Of a stretch of 64,000 bases of DNA, positions 1 to 64,000 are shown piece by piece. The notes under the pieces were generated by a model that did no database searches, was not told the origin of the DNA, and saw only the letters and a list, made by a program, of their open reading frames with translations. Each line of letters starts with the position of its first letter. The stretch's first letter is position 1. The translations under genes and the position numbers were made by a program. Origin of the DNA: Aggregatimonas sangjinii (GTDB taxonomy: Bacteria > Bacteroidota > Bacteroidia > Flavobacteriales > Flavobacteriaceae); assembly GCF_005943945.1 (NCBI RefSeq), contig NZ_CP040710.1:569001-633000 (forward strand), read 5' to 3'.

Positions 1-543
1 AAGCTTTTCAATTTGCAATTCAACTATTGAATCTAAAATTCTTATTAGAGGCTCTAGCAACATTCTTTGATGTTCTTCAAAATGCTTTTCTCCGTGCTGC
101 ATATTGCATCTAACATTGTAAATCGTACTGACTGCACCTTGAGCTTTTATGATTGGTTCTTTGTTTTCCAAATTTTGCATAAGCTCTAAATCGATATCTT
201 TTTGGGACATACCATTAGCAAGATTGATATGAAAAATATCTTTCCTGATTAAGTCTGCAATAGTCGCAATATCATCAAAATTATCCCTTTTCTTAAGTCG
301 ATCAATGATTTCGTTTGCCGAATTAAAGTCAACAACAAGATTAGTAGCCTTTTCAAAATCTGAGTATCTTGTTTTGGAAAGCTGATTGTTGTCCCGCATC
401 TGCTTGAAGGACTCATTGTACAACCTATTGTATAAAGTGAAAAGGGCGGTGTATTTGTCAAACAATGTTGCTAAATCATTTCCTGTATGAGATGAAATTT
501 TTTTTGTCCAAGTTTCTATGTAATCTTTCGTTTCTTGCGTCAT
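1..543 (-). CDS. HEPN-like protein, probable retron effector (partial, runs off left edge)
   Basis: The frame is open from an ATG at 543 to the window edge (181 codons, no stop), so the C-terminus is missing. The protein looks all-helical. It contains a conserved-looking LYNRLY segment and, at residues 145-150, RCNMQH followed by GEKH. This fits the R-x4-H ribonuclease signature of HEPN domains, where such proteins typically read R-C-N-x-x-H-G. It lies downstream of and co-directional with the retron-type RT, 122 bp away, which is the usual position for a retron toxin/effector. HEPN proteins are commonly RNases in toxin-antitoxin and anti-phage systems (family knowledge). The effector role here is inference from motif and position. 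An unrelated helical protein is possible. Confidence 0.6.
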   Translation of the reverse strand, partial: MTQETKDYIETWTKKISSHTGNDLATLFDKYTALFTLYNRLYNESFKQMRDNNQLSKTRYSDFEKATNLVVDFNSANEIIDRLKKRDNFDDIATIADLIRKDIFHINLANGMSQKDIDLELMQNLENKEPIIKAQGAVSTIYNVRCNMQHGEKHFEEHQRMLLEPLIRILDSIVELQIEKL

Positions 544-665
544 TTTCAAATTGGATTCAACGGTAAGGAATAGGAGCAGACTCTAATGCACTTACTTTTC
601 GTTTTGTTACCGCGGTTTGATCGACAAAATTCATTTTTATTTTGGCGATTTAAGCTTTATCATTT

Positions 666-1637
666 TTATACAATGTTGGCAATAGTCATTTGATTTATTA
701 GAGTTTTAGGGTGTTCCTTTTTTAACTTTGAAACATATTTAAAAACCTTGTTGAATCTAAGTTTATCAACACTTTTTAAATATGCAATCCAACCATTTAC
801 TTCGTTAAGTAAATCAATATTATTTTGTTCTTTAGGCTTAGTAAGATGAAAAATTTTTGCCCTTAGAATTCTGTATTTAGTTTGCCCAATTCCAAACCTA
901 TTGTTAGAAATTACTAATCCTGTTATTATTTTGGCTCTGCTAGCACCTGATACTCTCGTCTTCCTAGGGTTAATTCTGAAGCCCTCATCTTGTATGATGC
1001 TTTTTACAACTGGTAAAACTTGGACTGTATTTGCCGGATGAAGACCTGAAAAAGATAAATCATCTGCATATCTTGTGTAGGTTATACCTCGTTTTCCAAC
1101 AAAACCTTGAATCCGTTTGTCTAATTTCCAAGAAACAAGATTTGCTAATTTTGGCGAACTAGGACTACCTTGGGGTAGAGAACCATCAGAAGTACAAATA
1201 TTGGTCATCATAGTCGAAATCAGATTATTGTAACCAATAGACTTGAAAACATTATAAACTTGAATATCAGAAACTGTTCCAAAAAAATCTGATAAATCTA
1301 AGGTCAGAATACAATTTGCATTAATATGTGGTCTAGCATTATCACCAATTGAACTCCCTTTTTCAAATCCCTTACAAGAATCGGAAACTTTAAGCTTGTT
1401 AAGAATATTTACCAATATCCAAGATTGTAATCCTTTGAGATTCTTGCTGGGTTGACAAATTGTTCGAGTCCCTCCTGCCTTTTTCTTTAATGGAAACTTT
1501 TTGTAATGAAAATCAGACTTCTCAGACAATTGGTAAAGTGTATATTTTGAAAGATGTGTAATGTGCGAAAAATCATTGATTGATTGGATTATTGGAAGTC
1601 CAAGCATATTCAATCTAATGTTTTCGTTTTTTATCAT
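666..1637 (-). CDS. Retron-type reverse transcriptase
   Basis: A 323-residue RT, the usual length of a retron RT. Motif A carries LTLDLSDFF with the catalytic Asp at 114, and motif C is YADD at 190-193. Both retron-specific signatures are present: NARPH at 100-104 (NAxxH) and ITG at 238-240 (VTG type). LPQGSPSSPKLAN matches RT domain 4. From memory it aligns along its whole length with the E. coli Ec86 RT, so the ATG at 1637 is close to the native start. Retron RTs copy part of a structured RNA into msDNA, and the complex restrains a toxic effector until phage infection. The ncRNA normally lies upstream. Here an IS3 element begins only 9 bp before the ATG, so expression and access to the ncRNA may be altered. 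No maturase X domain follows, which argues against a group II intron. Confidence 0.9.
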   Translation of the reverse strand: MIKNENIRLNMLGLPIIQSINDFSHITHLSKYTLYQLSEKSDFHYKKFPLKKKAGGTRTICQPSKNLKGLQSWILVNILNKLKVSDSCKGFEKGSSIGDNARPHINANCILTLDLSDFFGTVSDIQVYNVFKSIGYNNLISTMMTNICTSDGSLPQGSPSSPKLANLVSWKLDKRIQGFVGKRGITYTRYADDLSFSGLHPANTVQVLPVVKSIIQDEGFRINPRKTRVSGASRAKIITGLVISNNRFGIGQTKYRILRAKIFHLTKPKEQNNIDLLNEVNGWIAYLKSVDKLRFNKVFKYVSKLKKEHPKTLINQMTIANIV

Positions 1638-1706
1638 TCCTTGTTTTGAGCATCCCCCCGAAAATAGGACAGGTTTTACATTAAACTAAGTTCTGGTTAT
1701 TGATCA

Positions 1707-2555
1707 TTATGCTGCTTTTTGTTGTTGTTTCAAATACCTTTTAAAAGGTATTTGATTGTCGATTCCCTGATGTCTTCTTCTGTTATTGTAATAGTCAAAA
1801 TATCCGTTGAGTTGTTCGTATAGATCGATTCCTGAGTCTGGGGGATTGAGATAGATACTTTCATATTTAACGCTTCTCCACAGCCGTTCTATAAACACAT
1901 TGTCTATGGCCCTTCCCTTACCGTCCATACTCAGCTTGATATCATTTGACAAGACCAGATGTGTAAACACCTCGGAGGTAAACTGACTGCCCTGATCGGT
2001 ATTGACGATTTCCGGCTTTCCATGTTTCGTCATAGCCACTTCCAAGGTTTCTTTGCACCATTGTGCGTCCATGGTATTGGACACTGACCAGTTCAATACA
2101 TAACGGCTATGCAGGTCTATGATGGCTACCAAGTACATGAAACCTTTGCGCATCGGTATATAGGTGATATCGGTTGCCCATACCTGGTTCGGTCTATAGA
2201 CCTTCAGGTTCCTGAGCAGGTAAGGATACACTTTATGGGCCTTGTTGCGCCTGGAAGTATGCTTTCCCGGCATAATGGCACTCAGGCCCATTACACGGTA
2301 ATACAAACGATCTATACGCTTTTGGTTCACTTTGTATCCCTTGTCCATGGTCAGCCAAGTGTGCATACGTTTGGCCCCTTTAAAATAGTGGTCGGCGTAA
2401 TGTTCGTCCATCAAGCGCATGAGTTCCAGGTTCAGTTCACTCTCGCCCTTGGGCTTATAATAAAGACCTGAACGGTGCAATTTCAAAAGCTCGCTCTGTT
2501 TTGCGATACTTAGGTTGGAATGATCCTTGCTTATCATTTCTCGACGTTCTTTCAA
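1707..2555 (-). CDS. IS3-family transposase OrfB (DDE integrase catalytic domain)
   Basis: 282 residues with an N-terminal HTH_21-like segment and an rve integrase core. Catalytic acidic residues sit in WATDITYI, NTDQGSQF and the IERLWR segment, the DDE pattern of IS3 transposases. The C-terminal YYNNRRRHQGI is typical of IS3 OrfB. The listed start is a TTG. In practice the product is probably an OrfAB fusion made by -1 frameshifting at the T/A-rich TTTTTTAAAG run near the end of OrfA, because OrfB lies in the -1 frame relative to OrfA. It appears intact. Confidence 0.93.
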   Translation of the reverse strand: MKERREMISKDHSNLSIAKQSELLKLHRSGLYYKPKGESELNLELMRLMDEHYADHYFKGAKRMHTWLTMDKGYKVNQKRIDRLYYRVMGLSAIMPGKHTSRRNKAHKVYPYLLRNLKVYRPNQVWATDITYIPMRKGFMYLVAIIDLHSRYVLNWSVSNTMDAQWCKETLEVAMTKHGKPEIVNTDQGSQFTSEVFTHLVLSNDIKLSMDGKGRAIDNVFIERLWRSVKYESIYLNPPDSGIDLYEQLNGYFDYYNNRRRHQGIDNQIPFKRYLKQQQKAA

Positions 2556-2560
2556 TGGTC

Positions 2561-2836
2561 TCAGCGCAAGGCGTTCTTTAAAAAATCGAGTTCCACTTTC
2601 TGCTTGCCTATCACCTTTAAAAGATGGTCCTCTTTTTCTTCAGCTTCGCTCTTTGCCGATTTCGGGCCTTTTATGAAAACCGACTCCGCTTGGGCCAGAA
2701 ACTCCCGTTTCCAAAGGTTTACCTGTTGCGGTGATATCTCGAACCGCTGAGCAAGTTCTTGAGCCGTTTCACGCTCTTTAAGAGCCTCCAAAACTACCTT
2801 TGTCTTGAATTTGGGTGTGAATTTTCTTCGTGTCAT
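2561..2836 (-). CDS. IS3-family transposase OrfA (helix-turn-helix)
   Basis: A 91-residue HTH_Tnp_1-type protein beginning MTRRKFTPKFKTKVV, with a leucine-rich C-terminal helix (KVELDFLKNAL). It supplies the DNA-binding part of the transposase that recognises the element's inverted repeats. It ends 5 bp before the nominal OrfB start and sits one frame away, so ribosomal frameshifting would give the active fusion. Alone, OrfA commonly acts as a transposition inhibitor in IS3 elements (family knowledge). Confidence 0.92.
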   Translation of the reverse strand: MTRRKFTPKFKTKVVLEALKERETAQELAQRFEISPQQVNLWKREFLAQAESVFIKGPKSAKSEAEEKEDHLLKVIGKQKVELDFLKNALR

Positions 2837-2866
2837 ATAAGTAAATTTAAGTTTCTTTTTGGGAAC

Positions 2867-2962
2867 TTAATTTACTGTCCTATTTTCGGGGGGATGCTCA
2901 CCAATCCAATCAGTAAAGTAAGTGTTAACTAATTCTTGGTTAAATTTTACATTTTTTGACAT
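2867..2962 (-). pseudogene. 5' remnant of a gene interrupted by the IS3 element
   Basis: An ATG at 2962 opens a frame reading MSKNVKFNQELVNTYFTDWIG. It then enters the IS inverted repeat and stops at 2867 after 31 codons. An A-rich stretch typical of flavobacterial initiation regions (TTTAAAATAAGAGAACGCTA) precedes the ATG. The length, start context and abrupt entry into the IS suggest the N-terminus of a real gene upstream of the RT. In some retrons the gene between ncRNA and RT encodes the toxin or an accessory protein. The remnant is too short to identify. Joining it directly to the sequence beyond the IS gives a stop, so it is not simply the RT N-terminus. Confidence 0.4.
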
Positions 2963-3307
2963 TAGCGTTCTCTTATTTTAAATGGTTGCTAACTCGAATG
3001 TACCAAAATACTATAAATTTCCTACAAATTATCCTAAATAACTCTTTTCAATAGTCTTTAGCCTATATGAAGCGTTTAGAAGCATCCAAAAACCCATTTA
3101 CAGTTCAGTTGCTACAAACAAACATCAAGACAACTACCCTCTCTTGATATCCCCATCAGCATATGGAAACCGAATCGGAAAGCCCATACCGTTCACCCAA
3201 GAACTGGTAAAAACAACCGACTTTCCTTGCTTTTCAATCGGCTGTGGCGTTACTTTGTACCGAATTTGGTGTATACCGGTTCACGAGTTCATAAAAAAGC
3301 TGTAATC

Positions 3308-3423
3308 GTTATCAAGAAAGGTGGAGGGATTAGACCCTATGAAACCTTAGCAACCCTTTACCCTGATGTCCATCAGGGTCCAAGAAGGTGCTACATTCTA
3401 TCCGCCTACGGCGGACAGATAAC
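3308..3423 (+). promoter_or_regulatory. SAM-I riboswitch (S-box)
   Basis: The conserved core is clearly readable: ATCAAGAAAGGTGGAGGGAT, then GACCCTATGAAACC and TTAGCAACC, then AAGGTGCTA. The P1 helix is closed by GTTATC (3308-3313) with GATAAC (3418-3423), and P4 is the TCCGCC/GGCGGA hairpin. S-adenosylmethionine binding would reduce expression of the downstream metH-metH-metF genes. The expression platform is not obvious. A hairpin TTTCCC/GGGAAA near 3487-3502 lies between the aptamer and the ATG at 3549 but has no U-tract. A weak -7-like TTACTTTG lies at about 3249. Confidence 0.93.
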
Positions 3424-3548
3424 CAAAAAAAGACACTAGTCTTACCCTTTTCCCTAACCTTGATACATGATGTTTTAAAGATTCGATTTCCCTTTCGGGA
3501 AACGAGCGAACAATATAGTGAACCCAAAGGAGTTCATAAGTACGACAT

Positions 3549-4580
3549 ATGAGAGCTATCAGAGAAGTTTTAAAAGAACGTATTTTAGTGTTGGACGGTG
3601 CCATGGGTACCATGCTGCAACGCTATAAATTTCAGGAAGAGGATTTTAGGGGCGAGCGTTTTAAGGATTGGGAACATCCCTTACAGGGCAACAACGACCT
3701 GCTGTCCCTCACCCAACCCGAGGCCATTGCCGAAGTACATGCCAAATATTTCGCCGCCGGTGCCGATATCGTTGAGACGAATACCTTTTCCGGTACCACC
3801 ATCGCCATGGCCGATTACCATATGGAGGATTTGGTCTACGAACTCAACTACGAGTCCGCGAAAATCGCCAAACGGGTCGCCGATGAATTTACGGCCAAGG
3901 AACCGCACAAACCGCGCTTCGTAGCGGGCAGTATCGGACCTACGAACAAAACCGCAAGTATGTCGCCCGATGTAAACGACCCGGGCTATCGCGCCGTTTC
4001 GTTCGACGAGCTGCGTATCGCCTACAAGCAACAGGCAGAGGCCTTGTTGGATGGCGGTTCCGACCTTCTTTTGGTCGAGACCATATTCGATACCCTGAAT
4101 GCCAAAGCGGCTTTGTTCGCTATCGAGGAAGTGAAGGAAGAACGCGGGATAGACGTGCCCATTATGGTCAGTGGTACCATTACCGATGCCTCGGGAAGAA
4201 CCTTGTCCGGTCAAACGGCGGAGGCTTTTTTGATATCCATATCGCATATTCCTATTTTATCGGTCGGCTTTAACTGTGCCTTGGGTGCCAACCAATTGGT
4301 GCCGCATCTGGAAGTGATTTCGAAACGCAGCGAACATGCGGTTTCTGCGCATCCGAACGCGGGTCTGCCCAATGCCTTTGGCGAGTACGACGAGACGCCT
4401 GAACAAATGGCCGCCCAGATAAAGGAGTATGTTGAAAAGGGACTCGTAAATATCGTCGGTGGTTGTTGTGGAACGACGCCACCCCATATTTCGGCGATCG
4501 CAGAGTTGGTCAAAGACTACAAGCCCAGGTCGTTTGGCCCCATGGCCCCCACAGGAGAAATGAATTCGCTTGTCGAGTAA
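3549..4580 (+). CDS. metH: Methionine synthase, homocysteine S-methyltransferase module
   Basis: 343 residues matching the first (homocysteine-binding) module of cobalamin-dependent methionine synthase. It begins with the characteristic ILVLDGAMGTMLQ, and zinc-ligand cysteines sit in GFNCALG (about residue 240) and GGCCGTTP (about residue 307). It would activate homocysteine for methylation. The remaining modules are encoded by a separate gene that starts 19 bp downstream. Split metH is common in Flavobacteriia and does not by itself indicate a pseudogene. It is the first gene after the SAM-I riboswitch, consistent with feedback by S-adenosylmethionine. The two metH products presumably act together in the cytosol. 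Confidence 0.93.
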   Translation: MRAIREVLKERILVLDGAMGTMLQRYKFQEEDFRGERFKDWEHPLQGNNDLLSLTQPEAIAEVHAKYFAAGADIVETNTFSGTTIAMADYHMEDLVYELNYESAKIAKRVADEFTAKEPHKPRFVAGSIGPTNKTASMSPDVNDPGYRAVSFDELRIAYKQQAEALLDGGSDLLLVETIFDTLNAKAALFAIEEVKEERGIDVPIMVSGTITDASGRTLSGQTAEAFLISISHIPILSVGFNCALGANQLVPHLEVISKRSEHAVSAHPNAGLPNAFGEYDETPEQMAAQIKEYVEKGLVNIVGGCCGTTPPHISAIAELVKDYKPRSFGPMAPTGEMNSLVE

Positions 4581-4599
4581 CCCCAACTGAAATTTCAAA

Positions 4600-7500
4600 A
4601 TGAAGGAAGATTTGAATATATCGAAAGAAGCGTTTACGGCACCCCCTTCGGGGGCGGGGGGGGCTAGATACTTAAAATTAAGCGGACTGGAGCCTTTAGT
4701 GGTTACTCCCGAGACCAACTTTGTAAATGTTGGGGAGCGAACGAACGTGGCCGGTTCCAAGAAATTTTTGCGCCTAATCAAAGAGCGCAAGTTCGAGGAA
4801 GCCTTGGATGTCGCCCGTGATCAAGTAGAGGGTGGGGCACAGATCATCGATATCAATATGGATGATGGGCTGATCGACGGTAAGGAAGCCATGGTCAAAT
4901 TCCTGAACCTGGTCATCGCCGAGCCGGATATTGCCCGGGTACCCATCATGATCGATAGCTCGAAATGGGAAATCATCGAGGCGGGTTTGCAAGTGGTACA
5001 GGGCAAATGTGTGGTGAACTCCATTAGCCTTAAAGAAGGTGAAAAGGAATTCATACACCACGCCAAATTAATCAAACGCTATGGCGCGGCCGTTATCGTG
5101 ATGGCCTTCGATGAGGTAGGGCAGGCCGATAACTACGACAGGCGTATTGAAATTGCCAAACGCTCCTATGACATTCTGGTCGATGAAGTCGGTTTTCCAC
5201 CGGAGGACATCATTTTCGATTTGAACATTTTTCCTGTGGCCACTGGAATGGACGAGCATAAATTGAATGCAATCGATTTTATCAAAGCCACCAAATGGGT
5301 ACGGGAGAACTTGCCGCACTGTAGTGTTAGTGGGGGGGTCAGTAACGTCTCCTTCTCGTTTCGGGGCAACAACCCGGTACGGGAGGCCATGCATTCGGTC
5401 TTTTTGTACCACGCCATCAAAGCGGGAATGAATATGGGCATAGTGAACCCGACCATGCTGGAGGTATACGATGATATTCCCAAAGATTTATTGGAGCATG
5501 TAGAAGATGTCATGCTCAACCGCAGGGACGATGCCACGGAACGGCTGTTGGATTTTGCCGAATCGGTTGTCGGTACGGCCAAGGAAAGTAAGGTAGACCT
5601 GTCCTGGCGGGAAGAACCGCTTCAGGATCGGATAACCCGTGCCTTGGTAAAGGGTATTGACCAGTATATTGTGGAAGATGTCGAGGAAGCCAGACAGGCG
5701 GCGGACAAACCGATCGAAGTCATCGAAGGCAACCTGATGACGGGAATGAACGTCGTGGGCGACCTCTTCGGAAGTGGAAAAATGTTTTTGCCGCAAGTGG
5801 TGAAGTCCGCCCGAGTCATGAAAAAAGCGGTAGCGCATCTATTGCCGTATATCGAAGAAGAAAAGTTAAAATCGGCCCCCCAACCCCCAAAGGGGGAGCA
5901 GCATTGGGAGACGGCAAATCCTGTGTTATATGGATTGCTTAAAGAGCATGCCAAGCGTATGCGTAACGAGCCCACCCCTGCGGAAACTATGTTGTGGAAT
6001 GCACTAAGTGGAAAAAATTTAGGGGGATACAAATTTCGGCGACAGCATATTATCGGGGAGTACATAGCAGATTTTATCTGTTTGAAACACAATTTAATCG
6101 TTGAAGTTGATGGATTAATACATCAATTGCCGGAAAACAAAAAATCGGATACGGAAAGAACCGAGTGGCTTGAAAACCTTGGATATCGTGTTATTAGATT
6201 TACAAACAATCAGGTATTGACAAATCTCGAAAATGTTTTAGAAGAGATTCACCAAGCGTTATCAGCTCCCCCTTCGGGGGCGGGGGGGGCTGCTGGGAAG
6301 ATATTGATGGCAACCGTTAAAGGGGATGTACACGACATTGGAAAGAACATCGTAAGCGTGGTCTTGGCCTGTAACAATTACGAAATCGTAGATCTGGGCG
6401 TTATGGTGCCGCCGGAAAAGATCATTGCGGCCGCTATCGAGCATAATGTGGATGTCATCGGTCTCAGCGGACTGATTACGCCTTCGTTGGATGAAATGGT
6501 GCATCTCGCCAAGGAAATGGAGCGCAAGAATTTTAGCGTTCCGTTGTTGATCGGTGGTGCGACGACCAGTAAGGCGCATACCGCGGTAAAGATAGACCCG
6601 CAATACAGTCAGGCTGTGGTACATGTTAACGATGCTTCGCGGGCGGTAACCGTAGTCGGTGATTTGTTGCAAAAGGAAACCTCCGATACGTACAAGGAAA
6701 AAATCAAGGAAGATTACGATGTGTTTCGGGAGAAGTTCCTGAAACGCGCCGTACAAAAGGACTATAAAACCCTTGCCGAGGCTCGGAAAAACAAGTTTCA
6801 AATCGATTGGGACACGACCAAAATCGTAAAGCCCAATGAGCTAGGTATACAGGTCATCGAAGATATGGATTTGGAAAAGTTGGTGCCTTTTATCGATTGG
6901 ACGCCCTTTTTCAGAAGTTGGGAACTGCATGGTAAATATCCCGATATCCTAACGGATGATGTGGTCGGAACACAAGCCACCGAATTGTTCGCCGATGCCC
7001 AAAAGATGCTAAAGGAGATCGTCGCGGAAAAGAAACTAAAAGCAAAAGGTATTTTCGGACTCTTCCCTGCCAATACCGTAAACGAAGACGACATTGAGGT
7101 CGACCTTTCTCCCTATTTGGGGGAGATGCCCAAAGGGCAGGCCGGGCCTTTAAAGGATAATAATAGCGGCGATAACTCCACCTCTTTGGGGGGAGGCCGG
7201 GAGGGGGCCATTTTTAGAACCCTTCGCCAACAATTGCAACGCAGGGAAGGTGTGCCGGATTATGCCTTGGCCGATTTTATCGCACCGAAGGCATCGGGGA
7301 AAGAGGATTATATCGGCTGTTTTTGTGTTTCCACGGGATTCGGAACCGCCGAACTGGCCGCGCAATATGAAAAGGAGTTGGACGATTACAGTTCCATACT
7401 GATCAAGGCCTTGGCCGATCGTTTGGCGGAGGCCTTTGCGGAGTATTTGCACAAAGAGGTACGTATGAATCACTGGGGCTATGCGGCGGATGAGGATTTG

Positions 7501-7818
7501 AGCAGCGAGGAGCTGATCAACGAATCGTACAAGGGCATTCGGCCGGCACCGGGCTATCCCGCCTGTCCCGACCATTTGGAGAAATTGACCATTTGGGAAA
7601 TGCTACAGGTCGAGGAAAAGATAGGGGTGAAACTAACGGAGAGTCTGGCCATGTGGCCGGCAGCTTCGGTAAGTGGCTACTATTTCGGCAATCCCGAAGC
7701 CCGGTATTTCGGACTTGGAAAAATCAAGGAAGACCAGGTCGCCGATTTTGCTAAGCGAAAGGGAATCCCTGTAGAGGAAGCGACCAAGTGGCTCGCTCCG
7801 AATATCGCGGATGATTAA
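4600..7818 (+). CDS. metH: Methionine synthase, folate/B12/activation modules with an in-frame DUF559 insertion
   Basis: 1072 residues. Order: repeat-derived N-terminal tail (APPSGAGGA, 14-22); pterin-binding domain ([13 protein letters not shown]); B12 cap helices ([14 protein letters not shown]); a roughly 140-residue insertion (426-565) holding a complete DUF559 nuclease-like domain; B12-binding Rossmann domain with DVHDIG (cobalt-ligand His) and [13 protein letters not shown]; and the SAM-binding activation domain with [13 protein letters not shown] second insertion of about 35 residues (835-872) lies in a loop of the activation domain. All other MetH motifs are preserved and the frame is open throughout. 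The insertion sits in the linker between cap and Rossmann domains, so the enzyme may still fold. The product transfers the methyl group from methyltetrahydrofolate to homocysteine. MetF, encoded downstream, supplies the substrate. Confidence 0.93.
4639..4665 (+). repeat. Solo GC-rich palindromic repeat inside metH (N-terminal tail)
   Basis: A CCCCC-TTC-GGGGG hairpin followed by C and a G8 run then CT. It is nearly identical, in the same orientation, to the right boundary of the DUF559 element at 6265-6291. It is translated in frame as APPSGAGGA at residues 14-22 of the second metH gene. Confidence 0.85.
5876..6291 (+). mobile_element. DUF559 nuclease-domain element bounded by inverted GC-rich palindromes, inserted in metH
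   Basis: The left boundary at 5876-5900 (C6-AA-CCCCCAAAGGGGG-AGCA) and the right boundary at 6265-6291 are inverted copies of one palindromic repeat. Between them the metH frame encodes a complete DUF559 domain (residues about 442-553) with [35 protein letters not shown] and [16 protein letters not shown]559 belongs to the PD-(D/E)xK/Vsr-like nuclease group, and the acidic residues in ADF and VEVDG are retained. The 416-bp unit is absent from canonical MetH, where the linker here is only about ten residues. It looks like a translationally silent, intein-like or homing-type insertion, but it has no self-splicing motifs. Whether it is mobile is inference. Confidence 0.7.
7105..7207 (+). repeat. 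Palindromic repeat copies coding for an extra loop in MetH
   Basis: CTCCC-TATTT-GGGGGAG at about 7105-7121 and CTCCACCTCTTTGGGGGGAG at 7176-7195, followed by GCCGGGAGGGGG. They resemble the other G/C-run palindromes of this window. They encode about 35 extra residues (about 835-872) in the activation domain, between GLFPANTV and the TLRQQ segment, which are nearly adjacent in E. coli MetH. Confidence 0.6.
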
Positions 7819-7830
7819 GTCCCTTGCCTG

Positions 7831-7894
7831 ACCCCCAAAAGGGGGAATAGGTAGCTGATTTTCTCCCTCCCTTATGTGGAGGGTCGGGGCGGAG
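7831..7894 (+). repeat. Pair of solo GC-rich palindromes downstream of metH
   Basis: ACCCCCAAAAGGGGGA (7831-7846) and CTCCCTCCC-TTATGT-GGAGGG plus a G-rich tail (7863-7894) are two copies in opposite orientation, arranged like the ends of the DUF559 element but without the nuclease between them. The second is followed by GTTTTTT and could terminate transcription. The rest of 7895-8059 holds an imperfect inverted repeat (AGCTGTC/GACAGCT near 7936-7965) and no gene. Confidence 0.6.
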
Positions 7895-8059
7895 TTTTTT
7901 GCGTTAGGGATAGAGGCATTGTTGGAGCTCTTTGTAGCTGTCTCGAACGCAGTGTAGCGACAGCTGCGAAAGCGACTGCCGAAAGCCCGGTGGGCCGTCA
8001 GGCGGAAACGCCCAAATGAAAATAGAATAAAATACTAATTAATATCGACCCGAGTAAGA

Positions 8060-8084
8060 GTCCTCTTTGGGGGGCTAGGGGACC
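8060..8084 (+). repeat. Solo palindrome forming the metF upstream region
   Basis: GTCCTCTTTGGGGGGCTAGG followed by GGACC, another copy of the same family. It ends 3 bp before the metF ATG, so the repeat supplies the translation-initiation region of metF. Confidence 0.6.
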
Positions 8085-8087
8085 ATT

Positions 8088-9041
8088 ATGAAAATTACAG
8101 ACCACATTAAAGAAGCCAAGGGGGAAACCTTGTTTTCGTTTGAAATCATACCCCCGGTAAAGGGGCATAAGATTCAGGAACTATACGATAATATCGATCC
8201 GTTAATGGAGTTCAAACCTCCGTTTATCGATGTGACGACCTCTCGCGAAGAATACGTTTATATTGACCGTAATGGCTTGCTGGATAAGAAGTTGACCCGT
8301 ATGCGCCCGGGTACGGTGGGCATTTGCGCATCGATCAAGCACAAATACGATGTAGACACCGTACCGCACGTGCTTTGCGGCGGTTTTACCAAAGAGGAGA
8401 CCGAGTATGTATTGGTCGATTGCCAGTATCTTGGCATCGATAACGTCATGGCGCTGCGTGGCGATGCTATGCGGGAAGAAAAATATTTTCAACCGGCGGA
8501 AGGAGGACACGAATACGCGATCGGACTGGTGGAACAGTTAAACGACCTGAATTGTGGCAATTACCTTCACGATACCATGGAGGGTACCAATTGTGCCGAT
8601 TTTTGTATCGGCGTTGCCGGATATCCCGAAAAGCATTTGGAAGCCCCATCATTGCAATCGGACTTGAAACGCCTGAAGGAGAAAGTAGATGCCGGTGCCC
8701 ATTATATCGTAACACAGATGTTTTTTGATAACAAGAAATACTTTGAATTCGTGGATGCCGCAAAGGCAATGGGAATAGACGTGCCCATCATCCCGGGAAT
8801 CAAACCGATAGCGGTAAAACGGCATTTGAACTTGTTGCCACAGGTGTTTCGAATCGATATTCCTCAAGATCTGATCGATGCGGTCGATGGCTGCGAGAAC
8901 AACAAAGCGGTGCGCCAGGTCGGGATTGAATGGGCGATTCAACAATCTAAAGAGCTAAAAGAAGCCGGTGTTCCGGTTTTACACTACTACTCCATGGGCA
9001 AGTCGGATAATATTCATGCAATCGCCTCGGCCTTGTTTTAG
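8088..9041 (+). CDS. metF: Methylenetetrahydrofolate reductase
   Basis: 317 residues, the normal length for MetF. It contains the family opening FSFEIIPPVKG, TSREEY in the substrate/FAD region, ALRGD, and the typical ADFCIGVAGYPEKH segment followed by VTQMFFDN and IPGIKPI. It reduces 5,10-methylene-THF to 5-methyl-THF using FAD and NADH. The methyl donor is used by the MetH proteins encoded just upstream. It is third in the SAM-I riboswitch operon. A GC-rich palindromic repeat lies directly against its start codon. Confidence 0.96.
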   Translation: MKITDHIKEAKGETLFSFEIIPPVKGHKIQELYDNIDPLMEFKPPFIDVTTSREEYVYIDRNGLLDKKLTRMRPGTVGICASIKHKYDVDTVPHVLCGGFTKEETEYVLVDCQYLGIDNVMALRGDAMREEKYFQPAEGGHEYAIGLVEQLNDLNCGNYLHDTMEGTNCADFCIGVAGYPEKHLEAPSLQSDLKRLKEKVDAGAHYIVTQMFFDNKKYFEFVDAAKAMGIDVPIIPGIKPIAVKRHLNLLPQVFRIDIPQDLIDAVDGCENNKAVRQVGIEWAIQQSKELKEAGVPVLHYYSMGKSDNIHAIASALF

Positions 9042-9262
9042 GTTTGTGCGGTGTTTGATGTTTGATGCTTGGTGCTCGGTGCTTGGTGCTCGGTGCGCGA
9101 TGTTTGATGTTTATTGCTCGGAGCTCGGAGCTCGGAGCTCGGAGCTCGGAGTTCGGTGTTTGGTGCTTGGTACTTGGTGTTGCACTTCGACTGCGCTCAG
9201 TGTGACATGTTTGGTGCGAGGTGCACGGTGTTTGATGCTCGGTGCGCGGTGCGCGATGTTTA
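9042..9262 (+). repeat. Degenerate G-rich heptamer-type array
   Basis: Irregular reiteration of GGTGCTC, GGTGCTT, GATGTTT and GGAGCTC units directly after the metF stop. It is the opposite-strand counterpart of the C/T-rich array at 9413-10068. A known-looking dispersed flavobacterial motif (CACTTCGACTGCGCTCAGTG) sits inside it at about 9182-9201. No gene is credible here. Confidence 0.8.
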
Positions 9263-9412
9263 AAACTTGGGGTGCGGCGTCATTTCCTGAAAATTTTCAA
9301 TTCACATTTGCTTAGTAAACAAAGTTTCGGGCTTTCATTCCCTCAGGATTTTTCATCCGCCCGCCAACGGACAAAAAGCATCTTCATTGTTTTAGGAAGT
9401 CCCTACTTTACT

Positions 9413-10068
9413 TAAGATACAATACCTCAAACCTCAAACCTCAAACCTCAAACCTCAAACCTCAAACCTCAAACCTCAAACCTCAAACCTCAAACTTCAA
9501 ACTTCAAACTTCGCGCTTCAAACTTCACACTTCAAACTTCACGCTTCAAACTTCTCACCTTGCACTTCGAACCTCGTACTTCGCACTTCAAACTTCACGC
9601 TTCACACTCCGCACTTCAAACTTCCCACCTCGCACCACAAACTTCAAATTTTGCGCTTCGCACATAACACTTCGAGCTTCAAACTTCACGCTTCAAACTT
9701 CTCACCTCGCACCTCGCACTTTGAGCCTCGTACTTCAAACTTCACACCTAAAATATCACACTTCCCGCTTCGCGCTTCGTGCTTCAAACTTCTCACTTCG
9801 CACATCGCACTTCGAGCTTCTCACCTCGCACCTCGCACTTCAAACTTCACACTTCAAGCTTCAAACTTCAGACATCACATATCACACTTCCCACTTCCCA
9901 CTTCCCACTTCGCGCTTCGCGCTTCGTGCTTCGTGCTTCAAACTTCTCACCTCGCACTTCAAACTTCGCGCTTCAAACTTCTCACCTCGCACTTCGAGCC
10001 TCGTACTTCAAACTTCTCACCTCGTACCTTGTAATTCGTATTTCGAATCTTGTATTTCTTCCTTCAAA
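9413..10068 (+). repeat. Long degenerate heptamer array (ACCTCAA / ACTTCRN)
   Basis: Starts with about ten perfect ACCTCAA copies (9424-9494), then about 570 bp of drifted 7-mers such as AAACTTC, GCACTTC, ACGCTTC and TCACCTC. All three frames are largely open only because of the composition, and the translations are TSNF/TSHF-like repeats with no start context, so I call no gene. The 9263-9412 stretch between the two arrays holds no recognised feature. Confidence 0.85.
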
Positions 10069-10172
10069 TGATACACCCAGTATTCCAGCACTGTTCCAAA
10101 CTAATGGCGGCAGATGAAATATTTTGTATTTCGTACCGCCTACCTCGTCCTTCATTTTTACCTTTACGCCCC

Positions 10173-11267
10173 ATGAGCCAAAAGGTTTTTTTCCTTTTCT
10201 TATTCGTGGTCGGTTTTTGCTTTTCGCAAGAAGAGAAAGCAAAGCGGCATTATGCATTCGATGCGAATGCATACTTTGGTTCCATCATTCTTCACAATCC
10301 CGATATTTCGCACTTGATCAACGAACATCCCGCCGGTTTTATGCTTGGGTACAACCGGAAGACTTTTGGGGAGCAGGAGTGGCAACAAGGCTACAATTAT
10401 CCCGATTTAGGGGCCTCCTTCATCTATCACAATCCAAATAATGCCACCTTGGGGGAGAATTACGGATTGTACGCCCATTTCAATTTTTACTTTTTAAAAC
10501 GCAATCTGCAGTTTCGTATCGGTCAGGGTATTGCCTATGCTACGAATCCGTATGACAGGGACACGAATTTTCGCAACAATGCCTACGGGTCCACCTTTTT
10601 GAGCTCTACCTTCTTGATGTTGAATTACCACAAGGAACGTATTTTTAGACGCCTGGGTTTTAGAGCGGGAATCTCGCTGGTACACTATTCGAATGCCAAT
10701 GTTAGGGCACCGAATACTTCTACGAATACCTTGGCCTTGAATTTGGGGCTAACGTATTCCTTGTCGGAAGAAACCCCGGAATACATCGAACGGGAAAAGC
10801 AAAAAGTGACCGAACCGATTCGGTACAATCTTGCGTTTCGGACCGGTATTAACGAGAGCGACAATGTGGGTGCGGGACAATTTCCGTTCTATATTTTTTC
10901 GGGATACACCGATAAACGGTTAAGCCGAAAGAGTGCCATTCAGTTGGGGACGGATGTTTTTTTTAGTAATTTTTTAAAGGAATTGATTCGATATCAATCC
11001 ATCTCCTTTCCGGAGAACAACGTTGCCGCCGATACCGATTTCAAGCGGGTAGGGGTTTTTGTCGGCCATGAGCTGTTCATCAATAAGTTGTCCATCGGGA
11101 CGCAACTGGGGTATTATGTATACTATCCCTTTGATTTTGAAGGAAGGGTCTACAATCGCTTTAGTCTGAAACGGTATTTTGGTGATAAAGTTTTCGGGGT
11201 CATCAGTTTAAAATCACACGGCGCCGCCGCCGAAGCCGTGGAGTTCGGGGTAGGGGTGCGGTTGTGA
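10173..11267 (+). CDS. Acyloxyacyl hydrolase / PagL-like outer-membrane lipid A deacylase family protein
   Basis: 364 residues from the ATG at 10173. The frame is open further upstream but only through repeat-derived sequence, and this ATG is followed directly by a signal peptide (KVFFLFLFVVGFCFSQ). The mature part is beta-rich, with alternating aromatic residues and a terminal GVGVRL strand, consistent with an outer-membrane barrel. HYSNAN at about residue 175 resembles the His-Ser active-site segment of PagL-type lipid A 3-O-deacylases. The role in remodelling lipopolysaccharide is inferred from that family, and the exact substrate is unknown. The gene is flanked on both sides by degenerate repeat arrays. 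Confidence 0.65.
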   Translation: MSQKVFFLFLFVVGFCFSQEEKAKRHYAFDANAYFGSIILHNPDISHLINEHPAGFMLGYNRKTFGEQEWQQGYNYPDLGASFIYHNPNNATLGENYGLYAHFNFYFLKRNLQFRIGQGIAYATNPYDRDTNFRNNAYGSTFLSSTFLMLNYHKERIFRRLGFRAGISLVHYSNANVRAPNTSTNTLALNLGLTYSLSEETPEYIEREKQKVTEPIRYNLAFRTGINESDNVGAGQFPFYIFSGYTDKRLSRKSAIQLGTDVFFSNFLKELIRYQSISFPENNVAADTDFKRVGVFVGHELFINKLSIGTQLGYYVYYPFDFEGRVYNRFSLKRYFGDKVFGVISLKSHGAAAEAVEFGVGVRL

Positions 11268-11336
11268 CAGTTTTGAGTTATGGGTTATGAGTTCAGGGTT
11301 ATGAGTTTTGAGTTAAAGGTTATGGGATTACGAATG
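11268..11336 (+). repeat. Short degenerate array (GAGTTATGGGTT type)
   Basis: Irregular reiterations of TGAGTTA, GGGTTATG and TGAGTTC immediately after the preceding stop codon. It produces a spurious in-frame N-terminal extension of the next gene. Same style as the other degenerate arrays in the window. Confidence 0.6.
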
Positions 11337-11378
11337 AGGTTTGAAAATAGGGATTACCCCCTCTCGGGGCTGTTAGGC

Positions 11379-12143
11379 ATGTGCTCACATTTTTGGAAAG
11401 TACTGCTAGCGCTGCCTATCCTTTTGGTTCAAACAGCCTGCTCCTCCGAATCCGCCCCCGACTGTTTTCAGCGGGCGGGGGAAATCGAAAGACAGGAGAT
11501 AGCGCTCCCCGATTTTTCAAAAATTACCGTGTTTGAAAATGTCAGTTTGGTGTTGCAACAAGGTGATGTGCAGAAAGTGGAAATCGAAACAGGGGAAAAT
11601 TTACGGAACGAGGTAACGGCTACCGTAGAAGGTGACCGCCTGCTACTTCGGGATACGAACGATTGCAACTTTGTTCGTTCATACGGTACGACGATCATTT
11701 ATGTGACTTCCCCCGCTATCAATGAAATTAGGAGCAGTACCGGCCGGAGGATTTCCAGTGAGGGCGTTTTGGCCTACCCGAATTTGACCCTATTCTCGGA
11801 AAGCTTTTTAAATCCCGAGTCCGAGACCACCGATGGACTATTCGATCTCGCGGTAGATACGGAAAACCTCACGGTCATCGTGAACGGAATCACCTATTTT
11901 AAACTGCGTGGGAATACCGAAAATCTAAATTTGACCATTGCCGCGGGGGACTCGAGGATCGAAGCCGAAAACCTTAGCGCTGAATCAGTGACTTTAAACC
12001 ATAGGGGCTCCAACGATATGTTCGTTAACCCCCAAGAAGCTATCAATGGTGTCATTCGAGGTACTGGGGATGTCATCAGCTCCAATAGACCCGATTTGGT
12101 AGAAGTAGAGGAGTTGTACAAGGGAAAGCTGGTTTTCAAATAA
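11379..12143 (+). CDS. DUF2807 (GIN-domain) lipoprotein
   Basis: 254 residues from the ATG at 11379, followed by a lipoprotein signal (VLLALPILLVQTACSS, lipobox Cys). The earlier in-frame ATGs read through a degenerate repeat and a GC-rich palindrome, so I place the start here. The mature protein shows the DUF2807 pattern: FSKITVFENVSLVLQQGD, then a repetitive right-handed beta-helix-like body ending GVIRGTGDV. These are abundant envelope lipoproteins of Bacteroidota with no firmly established function. The last 45-50 bp of the gene are reiterated several times in the tandem array directly downstream. Confidence 0.75.
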   Translation: MCSHFWKVLLALPILLVQTACSSESAPDCFQRAGEIERQEIALPDFSKITVFENVSLVLQQGDVQKVEIETGENLRNEVTATVEGDRLLLRDTNDCNFVRSYGTTIIYVTSPAINEIRSSTGRRISSEGVLAYPNLTLFSESFLNPESETTDGLFDLAVDTENLTVIVNGITYFKLRGNTENLNLTIAAGDSRIEAENLSAESVTLNHRGSNDMFVNPQEAINGVIRGTGDVISSNRPDLVEVEELYKGKLVFK

Positions 12144-13190
12144 CGTGTTCGCGAGGAGCTTGAAATCCGATGAATTTTTGGATAAAGATGAAGCGACGCA
12201 GCGATCTGGTTGAAGTAGATCAATTATACAAGGGAAGGCTGATTTTCAGGGAATAGGAAACTTGTGGCTCCTCCCTTTGGATAAAGGGAGGTGGGTTTTT
12301 CGACTTTAGTGTCGAAAAACTCGGAGGGTTTGAAAGCCCAAGCCTTAAGACAGGCCATTCACATTTGGTATATACCGAAATTTGGGTTAGGATAAATTTT
12401 AGGCAGCAGAAGAAGCGATTCGATTTGGTTGAAGTCGAGCAATTAGACGAAGGAAGGCTGTTTTTCAAATAACGTCATCGCGAGGAGCTTGAACAAGAGT
12501 GAATTTTACCAAAAAGATGATGCGACGCGGCGATCTAGTTGAAGTCGAGCAATTATAGAAGGAAGGCTGGTTTTCAGGGAATAGGAAACTTCTGGTTCCT
12601 CCCTTTGGACAAAGAGAGGTGGGTTTTTCGACTTTAGTGTCGAAAAACTCGGAGGGTTTGAAAACCCAAGCCTTAAGACTGACCATTCACATTTGGGTAT
12701 ATACCAAAGTTTGGGTTAGGATAGATTTTAGGCAACAGACGAAACGAAGCGATTTGGCGCAAGTAGAGAGATTGTCCAGAGGAAGACCGTTTTTAAATAA
12801 CGTCTTCGCGAGGAGCTTGAAATCCGATGAATTCTGGCAAACAGATGATGCGACGCGGCGATCTCGTGGAAGTAGAGCAATTATAGAAGGGAAGGCTGAT
12901 TTTCATAGAATAGGAAACTTGTGGCTCCTCCCTTTGGATAAAGGGAGGTGGGTTTTTCGACTTTAGTGTCGAAAAACTCGGAGGGTTTGAAAACCCAAGC
13001 CTTAAGACTGACCATTCACATTTGGGTATATACCAAAGTTTGGGTTAGGATAGATTTTAGGCAACAGACGAAACGAAGCGATTTGGCGCAAGTAAAGAGA
13101 TTGTCCAGAGGAAGACCGTTTTTAAATAACGTCTTCGCCAGGAGCTCGAACTCGAATGAATTTTAGGAAAAAGATGATGCGACACCGCGA
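12093..13190 (+). repeat. Tandem array, about 329 bp x 3 plus a partial copy, seeded by the DUF2807 gene 3' end
   Basis: The phrase AACG(T)-N-TCGCGAGGAGCT recurs at 12142, 12471, 12799 and 13128, giving periods of 329, 328 and 329 bp. Each unit holds two diverged copies of the gene's terminal segment (GATTTGGTAGAAGTAGAGG type), a palindrome TTTTTCGACTTTAGTGTCGA, a CTCCCTTTGGATAAAGGGAG palindrome (12266, 12594, 12923), and the widespread motif CGCGAGGAGC...GCGACGCGGCGATCT. Units two and three are almost identical, implying recent duplication. Open frames inside it (for example 12619-12966) repeat with the unit and are not credible genes. The whole stretch 12144-13306 has no supported gene. Confidence 0.85.
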
Positions 13191-13251
13191 TTTGTACCAA
13201 TACAGGACGCTAAGCCGAACACTAATTTGTACTATTTTGTAAGTATTTAAC

Positions 13252-13300
13252 AGATGGCCGCGCTACGCCTGCCTTGCGGGCAGGCTTGCTCGCAATGACG
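13252..13300 (+). repeat. Dispersed repeat end (AGATGGCCGCGCTACG...CGCAATGACG)
   Basis: Resembles the opposite end of the CGTCATTGCGAGGAG-type dispersed repeat of Bacteroidota. It contains a CGCCTGCC-TTGC-GGGCAGGC hairpin. It ends seven bases before the chosen start of the serine hydrolase and creates a false N-terminal extension for it. Confidence 0.6.
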
Positions 13301-13306
13301 AACTAC

Positions 13307-14467
13307 ATGAACCCTATCACCAAATACCTGAAAAACCTTTTCGCCTCGAAACGAGTTCTTGGCGAGGACGCGAATCTAAAGGGTCTTGCCAAAGCAGAGG
13401 CGCTATTACAAAATTTGGTCAACGACAATAAAGTACCCGGTATTTCCATTTCGGTGCTGAAAAAAGGGGAGACACTGCTCCAAAAAGGCTACGGCTATGC
13501 CGATATGGAGGCAAAAATTCCCGTAGATATCCAAAAAACCATATTTCGAATCGCCAGCGTTTCCAAACCGATCGCTGCCACCGCATTGGCCCATATGGTA
13601 GCAGAAGGCCGTATCGACTTAGACGCATCCTTTTACGACTACGTACCCTATTACCCCAAAAAGAAATGGGACTTTACCATCCGACAATTGGCAAGCCACA
13701 CCGCCGGGATACGCGGATATCAAGGTACGGAATACGGACTCAACATACCATATTCCATAAAAGAGAGCATCGAAATTTTTAAGGACGATGAGCTGCTCTT
13801 CGAACCCGGCACCGATTACCTGTACAACAGCTACGATTGGGTATTGATTTCATTGGCGATGCAAGAGGCGAGCGGAATTCCGTTTGAAGCTTATGTAAAA
13901 CAAAAGGTATTGCAACCCCTTGGGATGGAAGCTACTTTTGCACCGGTTTGTCCTGCTGAGCCTGTCGAAGCACTTTCTAAGGTAGCTAACTCACAGCTAA
14001 ATGTGCAGCAAGACAAGATAAAGCATCGATTGACATCTTTCTACTCCAAAAACCGCTCAGGTTTTCGCAAGGCCATCCCCGTAAACAATTATTACAAGTT
14101 GGCGGGAGGTGGGTACCTTTCCACCAGTGCGGATATTGCGAGGTTTGGACAGGCATTTTTAGATGGGAGGATTTTGAATGAAGGGCTATTCGAACAGTTT
14201 CTTACCGCGACAACCGTAAATGGTAAATCCACTTACTACGGATTGGGTTGGCAGGTAAGCGAAGATAAAAACGGACGCCCTTTTTACGGTCATGTGGGGA
14301 ATGGTGTAGGGGGCTATTCCAACTTTTTCGTGTACCCGGAACAGCAAATGGTTTTTGCGATTCTGGTCAACTGTACGAATCCCGATGTGCAGGATACCTT
14401 AGACGCCTTGGTCGATTGCTTGCTAAAAACGGTAGAAAATAATTATCTTGGTACTTCAACAACTTAG
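13307..14467 (+). CDS. Serine hydrolase (beta-lactamase / penicillin-binding protein class C family)
   Basis: 386 residues from the ATG at 13307. Upstream in-frame codons (ATG 13295, TTG 13274) lie in a dispersed repeat. The SxxK motif is SVSK with Ser at about residue 84, the Tyr motif region reads YNSYDW, and HVGNGVGGY near the C-terminus fits the third motif. Related proteins are periplasmic or membrane esterases and peptidases, and the substrate cannot be told. No clear signal peptide is visible. Residues around VCPAEPVEALS (near 216) come from an in-frame copy of a dispersed repeat, which lengthens a loop before the C-terminal half. Confidence 0.85.
   Translation: MNPITKYLKNLFASKRVLGEDANLKGLAKAEALLQNLVNDNKVPGISISVLKKGETLLQKGYGYADMEAKIPVDIQKTIFRIASVSKPIAATALAHMVAEGRIDLDASFYDYVPYYPKKKWDFTIRQLASHTAGIRGYQGTEYGLNIPYSIKESIEIFKDDELLFEPGTDYLYNSYDWVLISLAMQEASGIPFEAYVKQKVLQPLGMEATFAPVCPAEPVEALSKVANSQLNVQQDKIKHRLTSFYSKNRSGFRKAIPVNNYYKLAGGGYLSTSADIARFGQAFLDGRILNEGLFEQFLTATTVNGKSTYYGLGWQVSEDKNGRPFYGHVGNGVGGYSNFFVYPEQQMVFAILVNCTNPDVQDTLDALVDCLLKTVENNYLGTSTT
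13951..13976 (+). repeat. Dispersed repeat inside the serine hydrolase gene
   Basis: Contains GTCCTGCTGAGCCTGTCGAA, the reverse complement of the common flavobacterial motif TTCGACAGGCTCAGCAGGAC. It is read in frame without a stop as part of an extra loop. Confidence 0.6.
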
Positions 14468-14473
14468 GCGGGG

Positions 14474-15466
14474 ATGTTAAGAACAATAATCTTTTTGACA
14501 CTTGTATTTTTTGGAGGTCAGCTTTATGGCCAATCCGCCATATCGGGGTATGTGCCTCAAGAAGATGGCTTGCCCACCCCCCAAGAAATCTATCTTTCGC
14601 AAATCGACCTGGAAGATCTTCCCGAATACAGCAAAGCAAAAAAAGTCTCCAAGACTACCATTGCAGAAAATGGCTTTTTCCAGTTCAATAAAGAATCGAT
14701 TTCAGATACCGATGCCATTTACCGTCTGCACTATATGCAAATCGGGAATTCCAAAGACGATTCTTTGGTAGTAGACCATCTGTTTATGCTTTCGAATCGG
14801 GATAGCATTCATTTTAAAAAGAGTGTAGTTCCATTTTCCAACTATACTACGACCAATTTAGGCGACAAGGAGTGGCAGCGCTTACGGCAATTCGAACATC
14901 GCATACGCGAGGGTTATTATAAAAAGGAGGATAGTCTTTCGTATGCCTATGTCGGTAGCATGAAAACTTACGCCAAAGATTCCCTTCGAATTTTGATGGT
15001 CAAATTGATCGGCATCAAACAGTTGGACCACAAACGGTTGTTGGAAAAGGACATCGCCAAAAACCCGGAGTATTATGTCGCGCTATTGAAGGAATTAAAG
15101 GAAAGTGACATCGAACGCGCCGATTACCTATTCTTAGAGAACAAACTGGCCTTTTTGACCACTGAGGCCGCCGAAAGAAAGTATGCGACCAGTACCATCA
15201 TCAATTGGCTTTTGGGCTTTGGAGTGGTGGCATTGCTGTTCCTCCTTTTCCGGAGGAGACGTACAAATAGCACCGCTGCCCTGTCCGATTTGAGCCGCCA
15301 GGAACGCAACATTCAAGGAATTATCCTCGAGGGGAAGAGCAACAAAGAGATTGCCAACGAACTTTTTATAAGTTTAAGTACGGTAAAGACCCATATTACC
15401 AATATTTATGGGAAGTTACAGGTGTCCAATCGCCAAGAGCTTTTGCGAAAAATGCAAAATTCATAG
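14474..15466 (+). CDS. Membrane-bound LuxR-type transcriptional regulator
   Basis: 330 residues. An N-terminal signal peptide or membrane anchor (IIFLTLVFFGGQLYGQS) is followed by a region of about 200 residues with no recognised domain. A transmembrane segment (INWLLGFGVVALLFLLF, about 240-257) and RRRR come next, then a C-terminal LuxR helix-turn-helix with LEGKSNKEIANELFISLSTV and KTHITNIYGKL. The layout suggests that a periplasmic sensing region controls a cytoplasmic DNA-binding domain. It lies 6 bp after the serine hydrolase and just before a TonB-dependent receptor, so it may regulate one of them. That link is inference from position only. Confidence 0.8.
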   Translation: MLRTIIFLTLVFFGGQLYGQSAISGYVPQEDGLPTPQEIYLSQIDLEDLPEYSKAKKVSKTTIAENGFFQFNKESISDTDAIYRLHYMQIGNSKDDSLVVDHLFMLSNRDSIHFKKSVVPFSNYTTTNLGDKEWQRLRQFEHRIREGYYKKEDSLSYAYVGSMKTYAKDSLRILMVKLIGIKQLDHKRLLEKDIAKNPEYYVALLKELKESDIERADYLFLENKLAFLTTEAAERKYATSTIINWLLGFGVVALLFLLFRRRRTNSTAALSDLSRQERNIQGIILEGKSNKEIANELFISLSTVKTHITNIYGKLQVSNRQELLRKMQNS

Positions 15467-15546
15467 GGGGTACTAGTACCTAAATCAGACCACTTTCCCT
15501 GCTTCATTCTTGAAATTGCCTGTTACTTGCATCACAAACTTTCGGG

Positions 15547-17874
15547 ATGCGCGGATTGTGGTTTTCATTATGTTCTCTTGTTGGCACATTGGTATGCGCT
15601 CAAAACACCTACGATATTTCCGGAAACATTACCGATGATCAAAACCAACTTGTTTCCATTGGGGACGCCCTATTGTTTCCTATTGCAAATGATACGCTCG
15701 TAGCCTATACTTCCATAATCGATGGGGCTTTCTTGATGCCGAATATTCCTGAAGGCAGTTATCGTTTGCGGGTCTCTTGTTTGGGCTTCGAAGATGTCGA
15801 GCAGAATTTGGTAGTAACGGGAAATTTGGTTGTATCCATCCAACTTGTAGCGCATACCACTAATTTGGAAGCTGTTGAGGTGGTCGCTGCAAGACCAGTG
15901 ACCACCAATGAAAATGGAAATCTCAAAATAGATGTGACCAATCCCGTCTTTTCAGCCATTCCGGATCCCATGGAATTGCTATCGCGCTTACCCAATTTAC
16001 AGGTGAGTCCGGACTGGGCCTCGGTAACGATCTTGGGCAAGGGAACACCCTTGGTTTATCTAGGAAACCAGCGCATATCCATGGAAGAATTCAATGCTCT
16101 TACCGTAGATGATATTAGTACTATCGAAATCATAAGAAACCCATCTGCCAAATATGAGGCGAATGGAAGAGCGGTGCTATTGATAACGAGAAAATCCAAC
16201 CTATCGGAGGGGTTTCGACTGAACTTATCGGAGACTTTGTCCTTTAAGCGGAATTTCAATAATTACAGTAACATCAATGGTAGTTATCATTCCGGAAAAG
16301 TGACCTTAAAGGCCAATTTTGCCTATAATGACCTGTTGCAATGGGAAAGCCATCAATTCGAATTCGGGATACCGGATGCCGATATCTTTTCCGACTACCT
16401 CATTCTGGTCGATCGTAATGACAGAATAGAATTAAATGGGGGCGGGGGACTTTTTTATCAAATAAACGATACGGACTATTTTTCCGCGAATACCACCTTC
16501 CGATCACAGACCAATGATGTGATTATCGCTACAGATACTTTTTTGAGGCAAGGCAGCGAACAAGACGATATCCTAACGGAAACGAACAACCAGAACAACA
16601 AAAGATTTGGCAGCGCTAATCTGAACTACGCCAGAAAGTTGAATACCAAGACGAACGTCTTTGCAGGAATACAATACTCTTCCTATGAACAGCGCTTGGA
16701 TACTGAAATTGCTAACAACTATAATACTACTGCTTTCGACATTTCCCAATTGCGAGAACAACGCTACCGTATCAATGTACTGACATACCGCATGGATTTT
16801 GATAAAAAACTCACAAATGATTTGAAGTGGGAATTTGGTGCCAATAATAGCATTGCCAGGGCAAACGCCCAGACCAATATCCAATTTCTTGAAACAGCCT
16901 CGAATCTCGAAATTGATTACGATTATTCCGAAAGCACCATTGCGGCATACACCACACTATCGGGAGAACTTGGTGAAAAAGTACAGTTCAACGGGGGTTT
17001 ACGGGTAGAAAACAATACGGTAAAAGGGGAGGAGGAAGCAGAGAATATACCATTGGTGAATCGACGAAGTACTAATTTATTTCCCAAAGCGAACCTTACG
17101 GTCGAACTCGATAGTACAAAGCATTTGACCTTCAATTATGGTAAAAGTATTGATCGACCCAATTATTCCAGTGCAAGTTCGATACAGATTTTTTTTAACC
17201 CTTTTTTGGAAGGTGAGGGGAATGTGAATTTGCTGCCAACGGTGACTGAGGATTTATCTGCGGTATTTCAATTTGGAAATAATTCCCTTTCAATAGAGTA
17301 CTTTAAACGTAAAAATCCTATTTACTACACAATAGGCTATACCATCGGGGAGGAAAGGGCCGTTTTTTCCCTTAAGAACCTCGAGCGGGAGTCTGGTCTC
17401 GATATCAATTTTAATTTTCCAATAACCAAGGGCATATGGACCTCTACAAATGCGGTTTCCTTGTCCAGAAGACGTATCCAAGATGCTACGGCCTCGGGAA
17501 AACCGGTTAAGCCCTATGTATATTTCTATACCGATCATCAATTTAAAATAGGAAAGGAAACAACGGTATCATTTGGGGCTTGGGGATTGACGAAACGTTC
17601 AGAAGGAATTTTTGAACGCAATGCAATGGTCGTATGGAATGCTGCACTAACCAAAACATTTTTTAAAAACTGGAATTGCGCTCTGCGATTCAATGATATC
17701 ACGAGGGCGATGAATTATGAGGAAAGCTATGCAATCAATGGGGTCGTTGCAGATGGTGTATACTTTGTCGATGCCCAAGAGGTTGCCCTTTCTATTAAGT
17801 ATACCTTTGGAAACAGTAAAGACCATGATTACAATAACAAAGAGGTCGACGAAAACCTGGATCGGATCAAATAG
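15547..17874 (+). CDS. TonB-dependent outer-membrane receptor with CarboxypepD-reg-like domain
   Basis: 775 residues. Signal peptide (LCSLVGTLVCAQ), a CarboxypepD_reg/CNA-B-like beta domain (residues about 20-105, ISGNITDDQNQLV), a plug domain (VFSAIPDPMELLSRLPNLQV, then GTPLVYLGNQR and IEIIRNPSAKYEANG), and a large beta-barrel of the OMP_b-brl_3 type ending VALSIKYTFG. It transports an unknown ligand across the outer membrane using TonB energy. No SusD partner follows, which argues against a standard polysaccharide locus. The preceding LuxR-type regulator is 80 bp away. Confidence 0.88.
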   Translation: MRGLWFSLCSLVGTLVCAQNTYDISGNITDDQNQLVSIGDALLFPIANDTLVAYTSIIDGAFLMPNIPEGSYRLRVSCLGFEDVEQNLVVTGNLVVSIQLVAHTTNLEAVEVVAARPVTTNENGNLKIDVTNPVFSAIPDPMELLSRLPNLQVSPDWASVTILGKGTPLVYLGNQRISMEEFNALTVDDISTIEIIRNPSAKYEANGRAVLLITRKSNLSEGFRLNLSETLSFKRNFNNYSNINGSYHSGKVTLKANFAYNDLLQWESHQFEFGIPDADIFSDYLILVDRNDRIELNGGGGLFYQINDTDYFSANTTFRSQTNDVIIATDTFLRQGSEQDDILTETNNQNNKRFGSANLNYARKLNTKTNVFAGIQYSSYEQRLDTEIANNYNTTAFDISQLREQRYRINVLTYRMDFDKKLTNDLKWEFGANNSIARANAQTNIQFLETASNLEIDYDYSESTIAAYTTLSGELGEKVQFNGGLRVENNTVKGEEEAENIPLVNRRSTNLFPKANLTVELDSTKHLTFNYGKSIDRPNYSSASSIQIFFNPFLEGEGNVNLLPTVTEDLSAVFQFGNNSLSIEYFKRKNPIYYTIGYTIGEERAVFSLKNLERESGLDINFNFPITKGIWTSTNAVSLSRRRIQDATASGKPVKPYVYFYTDHQFKIGKETTVSFGAWGLTKRSEGIFERNAMVVWNAALTKTFFKNWNCALRFNDITRAMNYEESYAINGVVADGVYFVDAQEVALSIKYTFGNSKDHDYNNKEVDENLDRIK

Positions 17875-17954
17875 TCGATAAGGTATGGTGGTTTTAACAC
17901 TTCCTTGTCATTTTGTTTAACGATTAATATTTAATTTTAAACAAAAATTTTATC

Positions 17955-18416
17955 ATGAGAAAATTATTCTTCGGTATAGTATTATTTAGTCTGTGTGTCT
18001 CAAGCCTAGAAGCGCAGGAAATCACGATGTTCCCAGGGTCATTCGGTTATGAATTCTATCAGGATAAGGACAAACTGACCTATAAGGAAATCAATAAGAT
18101 CATGAACGAGAGTACTGTTGCCGAAATGCACTGGCAGAAGTCCAAAAAACAATTGATCGGTGGTATGATCGCAGGTGCAGCTAATTTTGGTTCTGCTATC
18201 TGGTTTTTAGTCGAAGATCGCGATGGGAACAATGTAGTCGCGCCGGCCATAACCTTTTTGGGTACGGGACTTGTCAGCTCCATCTTCTATAAGTGCGCCA
18301 TGAAAAACAAGAAAAAGGCCATTTTGGAGTATAATGACGCGCTAGGAAGCAAAACCGGTTTTCGTTTGGAACCGACTAGCAATCAATACGGGGTAGGTCT
18401 TGCGTTGAAGTTTTAA
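17955..18416 (+). CDS. Secreted protein of unknown function
   Basis: 153 residues with an N-terminal signal peptide (LFFGIVLFSLCVSSLEAQ). Two hydrophobic stretches follow (GGMIAGAANFGSAIWFLV and ITFLGTGLVSSIFYKC). The C-terminus YGVGLALKF looks like a closing beta-strand. I do not recognise a named family. An A/T-rich leader (TTTAATTTTAAACAAAAA) precedes the ATG, as for well-translated flavobacterial genes. Confidence 0.7.
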   Translation: MRKLFFGIVLFSLCVSSLEAQEITMFPGSFGYEFYQDKDKLTYKEINKIMNESTVAEMHWQKSKKQLIGGMIAGAANFGSAIWFLVEDRDGNNVVAPAITFLGTGLVSSIFYKCAMKNKKKAILEYNDALGSKTGFRLEPTSNQYGVGLALKF

Positions 18417-18538
18417 GGCCCGAAGCGTAATTTCAGGTCTGCATAGGTAGTAGCAGAAGGATAAATGTTATTTTAGTCGGTGAGGTCGGGACAACGTCTT
18501 GGTCTATTCGAATTCAATAACATTTTTCTTTCGCCATC

Positions 18539-20041
18539 ATGAAATACTTCCCTTATTTCCTTTTTACATGTATTCCGATGCTCCTCATTGGCCAACAGGT
18601 TCAAAAGCTTGATGAGCTCTCCTCTGCCTACGCGAAACAATCGTTTCCGATGCTACAGGAGCTTTTAAGCATTCCGAACGATGCTTTTTTCCCAAAGGAC
18701 ATTGAAAAAAATATAAGTTGGTGCGAAAGCAACTTTAGGGCACGTGGTTTTACTTTAGAACGACTCGCTACCGAAACGGTTCCACTGCTGCTGGCCGAGC
18801 GAAAGCACCCAAAAGCAAAACAAACAGTGCTTATCTATTTACAATTGGATGGGCAACCCGTCGATAGTACACGATGGTTTCAAGGTAATCCGTATACACC
18901 CGTTCTCAAGGAAAAGGTTGCCGACGCATGGCAAGAATTGCCCTGGGATAATATTGCGGATTACGATGACGATTGGCGGGTTTTTGCACGATCGGCAAGT
19001 GACGCCAAGGGTCCGGTTGCCATGTTTTTGACAGCTTTGGACGCCATAGCGGCGGAGGGAATAGTCCCCAATTTCAATATAAAGGTCATTATGGACTTTG
19101 AGGAGGAATTGGGGTCTCCGCAATTACCCAAAGCCGTTTTGGAAAATCAGGAGGCCCTCAAGGCCGATATGCTCATTATCTTCGATGGCCCAAGACATAT
19201 AAGCAATAAGCCTACGCTTACCTTTGGGGCGCGGGGTATCGCTACCATAACCTTGACCACCTATGGCCCCGTGGTACCACAACATAGTGGACATTTCGGG
19301 AACTATGCCCCCAATCCAGCTTTGCGATTGGCTAAGCTTTTGGCCTCGATGAAAGATGAGGGTGGTCGCGTGACCATTCCCGGATTCTATGATGGTATTT
19401 CTATTGATACCGACACCGAGAAAATATTGAAATCGGTTCCCGATAACGAATCGGAAATCAAAAATCGTCTTCAAATTGCTGCCACTGACGAGGTGGGGCG
19501 CTATTATCAAGAAGCGATCCAATACCCTTCCTTGAATATTCGCGGCATGCAGTCGGGGTGGATCGACGAAAAAGTGCGGACGATTATCCCAGGCTGGGCA
19601 CGTGCGGAAATCGATGTGCGCTTGGTACTGGAGTCGGACCCAGAACGACTGATCAATCTCATCCGGGACCACATTGAAAACGAAGGCTATTTGGTTATCG
19701 ACCGCGAACCTACCAAGGAGGAAAGGTTGGCACATGCCAAAATCGCCTCTTTTACTTCTGAAATCTCCTACCAATCGTTTCGTACCGATTTCGATTCCGA
19801 GGTGGGAATCTGGTTAACGAACGCTCTTGAAAACGCCTTTGGCGAAGAACCCATTCGTATTCGAATGAGTGGGGGTTCCATTCCGATTTCTCCATTTGTG
19901 AACACACTGGGTATTCCTGCGGTTACCGTTCCCACCGTAAACCGCGACAACAATCAACATAGCCCTAATGAAAATCTTAGATTGGGAAATTATCGGGAAG
20001 GCATCAAAACCATGATCGCGATTTTAGGGGAGAAATTATAA
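18539..20041 (+). CDS. M20-family metallopeptidase (secreted dipeptidase-like)
   Basis: 500 residues with a short hydrophobic N-terminus (FPYFLFTCIPMLLIGQ), probably a signal peptide. M20 motifs visible are LQLDGQPVD (Asp104), ASDAKGPVAM, MDFEEELGS with the catalytic Glu pair, FGNYAPNP in the dimerisation region, and NNQHSPNE near the C-terminus. At the position of the first metal-ligand His (normally HxD) there is Gln102, so metal binding may differ. It probably hydrolyses dipeptides or acylated amino acids in the periplasm, with the substrate unknown. It is convergent with gldA. Confidence 0.85.
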   Translation: MKYFPYFLFTCIPMLLIGQQVQKLDELSSAYAKQSFPMLQELLSIPNDAFFPKDIEKNISWCESNFRARGFTLERLATETVPLLLAERKHPKAKQTVLIYLQLDGQPVDSTRWFQGNPYTPVLKEKVADAWQELPWDNIADYDDDWRVFARSASDAKGPVAMFLTALDAIAAEGIVPNFNIKVIMDFEEELGSPQLPKAVLENQEALKADMLIIFDGPRHISNKPTLTFGARGIATITLTTYGPVVPQHSGHFGNYAPNPALRLAKLLASMKDEGGRVTIPGFYDGISIDTDTEKILKSVPDNESEIKNRLQIAATDEVGRYYQEAIQYPSLNIRGMQSGWIDEKVRTIIPGWARAEIDVRLVLESDPERLINLIRDHIENEGYLVIDREPTKEERLAHAKIASFTSEISYQSFRTDFDSEVGIWLTNALENAFGEEPIRIRMSGGSIPISPFVNTLGIPAVTVPTVNRDNNQHSPNENLRLGNYREGIKTMIAILGEKL

Positions 20042-20150
20042 GCGTGTAAACAAGTGCGGTGTATGAATACTATTGAACCCAAGACAAGTTCGATTTTCAA
20101 ACAGTTTAGCCACTCTGCTTATTGGTTTACTAGATATTTTTAAATAGCAT

Positions 20151-20224
20151 CCCAAATATCCAAATATCCAAATATCCAAATATCCAAATATCCAAATAAC
20201 CGAATAACCGAATAACCAAATAAC
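20151..20224 (+). repeat. 8-bp tandem repeat array (CCAAATAT/CCGAATAA)
   Basis: About nine consecutive octamers, first CCAAATAT copies and then drifting to CCGAATAA and CCAAATAA. It lies in the intergenic region between the convergent M20 peptidase and gldA genes. The remaining bases of 20042-20293 hold no gene. Confidence 0.85.
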
Positions 20225-20293
20225 TGGATTGCCCCGAAACATTAGGGCATTGCATTACAAAACCCATGGGTTGTAAATCCATCGCGGTGAAGT

Positions 20294-21187
20294 CTATTGC
20301 GTGAGCTCTGAAAACAAACTCTCCAGATTTTTATTTTTACTGCTGAGCTGAAGCGTCTTCAATTGGTTATCGTGCGCAAAATCAAATACGCTGGAACGCA
20401 TGTCTTTCGAAGTATTGAAGGTAATTTCATAAACGAACCCCGCCACGTTTTTTACATGGGTCACGTGTGGTAATTTATATAAAAAAGCCTCCTCGACGCG
20501 ATAATCGAATTCCACTTCGATAATTTGTTCATCGGCCTCTCGCAGGTCCGCCAACTTTCTATCCGCCACCAAAATCCCTTTATTGATAATCAATACGCGA
20601 TCACAAACGGCCTCGACTTCTTTCATGATATGGGTAGACAGTAGTATTGTTTTCTCCTTCCCGATTTCCCGAATGAGTTTTCTGATTTCGAGCAACTGAT
20701 TCGGGTCGAGTCCTGTGGTCGGCTCGTCCAGAATCAATACTTCAGGATCGTGCAGTAACGCCGCAGCCAAACCTACCCGTTGGCGATACCCTTTCGAGAG
20801 CTGTCCGATTTTCTTATGCGCCTCGGGTGTGAGTCCGGTTTGTTCGATTACCTCCGGAATACGGGAGCGCTCCGTTTTGTACACATCGGCATTAAAGCCT
20901 AAGTATTCCTTCACGTACATGTCCAGATAAAGAGGATTATGTTCCGGTAAGTAGCCAATGCTTTTCTGTACGTTCTTGATATCGTTTCGTACATCAAAGG
21001 AATTGACATGGGCCTCTCCGACATCGGCTTGATGGTACGTGGTCAAAATTTTCATCATGGTCGATTTCCCCGCACCATTTGGACCTAAAAAACCTACGAT
21101 TTCACCTTTATGCAATGCAAAGGAGACATTATCGAGGGCTTTTTGGGTGCCAAAAGTTTTGGTAATGTTTTTGACGGTAATGGACAT
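20294..21187 (-). CDS. gldA: Gliding-motility-associated ABC transporter ATP-binding protein
   Basis: 297 residues with a Walker A GPNGAGKS, signature SKGYRQRVGL, Walker B VLILDEPTTGLDP and a switch His in STHIMKE. The opening MSITVKNITKTFGTQKALD and the length fit GldA, the ATPase that works with GldF and GldG in gliding and type IX secretion-linked motility of Bacteroidota. gldF and gldG are not adjacent here. A different ABC ATPase of the same subfamily cannot be fully excluded. gldB and gldC lie 24 kb away. Confidence 0.88.
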   Translation of the reverse strand: MSITVKNITKTFGTQKALDNVSFALHKGEIVGFLGPNGAGKSTMMKILTTYHQADVGEAHVNSFDVRNDIKNVQKSIGYLPEHNPLYLDMYVKEYLGFNADVYKTERSRIPEVIEQTGLTPEAHKKIGQLSKGYRQRVGLAAALLHDPEVLILDEPTTGLDPNQLLEIRKLIREIGKEKTILLSTHIMKEVEAVCDRVLIINKGILVADRKLADLREADEQIIEVEFDYRVEEAFLYKLPHVTHVKNVAGFVYEITFNTSKDMRSSVFDFAHDNQLKTLQLSSKNKNLESLFSELTQ

Positions 21188-21327
21188 GAAGATATATTTC
21201 CATCAAAAATAAACAATAAAGTACTTCTTCCAATACTTCGATATTCTCGAACAAGAGGACGTTTTGCAAATGGATTGGCAAAGAATTCTTGCAGTACTAC
21301 GGAAAACAAAAAAATAGGGATATAGAA

Positions 21328-21357
21328 TTTGATTATTCAATATTATTCTTACTTTAG
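21328..21357 (+). promoter_or_regulatory. Bacteroidota-type promoter of the aromatic operon leader
   Basis: A -33 element TTTG (21328-21331) and a -7 element TACTTTAG (21350-21357; consensus TAnnTTTG, one mismatch) are separated by 18 bp. The expected start, about 21363, would place the leader-peptide ATG at 21376 only some 13 nt into the transcript. Confidence 0.6.
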
Positions 21358-21375
21358 CCACTCGATAACAAAAAA

Positions 21376-21447
21376 ATGATAAAGCAATATTTCTGGAACC
21401 GTTTCTATTTTTACTTCTTTTTTAAGGGAAGCACGAGACTGTTGTAG
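21376..21447 (+). CDS. Phe/Tyr-rich attenuator leader peptide
   Basis: A 23-codon ORF reading MIKQYFWNRFYFYFFFKGS and then TRLL. Ten of the twelve residues from position 5 to 16 are aromatic (six Phe, three Tyr, one Trp). It lies directly upstream of a terminator hairpin and of the phenylalanine/tyrosine biosynthetic genes. Such leaders sense charged tRNA through ribosome stalling (established for the E. coli pheA and trp operons). The stop codon TAG at 21445-21447 follows, within five bases, the segment that can form an antiterminator, exactly where a terminating ribosome would mask it. Confidence 0.85.
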   Translation: MIKQYFWNRFYFYFFFKGSTRLL

Positions 21448-21502
21448 TATATTGAAATCAAAAATATAATATGGAAGTCTCGCAAAAAGCGGGACTTTTT
21501 TT
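21431..21502 (+). terminator. Attenuator: antiterminator segment plus Rho-independent terminator
   Basis: The terminator stem AGTCTCGC (21476-21483), loop AAAAA and GCGGGACT (21489-21496) are followed by seven T. The upstream segment CGAGACT (21434-21440), which overlaps the end of the leader-peptide ORF, is a perfect complement of AGTCTCG in the 5' arm of the terminator and can form a competing helix. A ribosome stalled at Phe/Tyr codons would leave CGAGACT free and prevent termination. A ribosome at the stop codon would cover it and allow termination. Confidence 0.85.
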
Positions 21503-21517
21503 GTTTTTATAATTCGT

Positions 21518-22366
21518 ATGCGATTAAAAGTAGCCATCCAGGGAATCAAAGGTTCGAACCATCATCAGGTGGCGCGGGAATACTTTGATGATGATACCGA
21601 ATTGCTCGAATGCATGTCATTCGATGCTTTGGTGGAAAGTCTATTGAACGGCACAGCCGACAAGGGCGTGATGGCGATCGAGAACTCCATTGCAGGTTCG
21701 ATCATTCCCAATTACAATTTGATCTATCACAATAAGTTGCATGTAATCGGGGAACACTACTTGCACATCAACCACAACCTGATGGTCCTCAAGGGAAGTG
21801 CTATCGCAGATCTTTCGGAGGTGCGGTCACATCCTATGGCCTTATTGCAATGCAAGGAGTTCTTTAGAAATTATCCGCAAATAAAATTGGTCGAAGACGC
21901 CGACACTGCTGAGCCGGCAAAGCGCATACAAGAGGAACAACTGGCCCATGTTGCGGCCATAGCCCCCCAAGTTGCGGCGGAGCTTTATGGGTTGGACATC
22001 GTAGCGCCCAACATACAGACGATACAAAATAACGCGACCCGCTTTATCATTGTACAAACAAAAAACAAGCTGGTCGCGCAGATGGACGAGAAGTTTTCGG
22101 AAGACGGGGTCAACAAGGCCTCCGTACGCTTTATAACAGACCATAAACGCGGTAGTTTGGCGGCCATGCTCAACGTTATGAGCGATTGCAATTTGAACTT
22201 GACGAAGATCCAGAGTCTTCCAATTATCGAAACACCTTGGAAATACGCCTTCTTTGTGGATATCACTTTTGAAGGTTTTGCCAATTTTGAAAAGGCGAAA
22301 TCATTGCTGAACATCATGTCGGAAGACTTTAAAGTGCTTGGGGAATATAAAAATGCCAGATTATGA
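21518..22366 (+). CDS. pheA: Prephenate dehydratase
   Basis: 282 residues. The N-terminal dehydratase domain opens KVAIQGIKGSNHHQVA, contains GVMAIENSIAGSI, and has the catalytic Thr-Arg-Phe in NNATRFIIV (about 168-176). A C-terminal ACT domain follows (VRFITDHKRGSLAAML, then NLNLTKIQSLP), which usually mediates feedback inhibition by phenylalanine. It converts prephenate to phenylpyruvate in the cytosol. There is no chorismate mutase domain here; that activity is fused to the DAHP synthase three genes downstream. First structural gene after the attenuator. Its stop overlaps the next start by 4 bp. Confidence 0.93.
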   Translation: MRLKVAIQGIKGSNHHQVAREYFDDDTELLECMSFDALVESLLNGTADKGVMAIENSIAGSIIPNYNLIYHNKLHVIGEHYLHINHNLMVLKGSAIADLSEVRSHPMALLQCKEFFRNYPQIKLVEDADTAEPAKRIQEEQLAHVAAIAPQVAAELYGLDIVAPNIQTIQNNATRFIIVQTKNKLVAQMDEKFSEDGVNKASVRFITDHKRGSLAAMLNVMSDCNLNLTKIQSLPIIETPWKYAFFVDITFEGFANFEKAKSLLNIMSEDFKVLGEYKNARL

Positions 22367-23514
22367 TACGTACGGCGGATAGGCTACATACGGTCGAGGA
22401 ATACTACTTTTCGAAAAAGCTGAGAGAGGTGCGCGGGCTTTTGGCCGATGGCAGGCCTATTATAAATATGGGTATCGGAAGTCCCGATCTGGCTCCGTCG
22501 ACCGCCATCATCGAAAGTATTCAAAATGCGGTTACCGATACGGGTGCACACCAATACCAGAGCTATCAGGGCCTACCGCAACTCCGACAGGCCATCGCTG
22601 ATTTCTACAGCTTAAGATTTGGCGTTACAGCCGACCCAAATACCGAAATATTACCGCTAATGGGTTCCAAGGAAGGCATCATGCACATCAGCATGGCTTT
22701 TTTGAACCAGGGTGATGTGGTATTGATTCCGAACCCGGGCTATCCCACCTATTCAGCGGTGACAAAATTGGTCGGTGCGGTCCCAAAATTTTACAATTTG
22801 TCTTCGGATAACGATTGGTTTCCCGATTTAGAGGCCTTACAGTTGAAGGACCTGTCCAAGGTGAAAATCATGTGGGTCGGTTATCCGCATATGCCAACGG
22901 GAGCCACTGCGGATGAAGCCCAGTTTGAGAGGTTGATTGCTTTCGCTGAAGAAAACGACATCCTTTTGGTCAACGACAACCCGTATAGTTTTGTACTGAA
23001 CGAGAGGCCGAAGAGTATTTTGGTGGTCCCCGGTGCCAAGAAAAATGTCTTGGAACTGAATTCCCTCAGCAAAACCTTTAATATGGCGGGATGGAGAGTG
23101 GGTATGGTCCTAGGTAGTTCAGAGCATATCAATGCCATATTGAAGGTGAAAAGCAATATGGATTCTGGAATGTTTTATGGTATTCAAAAGGGAGCCATCA
23201 CGGCACTAAAAAGTAGCCAACAATGGTTCGCCGATTTGAACAAAGTTTATTCCTCACGGAGGGAATTGATTTTTAAATTGGCGGACAAGTTGAATTGTAC
23301 CTATGACAAAAACGCGGTGGGATTGTTCGTTTGGGCAAAACTACCCGAAGGAAGTAAATCCGCGGAAGACGTCATTGATGAGGTGCTATATGATAAAAAT
23401 ATTTTTATCACACCGGGGACCATTTTTGGTAGTAACGGGGAAGGCTATATTCGCTTTTCGCTCTGCGTACCAGAGGAAAAAATCAAAGAGGCGATCGGAA
23501 GATTTGAGAAATAA
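22363..23514 (+). CDS. Class I/II aminotransferase (probably aromatic amino acid or prephenate aminotransferase)
   Basis: 383 residues with a PLP fold type I signature NSLSKTFNMAGWRVGM (Schiff-base Lys in SLSK). Also visible are GSPDLAPS, YQSYQGLPQLRQAI, PNPGYPTY and NDNPYS. The usual PNNPTG reads PHMPTG here. Position between prephenate dehydratase and prephenate dehydrogenase suggests it forms phenylalanine and tyrosine from their keto acids, or transaminates prephenate. It overlaps pheA by 4 bp, so translation is probably coupled. Confidence 0.88.
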   Translation: MIRTADRLHTVEEYYFSKKLREVRGLLADGRPIINMGIGSPDLAPSTAIIESIQNAVTDTGAHQYQSYQGLPQLRQAIADFYSLRFGVTADPNTEILPLMGSKEGIMHISMAFLNQGDVVLIPNPGYPTYSAVTKLVGAVPKFYNLSSDNDWFPDLEALQLKDLSKVKIMWVGYPHMPTGATADEAQFERLIAFAEENDILLVNDNPYSFVLNERPKSILVVPGAKKNVLELNSLSKTFNMAGWRVGMVLGSSEHINAILKVKSNMDSGMFYGIQKGAITALKSSQQWFADLNKVYSSRRELIFKLADKLNCTYDKNAVGLFVWAKLPEGSKSAEDVIDEVLYDKNIFITPGTIFGSNGEGYIRFSLCVPEEKIKEAIGRFEK

Positions 23515-23573
23515 GATCTAGCTGATAACAGGCTGGTATAGTTTCTAAGGTCTAATAGCTAACATATATTTAC

Positions 23574-24434
23574 ATGAACATATTCATTATCGGTATCGGA
23601 TTGATCGGCGGCTCTATGGCGAAGGACATCAAACGCCTGCGTCCCGATGCCAAGATTTACGGCATCGACACAAATTCTTCGCATGTAGAGGAGGCCTTGG
23701 CATTGCAAATCATCGACGCAAAGGCTGATTATGATGAGCTTTCCTCGGCAGACATGGTCATCGTAAGTATTCCGGTGGATGTGCTTTTGACAGAACTCCC
23801 TAGGATATTGGACGCGGTAAAAGACGATTGTGTAGTATTCGACGGTGGTTCTACCAAGAGTTTGATCTGTAAAACAGTTGAAAACCATCCGAAGAGGAGA
23901 AATTATTTGGCCTGTCACCCCATTGCCGGAACCGAGTTTTCTGGTCCATCGGCGGCAATAGAAAATCTGTACGATGGCAAGACAAACATTATTTGTGAGG
24001 TTGAAAAAACGGCATTTAAACTACAGGAAAAAACCTTGGAGCTATTTCAGCAAATGGGTATGCGTATTCGATACATGAATCCCGAAGCGCACGATAAGCA
24101 TATCGCTTATGTGTCGCATTTGTCACATATCAGTTCCTTTATGTTGGGAAAGACGGTTATCGAGAAAGAGAAAAACGAACGCGATATTTTTGACATGGCG
24201 GGAAGTGGTTTTGAAAGTACGGTGCGGTTGGCAAAAAGCTCCCCCGCGATGTGGACACCGATATTTGAACAGAACAAAGAGAACGTAATAGAAACCCTGG
24301 AGGAATATATCGGAAACCTCCAGGCCTTTAAAGAATTGTTGGTTGAGGATGACTATAAGGGTATCTATAAGGAAATGAACGACACGAACAAGATCAAAGG
24401 CATATTGAATGGTATTCCGTTGAATAAAAAGTAG
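23574..24434 (+). CDS. tyrA: Prephenate dehydrogenase
   Basis: 286 residues. An N-terminal NAD-binding Rossmann motif IIGIGLIGGSMA is followed by DGGSTK, the family segment ACHPIAGTEFSGP, and the dimerisation helices with HDKHIAYVSHLSHISSF. It oxidatively decarboxylates prephenate to 4-hydroxyphenylpyruvate. No ACT or chorismate mutase domain is fused. Third structural gene of the attenuated aromatic operon. Confidence 0.93.
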   Translation: MNIFIIGIGLIGGSMAKDIKRLRPDAKIYGIDTNSSHVEEALALQIIDAKADYDELSSADMVIVSIPVDVLLTELPRILDAVKDDCVVFDGGSTKSLICKTVENHPKRRNYLACHPIAGTEFSGPSAAIENLYDGKTNIICEVEKTAFKLQEKTLELFQQMGMRIRYMNPEAHDKHIAYVSHLSHISSFMLGKTVIEKEKNERDIFDMAGSGFESTVRLAKSSPAMWTPIFEQNKENVIETLEEYIGNLQAFKELLVEDDYKGIYKEMNDTNKIKGILNGIPLNKK

Positions 24435-24450
24435 TTTTTTGTAGACAAGA

Positions 24451-24471
24451 CCTGCCTGCCGGCAGGCGGGG
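24451..24471 (+). repeat. Dispersed CCTGCCTGCCGGCAGGC palindrome
   Basis: CCTGCCTGCCGGCAGGCGGG lies between tyrA and the DAHP synthase gene, flanked by GACAAG on both sides. Copies or variants also occur at 54073-54123 and 59577-59598. It yields the PACRQAG-type peptides often seen in flavobacterial ORFs. Confidence 0.75.
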
Positions 24472-24612
24472 ACAAGAGGCTTTTTTGGAGGATGCAAAAT
24501 GCGTAAAACTTCTCCTTTTTAGGGAAAAGTAAGGCTCTTGGTGCCGTGGAGCCGTTTCAAAAAAAATATACAATACGAACCGAAAATAAAAGCAAGAAAT
24601 AAATCAATTAAA

Positions 24613-25695
24613 ATGGAGAATACAAAGGAAATGAGAACATGGTTGGATGATATGGCATTAGATCATCCGCTAGTCATAGCAGGGCCATGTAGTGCGGAGA
24701 CGGAAGCCCAAGTGTTGGGAATTGCCCATAGTTTGAAGGATACCGACGTCAACTATTACCGTGCCGGTATCTGGAAACCACGTACGCGCCCCGGAAATTT
24801 TGAAGGTGTAGGTGCTTTGGGTCTAAAGTGGTTGCAGAAGGTCAAAGAGGAGACCGGTCTTAAAACGGCTACAGAGGTAGCCAATCGTGCCCATGTAGAA
24901 CTGGCGTTGGAACATGATATCGACTTACTTTGGGTTGGCGCCCGTTCGACCGTGAGTCCGTTTATTATGCAGGAATTGGCCGATGCTATGGCCGGCACCG
25001 ACAAGGTTGTTCTGGTAAAAAATCCGGTAAATCCCGATTTAGCCCTATGGCTGGGCGGAATCGAGCGTTTGCATACGGCCGGTATTAAGAAGTTAGGGGC
25101 GATTCATAGGGGGTTCTCTACCTACGAAAAATCGAAATATAGAAACATACCGGAATGGCAATTGGCCATCGAATTTCAGAACAAATTTCCGGATTTGCCT
25201 TTGATCAACGACCCCTCGCATATTACCGGAAAGCGGGATATGATTTTCGATGTATCGCAAACTGCCCTGGATCTTAATTTCGATGGTTTAATGATCGAAA
25301 CCCATCACGATCCGGACAATGCATGGAGCGATGCCGCGCAGCAAGTTACTCCCGAACGTCTAAAGCAGATCATGCGTGATCTCAAAATTCGCAAAGAGTC
25401 CGATCCGGAAGCGGAGTACAATAGCCAATTGAGCAATCTACGGGCTCAGATCGACGTAATCGATAACCAATTGATCGAAAGCATGGGGAAACGCATGAAA
25501 ATTTCGGACGGAATAGGCGAATTGAAAAAACAACGCAATGTAGCCGTACTGCAATCGAACCGATGGAACGAAATTTTAGGCAAAATGATATTGGAGGGCG
25601 AGAGCAAGGGCTTGAGCGAAGAATTCGTTTTACGAATGTTCAAGGCCATTCACCAAGAATCGATTAACCATCAGGAGAAAATAATAAAATCATAG
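24613..25695 (+). CDS. Bifunctional 3-deoxy-7-phosphoheptulonate synthase / chorismate mutase
   Basis: 360 residues from the ATG at 24613; the frame extends upstream without a start preceded by a convincing initiation region. The N-terminal DAHP synthase part contains LVIAGPCSAET, WKPRTRPGNFEGVG, and the metal/substrate segments DPSHITGKRD and IETHHDPDNAWSD. The C-terminal AroQ chorismate mutase helix bundle spans about residues 270-355 (LRAQIDVIDNQLIESMGKRM). It catalyses the first shikimate-pathway step and the chorismate-to-prephenate branch, feeding the two prephenate enzymes encoded upstream. Last gene before the operon terminator. Confidence 0.92.
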   Translation: MENTKEMRTWLDDMALDHPLVIAGPCSAETEAQVLGIAHSLKDTDVNYYRAGIWKPRTRPGNFEGVGALGLKWLQKVKEETGLKTATEVANRAHVELALEHDIDLLWVGARSTVSPFIMQELADAMAGTDKVVLVKNPVNPDLALWLGGIERLHTAGIKKLGAIHRGFSTYEKSKYRNIPEWQLAIEFQNKFPDLPLINDPSHITGKRDMIFDVSQTALDLNFDGLMIETHHDPDNAWSDAAQQVTPERLKQIMRDLKIRKESDPEAEYNSQLSNLRAQIDVIDNQLIESMGKRMKISDGIGELKKQRNVAVLQSNRWNEILGKMILEGESKGLSEEFVLRMFKAIHQESINHQEKIIKS

Positions 25696-25718
25696 GCATA
25701 CCAAATAAGAATTGAATT

Positions 25719-25757
25719 GGCGGGATAGACAGTAAATGTTTGTTCCGCCTTTTTTTT
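25719..25757 (+). terminator. Rho-independent terminator of the aromatic operon
   Basis: GGCGGGA (25719-25725) pairs with TTCCGCC (25743-25749, one G-T pair), followed by eight T. It lies 24 bp after the stop codon. Confidence 0.75.
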
Positions 25758-25825
25758 ACCGTTCCCCAAAAAGAAAAGTCGTTATTTTGTAGCACAGCGA
25801 AACCGCTGACAAGTAATCGCAACAA

Positions 25826-26782
25826 ATGAAGGGTACCGTATACAAATCTACCGGAAGCTGGTACAGCGTGAAAACCGAAAACGGTGACTTTTACGAATGT
25901 AGGATCAAAGGTAAATTTCGCATAAAGGGCATAAAAAGTACGAACCCAGTCGCCGTTGGCGACGTAGTCGAGTTCGAATTGGAAGAATCCGATGAAGATG
26001 CCGTAGGTACGATTTCCAGAATTGAGGAACGCCGTAATTACATCATCCGGAAATCGGTCAACCTATCCAAACAGACCCATATTATCGCGTCCAATCTCGA
26101 TGTGGTTTTTTTATTGATTACCCTGAACAATCCAACAACCTATACCATCTTCATCGACCGGTTTTTGGCCACAGCCGAAGCCTATGATATTCCAGTGGTG
26201 TTACTGTTCAATAAAATTGACACCTATTCCGATGACGAGTTGATGGAAATCAAATTTCTGGCAGCGCTCTATCGTGAAATCGGGTATACCTGTATCGGGA
26301 TTTCAGCAACAACGGGCAAGAACGTCGATGAGGTGAAGAAATTGATGAAAGGAAAGACCTCGATGTTCGCTGGGCATTCCGGGGCGGGAAAATCCACCTT
26401 GGTCAATGCCATATCGCCTGAGTTGGATTTAAAGACCGCCGAGATATCCGATCAGCATTTGCAGGGAATGCACACCACGACCTTCGCCGAGATGTACGAT
26501 TTGGATTTCGGGGCACGTATTATCGACACGCCGGGGATAAAAGGTTTTGGGGTCGTTGATATGGAGAAGGACGAGATCGGGGATTATTTCCCTGAATTTT
26601 TCAAATTGAAGGTCGACTGCAAATTCAATAATTGTTTGCACTTGGACGAGCCCAACTGCGCCGTAAAAAATGCTTTGGAAGAGGAGACCGTTTCCTGGAT
26701 TAGATACCGCAGCTATGTGCAAATGGTCGCCGGGGATGATCACACCTACAGAATAGACGAACATGGAAAAAAAGAGGACTAG
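25826..26782 (+). CDS. rsgA: Ribosome small-subunit-dependent GTPase A
   Basis: 318 residues. N-terminal OB fold (PVAVGDVVEFE), then a circularly permuted GTPase domain with the motif order G4 (FNKIDTY), G1 (GHSGAGKST), G3 (DTPGIKGFG), and a C-terminal zinc segment with Cys and His in CKFNNCLHLDEPNC. It matures the 30S ribosomal subunit. It has its own A/T-rich upstream region after the terminator of the aromatic operon and is followed 39 bp later by dtd. Confidence 0.95.
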   Translation: MKGTVYKSTGSWYSVKTENGDFYECRIKGKFRIKGIKSTNPVAVGDVVEFELEESDEDAVGTISRIEERRNYIIRKSVNLSKQTHIIASNLDVVFLLITLNNPTTYTIFIDRFLATAEAYDIPVVLLFNKIDTYSDDELMEIKFLAALYREIGYTCIGISATTGKNVDEVKKLMKGKTSMFAGHSGAGKSTLVNAISPELDLKTAEISDQHLQGMHTTTFAEMYDLDFGARIIDTPGIKGFGVVDMEKDEIGDYFPEFFKLKVDCKFNNCLHLDEPNCAVKNALEEETVSWIRYRSYVQMVAGDDHTYRIDEHGKKED

Positions 26783-26821
26783 TTCCCGTTCCTTTTCAGG
26801 GGCAAAAATGAGAAAGGTGCC

Positions 26822-27274
26822 ATGAGAACGGTATTACAAAGAGTATCGAGGGCTAGCGTTACCGTAGATGGGAAAGTCGTTTCCCAAATTCAGTCCGGGT
26901 TGCTACTCCTTCTAGGAATCGAGAGCCAGGACACCAATGAAGATATTGAATGGCTAACCAGAAAAATAGCCAATCTTAGGGTTTTTAATGATGCCGAAGG
27001 CACGATGAACCGTTCTTTGCTCGATACGAAGGGCGATGCCATTGTGGTGAGCCAATTTACCCTCCATGCCAGTACTAAAAAAGGGAATCGCCCATCCTAT
27101 ATGAAAGCAGCGCCACCGGCGATTGCCATACCATTGTACGAGCGATTTATTTTTCAATTGGAAAAAGTGATGGATAAAAAAGTAGGCACCGGTGTTTTCG
27201 GGGCCGATATGAAAATCGAACTTATAAATGATGGGCCGGTGACCATAAGCATTGATACCAAGAACAGGGAATAG
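26822..27274 (+). CDS. dtd: D-aminoacyl-tRNA deacylase
   Basis: 150 residues, the standard length. Contains RTVLQRVSRASVTVDG, VVSQFTLHASTKKGNRPSY (Ser-Gln and Thr of the active site) and GVFGADMKIELINDGPVT. It removes D-amino acids mischarged onto tRNA. Probably cotranscribed with rsgA. Confidence 0.95.
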   Translation: MRTVLQRVSRASVTVDGKVVSQIQSGLLLLLGIESQDTNEDIEWLTRKIANLRVFNDAEGTMNRSLLDTKGDAIVVSQFTLHASTKKGNRPSYMKAAPPAIAIPLYERFIFQLEKVMDKKVGTGVFGADMKIELINDGPVTISIDTKNRE

Positions 27275-27363
27275 AGTGTTTTCGTCGATTAATTGCTATG
27301 ATTCTGTAAGAAAAATACGTGCTTTGCATTATATTCTTCAAACGAAACCTCCGACCAAAATCA

Positions 27364-29274
27364 ATGCGTTTACTTATCTTTTTCAATGCCTTCCTTTGCT
27401 TTAGCATTTCCGTAGCCCAAGACATTGACTACCAATTCCTGTCCATACCCAAAACCCTTACCCAGCATGCCAATGCGGTAGTAAGATTGAATGAGAGCAT
27501 TGTAAATATCCAGTCTAGGGAACTGATGGTCGTAAAGCGAAAAAAAGTGGTTACGGTACTCAACTCGAAAGGTGACCAGTACGCACTAATGTACGTGGGA
27601 TATGATAAGGGCAAGAAAGTAAAGGATATCCAGGCCGTAGTTTATGATGAATTCGGAAATGAACAGGAGAAAATCAAGGAAAATCGATTTCGAGACGTCA
27701 GTGCAGTAGATGGTGGTACTCTCTATTCTGATTCAAGAGTTAAATACTTTCCCTTTACGCCCATTGACTATCCGTATACTATTGAGGTAACAAGCGAGGT
27801 GGTCACTAAAAATACAGGTGAAATAATTCCGTATTGGAGTTTTCTGGAAGACTTTATGGTCAGTACAGAAAAAAGTAGGTTAGTTATTAACGTGGCTTCT
27901 CTGGATATGAAGCCTACTTTTAAAGAAAAGAATTTTGGGGAGTATGATATCGAAAAGAAAGAGTTACCCAATTCTATCGTCTACCAGGCAACTAATTTGG
28001 CGGCCATTGCCGAGGAAAGTCCCTGTCCGAGTTTTAACAAAGTCGCCCCTGGGATACTAATACGCCCAATTAAATTCAACTATGAGGGATACGAGGCCGA
28101 GATTAATAATTGGAACGATTTAGGCCTTTGGATGCACGAAAATTTATTGAAGGGACGTGATGAGCTAACCTCTGCTTCCGTACAAAAAGCAAATTCCTTG
28201 GTTGAAAATATTACGGATGATTTAGAGAAAGCTAAGATTATTTATAAGTACGTTCAGGAAAACACAAGATATATCAGTGTTCAAGTGGGCATAGGTGGAA
28301 TTCAGCCCATAAGCGCCATAGAAGTAGGTCGTTTAAAATACGGCGATTGCAAGGGTCTTTCGAACTACACGAAGGCACTCTTAAAAGCGGTAGGGGTAGA
28401 GGCATTTTATACACATGTGGAAGCTGGATCGCAACGGGTAGACTTTGAAGAAGATTTTCCGGATTTGGCGCAGGGCAATCATGTAATTCTTGCGATACCC
28501 TATAAAGGCGCATATTATTGGATCGATTGTACTTCTCAGACCCATCCTTTTGGATTCGTCGGGCGCTTTACAGATGGTCGAAAAGTACTGGTCATCAAAC
28601 CAAACGGAGGCGAGCTGGTTAGAACCGTAAGCTATAATAATTCCGAGAACTATCAGAAGACCATCGCCACCTATCGATTAAGCGCGAACGGAGGGATTAT
28701 TGGCAAGGTCACCAGGCAGACCAAAGGAACACAGTACGACAGTCACTTCAGAATAAAGGATCAGACCAAGGAGGTTATTACGGATTATTATAAAAAAAAC
28801 TGGGATAATATTAATAATCTGGTTATTGACCATTACGAATTCGAGAATAATACTGACGATGTGGAATTTGATGAAAAAATAGGGCTTTCGGCAGTTGATT
28901 ACGCTTCAAAGACTAATAATCGGCTCTTGTTTTCCCCAAATGCCTTTAATAGAATTACCACTGTTCCAAAGCGTTACAGAAATCGCAAGTTGCCGTTTGA
29001 TATTCAACGGGGATTTTTGGACGAAGATGTTTTCGAGATAATGCTACCAGATGGTTTCGAAGTCGAGGCCATTCCTGAAAAGATCATCCTTGAAAACCAA
29101 TTTGGAAGGTATTCATCCGAAGTAGAAATGATTGACAATAAATTGGTGCTAAAGAGAACATTCGCATTGAAAGATGGTCAATTTCCAAAAGAAGATTACG
29201 CAGCTTACCGCGATTTTATGAAAGTAGTGGTCAAGAATGATGCTGCAAAGATTGTCCTAAAATCAGAGTTATGA
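27364..29274 (+). CDS. DUF3857 / transglutaminase-like secreted protein (catalytic triad intact)
   Basis: 636 residues from the ATG at 27364, which starts a signal peptide (RLLIFFNAFLCFSISVAQ). The order is an N-terminal DUF3857 beta domain, a transglutaminase-like core (about 270-410), and a C-terminal beta region. The putative triad is preserved: Cys in YGDCKGLSNY, His in QGNHVILA and Asp in WIDCTSQ. Such proteins are common in Bacteroidota, often as tandem paralogues. They probably act in the periplasm, but the substrate is not known. The TGA stop overlaps the ATG of the next paralogue (ATGA). Confidence 0.85.
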   Translation: MRLLIFFNAFLCFSISVAQDIDYQFLSIPKTLTQHANAVVRLNESIVNIQSRELMVVKRKKVVTVLNSKGDQYALMYVGYDKGKKVKDIQAVVYDEFGNEQEKIKENRFRDVSAVDGGTLYSDSRVKYFPFTPIDYPYTIEVTSEVVTKNTGEIIPYWSFLEDFMVSTEKSRLVINVASLDMKPTFKEKNFGEYDIEKKELPNSIVYQATNLAAIAEESPCPSFNKVAPGILIRPIKFNYEGYEAEINNWNDLGLWMHENLLKGRDELTSASVQKANSLVENITDDLEKAKIIYKYVQENTRYISVQVGIGGIQPISAIEVGRLKYGDCKGLSNYTKALLKAVGVEAFYTHVEAGSQRVDFEEDFPDLAQGNHVILAIPYKGAYYWIDCTSQTHPFGFVGRFTDGRKVLVIKPNGGELVRTVSYNNSENYQKTIATYRLSANGGIIGKVTRQTKGTQYDSHFRIKDQTKEVITDYYKKNWDNINNLVIDHYEFENNTDDVEFDEKIGLSAVDYASKTNNRLLFSPNAFNRITTVPKRYRNRKLPFDIQRGFLDEDVFEIMLPDGFEVEAIPEKIILENQFGRYSSEVEMIDNKLVLKRTFALKDGQFPKEDYAAYRDFMKVVVKNDAAKIVLKSEL

Positions 29275-31259
29275 AATCTATTGTAAATTATCCAATTTAT
29301 CTGGCAGTGTTATTATTGGTTCAGTTTTCTTCGGCACAAACGGTCGAATTTGGTGAGCTCAGTATGGAAGAACTGACCGAAAAAGAATATCCTTTCGACA
29401 AGCAGGCAACTGCCGCGATTCTCTACAGTAAAAGGGATACTTATTATTATTCAAATAACGGAGGCAGTCAACTTGTTACCAAAATCCACAAACGTATTAA
29501 AATATACTCGAAGGAAGGTTTTGAGCATGCCACGGAATATATCAACCTCTTTGCGAGCAGGTCTGATCAAGAGGTGGTGCGGAAGTTAAAGGCGATTACC
29601 TATAATCTCGTAAACGGGGAGATTGTTCAGTCAACCTTGGATAAGGACCAGATATTTGAATCGGAACTTAGCTATAACTACAACCAAACCCGATTTACGA
29701 TGCCAAACGTTAAACCGGGATCTATAATCGAATTTAAATACCAGATAGTTTCTCCCTTTATATGGAATATCGATGAGTATCGTTTTCAAGCCGATATTCC
29801 AATAAAACGTATCGAAGCCCAATTGCGGACCCCTGAAGGCTTTAATTTTAGACAGAACCATAAAGGATATTTGATAATCACGCCTAAGGTGGAAACGAAA
29901 AGAGATAGTCGGATTAATATGAACGTGGTAGTGCGCTCTTTCGAACTTAAAAATGTACCAGCATTAAAGGAAGAACCTTTTGTTGATAATATCGACAACT
30001 ACCGTTCTGGGGCACAGTTTGAACTGGCCTCCATCAACATACCTGGAGTTCTCTATAAAAGCTATGCCCATACCTGGGGTGATGTGGCAAAGACTATCGG
30101 GAGCTCCGATGACTTTAAGAATCAGTTGGATAAGACTCGGTCTTTTGATGATAAGTTGGATAACCTTCTTGCTGGAAAAACCGATCAATTGGAAAAAGCC
30201 AAAGGGCTGTTCAAACATGTTAAAAGTACTATTACCTGGAACGGAGGGGATGGTAAGTACTTTCAAAACGGTATTAAAAAGACTTTGAAAGAGAAAAGAG
30301 GAAATGCGGGTGACATTAACCTACTTTTGGTCGCCATGATGCGGTATGCCGGCATCGATGCAAACCCCGTAGTAATTAGTACCAAAGATAATGCGATACC
30401 TTTTTTGCCCACCTTGGAACGACTCAATTACACCATCGCCTATGCTAAAATAGATGGAATGGATTATTTTATGGATGCGACGGCCGAATTTAGCGACTTG
30501 AACCTATTACCTATCAAAGATTACAATTGGAAAGGCCTGTTAATCGACAACGAAAAAATGAACTGGAAGCAAATCGATATGGTTTCTCCGGCAAAGGCGT
30601 TGAACATGTATGTGATGGATATTAACTTGCAGGAAGATGGGTCGGCCAATGGAAAATATCAATCGAGATTTACCAACCATGGGGCATACGCGTTTAGGTT
30701 GAAATACAAGGATAATAATCTAGACGACTTTCTAGTGAATCGGGAAACCGAGTTCGATGACATTGAAATTTCAGATTATCAAATTGAAAACGTGGAAACC
30801 TATGAAGGTCCGGTTTCGGAATCTTTTAATTACCTGCTTGAAAATTCAGCTGAGGTCATTGGCGAAAAGATTTATTTTCGGCCAATGTTATTTATGAGGG
30901 AAAAAGAAAATCCGTTCAAAAAGGAAATTCGCGAATATCCTGTTGATTTTGGTTATTCTTTTCAGGAAAAATATCTTATTAATATTGCCGTGCCCGAGGG
31001 CTACAGTGTCGAGTCGATTCCGGAGGATGTTAAACTCGCTATTCCGGATGGTCTGGGCAGTTTTAAATATATGATACGCCAAAATGCCGGACAAATTCAA
31101 TTATCAGTTATATTTGATATCAATAAAGCAATGATTTCTGCCGTAAATTACCCCTATTTAAAGGAGTGTTTTAAACAGGTGATTACTAAGGAAAACGAGC
31201 AGATCGTGCTTACTAAAAATAGCAATGAGCCTACAAGCAGCACAGCAGGCGGTCGATAA
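29271..31259 (+). CDS. DUF3857 / transglutaminase-like secreted protein (triad degenerate)
   Basis: 662 residues with a signal peptide (YLAVLLLVQFSSAQ), a DUF3857 domain and a transglutaminase-like fold. Where the preceding paralogue has GDCKG, this one has RGNAGDINLLL, so the nucleophilic Cys is missing. The His position reads NYTIAYAK instead of GNHVILA. Only the Asp-like DYFMDAT segment is kept. It is therefore probably a non-catalytic partner or binding protein. Start overlaps the previous stop (ATGA), suggesting coupled production of an active/inactive pair. Confidence 0.82.
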   Translation: MKSIVNYPIYLAVLLLVQFSSAQTVEFGELSMEELTEKEYPFDKQATAAILYSKRDTYYYSNNGGSQLVTKIHKRIKIYSKEGFEHATEYINLFASRSDQEVVRKLKAITYNLVNGEIVQSTLDKDQIFESELSYNYNQTRFTMPNVKPGSIIEFKYQIVSPFIWNIDEYRFQADIPIKRIEAQLRTPEGFNFRQNHKGYLIITPKVETKRDSRINMNVVVRSFELKNVPALKEEPFVDNIDNYRSGAQFELASINIPGVLYKSYAHTWGDVAKTIGSSDDFKNQLDKTRSFDDKLDNLLAGKTDQLEKAKGLFKHVKSTITWNGGDGKYFQNGIKKTLKEKRGNAGDINLLLVAMMRYAGIDANPVVISTKDNAIPFLPTLERLNYTIAYAKIDGMDYFMDATAEFSDLNLLPIKDYNWKGLLIDNEKMNWKQIDMVSPAKALNMYVMDINLQEDGSANGKYQSRFTNHGAYAFRLKYKDNNLDDFLVNRETEFDDIEISDYQIENVETYEGPVSESFNYLLENSAEVIGEKIYFRPMLFMREKENPFKKEIREYPVDFGYSFQEKYLINIAVPEGYSVESIPEDVKLAIPDGLGSFKYMIRQNAGQIQLSVIFDINKAMISAVNYPYLKECFKQVITKENEQIVLTKNSNEPTSSTAGGR

Positions 31260-31551
31260 CTGGATAAAAGAACACGGGGTTCGCTACTTCAATGAACTCA
31301 CGAATATGGCCCAGCTTACCGAAGAGGTAGGCGAAGTGGCTCGTATCATAGCCAGAAGGTATGGCGAGCAAAGTGAAAAGGAATCCGATAAGGATAAAGA
31401 CCTGGGTGAAGAATTGGCAGATGTGCTCTTTGTCGTACTTTGCCTGGCCAACCAAACAAATATTGATCTGCAAAGCGCATTCGATCATAAATTAGCTTTG
31501 AAGACAAAGCGTGATCATGACCGCCACCAGAACAACGAAAAGCTCAAATAA
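31225..31551 (+). CDS. MazG-like nucleotide pyrophosphohydrolase
   Basis: 108 residues with the MazG/all-alpha NTPase metal-binding pattern: TEEVGEVARIIARRYG (ExxE) and GEELADVLFVVLCLAN (ExxD). It probably hydrolyses non-canonical nucleoside triphosphates. Its start overlaps the preceding gene by 35 bp. It is followed closely by aroA. Confidence 0.88.
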   Translation: MSLQAAQQAVDNWIKEHGVRYFNELTNMAQLTEEVGEVARIIARRYGEQSEKESDKDKDLGEELADVLFVVLCLANQTNIDLQSAFDHKLALKTKRDHDRHQNNEKLK

Positions 31552-31589
31552 TACTATCTTTGGGCTTTTGTTTTCCTAAAACCATCCTT

Positions 31590-32819
31590 TTGAAATTACA
31601 CCTTTCCCGTCCGAGCGATTTACGATTGAATGCCTCAATTGCGATTACCGGCTCGAAGAGCGAATCGAACCGTTCCTTACTGCTAAAAGCGCTTTATCCC
31701 AATTTGATGATTTCCAACATGTCCAATTCCGATGATGCCGACGTGATGCAAAAGGGATTGGCAGTGAGCCACGGTTTGGTCGACATTCACCATGCGGGAA
31801 CGGCCATGCGTTTTTTAACGGGCTATTTTGCCTCCCAAGAGGGAAAGGAAGTCACTTTGACCGGTTCGCAACGTATGACCGAAAGACCGGTGAAGGTATT
31901 GGTCGATGCACTACGAACGCTAGGGGCCGATATCGAATATCTAAAGGACGAAGGCTACCCGCCCATTAAGATAAAGGGTAGAAAGTTGACCGAAAGGGAG
32001 GTCAGCCTTCCAGCCAATATCAGTAGTCAGTATATCTCATCTTTATTGCTTATCGCACCGAGTCTTGAAAACGGATTGGAATTGGAATTGATCGGTAAAA
32101 TTACTTCGGTACCGTACATTAGAATGACCTTGGCACTATTAAGCGAAATAGGCATTGTGAATTCATTTGAGGGCAATACGATACAGGTGATGTCGAAGAC
32201 CTCGGTCGCCGATAAAACGCTTACTGTAGAATCCGATTGGAGCTCGGCCTCCTACTTTTACGGGAGCATTGCCCTCGCAGAGGTGGGCTCGGAAATCACC
32301 TTGTCCGCTTATAAAGAAAGCAGCTTGCAAGGGGACAGCGTTTTAGCAGAAATTTACAAGGACCTAGGGGTAGAGACAACCTTTGGGAATGACCGAATCA
32401 CACTACGTAAAACGGTCGATGAACGACCGGAAATATTGAAGGTTGCCTTGCACAACGCACCCGATATTGCCCAAACTATCGCTGTTACCTGTTTCGGGTT
32501 GGGAATAGCATGCCATTTGACCGGACTTCATACCTTAAAAATCAAGGAAACCGATCGATTGGAAGCGCTTCACACGGAATTGTCCAAATTGGGTGCCGAC
32601 ATATCGGTTACCGATGCCGAGCTGCGGCTTTCCCCGTCTCAAGAAATTCGTCAAAACATGGCGATCGACACCTACAATGACCATAGAATGGCTATGGCCT
32701 TCGCGCCGCTGGCGATAAAGACATCACTTTTTGTGAACGACGCTGGAGTAGTCTCCAAGTCATATCCCGATTTCTGGAAAGATCTCAAAACCTTGGGATT
32801 CCAAATCACCGAATCCTAA
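31590..32819 (+). CDS. aroA: 3-phosphoshikimate 1-carboxyvinyltransferase (EPSP synthase)
   Basis: 409 residues from a TTG at 31590 giving KLHLSRPSDL; the frame is open to 31560 but that segment looks non-coding. Motifs are GSKSESNRSLLLKAL, HHAGTAMRFLT (variant of NAGTAMR), RMTERPVKVLVDAL, WSSASYFYG, KETDRLEAL and YNDHRMAMAF. It makes EPSP in the shikimate pathway, complementing the aromatic operon upstream. The TTG start may lower expression. It sits at the end of a run from rsgA. Confidence 0.92.
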   Translation: MKLHLSRPSDLRLNASIAITGSKSESNRSLLLKALYPNLMISNMSNSDDADVMQKGLAVSHGLVDIHHAGTAMRFLTGYFASQEGKEVTLTGSQRMTERPVKVLVDALRTLGADIEYLKDEGYPPIKIKGRKLTEREVSLPANISSQYISSLLLIAPSLENGLELELIGKITSVPYIRMTLALLSEIGIVNSFEGNTIQVMSKTSVADKTLTVESDWSSASYFYGSIALAEVGSEITLSAYKESSLQGDSVLAEIYKDLGVETTFGNDRITLRKTVDERPEILKVALHNAPDIAQTIAVTCFGLGIACHLTGLHTLKIKETDRLEALHTELSKLGADISVTDAELRLSPSQEIRQNMAIDTYNDHRMAMAFAPLAIKTSLFVNDAGVVSKSYPDFWKDLKTLGFQITES

Positions 32820-32843
32820 ACGGCAATATAATAGGGCATTTAC

Positions 32844-32875
32844 TTGACAACCCCTATCTTAGGGTCGTATATTTG
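32844..32875 (+). promoter_or_regulatory. Bacteroidota-type promoter for queA
   Basis: A TTG (32844-32846) -33 element and a perfect -7 TATATTTG (32868-32875, consensus TAnnTTTG) are separated by 21 bp. The start codon follows at 32907. Confidence 0.65.
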
Positions 32876-32906
32876 CATCCGCAAACAAATAAATTCACTT
32901 CAGTTA

Positions 32907-33956
32907 ATGAAACTATCACACTTTCACTTTGAATTGCCCGAGAACTTACTGGCAGAATATCCTGCTGAAAATAGAGACGAGTCAAAACTTATGGTCGTTC
33001 ATAGGGAGACGGGCAAAATCGAGCACAAAATGTTCAAAGATCTCATTGATTACTTTGATGAGGGTGATGTTATGGTGCTGAACAATACCAAGGTGTTTCC
33101 AGCGCGACTGTACGGAAACAAAGAAAAAACCGGTGCCCGTATCGAGGTGTTCTTACTCAGGGAATTAAATGAAGAACAGCGCCTTTGGGACGTTCTGGTC
33201 GACCCTGCCCGTAAGATTCGTATCGGCAATAAGCTCTATTTTGGCGATGATGAGGATTTGGTGGCCGAAGTAATCGACAACACGACCTCTAGAGGTAGAA
33301 CGCTCCGATTTTTATATGATGGTTCTTACATCGATTTTAGAAGAAAACTACGTGCATTGGGTGAAACACCGCTGCCCAAATACATTAAAAGAACGGTAGA
33401 GCCGGAAGATGAGCAGCGCTACCAGACCATTTATGCCAAACACGAAGGCGCGGTTGCAGCGCCTACGGCAGGGCTTCACTTTTCAAAACATTTGCTGAAG
33501 CGTTTGGAAATCAAAGGGGTCGACTTTGCCGAATTGACGTTGCACGTCGGTCTAGGTACTTTTAATCCCGTGGAGGTCGAGGACCTTTCAAAACATAAAA
33601 TGGATAGCGAAGAGTTGATCATAGACGAAAAAGCGACTGAAATCGTTAACAACGCAAAGAACAAAAAAAGAAGAATCTGTGCCGTGGGTACGACCGCTAT
33701 GCGTGGACTCGAAAGTGCCGTGTCGTCGAATCACATGTTGAATACCTTTGACGGATGGACGAACAAATTCGTTTTTCCACCCTATGAATTCAGTATCGCC
33801 AATGCTATGGTCACCAATTTTCACCTACCGAAGTCGACTTTGATGATGATGGTGTCCGCTTTTATGGGTCATGATTTGATGAAGAAATCGTACAAAGAGG
33901 CCATACTAGAGCAATACAAGTTCTATTCGTATGGTGATGCCATGTTGATTATTTAA
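32907..33956 (+). CDS. queA: S-adenosylmethionine:tRNA ribosyltransferase-isomerase
   Basis: 349 residues from the ATG at 32907, preceded by a clear promoter. Motifs are [50 protein letters not shown] and [13 protein letters not shown], all diagnostic for QueA. It transfers the ribosyl group of SAM to preQ1-tRNA to make epoxyqueuosine. Confidence 0.95.
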
Positions 33957-34026
33957 GACGTTTTTTTGATTCCCGCAAAGTAGGGAAGCTTTTGACAAGT
34001 AGAATTTACGTTAATTTATAAATTCC

Positions 34027-34068
34027 AATCCCTCTTTATAATTTTATGGATGTAAAGAGGGATTTTTA
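34027..34068 (+). terminator. Rho-independent terminator after queA
   Basis: AATCCCTCTTTA and TAAAGAGGGATT form a 12-bp stem with an A/T-rich loop, followed by a T-rich tract. It lies about 70 bp after queA and 12 bp before rlmN, so attenuation of rlmN is also possible. Confidence 0.75.
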
Positions 34069-34079
34069 TATCTCAACCG

Positions 34080-35120
34080 ATGGATACCAAAAAGAAAGAC
34101 ATACGCGCCCTGACCAAAGAGCAGTTACGCGACTTTTTTGTCTCCAAAGGCGATAAGGCTTTTCGCGGTAATCAGGTGTATGAGTGGCTTTGGCAGAAGG
34201 CCGCGTATTCTTTTGAGACAATGACCAATATCTCAAAAGAGACCCGTGAGATGTTGGAAAGTAACTTCGTGATCAACCACATCAAGATCGATCAAATGCA
34301 GCGCAGTAAAGACGGTACGATTAAGAACGCCGTACGTCTTCACGACGATTTGGTCGTAGAATCCGTTTTGATTCCTACGAGTTCTCGAACCACTGCCTGT
34401 GTCTCGAGTCAAGTAGGCTGCAGTCTCGATTGCAAATTCTGCGCGACTGCTAGACTAAAGCGCATGCGCAATCTGAATCCCGATGAAATCTACGACCAAG
34501 TGGTCGCCATAGATAACGAAAGTCGCTTGTACTTCGATAGGCCGTTGAGCAATATCGTATTCATGGGAATGGGCGAGCCGCTTATGAACTACAACAATGT
34601 ACTTAAAGCGATAGATAAGATCACTTCCCCCGAGGGGCTAGGCATGTCGCCCAAACGCATTACCGTTTCTACTTCGGGTGTACCAAAGATGATTCGAAAA
34701 ATGGCCGATGAACAGGTAAAGTTTAAATTGGCGGTTTCGCTTCATTCTGCCATTGACGCCATTCGAACGTCGATTATGCCTTTTAATGCTACGTTTACGT
34801 TGACCGATTTGCGGGATGCTTTGCAATATTGGTATACCAAGACCAAAAGTAGGATCACCTACGAATACGTCGTCTGGGACGGCATCAACGATACTCAGAA
34901 CGATGTGAACGCTTTGGTCGATTTCTGCCGTTTTGCACCTTCAAAGGTGAATTTGATCGAGTACAACCCAATCGATGACGGCGAATTTCAACAGGCTGGC
35001 AATAAAGCGATCGATATGTACGTCGATACGCTGGAGCGAAATGGCATCACCGTTACGGTAAGACGCTCTAGGGGCAAGGATATCGATGCGGCATGCGGAC
35101 AGTTGGCCAATAAGCAGTAA
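34080..35120 (+). CDS. rlmN: 23S rRNA (adenine2503-C2)/tRNA methyltransferase
   Basis: 346 residues. Radical-SAM cluster motif CSLDCKFCA, N-terminal region AFRGNQVYEWLWQKA, GMGEPLMNYNNV, SLHSAID, and the C-terminal IDAACGQL with the methyl-carrying Cys. It adds a C2 methyl to A2503 of 23S rRNA and to A37 of some tRNAs. Confidence 0.95.
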   Translation: MDTKKKDIRALTKEQLRDFFVSKGDKAFRGNQVYEWLWQKAAYSFETMTNISKETREMLESNFVINHIKIDQMQRSKDGTIKNAVRLHDDLVVESVLIPTSSRTTACVSSQVGCSLDCKFCATARLKRMRNLNPDEIYDQVVAIDNESRLYFDRPLSNIVFMGMGEPLMNYNNVLKAIDKITSPEGLGMSPKRITVSTSGVPKMIRKMADEQVKFKLAVSLHSAIDAIRTSIMPFNATFTLTDLRDALQYWYTKTKSRITYEYVVWDGINDTQNDVNALVDFCRFAPSKVNLIEYNPIDDGEFQQAGNKAIDMYVDTLERNGITVTVRRSRGKDIDAACGQLANKQ

Positions 35121-35295
35121 ATAGTTCTTAGCTGGCAAGGAAATAGCGGTAAAGAGTTTGTATAAAATCTTTGATTTTGAGCGGAGTTAATAGCCCGGCA
35201 AAAAGTATAGATTTTGACAGCACTTCGAATGAAAATTGGGAAAGTTAAGATGTGAAAGTTGAATTTATGTCGGGCTTTTTTGCTTAACTAGAGTT

Positions 35296-35352
35296 GCACT
35301 TTTGCACTTTGCACCATTTCGTATCTCGTACTTCGTATTTCGTACTTTTATT
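35296..35352 (+). repeat. Degenerate heptamer array (TTGCACT/TCGTACT)
   Basis: Reiterated TTGCACT, CGTATCT, CGTACTT and CGTATTT units upstream of the polyprenyl synthetase, the same style as 9413-10068. It creates a false N-terminal extension (MHFAPFRISYFVFR) of the next gene. The rest of 35121-35400 holds no gene. Confidence 0.7.
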
Positions 35353-35400
35353 CACTTCCTTTTCCCTAATTTTATATTTCCCCAAACAAAACGTTGCTAT

Positions 35401-36378
35401 TTGAAAGTCGTATCCCAAATAAAGGATCCCATACGGGAAGAAATGGAACTTTTTGAATCGAAGTTCCGCGACTCGATGACTTCCAAAGTGGCCCTCTTAA
35501 ATAGGATTACCTACTACATCGTCAATCGGAAAGGCAAGCAAATGCGGCCTATGTTTGTTTTTTTGACCGCAAAGCTCCTCAATAAAGGTCAAGTGAACGA
35601 GCGTACCTATCGGGGAGCGGCCGTTATTGAATTGATACATACCGCCACCTTGGTGCACGACGACGTGGTCGATGAAAGCACCAAACGACGTGGCTTCTTC
35701 TCTATAAATGCCCTTTGGAAAAATAAAATAGCAGTGTTGGTCGGTGATTTTTTGCTGTCAAAAGGGTTGCTACTTTCCATTGATAATGGCGATTTTGATC
35801 TATTACGGATTATCTCCGTTGCGGTACGCGAGATGAGCGAAGGGGAATTGTTGCAAATCGAAAAAGCACGAAGACTCGATATTACCGAAACCGTTTATTA
35901 CGATATCATTCGTCAAAAAACGGCGACCCTGATTGCAGCTTGTTGCGCATTGGGCGCATGTTCTGTCAAACCTGATTCGCCTGATGTGGAGACATTTCGC
36001 AGGTTTGGTGAACTTTGTGGCATGGCGTTTCAAATAAAGGACGACCTGTTCGATTATGGTAATGAGGCAATCGGTAAGCCTACGGGTATCGATATCAAAG
36101 AACAGAAGATGACATTGCCGCTGATACATGTCCTGAACATCTGTTCAAAAGCCGAAAAAAAGTGGTTGATCAATTCCATTAAAAATCACAATAAGGATAA
36201 GAAGCGCGTAAAAGAAGTGATCGGCTTCGTAAAGGAACAGGGTGGTTTGGATTACGCCGTACAGAAAATGCTGGCGTACAAGAATGAAGCCCTAGAGTTA
36301 CTGACCGCGTACCCCGAATCGGAGTATAAGGCCGCCCTGGAATTAATGGTGAACTACGTGGTAGACCGTAAAAAGTAA
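35401..36378 (+). CDS. Polyprenyl (all-trans) diphosphate synthase
   Basis: 325 residues from a TTG at 35401 (KVVSQIKDPIREEMELFE); the longer frame upstream comes from a repeat array. First Asp-rich motif HDDVVDES and second KDDLFDYG with GKPTG are typical of trans-isoprenyl diphosphate synthases. It elongates farnesyl or geranyl diphosphate to a long chain, probably the octaprenyl or similar tail of menaquinone. The chain length cannot be read here. Confidence 0.9.
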   Translation: MKVVSQIKDPIREEMELFESKFRDSMTSKVALLNRITYYIVNRKGKQMRPMFVFLTAKLLNKGQVNERTYRGAAVIELIHTATLVHDDVVDESTKRRGFFSINALWKNKIAVLVGDFLLSKGLLLSIDNGDFDLLRIISVAVREMSEGELLQIEKARRLDITETVYYDIIRQKTATLIAACCALGACSVKPDSPDVETFRRFGELCGMAFQIKDDLFDYGNEAIGKPTGIDIKEQKMTLPLIHVLNICSKAEKKWLINSIKNHNKDKKRVKEVIGFVKEQGGLDYAVQKMLAYKNEALELLTAYPESEYKAALELMVNYVVDRKK

Positions 36379-36579
36379 TTACGTAAACTAAACTTAAGCG
36401 CGTTTGACTAATGACCGGGAAGGTCGATTTTTTGCGTAACCAAAGGCTAGGACCTTACCACGGGGTCTAGAATATCCGATTTTAGGCGCTATTGAAAATT
36501 TTTTCAAAAAAAATGGACCTCCGGGCAACGTTCTTGAACTTCTCCTCGTCTATGCTAATAGAAGACAACCAAAACCACA

Positions 36580-37143
36580 TTGAAAATCATCAGATTTTAT
36601 ACAAATGAGAAACAGCTGATCAAAAGGTCGGCGTCGGGCAATCGAGAGGCCCAGCGGCATCTGTACGACAAATATGCCCCAAAAATGCTCGGCGTGTGCC
36701 GGCAGTATATCAAGGATATACAATTTGCGGAAGATGTGATGATCGGGGGTTTTGTAAAGGTCTTTTCACATTTAAATGATTTCAGGTTCGATGGAAGTTT
36801 TGAAGGATGGATACGTAGGATTATGGTACGTGAAAGCATTTCGCACTTGAGAAAAAGACAATTCGTGGTCTATGACGATGCGGTCTATGACAGGACCGCC
36901 ATCCCAAGCGATACCATAGCTTCGGATTTGGATGTAGCGCATATTCAGAATTTAATCGATGCGCTTCCGGAGGGCTACAGAGCGGTATTCGTACTGTTCG
37001 CAATCGAGGGGTACTCCCACACTGAAATAGCGGAAACCCTGAACATTTCGGAAGGAACATCAAGATCGCAATTGTTCAAGTCGCGAAAAATGCTCAAGGA
37101 AAAATTAAAGCAGCAAAATATTATTGGTTATGGCACCGAATAA
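36580..37143 (+). CDS. RNA polymerase sigma factor, sigma-70 family (ECF type)
   Basis: 187 residues, TTG start at 36580 in my reading (no ATG closer to the conserved region 2). Region 2 is seen in QRHLYDKYAPKMLGVCRQY and FEGWIRRIMVRESI. Region 4 HTH is LPEGYRAVFVLFAIEGYSH with TEIAETLNISEGTSRSQ. It directs RNA polymerase to a small regulon. It overlaps the next gene, a single-pass membrane protein, by 14 bp, the usual layout of an ECF sigma and its membrane regulator. Confidence 0.88.
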   Translation: MKIIRFYTNEKQLIKRSASGNREAQRHLYDKYAPKMLGVCRQYIKDIQFAEDVMIGGFVKVFSHLNDFRFDGSFEGWIRRIMVRESISHLRKRQFVVYDDAVYDRTAIPSDTIASDLDVAHIQNLIDALPEGYRAVFVLFAIEGYSHTEIAETLNISEGTSRSQLFKSRKMLKEKLKQQNIIGYGTE

Positions 37144-37885
37144 ATTTGAGAAACATATAAAAAAGCAGCTTGAAGAGCGGGAGATAGCTCCTTCATCAAA
37201 TGCATGGGAGCGCTTGTCGGAGCAATTGGATGCCACTGCTCCACCATCTAAAAAAAGCAACGTTTTCTGGTATGGGGTAGCGGCCAGTTTCATCGGCGTT
37301 TTGATCGTCTCGGTTCTCTATTTTGGCTCTGGAAGGCCGGCCGCTGGTACAGATATCCAAATTGTTGATACCTATAAAGAAGCAAACGAAATCGAAACGA
37401 TAACAACCGACGCTAGGGAAAGTAAAAATGAAGAAGTAGTCGTCGAAAATGATCGGGTAGCGGAACAGCCCAGTACCGTTGTCAAATCGCTGGATATTAA
37501 TCAAGTTCAGGCAACAAAAAATAAAACGGCCTCGGTATCGGAAATTGAAAATACACAGGATGTAGTGGTGAAAAAGACAAAGGCACCAAAAGATCTGAAA
37601 AGCGAAATCATCGAGGCCAAAATTATTGAAATAGTCGCGGCAGCCGATTCCCTAGAACTGGGTAATACCGCCCTGACCAATGCCGAGGTAGATAGTCTAT
37701 TGCGAAATGCCCAAGAAGAACTATTACGTGATAAGATGTTCGCCCAAAACGGGTCGGTCGATGCCATGGCCTTGTTGGCCGAAGTTGAGGACGAACTAGA
37801 CAAAACATTTCGTGATCAAATCTTCGACTCGTTAAAGGAAGGATTTTTTAAAGTACGTACTGCAGTTGCCGATCGCAACAAATAA
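37130..37885 (+). CDS. Membrane protein adjacent to sigma factor, possible anti-sigma regulator
   Basis: 251 residues from the ATG at 37130. A short cytoplasmic N-terminus (APNKFEKHIKKQLEEREI, then SSNAWERLSEQL) precedes one transmembrane segment (FWYGVAASFIGVLIVSVLYF, about 45-65). A charged, Thr/Glu/Lys-rich periplasmic part with helical tendency follows. No named domain is recognised. The overlap with the sigma gene and the topology suggest it holds the sigma factor, but a zinc-binding anti-sigma motif (HxxxCxxC) is absent. Function therefore remains inference. Confidence 0.65.
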   Translation: MAPNKFEKHIKKQLEEREIAPSSNAWERLSEQLDATAPPSKKSNVFWYGVAASFIGVLIVSVLYFGSGRPAAGTDIQIVDTYKEANEIETITTDARESKNEEVVVENDRVAEQPSTVVKSLDINQVQATKNKTASVSEIENTQDVVVKKTKAPKDLKSEIIEAKIIEIVAAADSLELGNTALTNAEVDSLLRNAQEELLRDKMFAQNGSVDAMALLAEVEDELDKTFRDQIFDSLKEGFFKVRTAVADRNK

Positions 37886-37966
37886 TATTCATCAATCATT
37901 AATCTTTGGTTCCATTCACCCCTTCAATGGGAGGGGTGCGTGCGAACTGAACAAATCAACATCATT

Positions 37967-39037
37967 ATGAGAACCATAACAACTTATTTTCTAATTTTCT
38001 TATTAGGTCTTTTCACCCAGAGCATTATGGCCCAAGAGAAAGATCATTATCAGAAAAAAATTGAGATACTCGAGTCCTTGAAAGAAAAGATTACGGTCAG
38101 TGAAAAGGAGTCTTTAAAAATTGAAATAGAGAACATAAATGAGCGATTGAAGGATAATGCCATCAGTAGTGAGGAGGCAAAAATCCTAAAGGAAGATGCG
38201 GCGAAAAAGCATGCCTTGAATATTGAAAATAGAATTGCTATTTGCGACAATAAAATCGCTCTTCTCAAGCGGAAGGAAGAAGTTGGAGTAGACCCTAACG
38301 AAGATGACCATTTTAGTCAATATGAAATTTTTAAGATTAACGTAAATGGAGAAAATATTCTAACATCCCACAAAAGGAAAGAAGAGCTAAAATACGATCG
38401 TCGCACCTATACCGATCCAGTAATTGCTTTCGGAATTAACAATGCCATCATAGATGGGCAGTCGTTGGAAGATTCGCCGTATAAGGTGGGCGGAAGTCGG
38501 TTCATCGAACTCGGTTGGGCTTGGAGGACCAGAGTGTTCAAGAACTCCAATGCACTTCGTTTGAACTATGGCGTGTCCTTCCAATTCAATGGTCTAAAGC
38601 CGAAAGACAATCAGTACTTCGTGGTAGAAGACGGGCAAACGGTGCTACAAGAATTCGATTTCGATTTGAAAAAGTCCAAATTTCGGATGGATAATCTGGT
38701 TTTCCCTGTTCATTTTGAGTTCGGTCCGTCAAAGTTCAGTGAAACCGAGCGGAGAATCCGCTACTCTATCCGCAAGCAGTTCAGATTCGGTATTGGTGGC
38801 TATGGAGGGTTCAATATCGGAACAAGACAAAAACTGAAATACGATCGCGAAGGAAGAAACGTGAAAGATAAACTAAAAGGCGGATACGATACCTCCAGCT
38901 TTGTTTACGGTCTTAGTGCCTACGCCGGTTTCGATGGCGTGCAGCTCTACGCCAAGTACGATTTGAATCCTATTTTTAAGGATGCTGCCGTCGAACAACG
39001 CAATATTTCTTTAGGCGTCCGATTTGATTTGGATTAG
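37967..39037 (+). CDS. Secreted, coiled-coil plus barrel-like envelope protein
   Basis: 356 residues from the ATG at 37967, with a signal peptide (TYFLIFLLGLFTQSIMAQ). Residues about 25-115 are heptad-rich and charged (LESLKEKITVSEKESL), predicting a coiled coil. The remainder is beta-rich (RFIELGWAWRTRVF, FRFGIGGYGGFNIGT) and ends ISLGVRFDLD, as in outer-membrane barrels. It follows the sigma/membrane pair by 80 bp and may be part of their regulon. I do not recognise a named family. Confidence 0.65.
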   Translation: MRTITTYFLIFLLGLFTQSIMAQEKDHYQKKIEILESLKEKITVSEKESLKIEIENINERLKDNAISSEEAKILKEDAAKKHALNIENRIAICDNKIALLKRKEEVGVDPNEDDHFSQYEIFKINVNGENILTSHKRKEELKYDRRTYTDPVIAFGINNAIIDGQSLEDSPYKVGGSRFIELGWAWRTRVFKNSNALRLNYGVSFQFNGLKPKDNQYFVVEDGQTVLQEFDFDLKKSKFRMDNLVFPVHFEFGPSKFSETERRIRYSIRKQFRFGIGGYGGFNIGTRQKLKYDREGRNVKDKLKGGYDTSSFVYGLSAYAGFDGVQLYAKYDLNPIFKDAAVEQRNISLGVRFDLD

Positions 39038-39098
39038 GCCCAAAGTATGCCAAGGGAGACTGCCTTTTGATTTAGGAAGAACGCAGTACGTTTTGCAC

Positions 39099-39467
39099 TC
39101 AAGACAGTTGGTTTAAAAGTACAACTATACAAACCAGCATCACGATTACCAAAAATATTCCGATTCCCGTTTTCCACTGGGAATCGGTTTTTTTGGCATT
39201 GCTTATCAAAACTTGGCAGTTTTTCTCGAGCAAAAGAAAACCGATAGACGTTGGGTTCGGAACCTGTAGGCACCACGTGTTTCCGCAATTTTTACAGCCG
39301 TAGATGTCGTACTCGTACAAACCGAACTCCCTGCTTCGTCGCATATAAAATAATCCGTTTTCGGAATGTAACCGATGCTTAAGTTCGGTATCGAAAGAGG
39401 CAAATTCTTCAGGGGACCCAAAAGCTGTAATTTCGTTATCAAAACACTTATCGCACATAGTCTTCAA
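39099..39467 (-). CDS. Small zinc-ribbon-like membrane protein
   Basis: About 120 residues. Start is either a TTG overlapping the upstream stop or the ATG three codons later (MCDKCFDNE). CxxC pairs occur near the N-terminus (CDKC) and in the middle (YGCKNCGNTWC), suggesting a zinc-binding knuckle. A C-terminal transmembrane helix (GIGIFLVIVMLVCIVVLLNQ) anchors it. Translationally coupled to the DUF4846 gene. Function unknown. Confidence 0.6.
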   Translation of the reverse strand: MKTMCDKCFDNEITAFGSPEEFASFDTELKHRLHSENGLFYMRRSREFGLYEYDIYGCKNCGNTWCLQVPNPTSIGFLLLEKNCQVLISNAKKTDSQWKTGIGIFLVIVMLVCIVVLLNQLS

Positions 39468-40336
39468 TCGAACCGTTTCAAATCACTGCGCTCAAAAGTC
39501 CATTCGGGAGTGCGAAGTTCCGTTGCAATAGCAGAAGCGCTATACCACGGACTCAACTCTCCATCGTTCGGATTCGTTAACAGTTGTATCTCTTGGGCAG
39601 GCATATAGCTTTGTGCCAACAAGAACAGTTTCTCATTGTTGGCTTTATCCGTCGCCATATCGACCACGATTACGGCATGGCCAGGAAACCCTCCTTTGAT
39701 AAAAATATCGCCAATACGCATTTCCGAGAGTGACACCTTCTTTAATTCTTTCGACAACGAAGCGGTACCGGCATAGCTGAAAACCATTTCAAGGTATTTC
39801 CAAAATGTGGCAGGTGAATTGGACGCTTGTGCTTTTTGTTTCCAAAAGACTTGATTTCCATCTACGACAATACGCTTCCCTTTTCGCCAATTGGCATAAT
39901 CGGCCTTAAAGCCATTCGTAAAATTGAAATTGATGCTATCGTATTTCTTATTTTGAAAAAGATAGTCTGCCCTTAGGCGAATGACCGCATCGGCACACTG
40001 ATGCAAATCCCTATTTCCAATAGGCAAATCAACAACAGCGTCATAAACATTCGTATTCGGTTTCGACCGACCATCAAAATAGCGCACTTCGGCTCCGTCT
40101 TGTTTTAGCGGTAAATACCGAAGGTAGTTGGCGAATGAATTGGAGTCTATCTGTGTACGCACAAACCCCTTGGGTACGATAAACCGGGTAGCGATGGTAT
40201 TGCCCTTGGGATTAATGCGCGGTGCTTTTTTTTCGATCGTATCCGTAGTGGGTATGGCCGTAGACTTTGGCCCTTGCTGTCCGCAGGCGGTCAAGGTCAG
40301 AAAGGATAACGCTATGTAAAAAATACCCTTGTTCAT
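39464..40336 (-). CDS. DUF4846 lipoprotein
   Basis: 290 residues with a lipoprotein signal (FYIALSFLTLTACGQQ). Segments DLHQCADAVIRLRADYLF, GGFPGHAVIVVDMA and LLAQSYMPAQEIQLL match the DUF4846 family of Bacteroidota. The GHA..VD pattern recalls cysteine-peptidase-like folds, but no activity is established. Outer or inner membrane lipoprotein on the periplasmic side. Confidence 0.8.
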   Translation of the reverse strand: MNKGIFYIALSFLTLTACGQQGPKSTAIPTTDTIEKKAPRINPKGNTIATRFIVPKGFVRTQIDSNSFANYLRYLPLKQDGAEVRYFDGRSKPNTNVYDAVVDLPIGNRDLHQCADAVIRLRADYLFQNKKYDSINFNFTNGFKADYANWRKGKRIVVDGNQVFWKQKAQASNSPATFWKYLEMVFSYAGTASLSKELKKVSLSEMRIGDIFIKGGFPGHAVIVVDMATDKANNEKLFLLAQSYMPAQEIQLLTNPNDGELSPWYSASAIATELRTPEWTFERSDLKRFD

Positions 40337-40450
40337 TTTAGAAATTCGTTCAGATTAATAAGTTGTTTTAAATTGAGGCATCCTGGCAACCAATAAGAGA
40401 ACATCTTAAAGAAAGCCAGGATACCCACGTAAACAACCAACTAAAATAAG

Positions 40451-41059
40451 TTACAGTAGTTCAAAGGAGACCGATATGTAATACTCTTTCGTATTGGTCG
40501 GACTACCATAATAAAGTGATTCCTGAATTTTTTTGGCATTGGAATCGCTGATGTAGATCGCTTTTCCGATTTTCCTTCCAATTTTATCGGCTATGGCCTC
40601 AGCCTTGCTTTTCGCATTGTAGAAGGCCGATTTGGCGTAGCCTGCCATTTGGTCGTCGGTCAACTCCGCATTTAATGTCGTATCCGATTTTGACACCCCC
40701 ATGGATTTTATGCCCAGGAATTTCTGCATTTCTTCCAAAGATTTTGTTTTGAACTCATACACTGTACCTTCCTTGTCATATCCCATCAAGGCATAGTGCA
40801 AGGAATCTTCCTTTAAGCGGTCACTACTGATCCCCACCTTCGCTAATTTGTCTAGATAGCCCGACTTTATTTCGGATAGGGATACGGTTTGCGCATCATA
40901 GTACACGTTGGTCATGCTAACGATCATCTTGGCGGAATATTCAGGAGAAATCTCATACGAGTGTACACCGTTCACGCTGATGTTGTTCTGATAATTATTC
41001 TGTGCAAAGAGTCCGAACGACGCCAGCATAAAGGCAGTACTTAAAATTAATTTTTTCAT
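40451..41059 (-). CDS. SIMPL-domain (DUF541-like) secreted protein
   Basis: 202 residues from the ATG at 41059 with a signal peptide (KLILSTAFMLASFGLFAQ). The body begins NNISVNGVHSYEISPEYS and near the C-terminus has KSAFYNAKSKAEAIADKIGR followed by KIGKAIYISD, the characteristic helix-strand of SIMPL/DUF541 proteins. These are periplasmic oligomeric proteins of unclear function, linked in some bacteria to stress resistance. Confidence 0.65.
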   Translation of the reverse strand: MKKLILSTAFMLASFGLFAQNNYQNNISVNGVHSYEISPEYSAKMIVSMTNVYYDAQTVSLSEIKSGYLDKLAKVGISSDRLKEDSLHYALMGYDKEGTVYEFKTKSLEEMQKFLGIKSMGVSKSDTTLNAELTDDQMAGYAKSAFYNAKSKAEAIADKIGRKIGKAIYISDSNAKKIQESLYYGSPTNTKEYYISVSFELL

Positions 41060-41117
41060 GATTTTTGTTTTAGTGGTTTTTATGTAAAAGTATATCAATA
41101 AGGTTTATCCGTTGTGA

Positions 41118-41543
41118 CTATGTGGCCATAAACATAAAGGAAGCCACGATCATCCAAGCGCCTACAATGAGTCCTAAGATACCAAGTTTACCTTGTTTTG
41201 GTGCGATTTTAGTTCGTAATTCCTCCGCTTTCGCCTTGGCAGCCTCGTTTTTTGATAAGAAGAACTTGTTGATCAAACCGAAGCCAAGCATGAAACCTAA
41301 AGTAGCCGATACGATGTTTCCGGCTAAAAGTGTAACCCACCAGATTGGGAAAGATGTTAACCAACCGATGTTCAGAACGGCGGTGATAATTCCCCAAACT
41401 CCCCAAAAGCAGAAAACAAGTCCAATCCAGCCTTGATAGGGCTCTACTTTTTCCAAGAGTTCTTTGGCGTTGGGTTTTTTAGACAGGATCAACGATGGTA
41501 CCGCAATAAGGCTTAATAAGATTAATGTAATTCCCCAGATCAT
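41118..41543 (-). CDS. Small integral membrane protein of unknown function
   Basis: 141 residues from the ATG at 41543. About four hydrophobic segments ([77 protein letters not shown]) with a lysine/alanine-rich cytoplasmic loop ([14 protein letters not shown]). No family recognised. It precedes the SIMPL gene in the same direction, 58 bp away, so they may be cotranscribed. Confidence 0.65.
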
Positions 41544-41887
41544 AATTTTTGTTTTTAGGTTATTAATTGGGTTTGTGTCGTTTTTGTTCGACGTTTTGTT
41601 TCTATGGTACAAAGATGCGGCAGAGGAAAGGCCTGTTGTACCCTTACACTAGTGAATTTGGTCTCCCTGAAAATAGGGGTGACCAATAGTCCTGGTGAAG
41701 TAGGTACATGAATTCACGCTGCGTTGCCTTAAGCGATGAGATTCCTAGCCGCTTTCATTAGAGCAGCGATTTTGAAGTACGGGAAGGCTCGAATTTCAGC
41801 AGGACTTTTAGACGAAATACTTTTACTATTCGATATTTGTTCACGATATTCGAGAGTTGTAATACTAGGACTAGACACAGAAAGATT

Positions 41888-43873
41888 GTGATAGCAAAAT
41901 CCACTATAGATCAGGTATATGAGACCGCCCGCCTAGAGGAGGTAATCGGGGATTTCGTACAGTTGAAAAAATCCGGAAGCAACTTCAAGGGGTTGAGTCC
42001 GTTTTCGGATGAACGCACCCCAAGCTTTATGGTCTCCCCCGTTAAGCAAATATGGAAGGATTTCAGTAGTGGGAAGGGGGGCAACGTCGTGGCTTTTTTA
42101 ATGGAGCATGAGCATTTTACCTATCCGGAGGCGATAAAGTATCTCGCCAAAAAGTACAATATCGAAGTCGAGGAAACCGAGCGTTCCGATGAACAAAAAA
42201 AAGAGGCCAACGAACGGGAAAGTATGTACCTGGTGTCGGAATTCGCACAACAATACTTTACCGAAATACTTTGGGAAAGCGAGTTGGGTAAGGCTATCGG
42301 CCTGACCTATTTTAAGGAAAGGGGCTTTACCGACGAGACCATTAAAAAATTCGGTCTGGGATACTGTCTCGATCAATGGGACGGATTTACAACCGCTGCC
42401 TTGGACAAAGGATACCAGCTGAAATACCTCGATAGTACCGGGCTCACCATCGTGAAGGAAGATGCGAGCGACCCCAATAAAAATAGAAAATTCGACCGGT
42501 TCAAGGGTAGGGTGATGTTCCCGATACACTCTATGAGTGGAAGGGTCTTGGGTTTTGGGGGGCGTATACTCGTAAATGATAAAAAAGCGGCCAAATACCT
42601 AAATTCCCCCGAAAGTGATATCTATCACAAGAGCAAGGTCCTTTATGGCATCTATTATGCCAAGCAGGCGATTGCCAAGGAAAACAACTGCTACCTGGTA
42701 GAAGGGTATACCGATGTGATTCAATTTCACCAAAGGGGTATCGAGAACGTCGTCTCGTCCAGTGGTACGGCCTTAACGCCGGAGCAGATTCGACTGATCA
42801 ATAGGCTTACCAAGAATATTACCGTTTTGTTCGACGGCGACGCAGCAGGCCTAAGGGCCTCCTTGCGGGGTATCGATTTGATTTTGGAACAAGGCATGAA
42901 TGTAAAGGTTTGTAGCTTTCCAGAAGGTGAAGATCCGGATAGTTTTGCCAAGAACAACGCCTTGGAAGACGTGGAGCGCTACCTGTCGGAAAATTCGAAG
43001 GATTTTATCCAGTTCAAGGCCTCATTGCTCATGGAAGATGCCGCTAATGATCCTATCAAAAGAGCGGAAACAGTTCGGGACATCGTGAACAGTATTGCAA
43101 AAATCCCGGATAGGATACAGAAAGAGGTCTATATACAGGAGTGTGCCAAAATCATGACGATTTCAGAGAATGTCCTATACAGCACCTTGGCCCAAATAGA
43201 GAAAAAGGAACGTTTGGATGCCTCCAAAAAACCGCAGCAGGCACAGAAAGCTTTTGAGGTCGTAAAAAGTGAAACAGTCGTCGAGAAGGTCGATGTGCAA
43301 TTTGAACTAGAGCGAAAAATCATTGAGATGCTATTGCTCTATGGCAACAAAGAAGAGTCTTTCGAGGATTTGGTATTAAAGGAAAATGAAAAAGGCGATT
43401 TGGAACTGGAACCGGAATCGGTTGTGGCAAAAGTTTACGAGAAGATTTACCTTGATTTGCAGGAAGATGAGATCGAATTGGCCAATGAGCAGTTTAGGAC
43501 CATTTACGCTAGACTTATCGAAGGACTCAATGCAGAAGAAGAATTTTCCATCAATGCATTTATCGCGGAACTGGACCAGGAAATGGTAACAGAGGTTTCC
43601 TCCATTTTGATGGAAGAAGAAAAATACACCTTGCACAATTGGGAAAGAAAAGACATTTATCCTAAAAAAAAGAATAAGGGTATTGCCCAGCTGGTAAGCG
43701 AAACTATTCTTACGTTGCGGTGTTTTCTAATTAAGAAAAGAATGCGCAACCTTCAAGAGCAAACCGAAGATGCCCAGGGCGAGGTAGATCATCGGGAGGT
43801 TTTAGAGGAAATCATGAATTACTTGAATCTGAACAAACTACTGAACCAAAAATTAAATCGCGTGTTGTCGTGA
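41888..43873 (+). CDS. dnaG: DNA primase, lacking the N-terminal zinc ligands
   Basis: 661 residues from a GTG at 41888 (IAKSTIDQVYETARLEEVIG); no suitable ATG precedes the conserved region. The CHC2 region reads GLSPFSDERTPSFMVSP and KDFSSGKGG, so the four zinc ligands CxxH...CxxC of typical DnaG are replaced by Ser, Ser, Asp and Ser (residues 37, 40, 58, 61). The TOPRIM core is intact (YLVEGYTDVI, SSGTALTPEQ, LFDGDAAGLRAS). It makes RNA primers for replication. Loss of the ligands is, from memory, shared by other flavobacterial DnaGs, so this is a lineage trait and not decay. Confidence 0.93.
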   Translation: MIAKSTIDQVYETARLEEVIGDFVQLKKSGSNFKGLSPFSDERTPSFMVSPVKQIWKDFSSGKGGNVVAFLMEHEHFTYPEAIKYLAKKYNIEVEETERSDEQKKEANERESMYLVSEFAQQYFTEILWESELGKAIGLTYFKERGFTDETIKKFGLGYCLDQWDGFTTAALDKGYQLKYLDSTGLTIVKEDASDPNKNRKFDRFKGRVMFPIHSMSGRVLGFGGRILVNDKKAAKYLNSPESDIYHKSKVLYGIYYAKQAIAKENNCYLVEGYTDVIQFHQRGIENVVSSSGTALTPEQIRLINRLTKNITVLFDGDAAGLRASLRGIDLILEQGMNVKVCSFPEGEDPDSFAKNNALEDVERYLSENSKDFIQFKASLLMEDAANDPIKRAETVRDIVNSIAKIPDRIQKEVYIQECAKIMTISENVLYSTLAQIEKKERLDASKKPQQAQKAFEVVKSETVVEKVDVQFELERKIIEMLLLYGNKEESFEDLVLKENEKGDLELEPESVVAKVYEKIYLDLQEDEIELANEQFRTIYARLIEGLNAEEEFSINAFIAELDQEMVTEVSSILMEEEKYTLHNWERKDIYPKKKNKGIAQLVSETILTLRCFLIKKRMRNLQEQTEDAQGEVDHREVLEEIMNYLNLNKLLNQKLNRVLS

Positions 43874-43994
43874 GTTCTTTTCTACTGTCTTTTCATGAAC
43901 GCTTCCATTTTGCATTGGTAAAAAGAATCGATTTCAAAAAGTCCTTAAGAAGATCTATTGCTTGAATCAGATTATCCCCGATATTATAGTAACT

Positions 43995-44021
43995 AAAAAA
44001 CCCCGCATTGCGGGGTTTTTT
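43995..44021. terminator. Bidirectional terminator between dnaG and the response regulator
   Basis: AAAAAACCCCGCATTGCGGG continuing GTTTTTT: a CCCCGC/GCGGGG stem with A-run and T-run on opposite sides, placed between convergent genes. Confidence 0.85.
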
Positions 44022-44044
44022 GTAATTTATAAATGTCTGGACAT

Positions 44045-44674
44045 CTAGTAAAGCTCCAATGCTTTTGCCTGTTGCAGAAGATCTACCATATTATCGACAT
44101 TCAATTTTTTCATGAGGCGCGCCTTATAGGTGCTTACCGTCTTTTCATTCAGACTAAGGCCAATGGCAACGTCTTTGTTCCGTTTTCCGCTTGCCAATAA
44201 CTTTAGCACTTCAACCTCTCTTGACGATAATTTTCTGAAGAACCTTCTAGGGCGCTGTGTTCCCTCGTCGAAAGCCAAACGTTGGGCGAGCTCATTGGTA
44301 ATGAACATATTGCCTTCCGCTACTTTACGAACAGCAGAAATGAGATAATCAACATCAGAGGTCTTTGAGAGATAACCGAATGCACCGGCCCGAATGGTAC
44401 TAAGCGCATACACATCTTCCGATTGTCCGCTGTACATCAATACTTTTACCTCTGGAAATTCTTTTTTGATTTTTCGCAGGGCGGCGATACCATTGATTTC
44501 CGGTATGTCCATTTCCAACATCACAACATCGGGAGTAACGTTTTCAAGTTTTTCAAACAATTCTGCCGTAGTGGAGACATCGGCGATAATCTCAATACCA
44601 CTGGCGGTTTCCAATACATGTTTGACTCCCATTCGAATAATTGGATGATTGTCGGCGATAATTATTTTGATCAT
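44045..44674 (-). CDS. NarL/LuxR-family response regulator with Glu at the phospho-acceptor site
   Basis: 209 residues. Receiver domain about 1-120 (KIIIADNHPIIRMGV with acidic Asp8; YLSKTSD Lys) and a C-terminal LuxR HTH (SSREVEVLKLLASGKRNKDV). At the usual phospho-acceptor position the sequence reads VVMLEMDIPEING, so Glu54 replaces Asp. This may lock the protein in an active-like state or make it kinase-independent (inference). No histidine kinase gene is adjacent. A/T-rich DNA lies upstream. Confidence 0.9.
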   Translation of the reverse strand: MIKIIIADNHPIIRMGVKHVLETASGIEIIADVSTTAELFEKLENVTPDVVMLEMDIPEINGIAALRKIKKEFPEVKVLMYSGQSEDVYALSTIRAGAFGYLSKTSDVDYLISAVRKVAEGNMFITNELAQRLAFDEGTQRPRRFFRKLSSREVEVLKLLASGKRNKDVAIGLSLNEKTVSTYKARLMKKLNVDNMVDLLQQAKALELY

Positions 44675-44845
44675 AGTTTTGGTTTAAAATAATACAGAGA
44701 AAGACATGTTAGTCGGCATGTCTACTAAGACTTACACGCAATGTAAGGCTTATTGATTAAAATTGGTCAACAAAAATGGCTTTTTTTTTTAGAAAAAGAC
44801 AAATTTTGTGATTTTTTTCGTCCAAATCCACAAATTGGGGATAAA

Positions 44846-45637
44846 CTACTTTTTAAATGTATCAGGAATCTTACAAACTGGTATCGGATTCATCTTATGT
44901 TGATTGGCAGCATTTAATTTTGAATAAATTGCGAAGACTTCCTTTTTTCTACCTGAAAAATCAGCACTGGTTTTACCTTCGTCTTGCATTTCCATAGCCC
45001 ATTCCAGTTCAGGATAGGAGGCCCCTATCTGGTCTTCGTCGGTTCTGTCATCGCCCCATAATCCATCCGTCGGTGCAGCTTTTATTATCTCATCATTCAC
45101 TCCCAAAAATTTACCGACTGCATACACTTCCGTTTTCAATAAATCCGCTATCGGACTCAGGTCAACCCCTCCATCGCCATATTTGGTGTAAAAACCCACA
45201 CCAAAATCTTCCACTTTGTTTCCCGTACCTGCAACGAGATAGCCCTTCAACGCGGCAAAATAATATAGCGTTGTCATACGTAGTCTTGCCCGGGTATTGG
45301 CGAGCGACATAAAACGATCCTCCTCATTCGCCACTGGCGGCAAAGCACGCACAAAACTATCGAAAATAGGGGTCAGGTCTACCGGAAGCCTCGACACATT
45401 CTTGAAGTTCTCCTGTAACCAGGCGATATGCCTTGACGCTCTATCTTCCTGATTCTGCTCCTGATGAATCGGCATTTCCAGGCATAAAAGGTCGAGACCG
45501 GTCTTTGCGCAAAGCGTAGAGGTTACTGCGGAATCTATTCCACCGGAAATGCCGATAACGAAACCTTTCATATTCGCCTTTACGGCATAATCTTTCAACC
45601 AATCAACAATATGTTCCGCTACATTTTCGACTTTCAT
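44846..45637 (-). CDS. nadE: NAD(+) synthase, ammonia-dependent type
   Basis: 263 residues. PP-loop motif VIGISGGIDSAV, then GTGNKVEDFGVGFYTKYGDG and LLKTEVYAVGKFL, typical of short NadE without a glutaminase domain. It amidates deamido-NAD. It is divergent from gldB, with 64 bp between the start codons. Confidence 0.95.
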   Translation of the reverse strand: MKVENVAEHIVDWLKDYAVKANMKGFVIGISGGIDSAVTSTLCAKTGLDLLCLEMPIHQEQNQEDRASRHIAWLQENFKNVSRLPVDLTPIFDSFVRALPPVANEEDRFMSLANTRARLRMTTLYYFAALKGYLVAGTGNKVEDFGVGFYTKYGDGGVDLSPIADLLKTEVYAVGKFLGVNDEIIKAAPTDGLWGDDRTDEDQIGASYPELEWAMEMQDEGKTSADFSGRKKEVFAIYSKLNAANQHKMNPIPVCKIPDTFKK

Positions 45638-45663
45638 ACAACAACTTATTTGATAATAACGAT

Positions 45664-45671
45664 TAACTTTG
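45664..45671 (+). promoter_or_regulatory. Bacteroidota -7 promoter element for gldB
   Basis: TAACTTTG matches TAnnTTTG. It sits 30 bp before the gldB ATG in the divergent nadE-gldB region. A convincing -33 element at normal spacing is not visible. Confidence 0.45.
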
Positions 45672-45701
45672 CCACGTAAAAATAAAGCCTAAGTGTCTAA
45701 A

Positions 45702-46691
45702 ATGGAAGCCCAATACGGATTAGTTTTTATAGTAAAACGATTTTGTTCGATTTTTTTGCTGCTTGGTGTATTGGCCAGTTGTGGAGAAACGGATACCACC
45801 GAAAAGGAAATTGCTAAAATACCCCTCGAGCTAAGGCTCACCCGTTTTGACGTCGAATTCGACAATGCAAAACCAGAGAATCTCGCCGACCTAAAGGGGA
45901 GATACCCTTATCTATTTCCAGAGCAGTATCCTGATAGCATCTGGTTGGCGAAGATGAGCGACAGTCTGCAAATTGTACTGCGTACCGAGGTGCGTGAACG
46001 ATTTTCGGATTTTGATCAGGAAGCAGCGGATCTGGCCTCCCTTTACAAGCATGTTCTATATTATTTTACGGACTACAAGGCCCCTCAAGTATTTACGGTC
46101 ACCAACGATGTAGCCTATCAGGATAGGATCATGGCCACCGATTCGATATTATTTATAAGTCTTGATAACTATTTGGGTCCCGACCACGAGTTTTATGGTA
46201 GTTTCCCTAGGTTTATAGCACAAGGTTTGGACAAGGAGTTTTTAATTTCGGATGTAGCCTCGGCGGTAGGGAATACGCTTACCCCAAGACCGAAAGACCG
46301 GAGCTTTCTGGCGCAAATGATATATTACGGGAAGCTGCTTTATATCAAGGATAAGATCATCCCGTTTGAAACCGACGCGAATAAAATCGGGTATTCCGAG
46401 GACCAATTGGCCTGGGTACGTGCAAATGAGGAACCCATTTGGCGTAATTTTATCGAGAACGAATACCTCTACAGCACGGATAATAAATTAATGCCAAGAT
46501 TTTTGGATCCGGCGCCCTTTTCAAAGTTCGGTCTAGAACTGGATAACCAAAGCCCTGGACGGGTCGGCAGGTATATCGGATGGCAGATCGTAAGGGCTTA
46601 CATGGAAAAAAATGATATTTCACTACCCCAAATGTTGAACCTTTCCGCAGAGGAGATTTTCAAGGAAAGTAACTACAAACCCAAAAAATAG
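45702..46691 (+). CDS. gldB: Gliding motility lipoprotein GldB
   Basis: 329 residues from the ATG at 45702 (a GTG at 45693 is an alternative). A lipoprotein signal (FCSIFLLLGVLASCGE) is followed by a body with LRLTRFDVEFDN, IMATDSILFISLDNYLG and GRVGRYIGWQIVRAYME, as in GldB of flavobacteria. It is needed for gliding and type IX secretion in that group. gldC follows after 3 bp, as expected for the gldBC pair. Confidence 0.93.
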   Translation: MEAQYGLVFIVKRFCSIFLLLGVLASCGETDTTEKEIAKIPLELRLTRFDVEFDNAKPENLADLKGRYPYLFPEQYPDSIWLAKMSDSLQIVLRTEVRERFSDFDQEAADLASLYKHVLYYFTDYKAPQVFTVTNDVAYQDRIMATDSILFISLDNYLGPDHEFYGSFPRFIAQGLDKEFLISDVASAVGNTLTPRPKDRSFLAQMIYYGKLLYIKDKIIPFETDANKIGYSEDQLAWVRANEEPIWRNFIENEYLYSTDNKLMPRFLDPAPFSKFGLELDNQSPGRVGRYIGWQIVRAYMEKNDISLPQMLNLSAEEIFKESNYKPKK

Positions 46692-46694
46692 CGC

Positions 46695-47027
46695 ATGGCG
46701 GAATTACATACTTCGGAGATTACCTTGACGGTAGGTCTTGACGAAAATCGGGTACCGGAACAACTCAACTGGTCCGCGCAAGACGGCGGCATCGACAACG
46801 AAGAGGCGAAGGCCATGTTGTTATCGGTTTGGGATAGTAAGAACAAAGAGTCGCTTAAAATAGATCTTTGGACCAAGGATATGCCGGTTGATGAAATGAA
46901 AATTTTCTTTCACCAGACTTTGGTTTCCCTCTCCGATACTTTTATGAAAGCGACGCAGGATGAGAAGATGACGGCTAGCATGAAGGATTTCTGTGATTAC
47001 TTCGCCGAAAAATTAGAACTGAAGTAA
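46695..47027 (+). CDS. gldC: Gliding motility protein GldC
   Basis: 110 residues. LHTSEITLTVGLDENRVPEQ, MLLSVWDSKNKESLKIDLWT and the aromatic C-terminal helix fit GldC, a small cytoplasmic protein that improves gliding efficiency. It starts 3 bp after gldB. Confidence 0.93.
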   Translation: MAELHTSEITLTVGLDENRVPEQLNWSAQDGGIDNEEAKAMLLSVWDSKNKESLKIDLWTKDMPVDEMKIFFHQTLVSLSDTFMKATQDEKMTASMKDFCDYFAEKLELK

Positions 47028-47097
47028 TCTTTATCCATTTGGCGAGTACTGCCGAAAAGATGTTTATGGCAGCAAGTAGAGGTCGGGTACAAGGGCG

Positions 47098-48450
47098 TCA
47101 TTTTCGCTTCTTTTTCATATTTTGAATTTTATCCCCCCGCTTTTGCGGTTTTTTATACCGCGCTTTTAGTTTCCGGTGGTAACTCTTTACTTTGGCATTT
47201 TCTTTACTGTTCTTGGCCGACTTTTCATGAAAAGAAGGTCCGACTTCAATACTTGAATCTTGTTGGGTCAATTCTTCACGAACCACCGTCTTCGTCTTTT
47301 CCTCCGGAGTAAGTTGGGAAGAAACTTCTACGGCTTCAGGGATTTTATTTTGTGGAATCTTATAGTTCATTAGGCTTTCAATGGCCTCTTTTAGAATAGT
47401 TTCTTTTTCGTTGTACAAAAGAATAGCGGTTCCCTGCGCTTCGGCCCGGCCGGTTCTACCAATCCGGTGCATGTAGTTTTCGGGGTAGAACGGGGTATCG
47501 AAACTGATTACAGTGGTGATTTTTTCGATGTCGATTCCACGGGAAATTACATCGGTGGCGATGAGGATTCTACTGCTACCATCGACGAACTTTTCTATGG
47601 ATTTGGTACGGTGATTTTGCTCTTTACTGGAGTGTATTACGGAAGTTTCACTACTAAAATCAAGTGTTTCAAACAGCCTGTCTGCAATAATCTTTGTCCC
47701 TGCAAAAATCAAGACCTTGCTATGGATCTCTTTATCTTTTAGAAGGTAGTTCAGTAAGTTGGCCTTGGTATAGAAGTTGGGAACGGCATAGGATTCTTGG
47801 CTAATGTTCTCTAAGCGCGTACCGCTAATGGCCATGGTTTTTTTAATAGGATGTACCGTGAAATTATCGATCAATTCATCTACATAGGTCGTCATCGTCG
47901 CAGAAAAGAGTAGGTTTTGCCGCTTCGAGGGGAGGTATTCGAAAATATTTCGCAGTTGTGTTTTATAACCAAAGTCAAGCATAATATCGACTTCGTCAAT
48001 CACCAGTTTTTTTATGGAATTCAATCGTAATACATTCGATAGTGCCAGGTCGTATAAGCGTCGGGGCGTACCTACAATAATGTCGAGCCCTTGGTGAACG
48101 GCCTGTTTCTGCGTTTTTATATTCGTACCACCGTATACCCCTGCCACTCGTATGCTGAGGTAAGGTGTCAATTTTTCGATTTCCTTTACGATTTGGATGA
48201 CCAATTCCCGCGTCGGAACCAATACCAAGACCCTTGGGCTTTGTTGGTCTGAAAATTTCAGGTCTTGCAGCACGGGAAGCAAATACGCCAGGGTTTTTCC
48301 GGTTCCCGTCTGTGCGATACCTACAAAATCACGGCCGCTAAGAATTGAAGTATATGCGACTGCTTGAATGGGGGTGGGCTTTTCAAATCCTAAATCTGAA
48401 AGGGCATTCCTTAATTCTTTTTTGATTTTGAAATCTTTGAAGGTTTTCAT
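47098..48450 (-). CDS. DEAD-box-type RNA helicase (DEVD variant)
   Basis: 450 residues. Q motif PTPIQAVAY, motif I AQTGTGKT, Ia PTRELV, II VIDEVDIML (DEVD instead of DEAD), III SAT, and VI HRIGRTGRAE. A basic C-terminal tail (KSYHRKLKARYKKPQK) probably binds RNA. It is likely to act in ribosome assembly or cold adaptation, like RhlE-type helicases. The motif II change keeps the catalytic DE pair. The 278 bp upstream (48451-48728) contain no gene that I can support. Confidence 0.9.
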   Translation of the reverse strand: MKTFKDFKIKKELRNALSDLGFEKPTPIQAVAYTSILSGRDFVGIAQTGTGKTLAYLLPVLQDLKFSDQQSPRVLVLVPTRELVIQIVKEIEKLTPYLSIRVAGVYGGTNIKTQKQAVHQGLDIIVGTPRRLYDLALSNVLRLNSIKKLVIDEVDIMLDFGYKTQLRNIFEYLPSKRQNLLFSATMTTYVDELIDNFTVHPIKKTMAISGTRLENISQESYAVPNFYTKANLLNYLLKDKEIHSKVLIFAGTKIIADRLFETLDFSSETSVIHSSKEQNHRTKSIEKFVDGSSRILIATDVISRGIDIEKITTVISFDTPFYPENYMHRIGRTGRAEAQGTAILLYNEKETILKEAIESLMNYKIPQNKIPEAVEVSSQLTPEEKTKTVVREELTQQDSSIEVGPSFHEKSAKNSKENAKVKSYHRKLKARYKKPQKRGDKIQNMKKKRK

Positions 48451-48728
48451 TCGGTAAAGTAATGGAGAAAAATATTGCTAGGAGCGTCTTTGGTACATTT
48501 AAAATCAAATAGAGTCGTTCGTCCCCATTGCATAGAGAGGTCAAAGGGAATGGATTAGTAGGTTTTTATCTAAGATATTGAGTAAACCATATCCGCTTTG
48601 ACTCTGGGAAAGCCGCAGCATTGGAATAAAGGGTAAATCTAGGCGTGAAGTGAGTCTGAGCAAAAATGAGAGGTGATCATAACCTGCCGGAAAATGAATG
48701 TATGGGTTTCCATTCCACAGTGGTCGAG

Positions 48729-49526
48729 TTACTCCATAATTCGCACATCTTTTGTGATGATTTTAGAGAGTTCTTTCAATTTTCCGTCTTCGTATAATTG
48801 AGAAAGATTCTTTAAAGGGGTTCCAATGGGGACTTCGTAGTTGATATAGTCTTGAAACCGAATACCGGCTACCGTCCTAGGGTTAAACGCGGAACGAAAC
48901 CGTACGCCCCCGTCATTCGTACTGTAGCTATATGCCAAATAGTCGACCGTTTTTGTATCTGCATTGATCCAGTATAAAAACTTGTCATCGTAGTCTTTAC
49001 CACCCCCTTCTTCGTCAAAATCGATGCTAAGGAGTTCGTACTCCAGATTTTTGATTGTCGTACGGCCTTCGTATGTTTTGTTCACGGCCTTGTCATTCAA
49101 TTTAGAAGGTAAGGTGGCGAAATAGACTACCGAATTCAGCGCCTCGGTATACTTGGCGTTATCCTTTTCGGAGAGCGCAACGATTTTTCGGTTGATGGTG
49201 CGGGTCAGTTTTCCGTTTTCCAGGATATCCTGAATCGTATCCGTATTTTCGATACTGCTCGCCGTATAGCGATAGCCGTTTTTTCCGTTTTCAAAAGTGT
49301 AGGTTTTGTCCCGAAAGGTAAAACCATATGAAGCGGTATCGTACCGTCTTCCGCCGTGGGCTTCGATCGTTTCGGCTACTAACACATCCGCTTTGCTAGG
49401 TTGCACGCTATCGATGGCCATTTCCTCTTTTGCCTGATTTTCAGTCACCGCCTTCTTCGATTTGGAGGTGCAGGAAAATACCATGATTAACGAAATGTAG
49501 AGCAGTATTCTTAAAGTAGTGTGCAT
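48729..49526 (-). CDS. Lipoprotein of the DUF6503-like type
   Basis: 265 residues with a lipoprotein signal (RILLYISLIMVFSCTSK). The mature part opens ADVLVAETIEAHGGRRYDTA and continues with beta-rich sequence typical of lipoprotein-localisation-like folds. The family assignment (DUF6503) is from memory and tentative. Function unknown. It is followed upstream on the same strand by a VOC protein 8 bp away. Confidence 0.6.
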   Translation of the reverse strand: MHTTLRILLYISLIMVFSCTSKSKKAVTENQAKEEMAIDSVQPSKADVLVAETIEAHGGRRYDTASYGFTFRDKTYTFENGKNGYRYTASSIENTDTIQDILENGKLTRTINRKIVALSEKDNAKYTEALNSVVYFATLPSKLNDKAVNKTYEGRTTIKNLEYELLSIDFDEEGGGKDYDDKFLYWINADTKTVDYLAYSYSTNDGGVRFRSAFNPRTVAGIRFQDYINYEVPIGTPLKNLSQLYEDGKLKELSKIITKDVRIME

Positions 49527-49534
49527 AAAGCGGA

Positions 49535-50170
49535 TTAAATTTCAATAGTCCCGTTAGGACATTCGATGATTGCGGTTAATTTTATTTCCGTGGATGTTTT
49601 AATTTCCAAATCGATGTTCAGTTGTTCAAAGATACCATCGAATATTTTAGGGGTTGGATGTGTTCCATACAGATTGAGAAGTCTACAGCCCATATCGGGT
49701 AGTTTATCAGTCGGATGTACCGTCGATGTGCTCCAATCTACCATAAACGGAAGCAGTTCCACCTCCGGATAGGGCAGGGGCATAATCAAACCCCATTCTA
49801 ACGACCCTCCATTCGCTACATTTCTAGAACCACCGCGTATAATTCCCATTTCAGGATTCAGATTTTTCAAAATTTCGCTGTCCATTTTCAATTGATTCGA
49901 TTTCAAGGCCCATCGGGTAATTTGGTTGGTTTGAAGCATATCAACGCCCATCCATCGGGGTTTGGGCACTGCCGTATTGGTGTTGTCTCCCGCCAATAAT
50001 TCCAAATAACAAGCGTCACCGAGGGAAATCAAAGCGTTTTTAGTTCCGAAAACCTTGTGAAACCCACCGAAAATAGGTCGCATGCCCAGTTTTTCCTCAA
50101 ATTCTGAAATGGAGGCATCCAAATCCTGAACGGCATAGACGATATGGTCGATTTTTCTAGGGATAGCGAT
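49535..50170 (-). CDS. VOC / glyoxalase-like family protein with no canonical start codon
   Basis: About 195-210 residues. The homologous sequence clearly begins with KIDHIVYAVQDLDASISEFE, the standard opening of the glyoxalase-like domain, and includes the metal-ligand His. The only ATG/GTG/TTG in frame is the TTG at 50122, which lies after this conserved segment. The frame is open to a TAG at 50195-50197 but offers only ATC/ATT-type codons. Either a non-canonical start (ATC near 50170 or 50164) is used, or the start was lost by mutation and the protein is truncated. Substrate unknown. Confidence 0.65.
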   Translation of the reverse strand: MAIPRKIDHIVYAVQDLDASISEFEEKLGMRPIFGGFHKVFGTKNALISLGDACYLELLAGDNTNTAVPKPRWMGVDMLQTNQITRWALKSNQLKMDSEILKNLNPEMGIIRGGSRNVANGGSLEWGLIMPLPYPEVELLPFMVDWSTSTVHPTDKLPDMGCRLLNLYGTHPTPKIFDGIFEQLNIDLEIKTSTEIKLTAIIECPNGTIEI

Positions 50171-50346
50171 TCTAAAATGAGTTGCTTGTGTACACTACTG
50201 TGTCGTTACTTCAAATGGAAACTAACAACATAAGCGACCATTCGACAATTACTTTAAAAAAAGACAATAATCGTTTTGGTCAAAATCATTTTACTCCGAT
50301 TTTGGAACATACCGAGCTACCAAAATGCCGTTTTATAATTTAAAAA

Positions 50347-51966
50347 TTAGGGTTGCATTGAAACAGTTATCGGCCATCCCTCAAACTGCGCTGCTCCGGG
50401 TTGTGTAACGTACACATATCGTGGCCAACATTCAAAAGTGGCCGTCTTATTTTTTTTGTCAAAGCCAATCAATCCATAGCCACCTCCTTTCGAGTTGCTC
50501 TCCGGATTTACATAGGCCATCATGCTAATCTTGTTATGAAAGCCGTCGAGGTAGTCGCCCGTCCATGGCAGAGAAGTATTGAGATTAGGGTTGTTACCCG
50601 CTTTTTCGTTCTCGGGCCACCACCATCGGCTGTAGTAGTCGTTTACGATGGCCGGTACTACAAAGGCCCAAGGCCCATCCCTGAATTCCGAAATTCCATG
50701 TTTGATCACCGTTGCCAAATGCTGATCACCGGCAATGTGCACGGCTTTGGCTTTTTGAAGGAGACTCAAGGCTTTGTTGCGACCGCTTTGTGGCCATCCG
50801 TTGCTGTCGAGATCGGCATGAAGCCGATTATCAAGTGTACCATGAATATGGGCACCGCCGCAAAAACCGGTTTGTGAAAGCGCTACCTTGGGGAGGTCGG
50901 GATTTTTCGAGCCCCAATCCGCTAAAAACCGTAATTGCCGTTCGCCCAATAGGCTAAGACCAGGAAGATCGATAGATGCCGGGTCGTAATCGGGATTCCG
51001 GACATGGACGGGGCGTGGTCCCTGTTGCGGAATCTTCCCTTCCGGCCCCGATTTGAACTTTCGGTCTTCCAAAATCGCAAAATCGATTCCTCCCAGCACA
51101 AGACTGGTATAGTATACACCTATGCCCTGCTTTATGGGAGTAGGGTCGTAGGGATCTGGCAAGTGAGCAGTCTGACAACGCTCGACCATTTTCACATATT
51201 CGGGATCGTAGGTATATCCGCCATCGGGACCTCCCCTTGTCTTAGATACTTTTCCGTTCTCACCCCAAAGATTCCCCTGTCCGATGTCATGATCATCGGG
51301 AATGGTAATGCAGGGGCGATTGCGAAAAGTTTCCCGAAATTGCATTCCAAATTTCAACCAGGCGGCGGTGTGCTCGGTATGGTCGTAGGATTGGTCTCCG
51401 GCAAAGAAAATCAAGTCCGGATTTTGATAGTTGATGTTGCGCACATAGTTCTCCCGCATGCCCCTGTCCTTATTCGAGTTACAGGAGAGCGCGGCCATGG
51501 TGATTACTTCCTTCGTCTTTGGGTCTTTTCGAATCAATCCCTCGAAAAATGCGTTTTCCCCATGTCGAATCTGGTATCTCACATCCTTGGAATCGTCCCA
51601 GCTCTCCACATGAAACAAAGCGGACCAGCCAATATCGTTGATATGCTGTTTTTGAACCTCTCGCCATGTATTTCCTTCCATAAGGGCCAGACGTACCTCG
51701 CGCGTCTCCTCCGGATATAACGGGAACAATTGCGCCGAAAGCTTCAAAGTTTGATTGGCAACGGTATAGATGCCGAAAGCGACTACGCTGTCCCGATCTA
51801 CGTTCAAATCGATAATAGGATTGGCCGCCCGGTTCCACCAATCGTTAATCGCTAAAGTGTCTATACCAGAAAAAGGTGCTGTTTCTAGAGGCGTACGATT
51901 TGTAGTTTTTTGCGTACAAGTAGTGATAAGGAATATCACCATTAGGAAAGGGAATATATTTTTCAC
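50347..51966 (-). CDS. PhoD-like metallophosphatase lipoprotein
   Basis: 539 residues with a lipoprotein signal (FLMVIFLITTCTQK). The PhoD-like metallophosphatase core has LIFFAGDQSYDHTEHTA, CITIPDDHDIGQGN, and C-terminal AVHIAGDQHLATV with metal-binding His. An N-terminal beta domain (about 40-150) precedes it. It is probably a periplasmic or surface alkaline phosphatase/phosphodiesterase. A single transcription unit with a 224-bp upstream region (50123-50346 lies downstream and shows nothing further). Confidence 0.88.
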   Translation of the reverse strand: MKNIFPFLMVIFLITTCTQKTTNRTPLETAPFSGIDTLAINDWWNRAANPIIDLNVDRDSVVAFGIYTVANQTLKLSAQLFPLYPEETREVRLALMEGNTWREVQKQHINDIGWSALFHVESWDDSKDVRYQIRHGENAFFEGLIRKDPKTKEVITMAALSCNSNKDRGMRENYVRNINYQNPDLIFFAGDQSYDHTEHTAAWLKFGMQFRETFRNRPCITIPDDHDIGQGNLWGENGKVSKTRGGPDGGYTYDPEYVKMVERCQTAHLPDPYDPTPIKQGIGVYYTSLVLGGIDFAILEDRKFKSGPEGKIPQQGPRPVHVRNPDYDPASIDLPGLSLLGERQLRFLADWGSKNPDLPKVALSQTGFCGGAHIHGTLDNRLHADLDSNGWPQSGRNKALSLLQKAKAVHIAGDQHLATVIKHGISEFRDGPWAFVVPAIVNDYYSRWWWPENEKAGNNPNLNTSLPWTGDYLDGFHNKISMMAYVNPESNSKGGGYGLIGFDKKNKTATFECWPRYVYVTQPGAAQFEGWPITVSMQP

Positions 51967-52064
51967 GAGCTCGTTTTTAAAAGGATTTCTGCGCAGTACG
52001 ACGTAAGCCTAATCGATTTTATAAGACCGAACAGTGCTTTAAATATATACCTTAGCTTCGAGTT

Positions 52065-52442
52065 ATGAAAAATGACCCCTTCAAAAAACTGATTTTCGTC
52101 TACAATGCCGATTCCGGTCTTCGGAATTTGTTGGTGGATGGTGCCCATAAAATATTGAGTCCCGCAACCTACGTATGTAGTCTATGCGATCTTACCTACG
52201 GCGCTTTTACGGAGAACCGCGCTTGGAAAAAATTTAGAAAGGAATCCGATGTGGCTATGGTTTTTTTGCACAAAGATGAGTTTGCCAAGCAGTACAAGTC
52301 CAAATTTGGTCATAAATTCACTTTTCCCATTGTCTTGAATGAGACGGAAGTCGGTCACGAAGTATTGGTAACAACAGAAGAATTGAACGGTTTGAAAGAT
52401 GCTACGGAGTTAATCGATCTGTTGGTGAAACGTACCAAATGA
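52065..52442 (+). CDS. Small conserved protein of unknown function
   Basis: 125 residues beginning FKKLIFVYNADSGLRNLLVD. A CSLCDLTYGAFTENRAWKKF segment carries a CxxC pair, reminiscent of thiol or metal proteins. Related proteins are widespread in flavobacteria and often annotated vaguely as GTPase, which the sequence does not support (no P-loop). Convergent with engB. Confidence 0.65.
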   Translation: MKNDPFKKLIFVYNADSGLRNLLVDGAHKILSPATYVCSLCDLTYGAFTENRAWKKFRKESDVAMVFLHKDEFAKQYKSKFGHKFTFPIVLNETEVGHEVLVTTEELNGLKDATELIDLLVKRTK

Positions 52443-52487
52443 GGTTGAAAATTTGCGATGGCTCCCGACCTCCGGGGCCAGGTAATA

Positions 52488-53105
52488 CTATGCTTTTTTA
52501 TTCGCAAAGAATTCCTCGTTTACGGAGTCGATGAAGGAAAGTACCTCGTCCCGCCCGATGGCTTTCGAAGAAGAGGTAACGAAATAATCGGGTGCCTCTT
52601 CCCAAATATCCTCGGTCATTTTTTGCAGGTAGCCGTGCACATTTTTCATTATCACGGCGGGCTTCAATTTATCGGCTTTGGTAAAGATGATGCAAAAAGG
52701 GATACCGTTTTCGCCCAACCATTGCATAAACTCCATGTCTATCGGCTGAGGTTCGTGGCGAATATCTACCAAAACAAAGGAACAAACCAATTGTTCGCGT
52801 TGTTCAAAGTAGTTGGTTATGTATTTCTGAAAGGTCTTTTTACTTTTTTTCGATACGCGCGCATAGCCGTAGCCCGGTAAATCTACCAAAAACCAATTAT
52901 CGTTGATTTTAAAGTGGTTGATGAGCTGGGTTTTTCCCGGACGCCCAGAAGTTTTGGCCAAATGCTTGCGCTCGGTGAGCATGTTGATCAGTGAGGACTT
53001 CCCAACATTTGAACGGCCGATAAAAGCATATTCCGGAAGGTACTCGTTCGGACATTTGGATACCTCGGAATTGCTCATTACAAAGTTTGCCGATTTGATT
53101 TTCAC
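52488..53105 (-). CDS. engB: Ribosome biogenesis GTP-binding protein EngB/YsxC
   Basis: 205 residues from a GTG at 53105 (KIKSANFVMSNSEVSKCP); the longer frame runs into a degenerate repeat array. G1 GRSNVGKSSL, G2 TSGRPGKTQ, G3 DLPGYGYA and G4 TKADKL are all present. It is essential for 50S assembly in many bacteria. It is co-directional with the alpha/beta hydrolase, from which the repeat array separates it. Confidence 0.94.
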   Translation of the reverse strand: MKIKSANFVMSNSEVSKCPNEYLPEYAFIGRSNVGKSSLINMLTERKHLAKTSGRPGKTQLINHFKINDNWFLVDLPGYGYARVSKKSKKTFQKYITNYFEQREQLVCSFVLVDIRHEPQPIDMEFMQWLGENGIPFCIIFTKADKLKPAVIMKNVHGYLQKMTEDIWEEAPDYFVTSSSKAIGRDEVLSFIDSVNEEFFANKKA

Positions 53106-53151
53106 AAGTTCAAAAGTGTTTATAGGTTTTGGGCAGTATGGGTAATGGGCT

Positions 53152-53240
53152 TCAATCTTCCGTCTTCGAGCTTCCCTCACCAGTCTTCGGTCTTCGAGCT
53201 TCCAACTTCGCGCTCCCCACTTCGAGCTTCCCGCTTTAAG
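53152..53240 (+). repeat. Degenerate heptamer array (CTTCGAG/CTTCCRN)
   Basis: Reiterated GTCTTCGAGCTTCC, CAACTTCGCGCT and CACTTCGAGCTTCC units between the hydrolase and engB. Same style as the arrays at 9413-10068 and 35296-35352. Confidence 0.75.
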
Positions 53241-53246
53241 CTCCCT

Positions 53247-54011
53247 TCAAAACCCCCGTTTCTCTAACCAAGCATCCAAAATTTGATTGAACTCATTGGG
53301 GTGCTCCATCATCGGGGCATGACCGCAATTCTCTATCCAAAAAAGATCGGAATCCGGTAGAAGCTCGTAAAAGAGGTTCGCTACGTCAGGAGGAGTAACG
53401 GTATCGTCCCTGCCCCAAATGATACAGGTAGGCGTCTTCATCTTAGGCAAGTCTTTAGACATATTATGGCGAATTGCGCTTTTAGCAATAGCCAAGGTTT
53501 TGATGATTTTGCTGCGGTCGTTCACCGTTTCGAAAACTTCGTCGACGATTTCCTTGGTAGCCACGGCCGGATCAAAGAATACGCCTTGGGCCTTCTTCTT
53601 GATGAACTCATAATCGCCCCGTCTGGGGTACCCATCGCCCATGGCACTTTCATAAAGGCCCGAACTACCGGTAATGACTAAGGCCTTAACCATCTTAGGA
53701 TACATTTTTGTGTGTAGAAGACCAATGTGGCCCCCCAGGCTGTTCCCCAATAAAATAACATTGCTAAGCCCTTTAAATTCGATGAATTGTTCCAAGAATT
53801 TAGCGAACTGTTTTACGTTCGTTTTCATCATGGGCATATCGTAGATCGGTAACTCTGGAATCAGTACACGATACCCTCTTGGGGGGAAATGTTCGGCAAC
53901 GCCTTGAAAGTTACTGAGCCCGCCCATAAGACCGTGTAAGATGATAATGGGCTCGCCTTCACCGATTTCGATATACCGGAATCTTCCTTCTGTAATAAGT
54001 TTTTCTTTCAT
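53247..54011 (-). CDS. Alpha/beta hydrolase
   Basis: 254 residues. HGLMGGLSNFQG (oxyanion region), nucleophile elbow GNSLGGH, acid Asp in WGRDDTVTPP, and catalytic His in CGHAPMMEHP. A soluble esterase, hydrolase or C-C bond hydrolase type enzyme with unknown substrate. The first gene after the dcw-side intergenic region on the opposite strand. Confidence 0.88.
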   Translation of the reverse strand: MKEKLITEGRFRYIEIGEGEPIIILHGLMGGLSNFQGVAEHFPPRGYRVLIPELPIYDMPMMKTNVKQFAKFLEQFIEFKGLSNVILLGNSLGGHIGLLHTKMYPKMVKALVITGSSGLYESAMGDGYPRRGDYEFIKKKAQGVFFDPAVATKEIVDEVFETVNDRSKIIKTLAIAKSAIRHNMSKDLPKMKTPTCIIWGRDDTVTPPDVANLFYELLPDSDLFWIENCGHAPMMEHPNEFNQILDAWLEKRGF

Positions 54012-54072
54012 GTGGTGGGTTGGATAACCTAATTTGCTAAGATAGGCATTTACGCGATAATCGAGATTTGAA

Positions 54073-54123
54073 CCTGCCTGTCATCAGGCTAGTTGCTCCT
54101 AGGCCTACCTGTCGGCAGGTGGG
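54073..54123 (+). repeat. Two dispersed CCTGCCTG...CAGG palindromes
   Basis: CCTGCCTGTCATCAGGCT (54073-54090) and CCTACCTGTCGGCAGGTGGG (54104-54123), variants of the family also found at 24451 and 59577. No gene lies in 54012-54321 apart from these and the control region below. Confidence 0.65.
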
Positions 54124-54245
54124 CTTGCCCTAGCTGTCGTTCACCAATTATGCTCAATACTGCTTGCTTGTTTGAAACGGATTTCACCCGGCTTTCGGCA
54201 TGGGTAATCCTCATATTTTACCCAATTACGGCAAAATTTATGAAC

Positions 54246-54275
54246 AAAGTGGTAAAAAGTGGTAAAATGTGGTAA
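54246..54275 (+). promoter_or_regulatory. MraZ operator: three 10-bp-spaced boxes
   Basis: AAAGTGGTAA, AAAGTGGTAA and AATGTGGTAA in direct tandem (54246, 54256, 54266). This fits the MraZ-box pattern AAAGTG(T/G)N3 described for mollicutes and the TGGG-type 10-bp direct repeats of E. coli. The third box is 10-12 bp before the -7 element, so the operator covers the -33 position and would allow autorepression of the dcw cluster. Confidence 0.8.
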
Positions 54276-54284
54276 TAAAATTTG

Positions 54285-54292
54285 TAGTTTTG
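54285..54292 (+). promoter_or_regulatory. dcw promoter -7 element
   Basis: TAGTTTTG matches TAnnTTTG exactly. The expected start (about 54299) lies 23 bp before the mraZ GTG at 54322. The matching -33 position falls within the MraZ boxes. Confidence 0.65.
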
Positions 54293-54321
54293 AGTTATTA
54301 GAGAACAAACGAACCGAACAC

Positions 54322-54795
54322 GTGGTCAATTTCATTGGACAATACGATTGTAAAGCCGATACCAAAGGTAGGATAATGCTGCCTGTTGCGCTAAAAAATC
54401 AGATGGCTCCGGTATTGAATGATGGTTTTGTCATTAAACGATCTGTTTTTAGGTCCTGTTTGGAGTTATATCCGATGCAAGAGTGGAACACGCTCATGCA
54501 GAAGATGAACAAGAAAAATCGATTTAAGAAAAAGAACGATGATTTTATCCGTCGTTTTTCCGCGGGAGTGAAAATGGTTGAAATCGATGGAACGGGGAGG
54601 CTTCTTATTCCAAAAAATCTCATAGAAGTGGCCGGTATCGCGAAAGAAGTGGTGCTCACTTCGGCCATAAATATCATTGAGATTTGGGATAAGGATAGCT
54701 ACGAGAAAGTGCTCGAGGAAACGGCCGAAGGCTTTGCCGAACTTGCCGAAGAAGTGATGGGTGAAGATGGAGATGACACCGATGATGTATCATAA
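54322..54795 (+). CDS. mraZ: Transcriptional regulator MraZ
   Basis: 157 residues from a GTG at 54322 (VNFIGQYDCKADTKGRIMLP); upstream codons fall before or on the predicted transcription start. Two SpoVT/AbrB-like DNA-binding repeats are visible: DTKGRIMLP (N-terminal) and DGTGRLLIP (about 95-103). The C-terminus is acidic (EVMGEDGDDTDDVS). It regulates its own dcw cluster. It overlaps rsmH by 14 bp. Confidence 0.94.
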   Translation: MVNFIGQYDCKADTKGRIMLPVALKNQMAPVLNDGFVIKRSVFRSCLELYPMQEWNTLMQKMNKKNRFKKKNDDFIRRFSAGVKMVEIDGTGRLLIPKNLIEVAGIAKEVVLTSAINIIEIWDKDSYEKVLEETAEGFAELAEEVMGEDGDDTDDVS

Positions 54796-55678
54796 TCCCG
54801 TTCTATTATCGGCATCCGTAGATGCACTTGACATCAAGAAAGATGGAGTATATGTGGATGTCACCTTCGGGGGTGGGGGCCATTCCAAAGAAATACTAAA
54901 TCGGTTGGGGAGTGAAGGTAAGCTAATAGCCTTTGATCAAGACGAAGACGCCTTAAAGAATGCACTGGATGATGAGCGGTTTACCTTGATCAATGAAAAT
55001 TACCGCTATATCAAACAGTTTTTAAAGTTCTATGGCATTCGGAAAGTAGATGGTATTCTGGCCGATTTTGGGGTGTCATCCCACCAGTTCGATACTGCGG
55101 AGCGCGGATTTTCAACTCGCTTCGATGCGGACTTGGATATGAGAATGAGTCAAAGAAACGAGTTCTCGGCCTTCAACGTGGTCAACAAGTACTCGTATGA
55201 CGAGTTGCGTAGGGTGTTATTCGAGTATGGGGAATTGCGCAATGCAAACGCTATGGCAAAGGCAATTGAAGAGGCGCGATCGGAAAGTAAAATTAAAACT
55301 ACCGATGCATTGAAAGAAGTGTTGCAACGCTTTCTTCCAAATGCGAAAGCGCATAAGATTTTGGCTCAAGTGTATCAGGCCATTCGTATTGAGGTGAATC
55401 AGGAAATCGAGTCGATCAAGGAGTTTTTGCATCAAACAGCCGATTTGCTGGAACCCGGAGGTCGGTTGAGCATAATAAGCTATCACTCGCTTGAAGATCG
55501 GTTGGTTAAGAGGTATATCAGGGCAGGACAATTTGAAGGCGAACCCGAAAAGGATTTTTATGGGAATATCGATGTTCCTTTTAAGAAAGTAGGGCGGTTG
55601 ATCGTCCCGTCGAAAGAAGAAATTGCGAACAACAATAGGGCAAGAAGTGCCAAACTACGGATCGCCGAGCGAATTTAA
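54782..55678 (+). CDS. rsmH: 16S rRNA (cytosine(1402)-N(4))-methyltransferase
   Basis: 298 residues from the ATG at 54782 (MMYHNPVLLSASVDAL). SAM-binding VDVTFGGGGHS, DFGVSSHQFDTAERGFS and ISYHSLEDRLVK are diagnostic. It methylates C1402 in the ribosomal decoding site. Second gene of the dcw cluster, coupled to mraZ by overlap. Confidence 0.95.
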   Translation: MMYHNPVLLSASVDALDIKKDGVYVDVTFGGGGHSKEILNRLGSEGKLIAFDQDEDALKNALDDERFTLINENYRYIKQFLKFYGIRKVDGILADFGVSSHQFDTAERGFSTRFDADLDMRMSQRNEFSAFNVVNKYSYDELRRVLFEYGELRNANAMAKAIEEARSESKIKTTDALKEVLQRFLPNAKAHKILAQVYQAIRIEVNQEIESIKEFLHQTADLLEPGGRLSIISYHSLEDRLVKRYIRAGQFEGEPEKDFYGNIDVPFKKVGRLIVPSKEEIANNNRARSAKLRIAERI

Positions 55679-55734
55679 GACCTGTTTGAGGGGGCTTTCC
55701 GAACCAACAAATAAAGGTAGAGTTGTAAATAATA

Positions 55735-55754
55735 GTTTTCCGCTTTTGCGGAAA
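55735..55754 (+). other. Perfect hairpin upstream of ftsL
   Basis: TTTTCCGCTTTTGCGGAAAA forms an 8-bp stem with a TTTT loop between rsmH and ftsL. It lacks a following U-tract, so it may be an RNA-processing or partial attenuation signal, not a standard terminator. Confidence 0.45.
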
Positions 55755-55774
55755 AGACAATAAAAATAGTAATC

Positions 55775-56107
55775 GTGAAAAATGGCTTATTGGACATCTT
55801 GAAAGGAAAGTTCTTGGTGAGCGGAGATGCGCCAAAGAATTGGCTTTTTATCATTTTCGCCTCTTTTTTGGCGGCCGTCATGATCGGAAGCAGTCATAGC
55901 GCCGATGCCAAAGTGCATAAAATCGCTGCTTTGAACGAAGAGGTAAAGGAACTAAGAAGTCAGTTTGTAGATGCCCATAAAGATGTGCAAAAACTAAAAC
56001 TGGAAAGTAAGATTACCGAGATACTGGAGAAGGAAGAAATATATCCTTCCGAAATTCCACCAAAAAAAATTAGAGTAAAATCAATTAAGGAAGACCGTGG
56101 CCGTTAA
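55775..56107 (+). CDS. ftsL: FtsL-like cell division protein
   Basis: 110 residues from a GTG at 55775. One transmembrane helix (WLFIIFASFLAAVMIG, about 23-38) is followed by a periplasmic coiled coil (LNEEVKELRSQFVDAHKDVQ). Topology, size and position before ftsI are those of FtsL, which bridges FtsB and FtsI/FtsW at the septum. It overlaps ftsI by 11 bp. Confidence 0.85.
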   Translation: MKNGLLDILKGKFLVSGDAPKNWLFIIFASFLAAVMIGSSHSADAKVHKIAALNEEVKELRSQFVDAHKDVQKLKLESKITEILEKEEIYPSEIPPKKIRVKSIKEDRGR

Positions 56108-58103
56108 GGAAAAAAACATATTGAAACGATTGTATTTCGTTGCTGGCGGCATGTTTTTGTTCGCCATCGCCGTTATGGCCAAATTGGTGAGCATTCAGAT
56201 GGTCGATGGTGAGAAATACCGCGATTTGGCCGAGGAACGTACTTCCAAAATGTTTACTATCGCTCCCAATCGGGGCAATTTGTATTCCGATGATGGCAGT
56301 TTGTTGGCTACCTCCGTTTCCCGCTATACGATACGTTTTGATGCGGTTACGGTAAGCAACGACGATTTTAAGGAAAATATTTTGCCGCTGTCCAACGCAC
56401 TTTCCAAAATGCTGGGAAAATCCTCCTCGCACTACCAGCAGCTGCTCAGAAAGGCAAAAGTGAACAAGAATCGATATGCTTTAATCGCTCGTAACCTCGA
56501 CTATTCCGATTATGTGGCCATCAAGGAATTCCCCTTATTTGAGAAGGGGCCGTATCGCGGTGGTTTGATCATTGAGCAGAAAACGGTCAGGGAGCATCCA
56601 TTAGGGAAAATCGCGGAACGAAGTGTGGGATATGAACGGGTCGATGAGAATGGCTATTACACCAGGGTAGGTCTCGAAGGCGCTTTTGGGGAATACCTGC
56701 GGGGTACAGAAGGCAAGCGTTTGAAGCAGAAAATCGCCAAAGGCCAATGGAAGCCTATCGGGCAGGACAACATCATCGAACCAAAAGATGGCTATGACGT
56801 ATTCTCTACCATAGATGTGAACATACAGGACATTGCCCATCATGCCCTATTGGGACAATTGGAGCATTACAAGGCAGAGCACGGCAGTGTTATCGTTATG
56901 GAGACAAAAACAGGCGAGGTGAAAGCGATTTCGAACCTTGGGCGTACAAGCGATGGCAAATATTACGAGCGTTTGAACTATGCTATCGGTGAGTCGCACG
57001 AACCGGGGTCTACTTTTAAATTGATGAACCTTGTTGCCGCCCTTGAGGATAAGGTAATCGACACGAGCACCATAGTAGATACGGAAAAAGGGTACTGGAA
57101 AATTTACAAACATAGGGTCAAGGATTCAAAACATGGGGGCTACGGTAAAATTTCGATGGCCAAGGCCTTTGAGGTTTCCTCGAACACGGCTTTTGCCAAA
57201 ATGGTACATAACGGTTATAAGAAATCGCCGGCTAAATATGTAAACCGTCTGATGGCAATGAATTTGCATCGCGAGCTTGGCCTTCCCATAAAGGGAGAGG
57301 GCAAACCGGTGATTCGGTATCCTGGTGACAAGGGCTGGTCCGGACTTTCATTGGCCCAGATGGCCTATGGGTACGAGGTTGCGATGACACCCTTGCAAAC
57401 ATTGACGTTTTACAATGCCATTGCCAACGATGGTAAAATGGTGAAACCAAGATTGATCAAAGAAGTTAGGGAATGGGATCAAACGATATTGAAATTCGAT
57501 ACCGAAGTGATCGATGCTTCCATATGTTCCAAAGAGACTGCCAAGAAGGTAAAAGATCTACTAAAGAATGTAGTGGAAAAGGAACATGGTACGGGCCACG
57601 GGCTGTATTCACCGAATTTCTCCATGGCCGGAAAAACGGGGACCGCACAGAAAAATTATGCATCCAAAGACCCCGATAAGCTCAAATACATCTCAACTTT
57701 CGCCGGCTATTTTCCTGCCGATAATCCAAAGTATTCCTGTATTGTGGTTATACACGAACCGGATAAAAGTGTAGGATATTATGGAGCTGACGTTTCCGGA
57801 CCGGTCTTTAAATCGGTAGCACAAAAGATATATGCGAACTCGCCTTTGATCGATGAGGTTGAGATGCCCAAACGTACGGACAAGCACCTAAACTCCAATT
57901 TTCAAAAATATTATGCCGAGGCCCAAAAGAAGTATAACAAAGTGCCTAACGTAAAGGGTATGAGCGGTATGGATGCCATATCGATACTCGAAAATCTTGG
58001 TTTACAGGTCGAGGTTAAGGGTAATGGCAAAGTAAGAACACAATCGGTATCTAAGGGTACAGATATCAATAAGGTCAACAAAATAGTCCTGGAATTGTCA
58101 TGA
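56097..58103 (+). CDS. ftsI: Penicillin-binding protein, septal transpeptidase with PASTA domain
   Basis: 668 residues, GTG start. N-terminal transmembrane anchor (LYFVAGGMFLFAIAVMAKLV), PBP dimerisation region, then the transpeptidase with SxxK at Ser305 (EPGSTFKL), SSN (EVSSNTAF) and KTG (AGKTGTAQ). A C-terminal PASTA domain (VPNVKGMSGMDAISILENLG) may bind muropeptides or lipid II. It crosslinks septal peptidoglycan with FtsW. Overlaps murE by 4 bp. Confidence 0.94.
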   Translation: MAVKEKNILKRLYFVAGGMFLFAIAVMAKLVSIQMVDGEKYRDLAEERTSKMFTIAPNRGNLYSDDGSLLATSVSRYTIRFDAVTVSNDDFKENILPLSNALSKMLGKSSSHYQQLLRKAKVNKNRYALIARNLDYSDYVAIKEFPLFEKGPYRGGLIIEQKTVREHPLGKIAERSVGYERVDENGYYTRVGLEGAFGEYLRGTEGKRLKQKIAKGQWKPIGQDNIIEPKDGYDVFSTIDVNIQDIAHHALLGQLEHYKAEHGSVIVMETKTGEVKAISNLGRTSDGKYYERLNYAIGESHEPGSTFKLMNLVAALEDKVIDTSTIVDTEKGYWKIYKHRVKDSKHGGYGKISMAKAFEVSSNTAFAKMVHNGYKKSPAKYVNRLMAMNLHRELGLPIKGEGKPVIRYPGDKGWSGLSLAQMAYGYEVAMTPLQTLTFYNAIANDGKMVKPRLIKEVREWDQTILKFDTEVIDASICSKETAKKVKDLLKNVVEKEHGTGHGLYSPNFSMAGKTGTAQKNYASKDPDKLKYISTFAGYFPADNPKYSCIVVIHEPDKSVGYYGADVSGPVFKSVAQKIYANSPLIDEVEMPKRTDKHLNSNFQKYYAEAQKKYNKVPNVKGMSGMDAISILENLGLQVEVKGNGKVRTQSVSKGTDINKVNKIVLELS

Positions 58104-59563
58104 AGGCACTCAAAGACATATTATATGGAGTAGGACTTTCCGCGGTAAGCGGCAGTACGGCTATTCTCGTCAACTCGATCTGCTTCGATTCGAGATTGGT
58201 GGGTATGGATGATGTCTTTATCGCCATAAAAGGAACATTGACCGATGGGCATAATTATATAGACCAGGCTATTGCCAGTGGCGCTAAAGCCGTAGTCTGT
58301 GAATCTATGCCGGACAAGCTGATTAACGAGGTTACTTATGTAGAAGTCACCAATGGGAATGCGGCCTTGGCGATCACGGCATCCAATTTTTATGGTAATC
58401 CATCAAAAAATCTGAAGTTGGTTGGGGTGACCGGTACCAACGGAAAGACCACCATAAGCAGTTTGTTGTACCAATTGTTCAAAAAGGCGGGTTTCAAAGT
58501 CGGGTTGATATCGACCATTAAGATTATGGTCGATAACAAGGAGTATGCAACCAGCCATACTACTCCGGATGCATTGACCATCAACCGTCATTTGGCACTT
58601 ATGAACGAGGCTGGTGTCGAGTATTGTTTTATGGAGGTGAGTTCACATGGTATTCATCAAAAAAGAACCCAGGGATTGGTTTTCGAGGGAGCCATTTTCA
58701 GTAATCTGTCCCATGACCACCTAGACTACCACAACACCTTTGCCGAGTATCGTGATACTAAGAAAATTTTGTTCGATGAGTTGCCAAAAGGAGCTTTCGC
58801 ATTGACCAATATCGACGATAAGAATGGTTTGGTGATGCTGCAAAATACCAAGGCCAGAAAATACACTTATGCCCTAAAGACCTATGCCGATTATAGGGCA
58901 CAGATTTTGGAAAATCAGTTTGATGGGCAACTGCTGAAGATCAATGACAACGAATTGTGGTCGAAATTGATCGGACACTTCAATGCCTATAATATGTTGG
59001 CCATTTATGCAACTGCCGATTTATTGGGGCTTGAAAAATTGGAGATTCTAAGACTGTTGAGCGAATTGGACAATGTAGATGGAAGATTTCAATATTTCAT
59101 ATCAAAAGAGAAAATAACTGCCATAGTCGATTATGCCCATACGCCGGATGCGCTTAAAAATGTGCTTGATACTATCAACACATTGAGAACTGGAAATGAA
59201 AACGTCATCACCGTTGTGGGGTGTGGTGGCGATAGAGACAGGTCGAAGCGCCCGGTTATGGGTCATATCGCCTCGGAGATGAGCAACAAGGCGATCTTTA
59301 CTTCCGACAATCCCCGTTCCGAAGTCCCGCAGACGATTATCGAAGAAATGGAAAAGGGCGTAGAACCCCATAACACTAAGAAGATATTAGCTATTGAAAA
59401 TAGGAAACAAGCCATAAAAGCCGCCTGTCAAATGGCCGTAGCCAATGATATTATACTGGTTGCCGGAAAAGGCCATGAGACCTATCAGGAAACCAATGGT
59501 AAGCGCGTGAATTTCGATGACTTTAAGATAGTCAAAGAAATTTTGAAAAGCTTGGATAAATAA
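58100..59563 (+). CDS. murE: UDP-N-acetylmuramoyl-L-alanyl-D-glutamate--2,6-diaminopimelate ligase
   Basis: 487 residues. ATP site GVTGTNGKTTIS, MEVSSHGIHQKR, SHDHLDYHNTF, and the C-terminal TSDNPRSEVPQ segment. DNPR is the hallmark for meso-diaminopimelate specificity. It adds the third residue of the peptidoglycan stem peptide. ATGA overlap with ftsI. Confidence 0.94.
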   Translation: MKALKDILYGVGLSAVSGSTAILVNSICFDSRLVGMDDVFIAIKGTLTDGHNYIDQAIASGAKAVVCESMPDKLINEVTYVEVTNGNAALAITASNFYGNPSKNLKLVGVTGTNGKTTISSLLYQLFKKAGFKVGLISTIKIMVDNKEYATSHTTPDALTINRHLALMNEAGVEYCFMEVSSHGIHQKRTQGLVFEGAIFSNLSHDHLDYHNTFAEYRDTKKILFDELPKGAFALTNIDDKNGLVMLQNTKARKYTYALKTYADYRAQILENQFDGQLLKINDNELWSKLIGHFNAYNMLAIYATADLLGLEKLEILRLLSELDNVDGRFQYFISKEKITAIVDYAHTPDALKNVLDTINTLRTGNENVITVVGCGGDRDRSKRPVMGHIASEMSNKAIFTSDNPRSEVPQTIIEEMEKGVEPHNTKKILAIENRKQAIKAACQMAVANDIILVAGKGHETYQETNGKRVNFDDFKIVKEILKSLDK

Positions 59564-59576
59564 ATTTAGAGAGAAG

Positions 59577-59598
59577 ACCTGCCTGCCGGCAGGCAGGG
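59577..59598 (+). repeat. Dispersed CCTGCCTGCCGGCAGGCAGG palindrome
   Basis: Lies between murE and mraY within an otherwise tightly packed cluster. Near-identical to the copy at 24451-24471, including flanking GACAAG. Confidence 0.75.
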
Positions 59599-59667
59599 AC
59601 AAGAGAGAAAAAATAATAGAAAAGAGAGAAGCAATACAAATAGTAAACTAAACAATAAATAGCAACG

Positions 59668-60888
59668 ATGCTGTATTACCTGTTCGATTATTTAGAGAAG
59701 CAATACCAAGTGCCAGGGGCAAGTTTGTTCGCCTTTACCACTTTTCGTGGGGCATTGGCCATACTGTTTTCGCTATTGATCGGCGCAACCTATGGTAAGC
59801 GCATTATCTTGTTTTTGCAAAAACAGCAAATCGGGGAGACCATTCGCGACTTGGGCTTGGAAGGTCAAAAGCAAAAGGCCGGAACACCGACCATGGGAGG
59901 TATTATCATCATCATTTCTACCCTAATTCCCGTTCTGCTTTTAGCGCGTTTGGATAATATATACGTGATACTACTTATTGTAACGCTCTTGTGGATGGGC
60001 CTTATCGGTTTTCTTGACGATTACATTAAGGTATTTAAAAAGAACAAGGAAGGCCTCAAAGGTCGCTTTAAGGTGCTCGGTCAGGTAGTACTGGGACTTG
60101 CAGTCGGGGCAACATTGTTCTTTCACTCGGAGGTAACTATGCGGGAGCGCAATAAGACCATTATAACCGAGCAATTGGTCGTAGAGGAAATTGAGGGAAA
60201 ATCGATTAAATCAACACGTACTACGATTCCTTTTATGAAAAATAATGAGCTCGACTATGGCGATTTTATATCATGGGCCGGCGAGGGCGCTGAAAAATAT
60301 GCTTGGTTGGTTTTTATTCCGATAGTAATCCTAATCGTGACCGCCGTTTCCAATGGCGCGAACCTTACCGACGGTATCGATGGGTTGGCTGCAGGAACTT
60401 CCGCCATTATCGTATTTACACTCGGGGTGTTCACCCTTGTTTCGGGTAATTACAATTTCTCCGATTATCTCGATATCATGTTCATACCAGGGGTTTCCGA
60501 ATTAGTGGTTTTTATAGCTGCTTTTCTTGGAGCGTTGGTGGGTTTTCTTTGGTACAATACTTTTCCCGCACAAGTTTTCATGGGCGATACGGGAAGTTTA
60601 ACTATCGGCGGCGTTATCGCGGTCATTGCCATCATCATTAGAAAAGAACTATTGATTCCTCTTATGTGCGGAATCTTCTTTGCGGAATCGTTATCCGTGA
60701 TTTTGCAGGTAGGCTATTTTAAGTATACCAAGAAACGATTGGGTGAGGGCAAACGCATTTTTCTGATGTCCCCGCTGCACCATCATTATCAAAAAAGAGG
60801 CTATCACGAAAGTAAGATCGTAACCCGGTTTTGGATTGTAGGAATTATTCTGGCCATTCTTTCGATTGTGACGCTAAAGGTGAGATAA
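59668..60888 (+). CDS. mraY: Phospho-N-acetylmuramoyl-pentapeptide-transferase
   Basis: 406 residues with about ten transmembrane helices. Motifs [22 protein letters not shown] (catalytic Asp pair), [15 protein letters not shown] and [11 protein letters not shown] are diagnostic. It forms lipid I on undecaprenyl phosphate. Slightly longer than the E. coli enzyme because of a loop around residues 150-200 ([17 protein letters not shown]). Confidence 0.95.
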
Positions 60889-60893
60889 GGCCC

Positions 60894-60993
60894 ATCCCTG
60901 GCCCTTCCCTCAGGTAAGGGAGTATATATGAAGGAGAGAAAAAAACATAAGAGTGAAATCATCCCCTCCGAGGGGGGAACGAGACGGCCCCTG
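60894..60993 (+). repeat. Two GC-rich palindromes around the murD start
   Basis: CCTGGCCCTTCCCTCAGGTA followed by AGGGAG (to 60922) and ATCCCCTCCGAGGGGGGAAC followed by GAGACGGCCCCTG (60961-60993). They resemble the family that bounds the DUF559 element. The murD ATG at 60928 lies between them, and the second copy is translated as IPSEGGTRRPL at the MurD N-terminus. Confidence 0.65.
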
Positions 60994-62319
60994 CTAGTAA
61001 TTTTAGGTGGAGGTGAAAGCGGAGTAGGCACGGCCATTCTCGGAAAAAAAAAAGGATATGAAGTGTTCGTATCCGATAAAGGAAAACTAAAGGAAAAGTA
61101 CAAAAACGTTCTTGAGCATTTTGAAATTGATTGGGAAGAATCGACCCATACGGAAGCCAAAGTCTTGAATGCCGATATCGTCATGAAAAGCCCTGGAATT
61201 CCCGATACGGTACCCTTGGTAGTAGCGTTGCACGAAAAAGGCATACCGGTGATTTCTGAAATCGAATTCGCCAGTAGGTATACCGAAGCTACGATTATCG
61301 GTATTACAGGGAGTAACGGTAAAACGACTACCACCATGTTGGCAAATCATATTTTGGCGGCAGGAGGATTAAACGTTGGTATGGCTGGAAATATCGGAGA
61401 TAGTTATGCTAAAATGGTAGCGGAAAAAGACTATGGGTTTTATGTCTTGGAAATCAGCAGCTTTCAGCTTGATGGTATCCGTCAGTTTAGACCACATATC
61501 GCCATCATTACCAATATCACACCAGACCACCTGGACCGGTACGGGTACCAATTCGAAAATTACATTGCTTCGAAATTCCGTATTGCCCAAAACCAAACGT
61601 CGGAGGATTATCTTATTTACGATGCCGATGATGAGGTAATGGTCGACTGGCTTGAAGCCCACCCGGTCAAATCAAAATTAGTGCCTTTTTCGCTTGAAAA
61701 GCAAGTTGAGCAAGGCGCACATATCAAAAACAACCAAATAGAATTAGTAATAGCGAATAACACATTTAGAATTATGACCGATGACCTAGCCCTTGAAGGA
61801 AAACACAATATAAAGAACACCATGGCGGCGGCACTTGCGGCGAAGCTCGTAGGAATACGTAAAGAGACTATTCGCAATAGTGTCATGAATTTTCAGGGCG
61901 CTCCGCACCGACTGGAGAAGGTCCTGAAAATAGCCCATGTGCAGTATATCAACGATTCAAAGGCAACGAATGTGAATGCCACTTTCTATGCGCTTGATAG
62001 CGTGTCGGCCTCTATTGTCTGGATAGTCGGCGGTGTAGATAAAGGCAATGATTATCGGCAGTTGATGCCTTTGGTAAGGGAAAAGGTAAAAGCCATCATC
62101 TGCCTGGGGTCCGATAACACCAAAATCAAGGAAACCTTCGGTAATGTGGTTGATTTGATGGTAGAGACCTTTGCTATGGAGGAAGCGGTCAAAGTCGCCT
62201 ACAAAATAGGGGAGCGAGGCGATACGGTATTGCTGTCACCGGCATGTGCCAGTTTCGATTTGTTCAAGAATTACGAAGATCGAGGGAATCAGTTTAAGGA
62301 GGCCATAAAAAATTTATAA
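60928..62319 (+). CDS. murD: UDP-N-acetylmuramoylalanine--D-glutamate ligase
   Basis: 463 residues. After a repeat-derived N-terminal tail of about 24 residues, the canonical start VILGGGESGVGTAILGKKKG follows. ATP site GITGSNGKTTTT, NITPDHLDRYG, NDSKATNVNAT and LSPACASFDLF are all present. It adds D-glutamate to UDP-MurNAc-L-Ala. No other ATG/GTG/TTG exists between the tail and the Rossmann core, so the tail is probably translated. Confidence 0.94.
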   Translation: MKERKKHKSEIIPSEGGTRRPLLVILGGGESGVGTAILGKKKGYEVFVSDKGKLKEKYKNVLEHFEIDWEESTHTEAKVLNADIVMKSPGIPDTVPLVVALHEKGIPVISEIEFASRYTEATIIGITGSNGKTTTTMLANHILAAGGLNVGMAGNIGDSYAKMVAEKDYGFYVLEISSFQLDGIRQFRPHIAIITNITPDHLDRYGYQFENYIASKFRIAQNQTSEDYLIYDADDEVMVDWLEAHPVKSKLVPFSLEKQVEQGAHIKNNQIELVIANNTFRIMTDDLALEGKHNIKNTMAAALAAKLVGIRKETIRNSVMNFQGAPHRLEKVLKIAHVQYINDSKATNVNATFYALDSVSASIVWIVGGVDKGNDYRQLMPLVREKVKAIICLGSDNTKIKETFGNVVDLMVETFAMEEAVKVAYKIGERGDTVLLSPACASFDLFKNYEDRGNQFKEAIKNL

Positions 62320-62322
62320 GCG

Positions 62323-63537
62323 ATGTTGGCATTGTTCAAGAACATAAAAGGGGATAAGGCACTTTGGGCTGTTGTAGCCCTCTTGGCGTTATTTTCGTTT
62401 TTGCCGGTCTACAGCGCGAGTAGCAATCTCGTGTATGTCGTGGGCAAGGGCACGACCATGGGGCATTTAATGAAGCATGCGTTTCTATTGGTTCTGGGCT
62501 TTGGCATAATCTACGGGGTTCACCGGATTCCAACGCGATTTTTTAAAGGTCTTTCGATCATGGCCTTACCCATCGTATTGGTATTGTTGGTGTTTACCTT
62601 GGCGCAGGGTACGACCATAGGCGGTGCCAATGCAAGCCGATGGATCAGTATCCCTTTGGTGGGCATTACGTTTCAGACCTCAAATTTGGCGGCCGTGGTT
62701 TTAATGATTTACGTGGCCCGCTATTTGACCAAAATCAAGGACGAGGCCGTAACGTTCAAAGAAAGCCTCATACCACTTTGGTTACCTGTTTTTTTGGTTA
62801 TCGCATTGATTCTCCCAGCGAACTTCTCAACAGCGGCCATTATTTTTTCAATGGTTTTATTGTTGTGTTTTTTAGGGGGCTACCCATTTAAGTACTTAGC
62901 CGGAATTGTTGGTGCGGGAGTGTTATGTCTGGCCTTGTTCATTCTTACGGCCAAAGCTTTTCCAAGTCTCTTCGAAAATAGGATCGACACTTGGGAAAAC
63001 CGTATCTCCAATTTCACCGATGGGGGCGATACCGAGGCGGATTATCAAATTGAAAGAGCCAAAATCGCCATTGCCACTGGCGGTATCATGGGTAAGGGCT
63101 CGGGCAAGAGCATACAAAAGAACTTTTTGCCTCAGAGTTCCTCCGATTTTATCTATGCCATTATCATAGAGGAATATGGTTTGGTCGGCGGGTTCCTTTT
63201 GATGTTCTTTTATTTACTGTTCCTGTTTAGGATTGTAGTGATCGCCAATGCCAACAAGACCATTTTCGGAAAATTACTAGTGCTGGGCGTAGGCCTTCCC
63301 ATTATTTTTCAGGCATTGATCAATATGGCCGTGGCAGTGGAATTATTTCCGGTGACCGGACAGACCTTGCCGTTGATCAGTAGTGGAGGTACTTCAAGTT
63401 GGATGACATGCTTGGCCATTGGAATTATCTTGAGTGCCAGCGTAAAGGAGACGGCGCGAAAACGCAAAAGTACCAGTTCAAAGCTGGATAATATGGATAT
63501 GACCAATCCTTTAGAAGTATTGAGTGGGCAATTATAA
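62323..63537 (+). CDS. ftsW: Peptidoglycan glycosyltransferase FtsW
   Basis: 404 residues of the SEDS family with about ten transmembrane helices. [12 protein letters not shown], the large loop with [20 protein letters not shown], and the terminal [18 protein letters not shown] are diagnostic. It polymerises septal glycan strands with FtsI. It starts 3 bp after murD and overlaps murG by 14 bp. Confidence 0.93.
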
Positions 63538-64000
63538 GTTCATATTGTCCGGTGGCGGAACAGGAGGGCACATTTATCCGGCAGTGGCGATTGCCAATGA
63601 ATTGAAGCGAAGGTATCCCGATGCCGATTTCCTATTCGTGGGTGCCAAGGATCGTATGGAGATGGAAAAAGTACCCAACGCGGGATACAAGATAGAAGGT
63701 TTATGGATTACAGGGTTACAACGGAAACTTACCCTTAAAAATGCAATGTTTCCCATAAAATTGATCAGCAGTTTGTTCAAAGCAGGTAAAATAGTGTCCC
63801 GATTCAAGCCCGATGCGGTGGTGGGTACCGGTGGTTTCGCCAGTGGTCCTTTGCTCCGCGTGGCCTCAGGCCGAAAAATACCCTGTGTGCTGCAGGAACA
63901 GAATTCCTATGCAGGCATCACGAACAAGTTGTTAAAAGATAGGGTCGCCAAAATTTGTGTGGCCTACGATGGTATGGAACGATTTTTCCCCGCGGATAAA
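63524..64000 (+). CDS. murG: MurG N-acetylglucosaminyltransferase (partial, runs off right edge)
   Basis: 159 codons from a GTG at 63524 ([20 protein letters not shown]) to the window end. The GGGTGGH loop binds the membrane/donor, and [11 protein letters not shown] and [15 protein letters not shown] follow as in MurG. It converts lipid I to lipid II. It overlaps ftsW by 14 bp, so it is probably translationally coupled. Confidence 0.92.

Follow-up and report, generated by a model that had tools for sequence, protein, structure and literature searches.

A DUF559 nuclease domain with palindromic ends inserted in frame in methionine synthase of Aggregatimonas sangjinii and in other host genes of Bacteroidota

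The methionine synthase gene (metH) of Aggregatimonas sangjinii raises the question of how a nuclease domain comes to lie inside this enzyme, in frame and between inverted palindromes, and whether it belongs to a mobile element. The window analysed here is the whole stretch of 64,000 nucleotides (positions 569,001 to 633,000 of contig NZ_CP040710.1, forward strand), to which all coordinates refer.

The insert in metH and its nuclease

The following features were determined for metH and the insert:

4600..7818, + strand: metH host ORF of 1072 aa with pterin-binding, B12 cap, B12-binding and activation domains (ORF list, Pfam, NCBIfam)
5874..6291, + strand: whole element, consisting of two terminal inverted repeats that enclose an open DUF559 frame lacking a start and stop of its own (two-copy MetH alignments, inverted repeat)
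5874..5899, + strand: left terminal inverted repeat; translated, a Pro-rich linker with predicted disorder (inverted-repeat search, model, two-copy alignments)
5902..6261, + strand: DUF559 (EDxHD/Vsr-like) nuclease domain (Pfam, in-house profile, sequence and fold matches in the PDB)
6264..6291, + strand: right terminal inverted repeat; translated, the Pro/Gly-rich linker APPSGAGG (inverted-repeat search, model, two-copy alignments, fold)

The initial annotation, made from the sequence alone, had placed a DUF559 domain at about residues 442-553 in a linker of MetH. Pfam assigned PF04480 (DUF559) to residues 448-554 with an E of 9.6e-37 and 125.6 bits compared to a cut-off of 20.6, flanked by B12-binding_2 (342-414) and B12-binding (566-659), and the in-house profile covered residues 435-554, corresponding to 5902-6261 of the window. 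The frame, which had been described as open across the insert, is a single one from 4600 to 7818, and the nuclease is read in the frame of the host. The inverted palindromes claimed as boundaries were recovered as arms at 5876-5899 and 6265-6288 (24 nt, 88% complementary). Comparison with MetH genes that carry two copies set the ends at about 5874 and 6291, resulting in a length of about 418 bp. The palindrome core occurs three times in the window compared to 0.03 copies expected from shuffles, and folded as single-stranded DNA, the left arm alone was weak (z -0.59) and the right arm good (z -3.09).

The MetH linker comprises 158 codons in the source genome compared to a range of 22-27 codons for the 27 MetH genes that lack the insert. 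A comparison of empty and filled sites by eye (MetH, IleRS) showed linker codons replaced and no evident target-site duplication; at the MetH site about nine variable host codons seem to be replaced by the insert. In an AlphaFold2 model of the MetH region (28-row alignment, mean pLDDT 80.3, pTM only 0.44), the cap helices, the insert and the B12 domain were all predicted with confidence, and a pLDDT below 50 was obtained only for model residues 94-105 and 225-232, which are the linkers encoded by the palindromes. The palindromic ends are thereby predicted to encode flexible Pro/Gly-rich tethers, so that host and nuclease domains could fold separately.

An intein was ruled out. The absence of intein splicing features stated in the initial annotation was reproduced by Pfam and NCBIfam, which found no Hint family in the metH ORF, where the insert comprises DUF559 and short palindrome-coded linkers; likewise, NCBIfam scans of six host proteins and Pfam scans of 19 gave no Hint or splicing domain. 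An intron was also ruled out, as the Rfam gathering search of the window returned no intron RNA family. Its sole match was a SAM riboswitch, located at 3306-3425 (+ strand) ahead of the metH operon. No known transposase domain was detected by Pfam in the scanned inserts, which yielded DUF559 only. Further upstream of metH (666-1637 and 1707-2836, both - strand) lies what we take to be an ORF resembling a retron-type reverse transcriptase beside an IS3-like transposase pair. An intergenic array of 7-bp units (TCAAACT/TCACACT, 9424-10044) contains as many as 72 copies when counted at a period of 7, with several frames open.

Compared to the PDB, the DUF559 profile matched 3hrl with an E of 5e-29 and the homing endonuclease I-Bth0305I (3r3p) with an E of 3.5e-7. 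The same two entries ranked first in a fold search with the predicted domain (pLDDT 85.3), with values of 8.4e-9 and 6.8e-4; Vsr (1cw0) was obtained at 0.06. Among 127 in-frame copies collected from related genomes (see below), the D-E-D residues were intact in 126 and all six tracked residues in 120. The D-E-D exception is a decayed copy in the LeuRS of genome G011 (L063), which has lost its catalytic residues and palindromes with its frame still open; it is possibly a fossil that has turned into an ordinary protein part. For the five of 22 printed pairs with an insert dS below 1, the insert dN/dS ranged from 0.04 to 0.10. The nuclease is thus under purifying selection, and with values well below 1 a frame artefact was ruled out.

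Host genes, sites and movement of the unit

A search of the source genome (one contig, 4.72 Mb) for further copies, as the initial annotation had proposed, returned eight DUF559 matches, one of them weak. Besides MetH, the domain lies in frame in LeuRS (TIGR00396, 874.7 bits) and IleRS (TIGR00392, 972.7 bits), and four other copies are short free-standing ORFs. The genome contains one match each for LeuRS and the MetH cap and one strong match for IleRS; a second IleRS match (32% identical, E 1.1e-4) was taken for another class I synthetase.

A PF04480 match was present in 41 of 99 relatives. When 397 Flavobacteriaceae genomes were searched with a profile built from 12 in-frame copies, 146 of them matched at E <= 1e-15; the 53 best matches (44 genomes, E <= 3.6e-42) were all located in open frames of at least 573 aa, and the lower-scoring ones among the matches listed mostly in frames of about 90-210 aa. 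Of 395 evenly sampled Bacteroidota genomes, 70 matched at E <= 1e-30, and among the 91 matches listed, 39 were in frames of at least 500 aa and 46 in frames below 250 aa, with a less clean separation by score. The best 80 of at least 578 named loci included Maribacter, Aquimarina, Winogradskyella, Flavobacterium, Marivirga, Tenacibaculum and Bacteroidales, some of them being metagenome bins with a possibly wrong taxon label (e.g. L181, 'Nitrotoga'). Matches in phage (3 of 50,697) and plasmid records (40 of 72,556) all stayed below 60% identity, and the two alphaproteobacterial plasmid copies inspected were free-standing ORFs of 161 and 136 aa. In an Azospirillum plasmid (L361), palindromic-looking repeats (PPPLRRGG..SPAQRGR) are translated in the start region of a free-standing DUF559 ORF, a hint that DUF559 and palindromes may be linked beyond Bacteroidota as well. 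In Prevotella and relatives (L208, L215, L217, L219, L224, L228, L229, L244, L248, L249), copies near the in-frame type are present as free-standing ORFs, and ten of ten Prevotella-type free-standing copies showed significant flanking inverted repeats. An assembly error was ruled out by the recurrence of the same sites and lineages across many independent genomes.

The fetched loci yielded 135 distinct copies when a frame of 330 aa or more was required; by this criterion in-frame copies are selected by construction and out-of-frame insertions would be under-seen. A broken copy represented by two fragments (L272) was dropped and six HemD N-terminal fusions were counted apart, which left 127 distinct copies in frame, distributed over 16 host genes of Bacteroidota. 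At least one member per host gene was named by Pfam or NCBIfam and the others by flank similarity, and sites were grouped by eye:

MetH: 46 in-frame copies, four sites
LeuRS: 27 in-frame copies
RecG: 16 in-frame copies
IleRS: 13 in-frame copies, two sites
MetRS: 7 in-frame copies, two sites
UvrA: 3 in-frame copies
ValRS: 2 in-frame copies
Methylmalonyl-CoA mutase/MeaB fusion: 2 in-frame copies
DegT-type aminotransferase: 2 in-frame copies
HisD (C-terminal): 2 in-frame copies
CinA: 2 in-frame copies
PurL: 1 in-frame copy
Aldehyde dehydrogenase-MaoC protein: 1 in-frame copy
ABC-F ATPase: 1 in-frame copy
Adenine deaminase: 1 in-frame copy
UDP-sugar reductase: 1 in-frame copy

The HemD cases (L273-L277, L028) are in-frame fusions of a free-type DUF559 to the N-terminus in six genomes and form one clade with a support of 99.

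At the individual sites the insert is sporadic. For the MetH linker, 33 loci were tried and 31 could be read; 27 of these were empty, including nine of nine congeners, and the four insert-bearing ones had been picked because the survey of the 99 relatives found the insert there. The initial annotation had named the same insertion in nearly all relatives, with vertical descent, as an argument against recent mobility, and this pattern was not found. The catalytic site of IleRS was readable in 18 of 30 loci, of which 17 were empty (16 codons) and the source genome alone carried the insert. Among 52 genomes read for the LeuRS hairpin (one more was unreadable), seven carried DUF559, including the decayed copy of G011, two carried a palindrome alone, and in 43 the hairpin comprised 15-40 codons, some with other repeat families in frame. 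The LeuRS hairpin before VFTTRPDT (L113-L141, L341-L360) is a flavobacterial hot spot for the in-frame insertion of unrelated repeat families, e.g. of the IASEAKQSH and EFRIQNSEFRIS types.

The absence of palindromes from all other copies, also named beforehand as an argument against recent mobility, was not observed either. Compared to 899 matched placements elsewhere in the same loci, the inverted repeats exceeded the 95% level of these controls at 95 of 127 in-frame copies (75 above the 99% level), at 21 of 32 free-standing copies and at five of six HemD copies; 32 of the 127 in-frame copies showed no significant inverted repeat. The left and right ends were not systematically mutual best partners, which leaves a co-evolution of the ends unsupported: the own and cross means were 15.9 and 13.4 for the MetH linker, 17.6 and 13.0 for IleRS, 14.2 and 13.6 for LeuRS, 15.3 and 14.8 for RecG, 17.6 and 17.6 for MetRS and 21.2 and 22.8 for the second MetH site.

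Direct evidence for movement comes from three MetH genes with two DUF559 copies each (L251, L176, L191). The paired copies of L191 and L251 are 85% and 88% identical in amino acids, and in both pairs the closest relative of one copy is the other. At the DNA level the two copies can be aligned from AGCCCCCC on the left to GGGGGGGGCT on the right, give or take a few bases, with no relationship between their flanks. This end-to-end match defines a mobile unit of about 418 bp that moved together with its ends and spread to a new site. The copies of L176 fall into two separate lineages.

The recurrence at the same sites was also reflected by the domain tree. On a tree of 175 domains (the two L272 fragments and L237 left out, also from its counts), the host-site label changed 34 times compared to 119.8 times in shuffles, although with few columns 71 of the 172 inner branches remain open. 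A tree of 80 named rows gave 27 changes compared to 49.0. On the latter, Chitinophagales copies from MetRS, CinA and adenine deaminase cluster, as do Flavobacterium copies from both MetH sites (support 99), which reads as jumps between genes or sites within lineages.

Altogether, it is probable that the insert is a homing-type mobile element that is translated within its host protein and retained there unspliced, with its palindromic ends serving as linkers.

Palindromes, descent and RNA as alternative explanations

The palindromes also occur without the nuclease, in the window at the following positions:

4639..4661 (core 4639-4654), + strand: solo palindrome of terminal-repeat sequence, in frame near the MetH N-terminus (core search)
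7832..7844, - strand: palindrome just 3' of metH (pattern search)
8058..8080, + strand: degenerate palindrome directly ahead of the start codon of the following ORF, 8088-9041 (pattern search)
7103..7209, + strand: palindrome-like in-frame segments without DUF559 at the second MetH site (by eye; no DUF559 remnant)

The second and third form an inverted pair around the intergenic region after metH. In the source genome, the core CCCCCTTYGGGGG was found in 14 exact copies, several of which adjoin start codons, compared to none for the reversed control. A longer palindrome pattern was present in 64 of 397 genomes, with DUF559-free palindromes being common in some of them (43 matches in G031 and 41 in G058). 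In 20 stretches from three genomes, solo palindromes were located partly in frame within genes and partly between genes. They also occupy sites at which the nuclease is found elsewhere. At the LeuRS hairpin a palindrome alone is present in the congeners G001 and G003, the editing-domain site of IleRS holds DUF559 in L233 and L245 and a short palindrome pair without it in G172, and the second MetH site (7103..7209 in the source genome) carries DUF559 in G262 (L251), L176, L191, L192 and L161.

These observations could be explained by the palindromes being the mobile part, REP- or MITE-like and moved by another enzyme, with DUF559 as a passenger or a defence nuclease copied between them by recombination. 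The spacers of six palindrome pairs, in which no DUF559 remnant was detected (best E 1.9), favour this explanation. Against it, palindromes beyond the elements' own ends follow the in-frame DUF559: they were found in 17 of 44 genomes with such a copy compared to 13 of 353 without (p 1.1e-10, with relatedness ignored), and showed no association with free-standing DUF559 alone in the 397 genomes (p 0.66). Furthermore, the only REP-type (Y1) transposase match in the source genome is weak (26 bits), and its 3.2-kb locus contains no such palindrome. The nuclease is moreover kept intact by selection. This explanation is considered unlikely. For a homing-type element, the nuclease-less palindromes at the same sites would represent non-autonomous relatives.

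Another explanation would be that DUF559 entered long ago and became domesticated as an accessory domain with a role for the host, for instance in DNA repair or regulation, followed by its loss from many lineages. The strong purifying selection on the insert and the degenerate yet open copy in the LeuRS of G011 would agree with this, and so would the clades formed by the RecG and HemD copies (support 80 and 99). For RecG, insert and host identity correlate with 0.78 and in none of 120 pairs does the insert identity exceed that of the host flanks, so that these copies look mostly vertical; IleRS (0 of 55 pairs) gave the same count, and most LeuRS pairs, with three exceeding of 324, appear to fit vertical descent as well. 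For the MetH linker, by contrast to what domestication would suggest, the insert was more similar than its host flanks in 117 of 741 pairs, e.g. with 66-71% compared to 53-57% between Marivirga and Flavobacteriaceae.

The clearest case of a recent transfer is the LeuRS of the congeners G004 and G008, the insert of which is 98% identical as protein with a dS of 0.15, compared to 80% and 0.72 for an upstream host window. The insert itself is identical in 408 of 426 nt (96%). Within about 250 nt of it 426 of 459 nt (92.8%) are identical, compared to 591 of 724 (81.6%) farther upstream (Fisher p 2.7e-8), and against five other genomes the near and far flanks of G004 gave 75-80% and 70-76%. Such a tract of raised identity is as homing would leave it, in this single pair and mostly on one side, with the G008 contig ending just downstream; a second block of high identity lies 740-920 nt upstream. 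Together with the empty linker in all nine congeners of the source genome, two copies within one gene and sixteen unrelated, mostly metabolic hosts, these data make domestication very improbable. As to the mobility proposed in the initial annotation, the movement of the unit is borne out by the two-copy MetH genes, and recent mobility everywhere is not, given the mostly vertical appearance of the RecG copies.

The faintest chance is assigned to a skipping of the insert by the ribosome or its removal from the RNA, for which the paired mRNA ends would bring the exons together: the two ends do pair with each other in the predicted RNA fold, which as a whole is better than that of shuffles (z -3.07), but no intron family was found in the window, in every counted copy the nuclease frame is open and in phase with the host, and the nuclease is under a protein-level selection that bypassing would not require.

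Proposed spread and comparison with known systems

Under the preferred reading of a homing-type element, the unit would sit in permissive loops and domain linkers, and its nuclease would be made by translation of the host gene. The most likely way of spreading would be that empty alleles of the same gene are cut and the element is then copied in by recombination repair. We infer this cutting of empty alleles from the nuclease family, the recurrence at the same sites and the one tract in LeuRS. In addition, the unit occasionally moves to new sites, bounded by its ends. Precise loss would be hard because an imprecise deletion would harm the host gene. The nuclease probably drives the movement, the product probably stays fused and unspliced, and the element is probably selfish. 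Its presence in MetH and fifteen other proteins, several of them essential, points to a way in which a mobile gene can persist, namely by joining proteins which the host needs.

To our knowledge, mobile elements that carry a nuclease within genes are generally thought to need splicing, as introns or inteins, in order to be tolerated. For inteins, this need is stated in PMC11855218. Here, the nuclease appears to be tolerated without splicing by means of permissive loops and its own linkers, even in proteins under constraints as strong as those on aminoacyl-tRNA synthetases. The addition of domains to essential proteins by selfish DNA thereby becomes open to testing, and the element offers a possible function for the 'unknown function' domain DUF559 and for palindromic repeats of Bacteroidota. 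Annotations of MetH, LeuRS or RecG with a DUF559 domain are not assembly errors, and the sites could serve as natural insertion-tolerant positions for protein engineering. A literature search of open-licence papers returned no description of DUF559 inside host proteins.

The catalytic domain is homologous to that of the EDxHD homing endonucleases (I-Bth0305I, PDB 3r3p), and both the sporadic site-specific insertion and the recombination tract of one congener pair are as EDxHD homing would predict. A cyanobacterial DUF559 gene has been placed in this family before (PMC9403480). As described in PMC3943268, known EDxHD enzymes reside in group I introns or are free-standing and possess extra DNA-binding regions, whereas the element comprises a bare domain translated inside a host protein, with palindromic ends and neither a splicing element nor an intergenic location.

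The Rickettsia palindromic elements (RPE) are palindromic units found in frame, and translated, within numerous unrelated protein genes; according to the description in PMC10969869 they comprise about 150 bp and encode a short peptide and no nuclease. Going by this description, the element resembles an RPE as a palindromic in-frame unit in unrelated genes, and differs in that its palindromes bound a conserved nuclease.

Nearest in spirit is the ShiLan domain of phage methylases, a sporadic, homing-like insertion that is open in the host frame, has no intein or intron features and is thought to be retained in the host product (PMC11855218). In contrast to the element, its HNH nuclease is read out of the host frame, and that text contains no mention of palindromes. 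The same report describes a lone LAGLIDADG insertion for which a splicing element was not found and which appears vertically inherited (PMC11855218).

With inteins, the element has in common that nuclease-bearing insertions lie in frame in conserved proteins, are sporadic and recur at the same sites; the Hint or splicing domain is missing and the ends are palindrome-coded linkers instead. With insertion sequences and transposons it shares terminal inverted repeats, above controls in 95 of 127 copies and with exact ends in two genes, without a known transposase domain. REP/REPIN sequences with RAYT as well as MITEs likewise comprise palindromes in inverted pairs and solo copies around the genome. 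Compared to REP and RAYT, the partner enzyme in the present case would be a Vsr-like nuclease and not a Y1 tyrosine transposase.

For the present, the element is filed as a variant of homing and palindromic elements. The chances appear evenly balanced that it represents a class of selfish element in its own right: a nuclease bounded by palindromes, without splicing or translation signals of its own that becomes a permanent host domain, the DNA ends of which double as linkers, and which would colonise many essential genes across the phylum, spread by homing and to new sites, feed nuclease-less palindromes and leave decayed domains behind as new protein parts.
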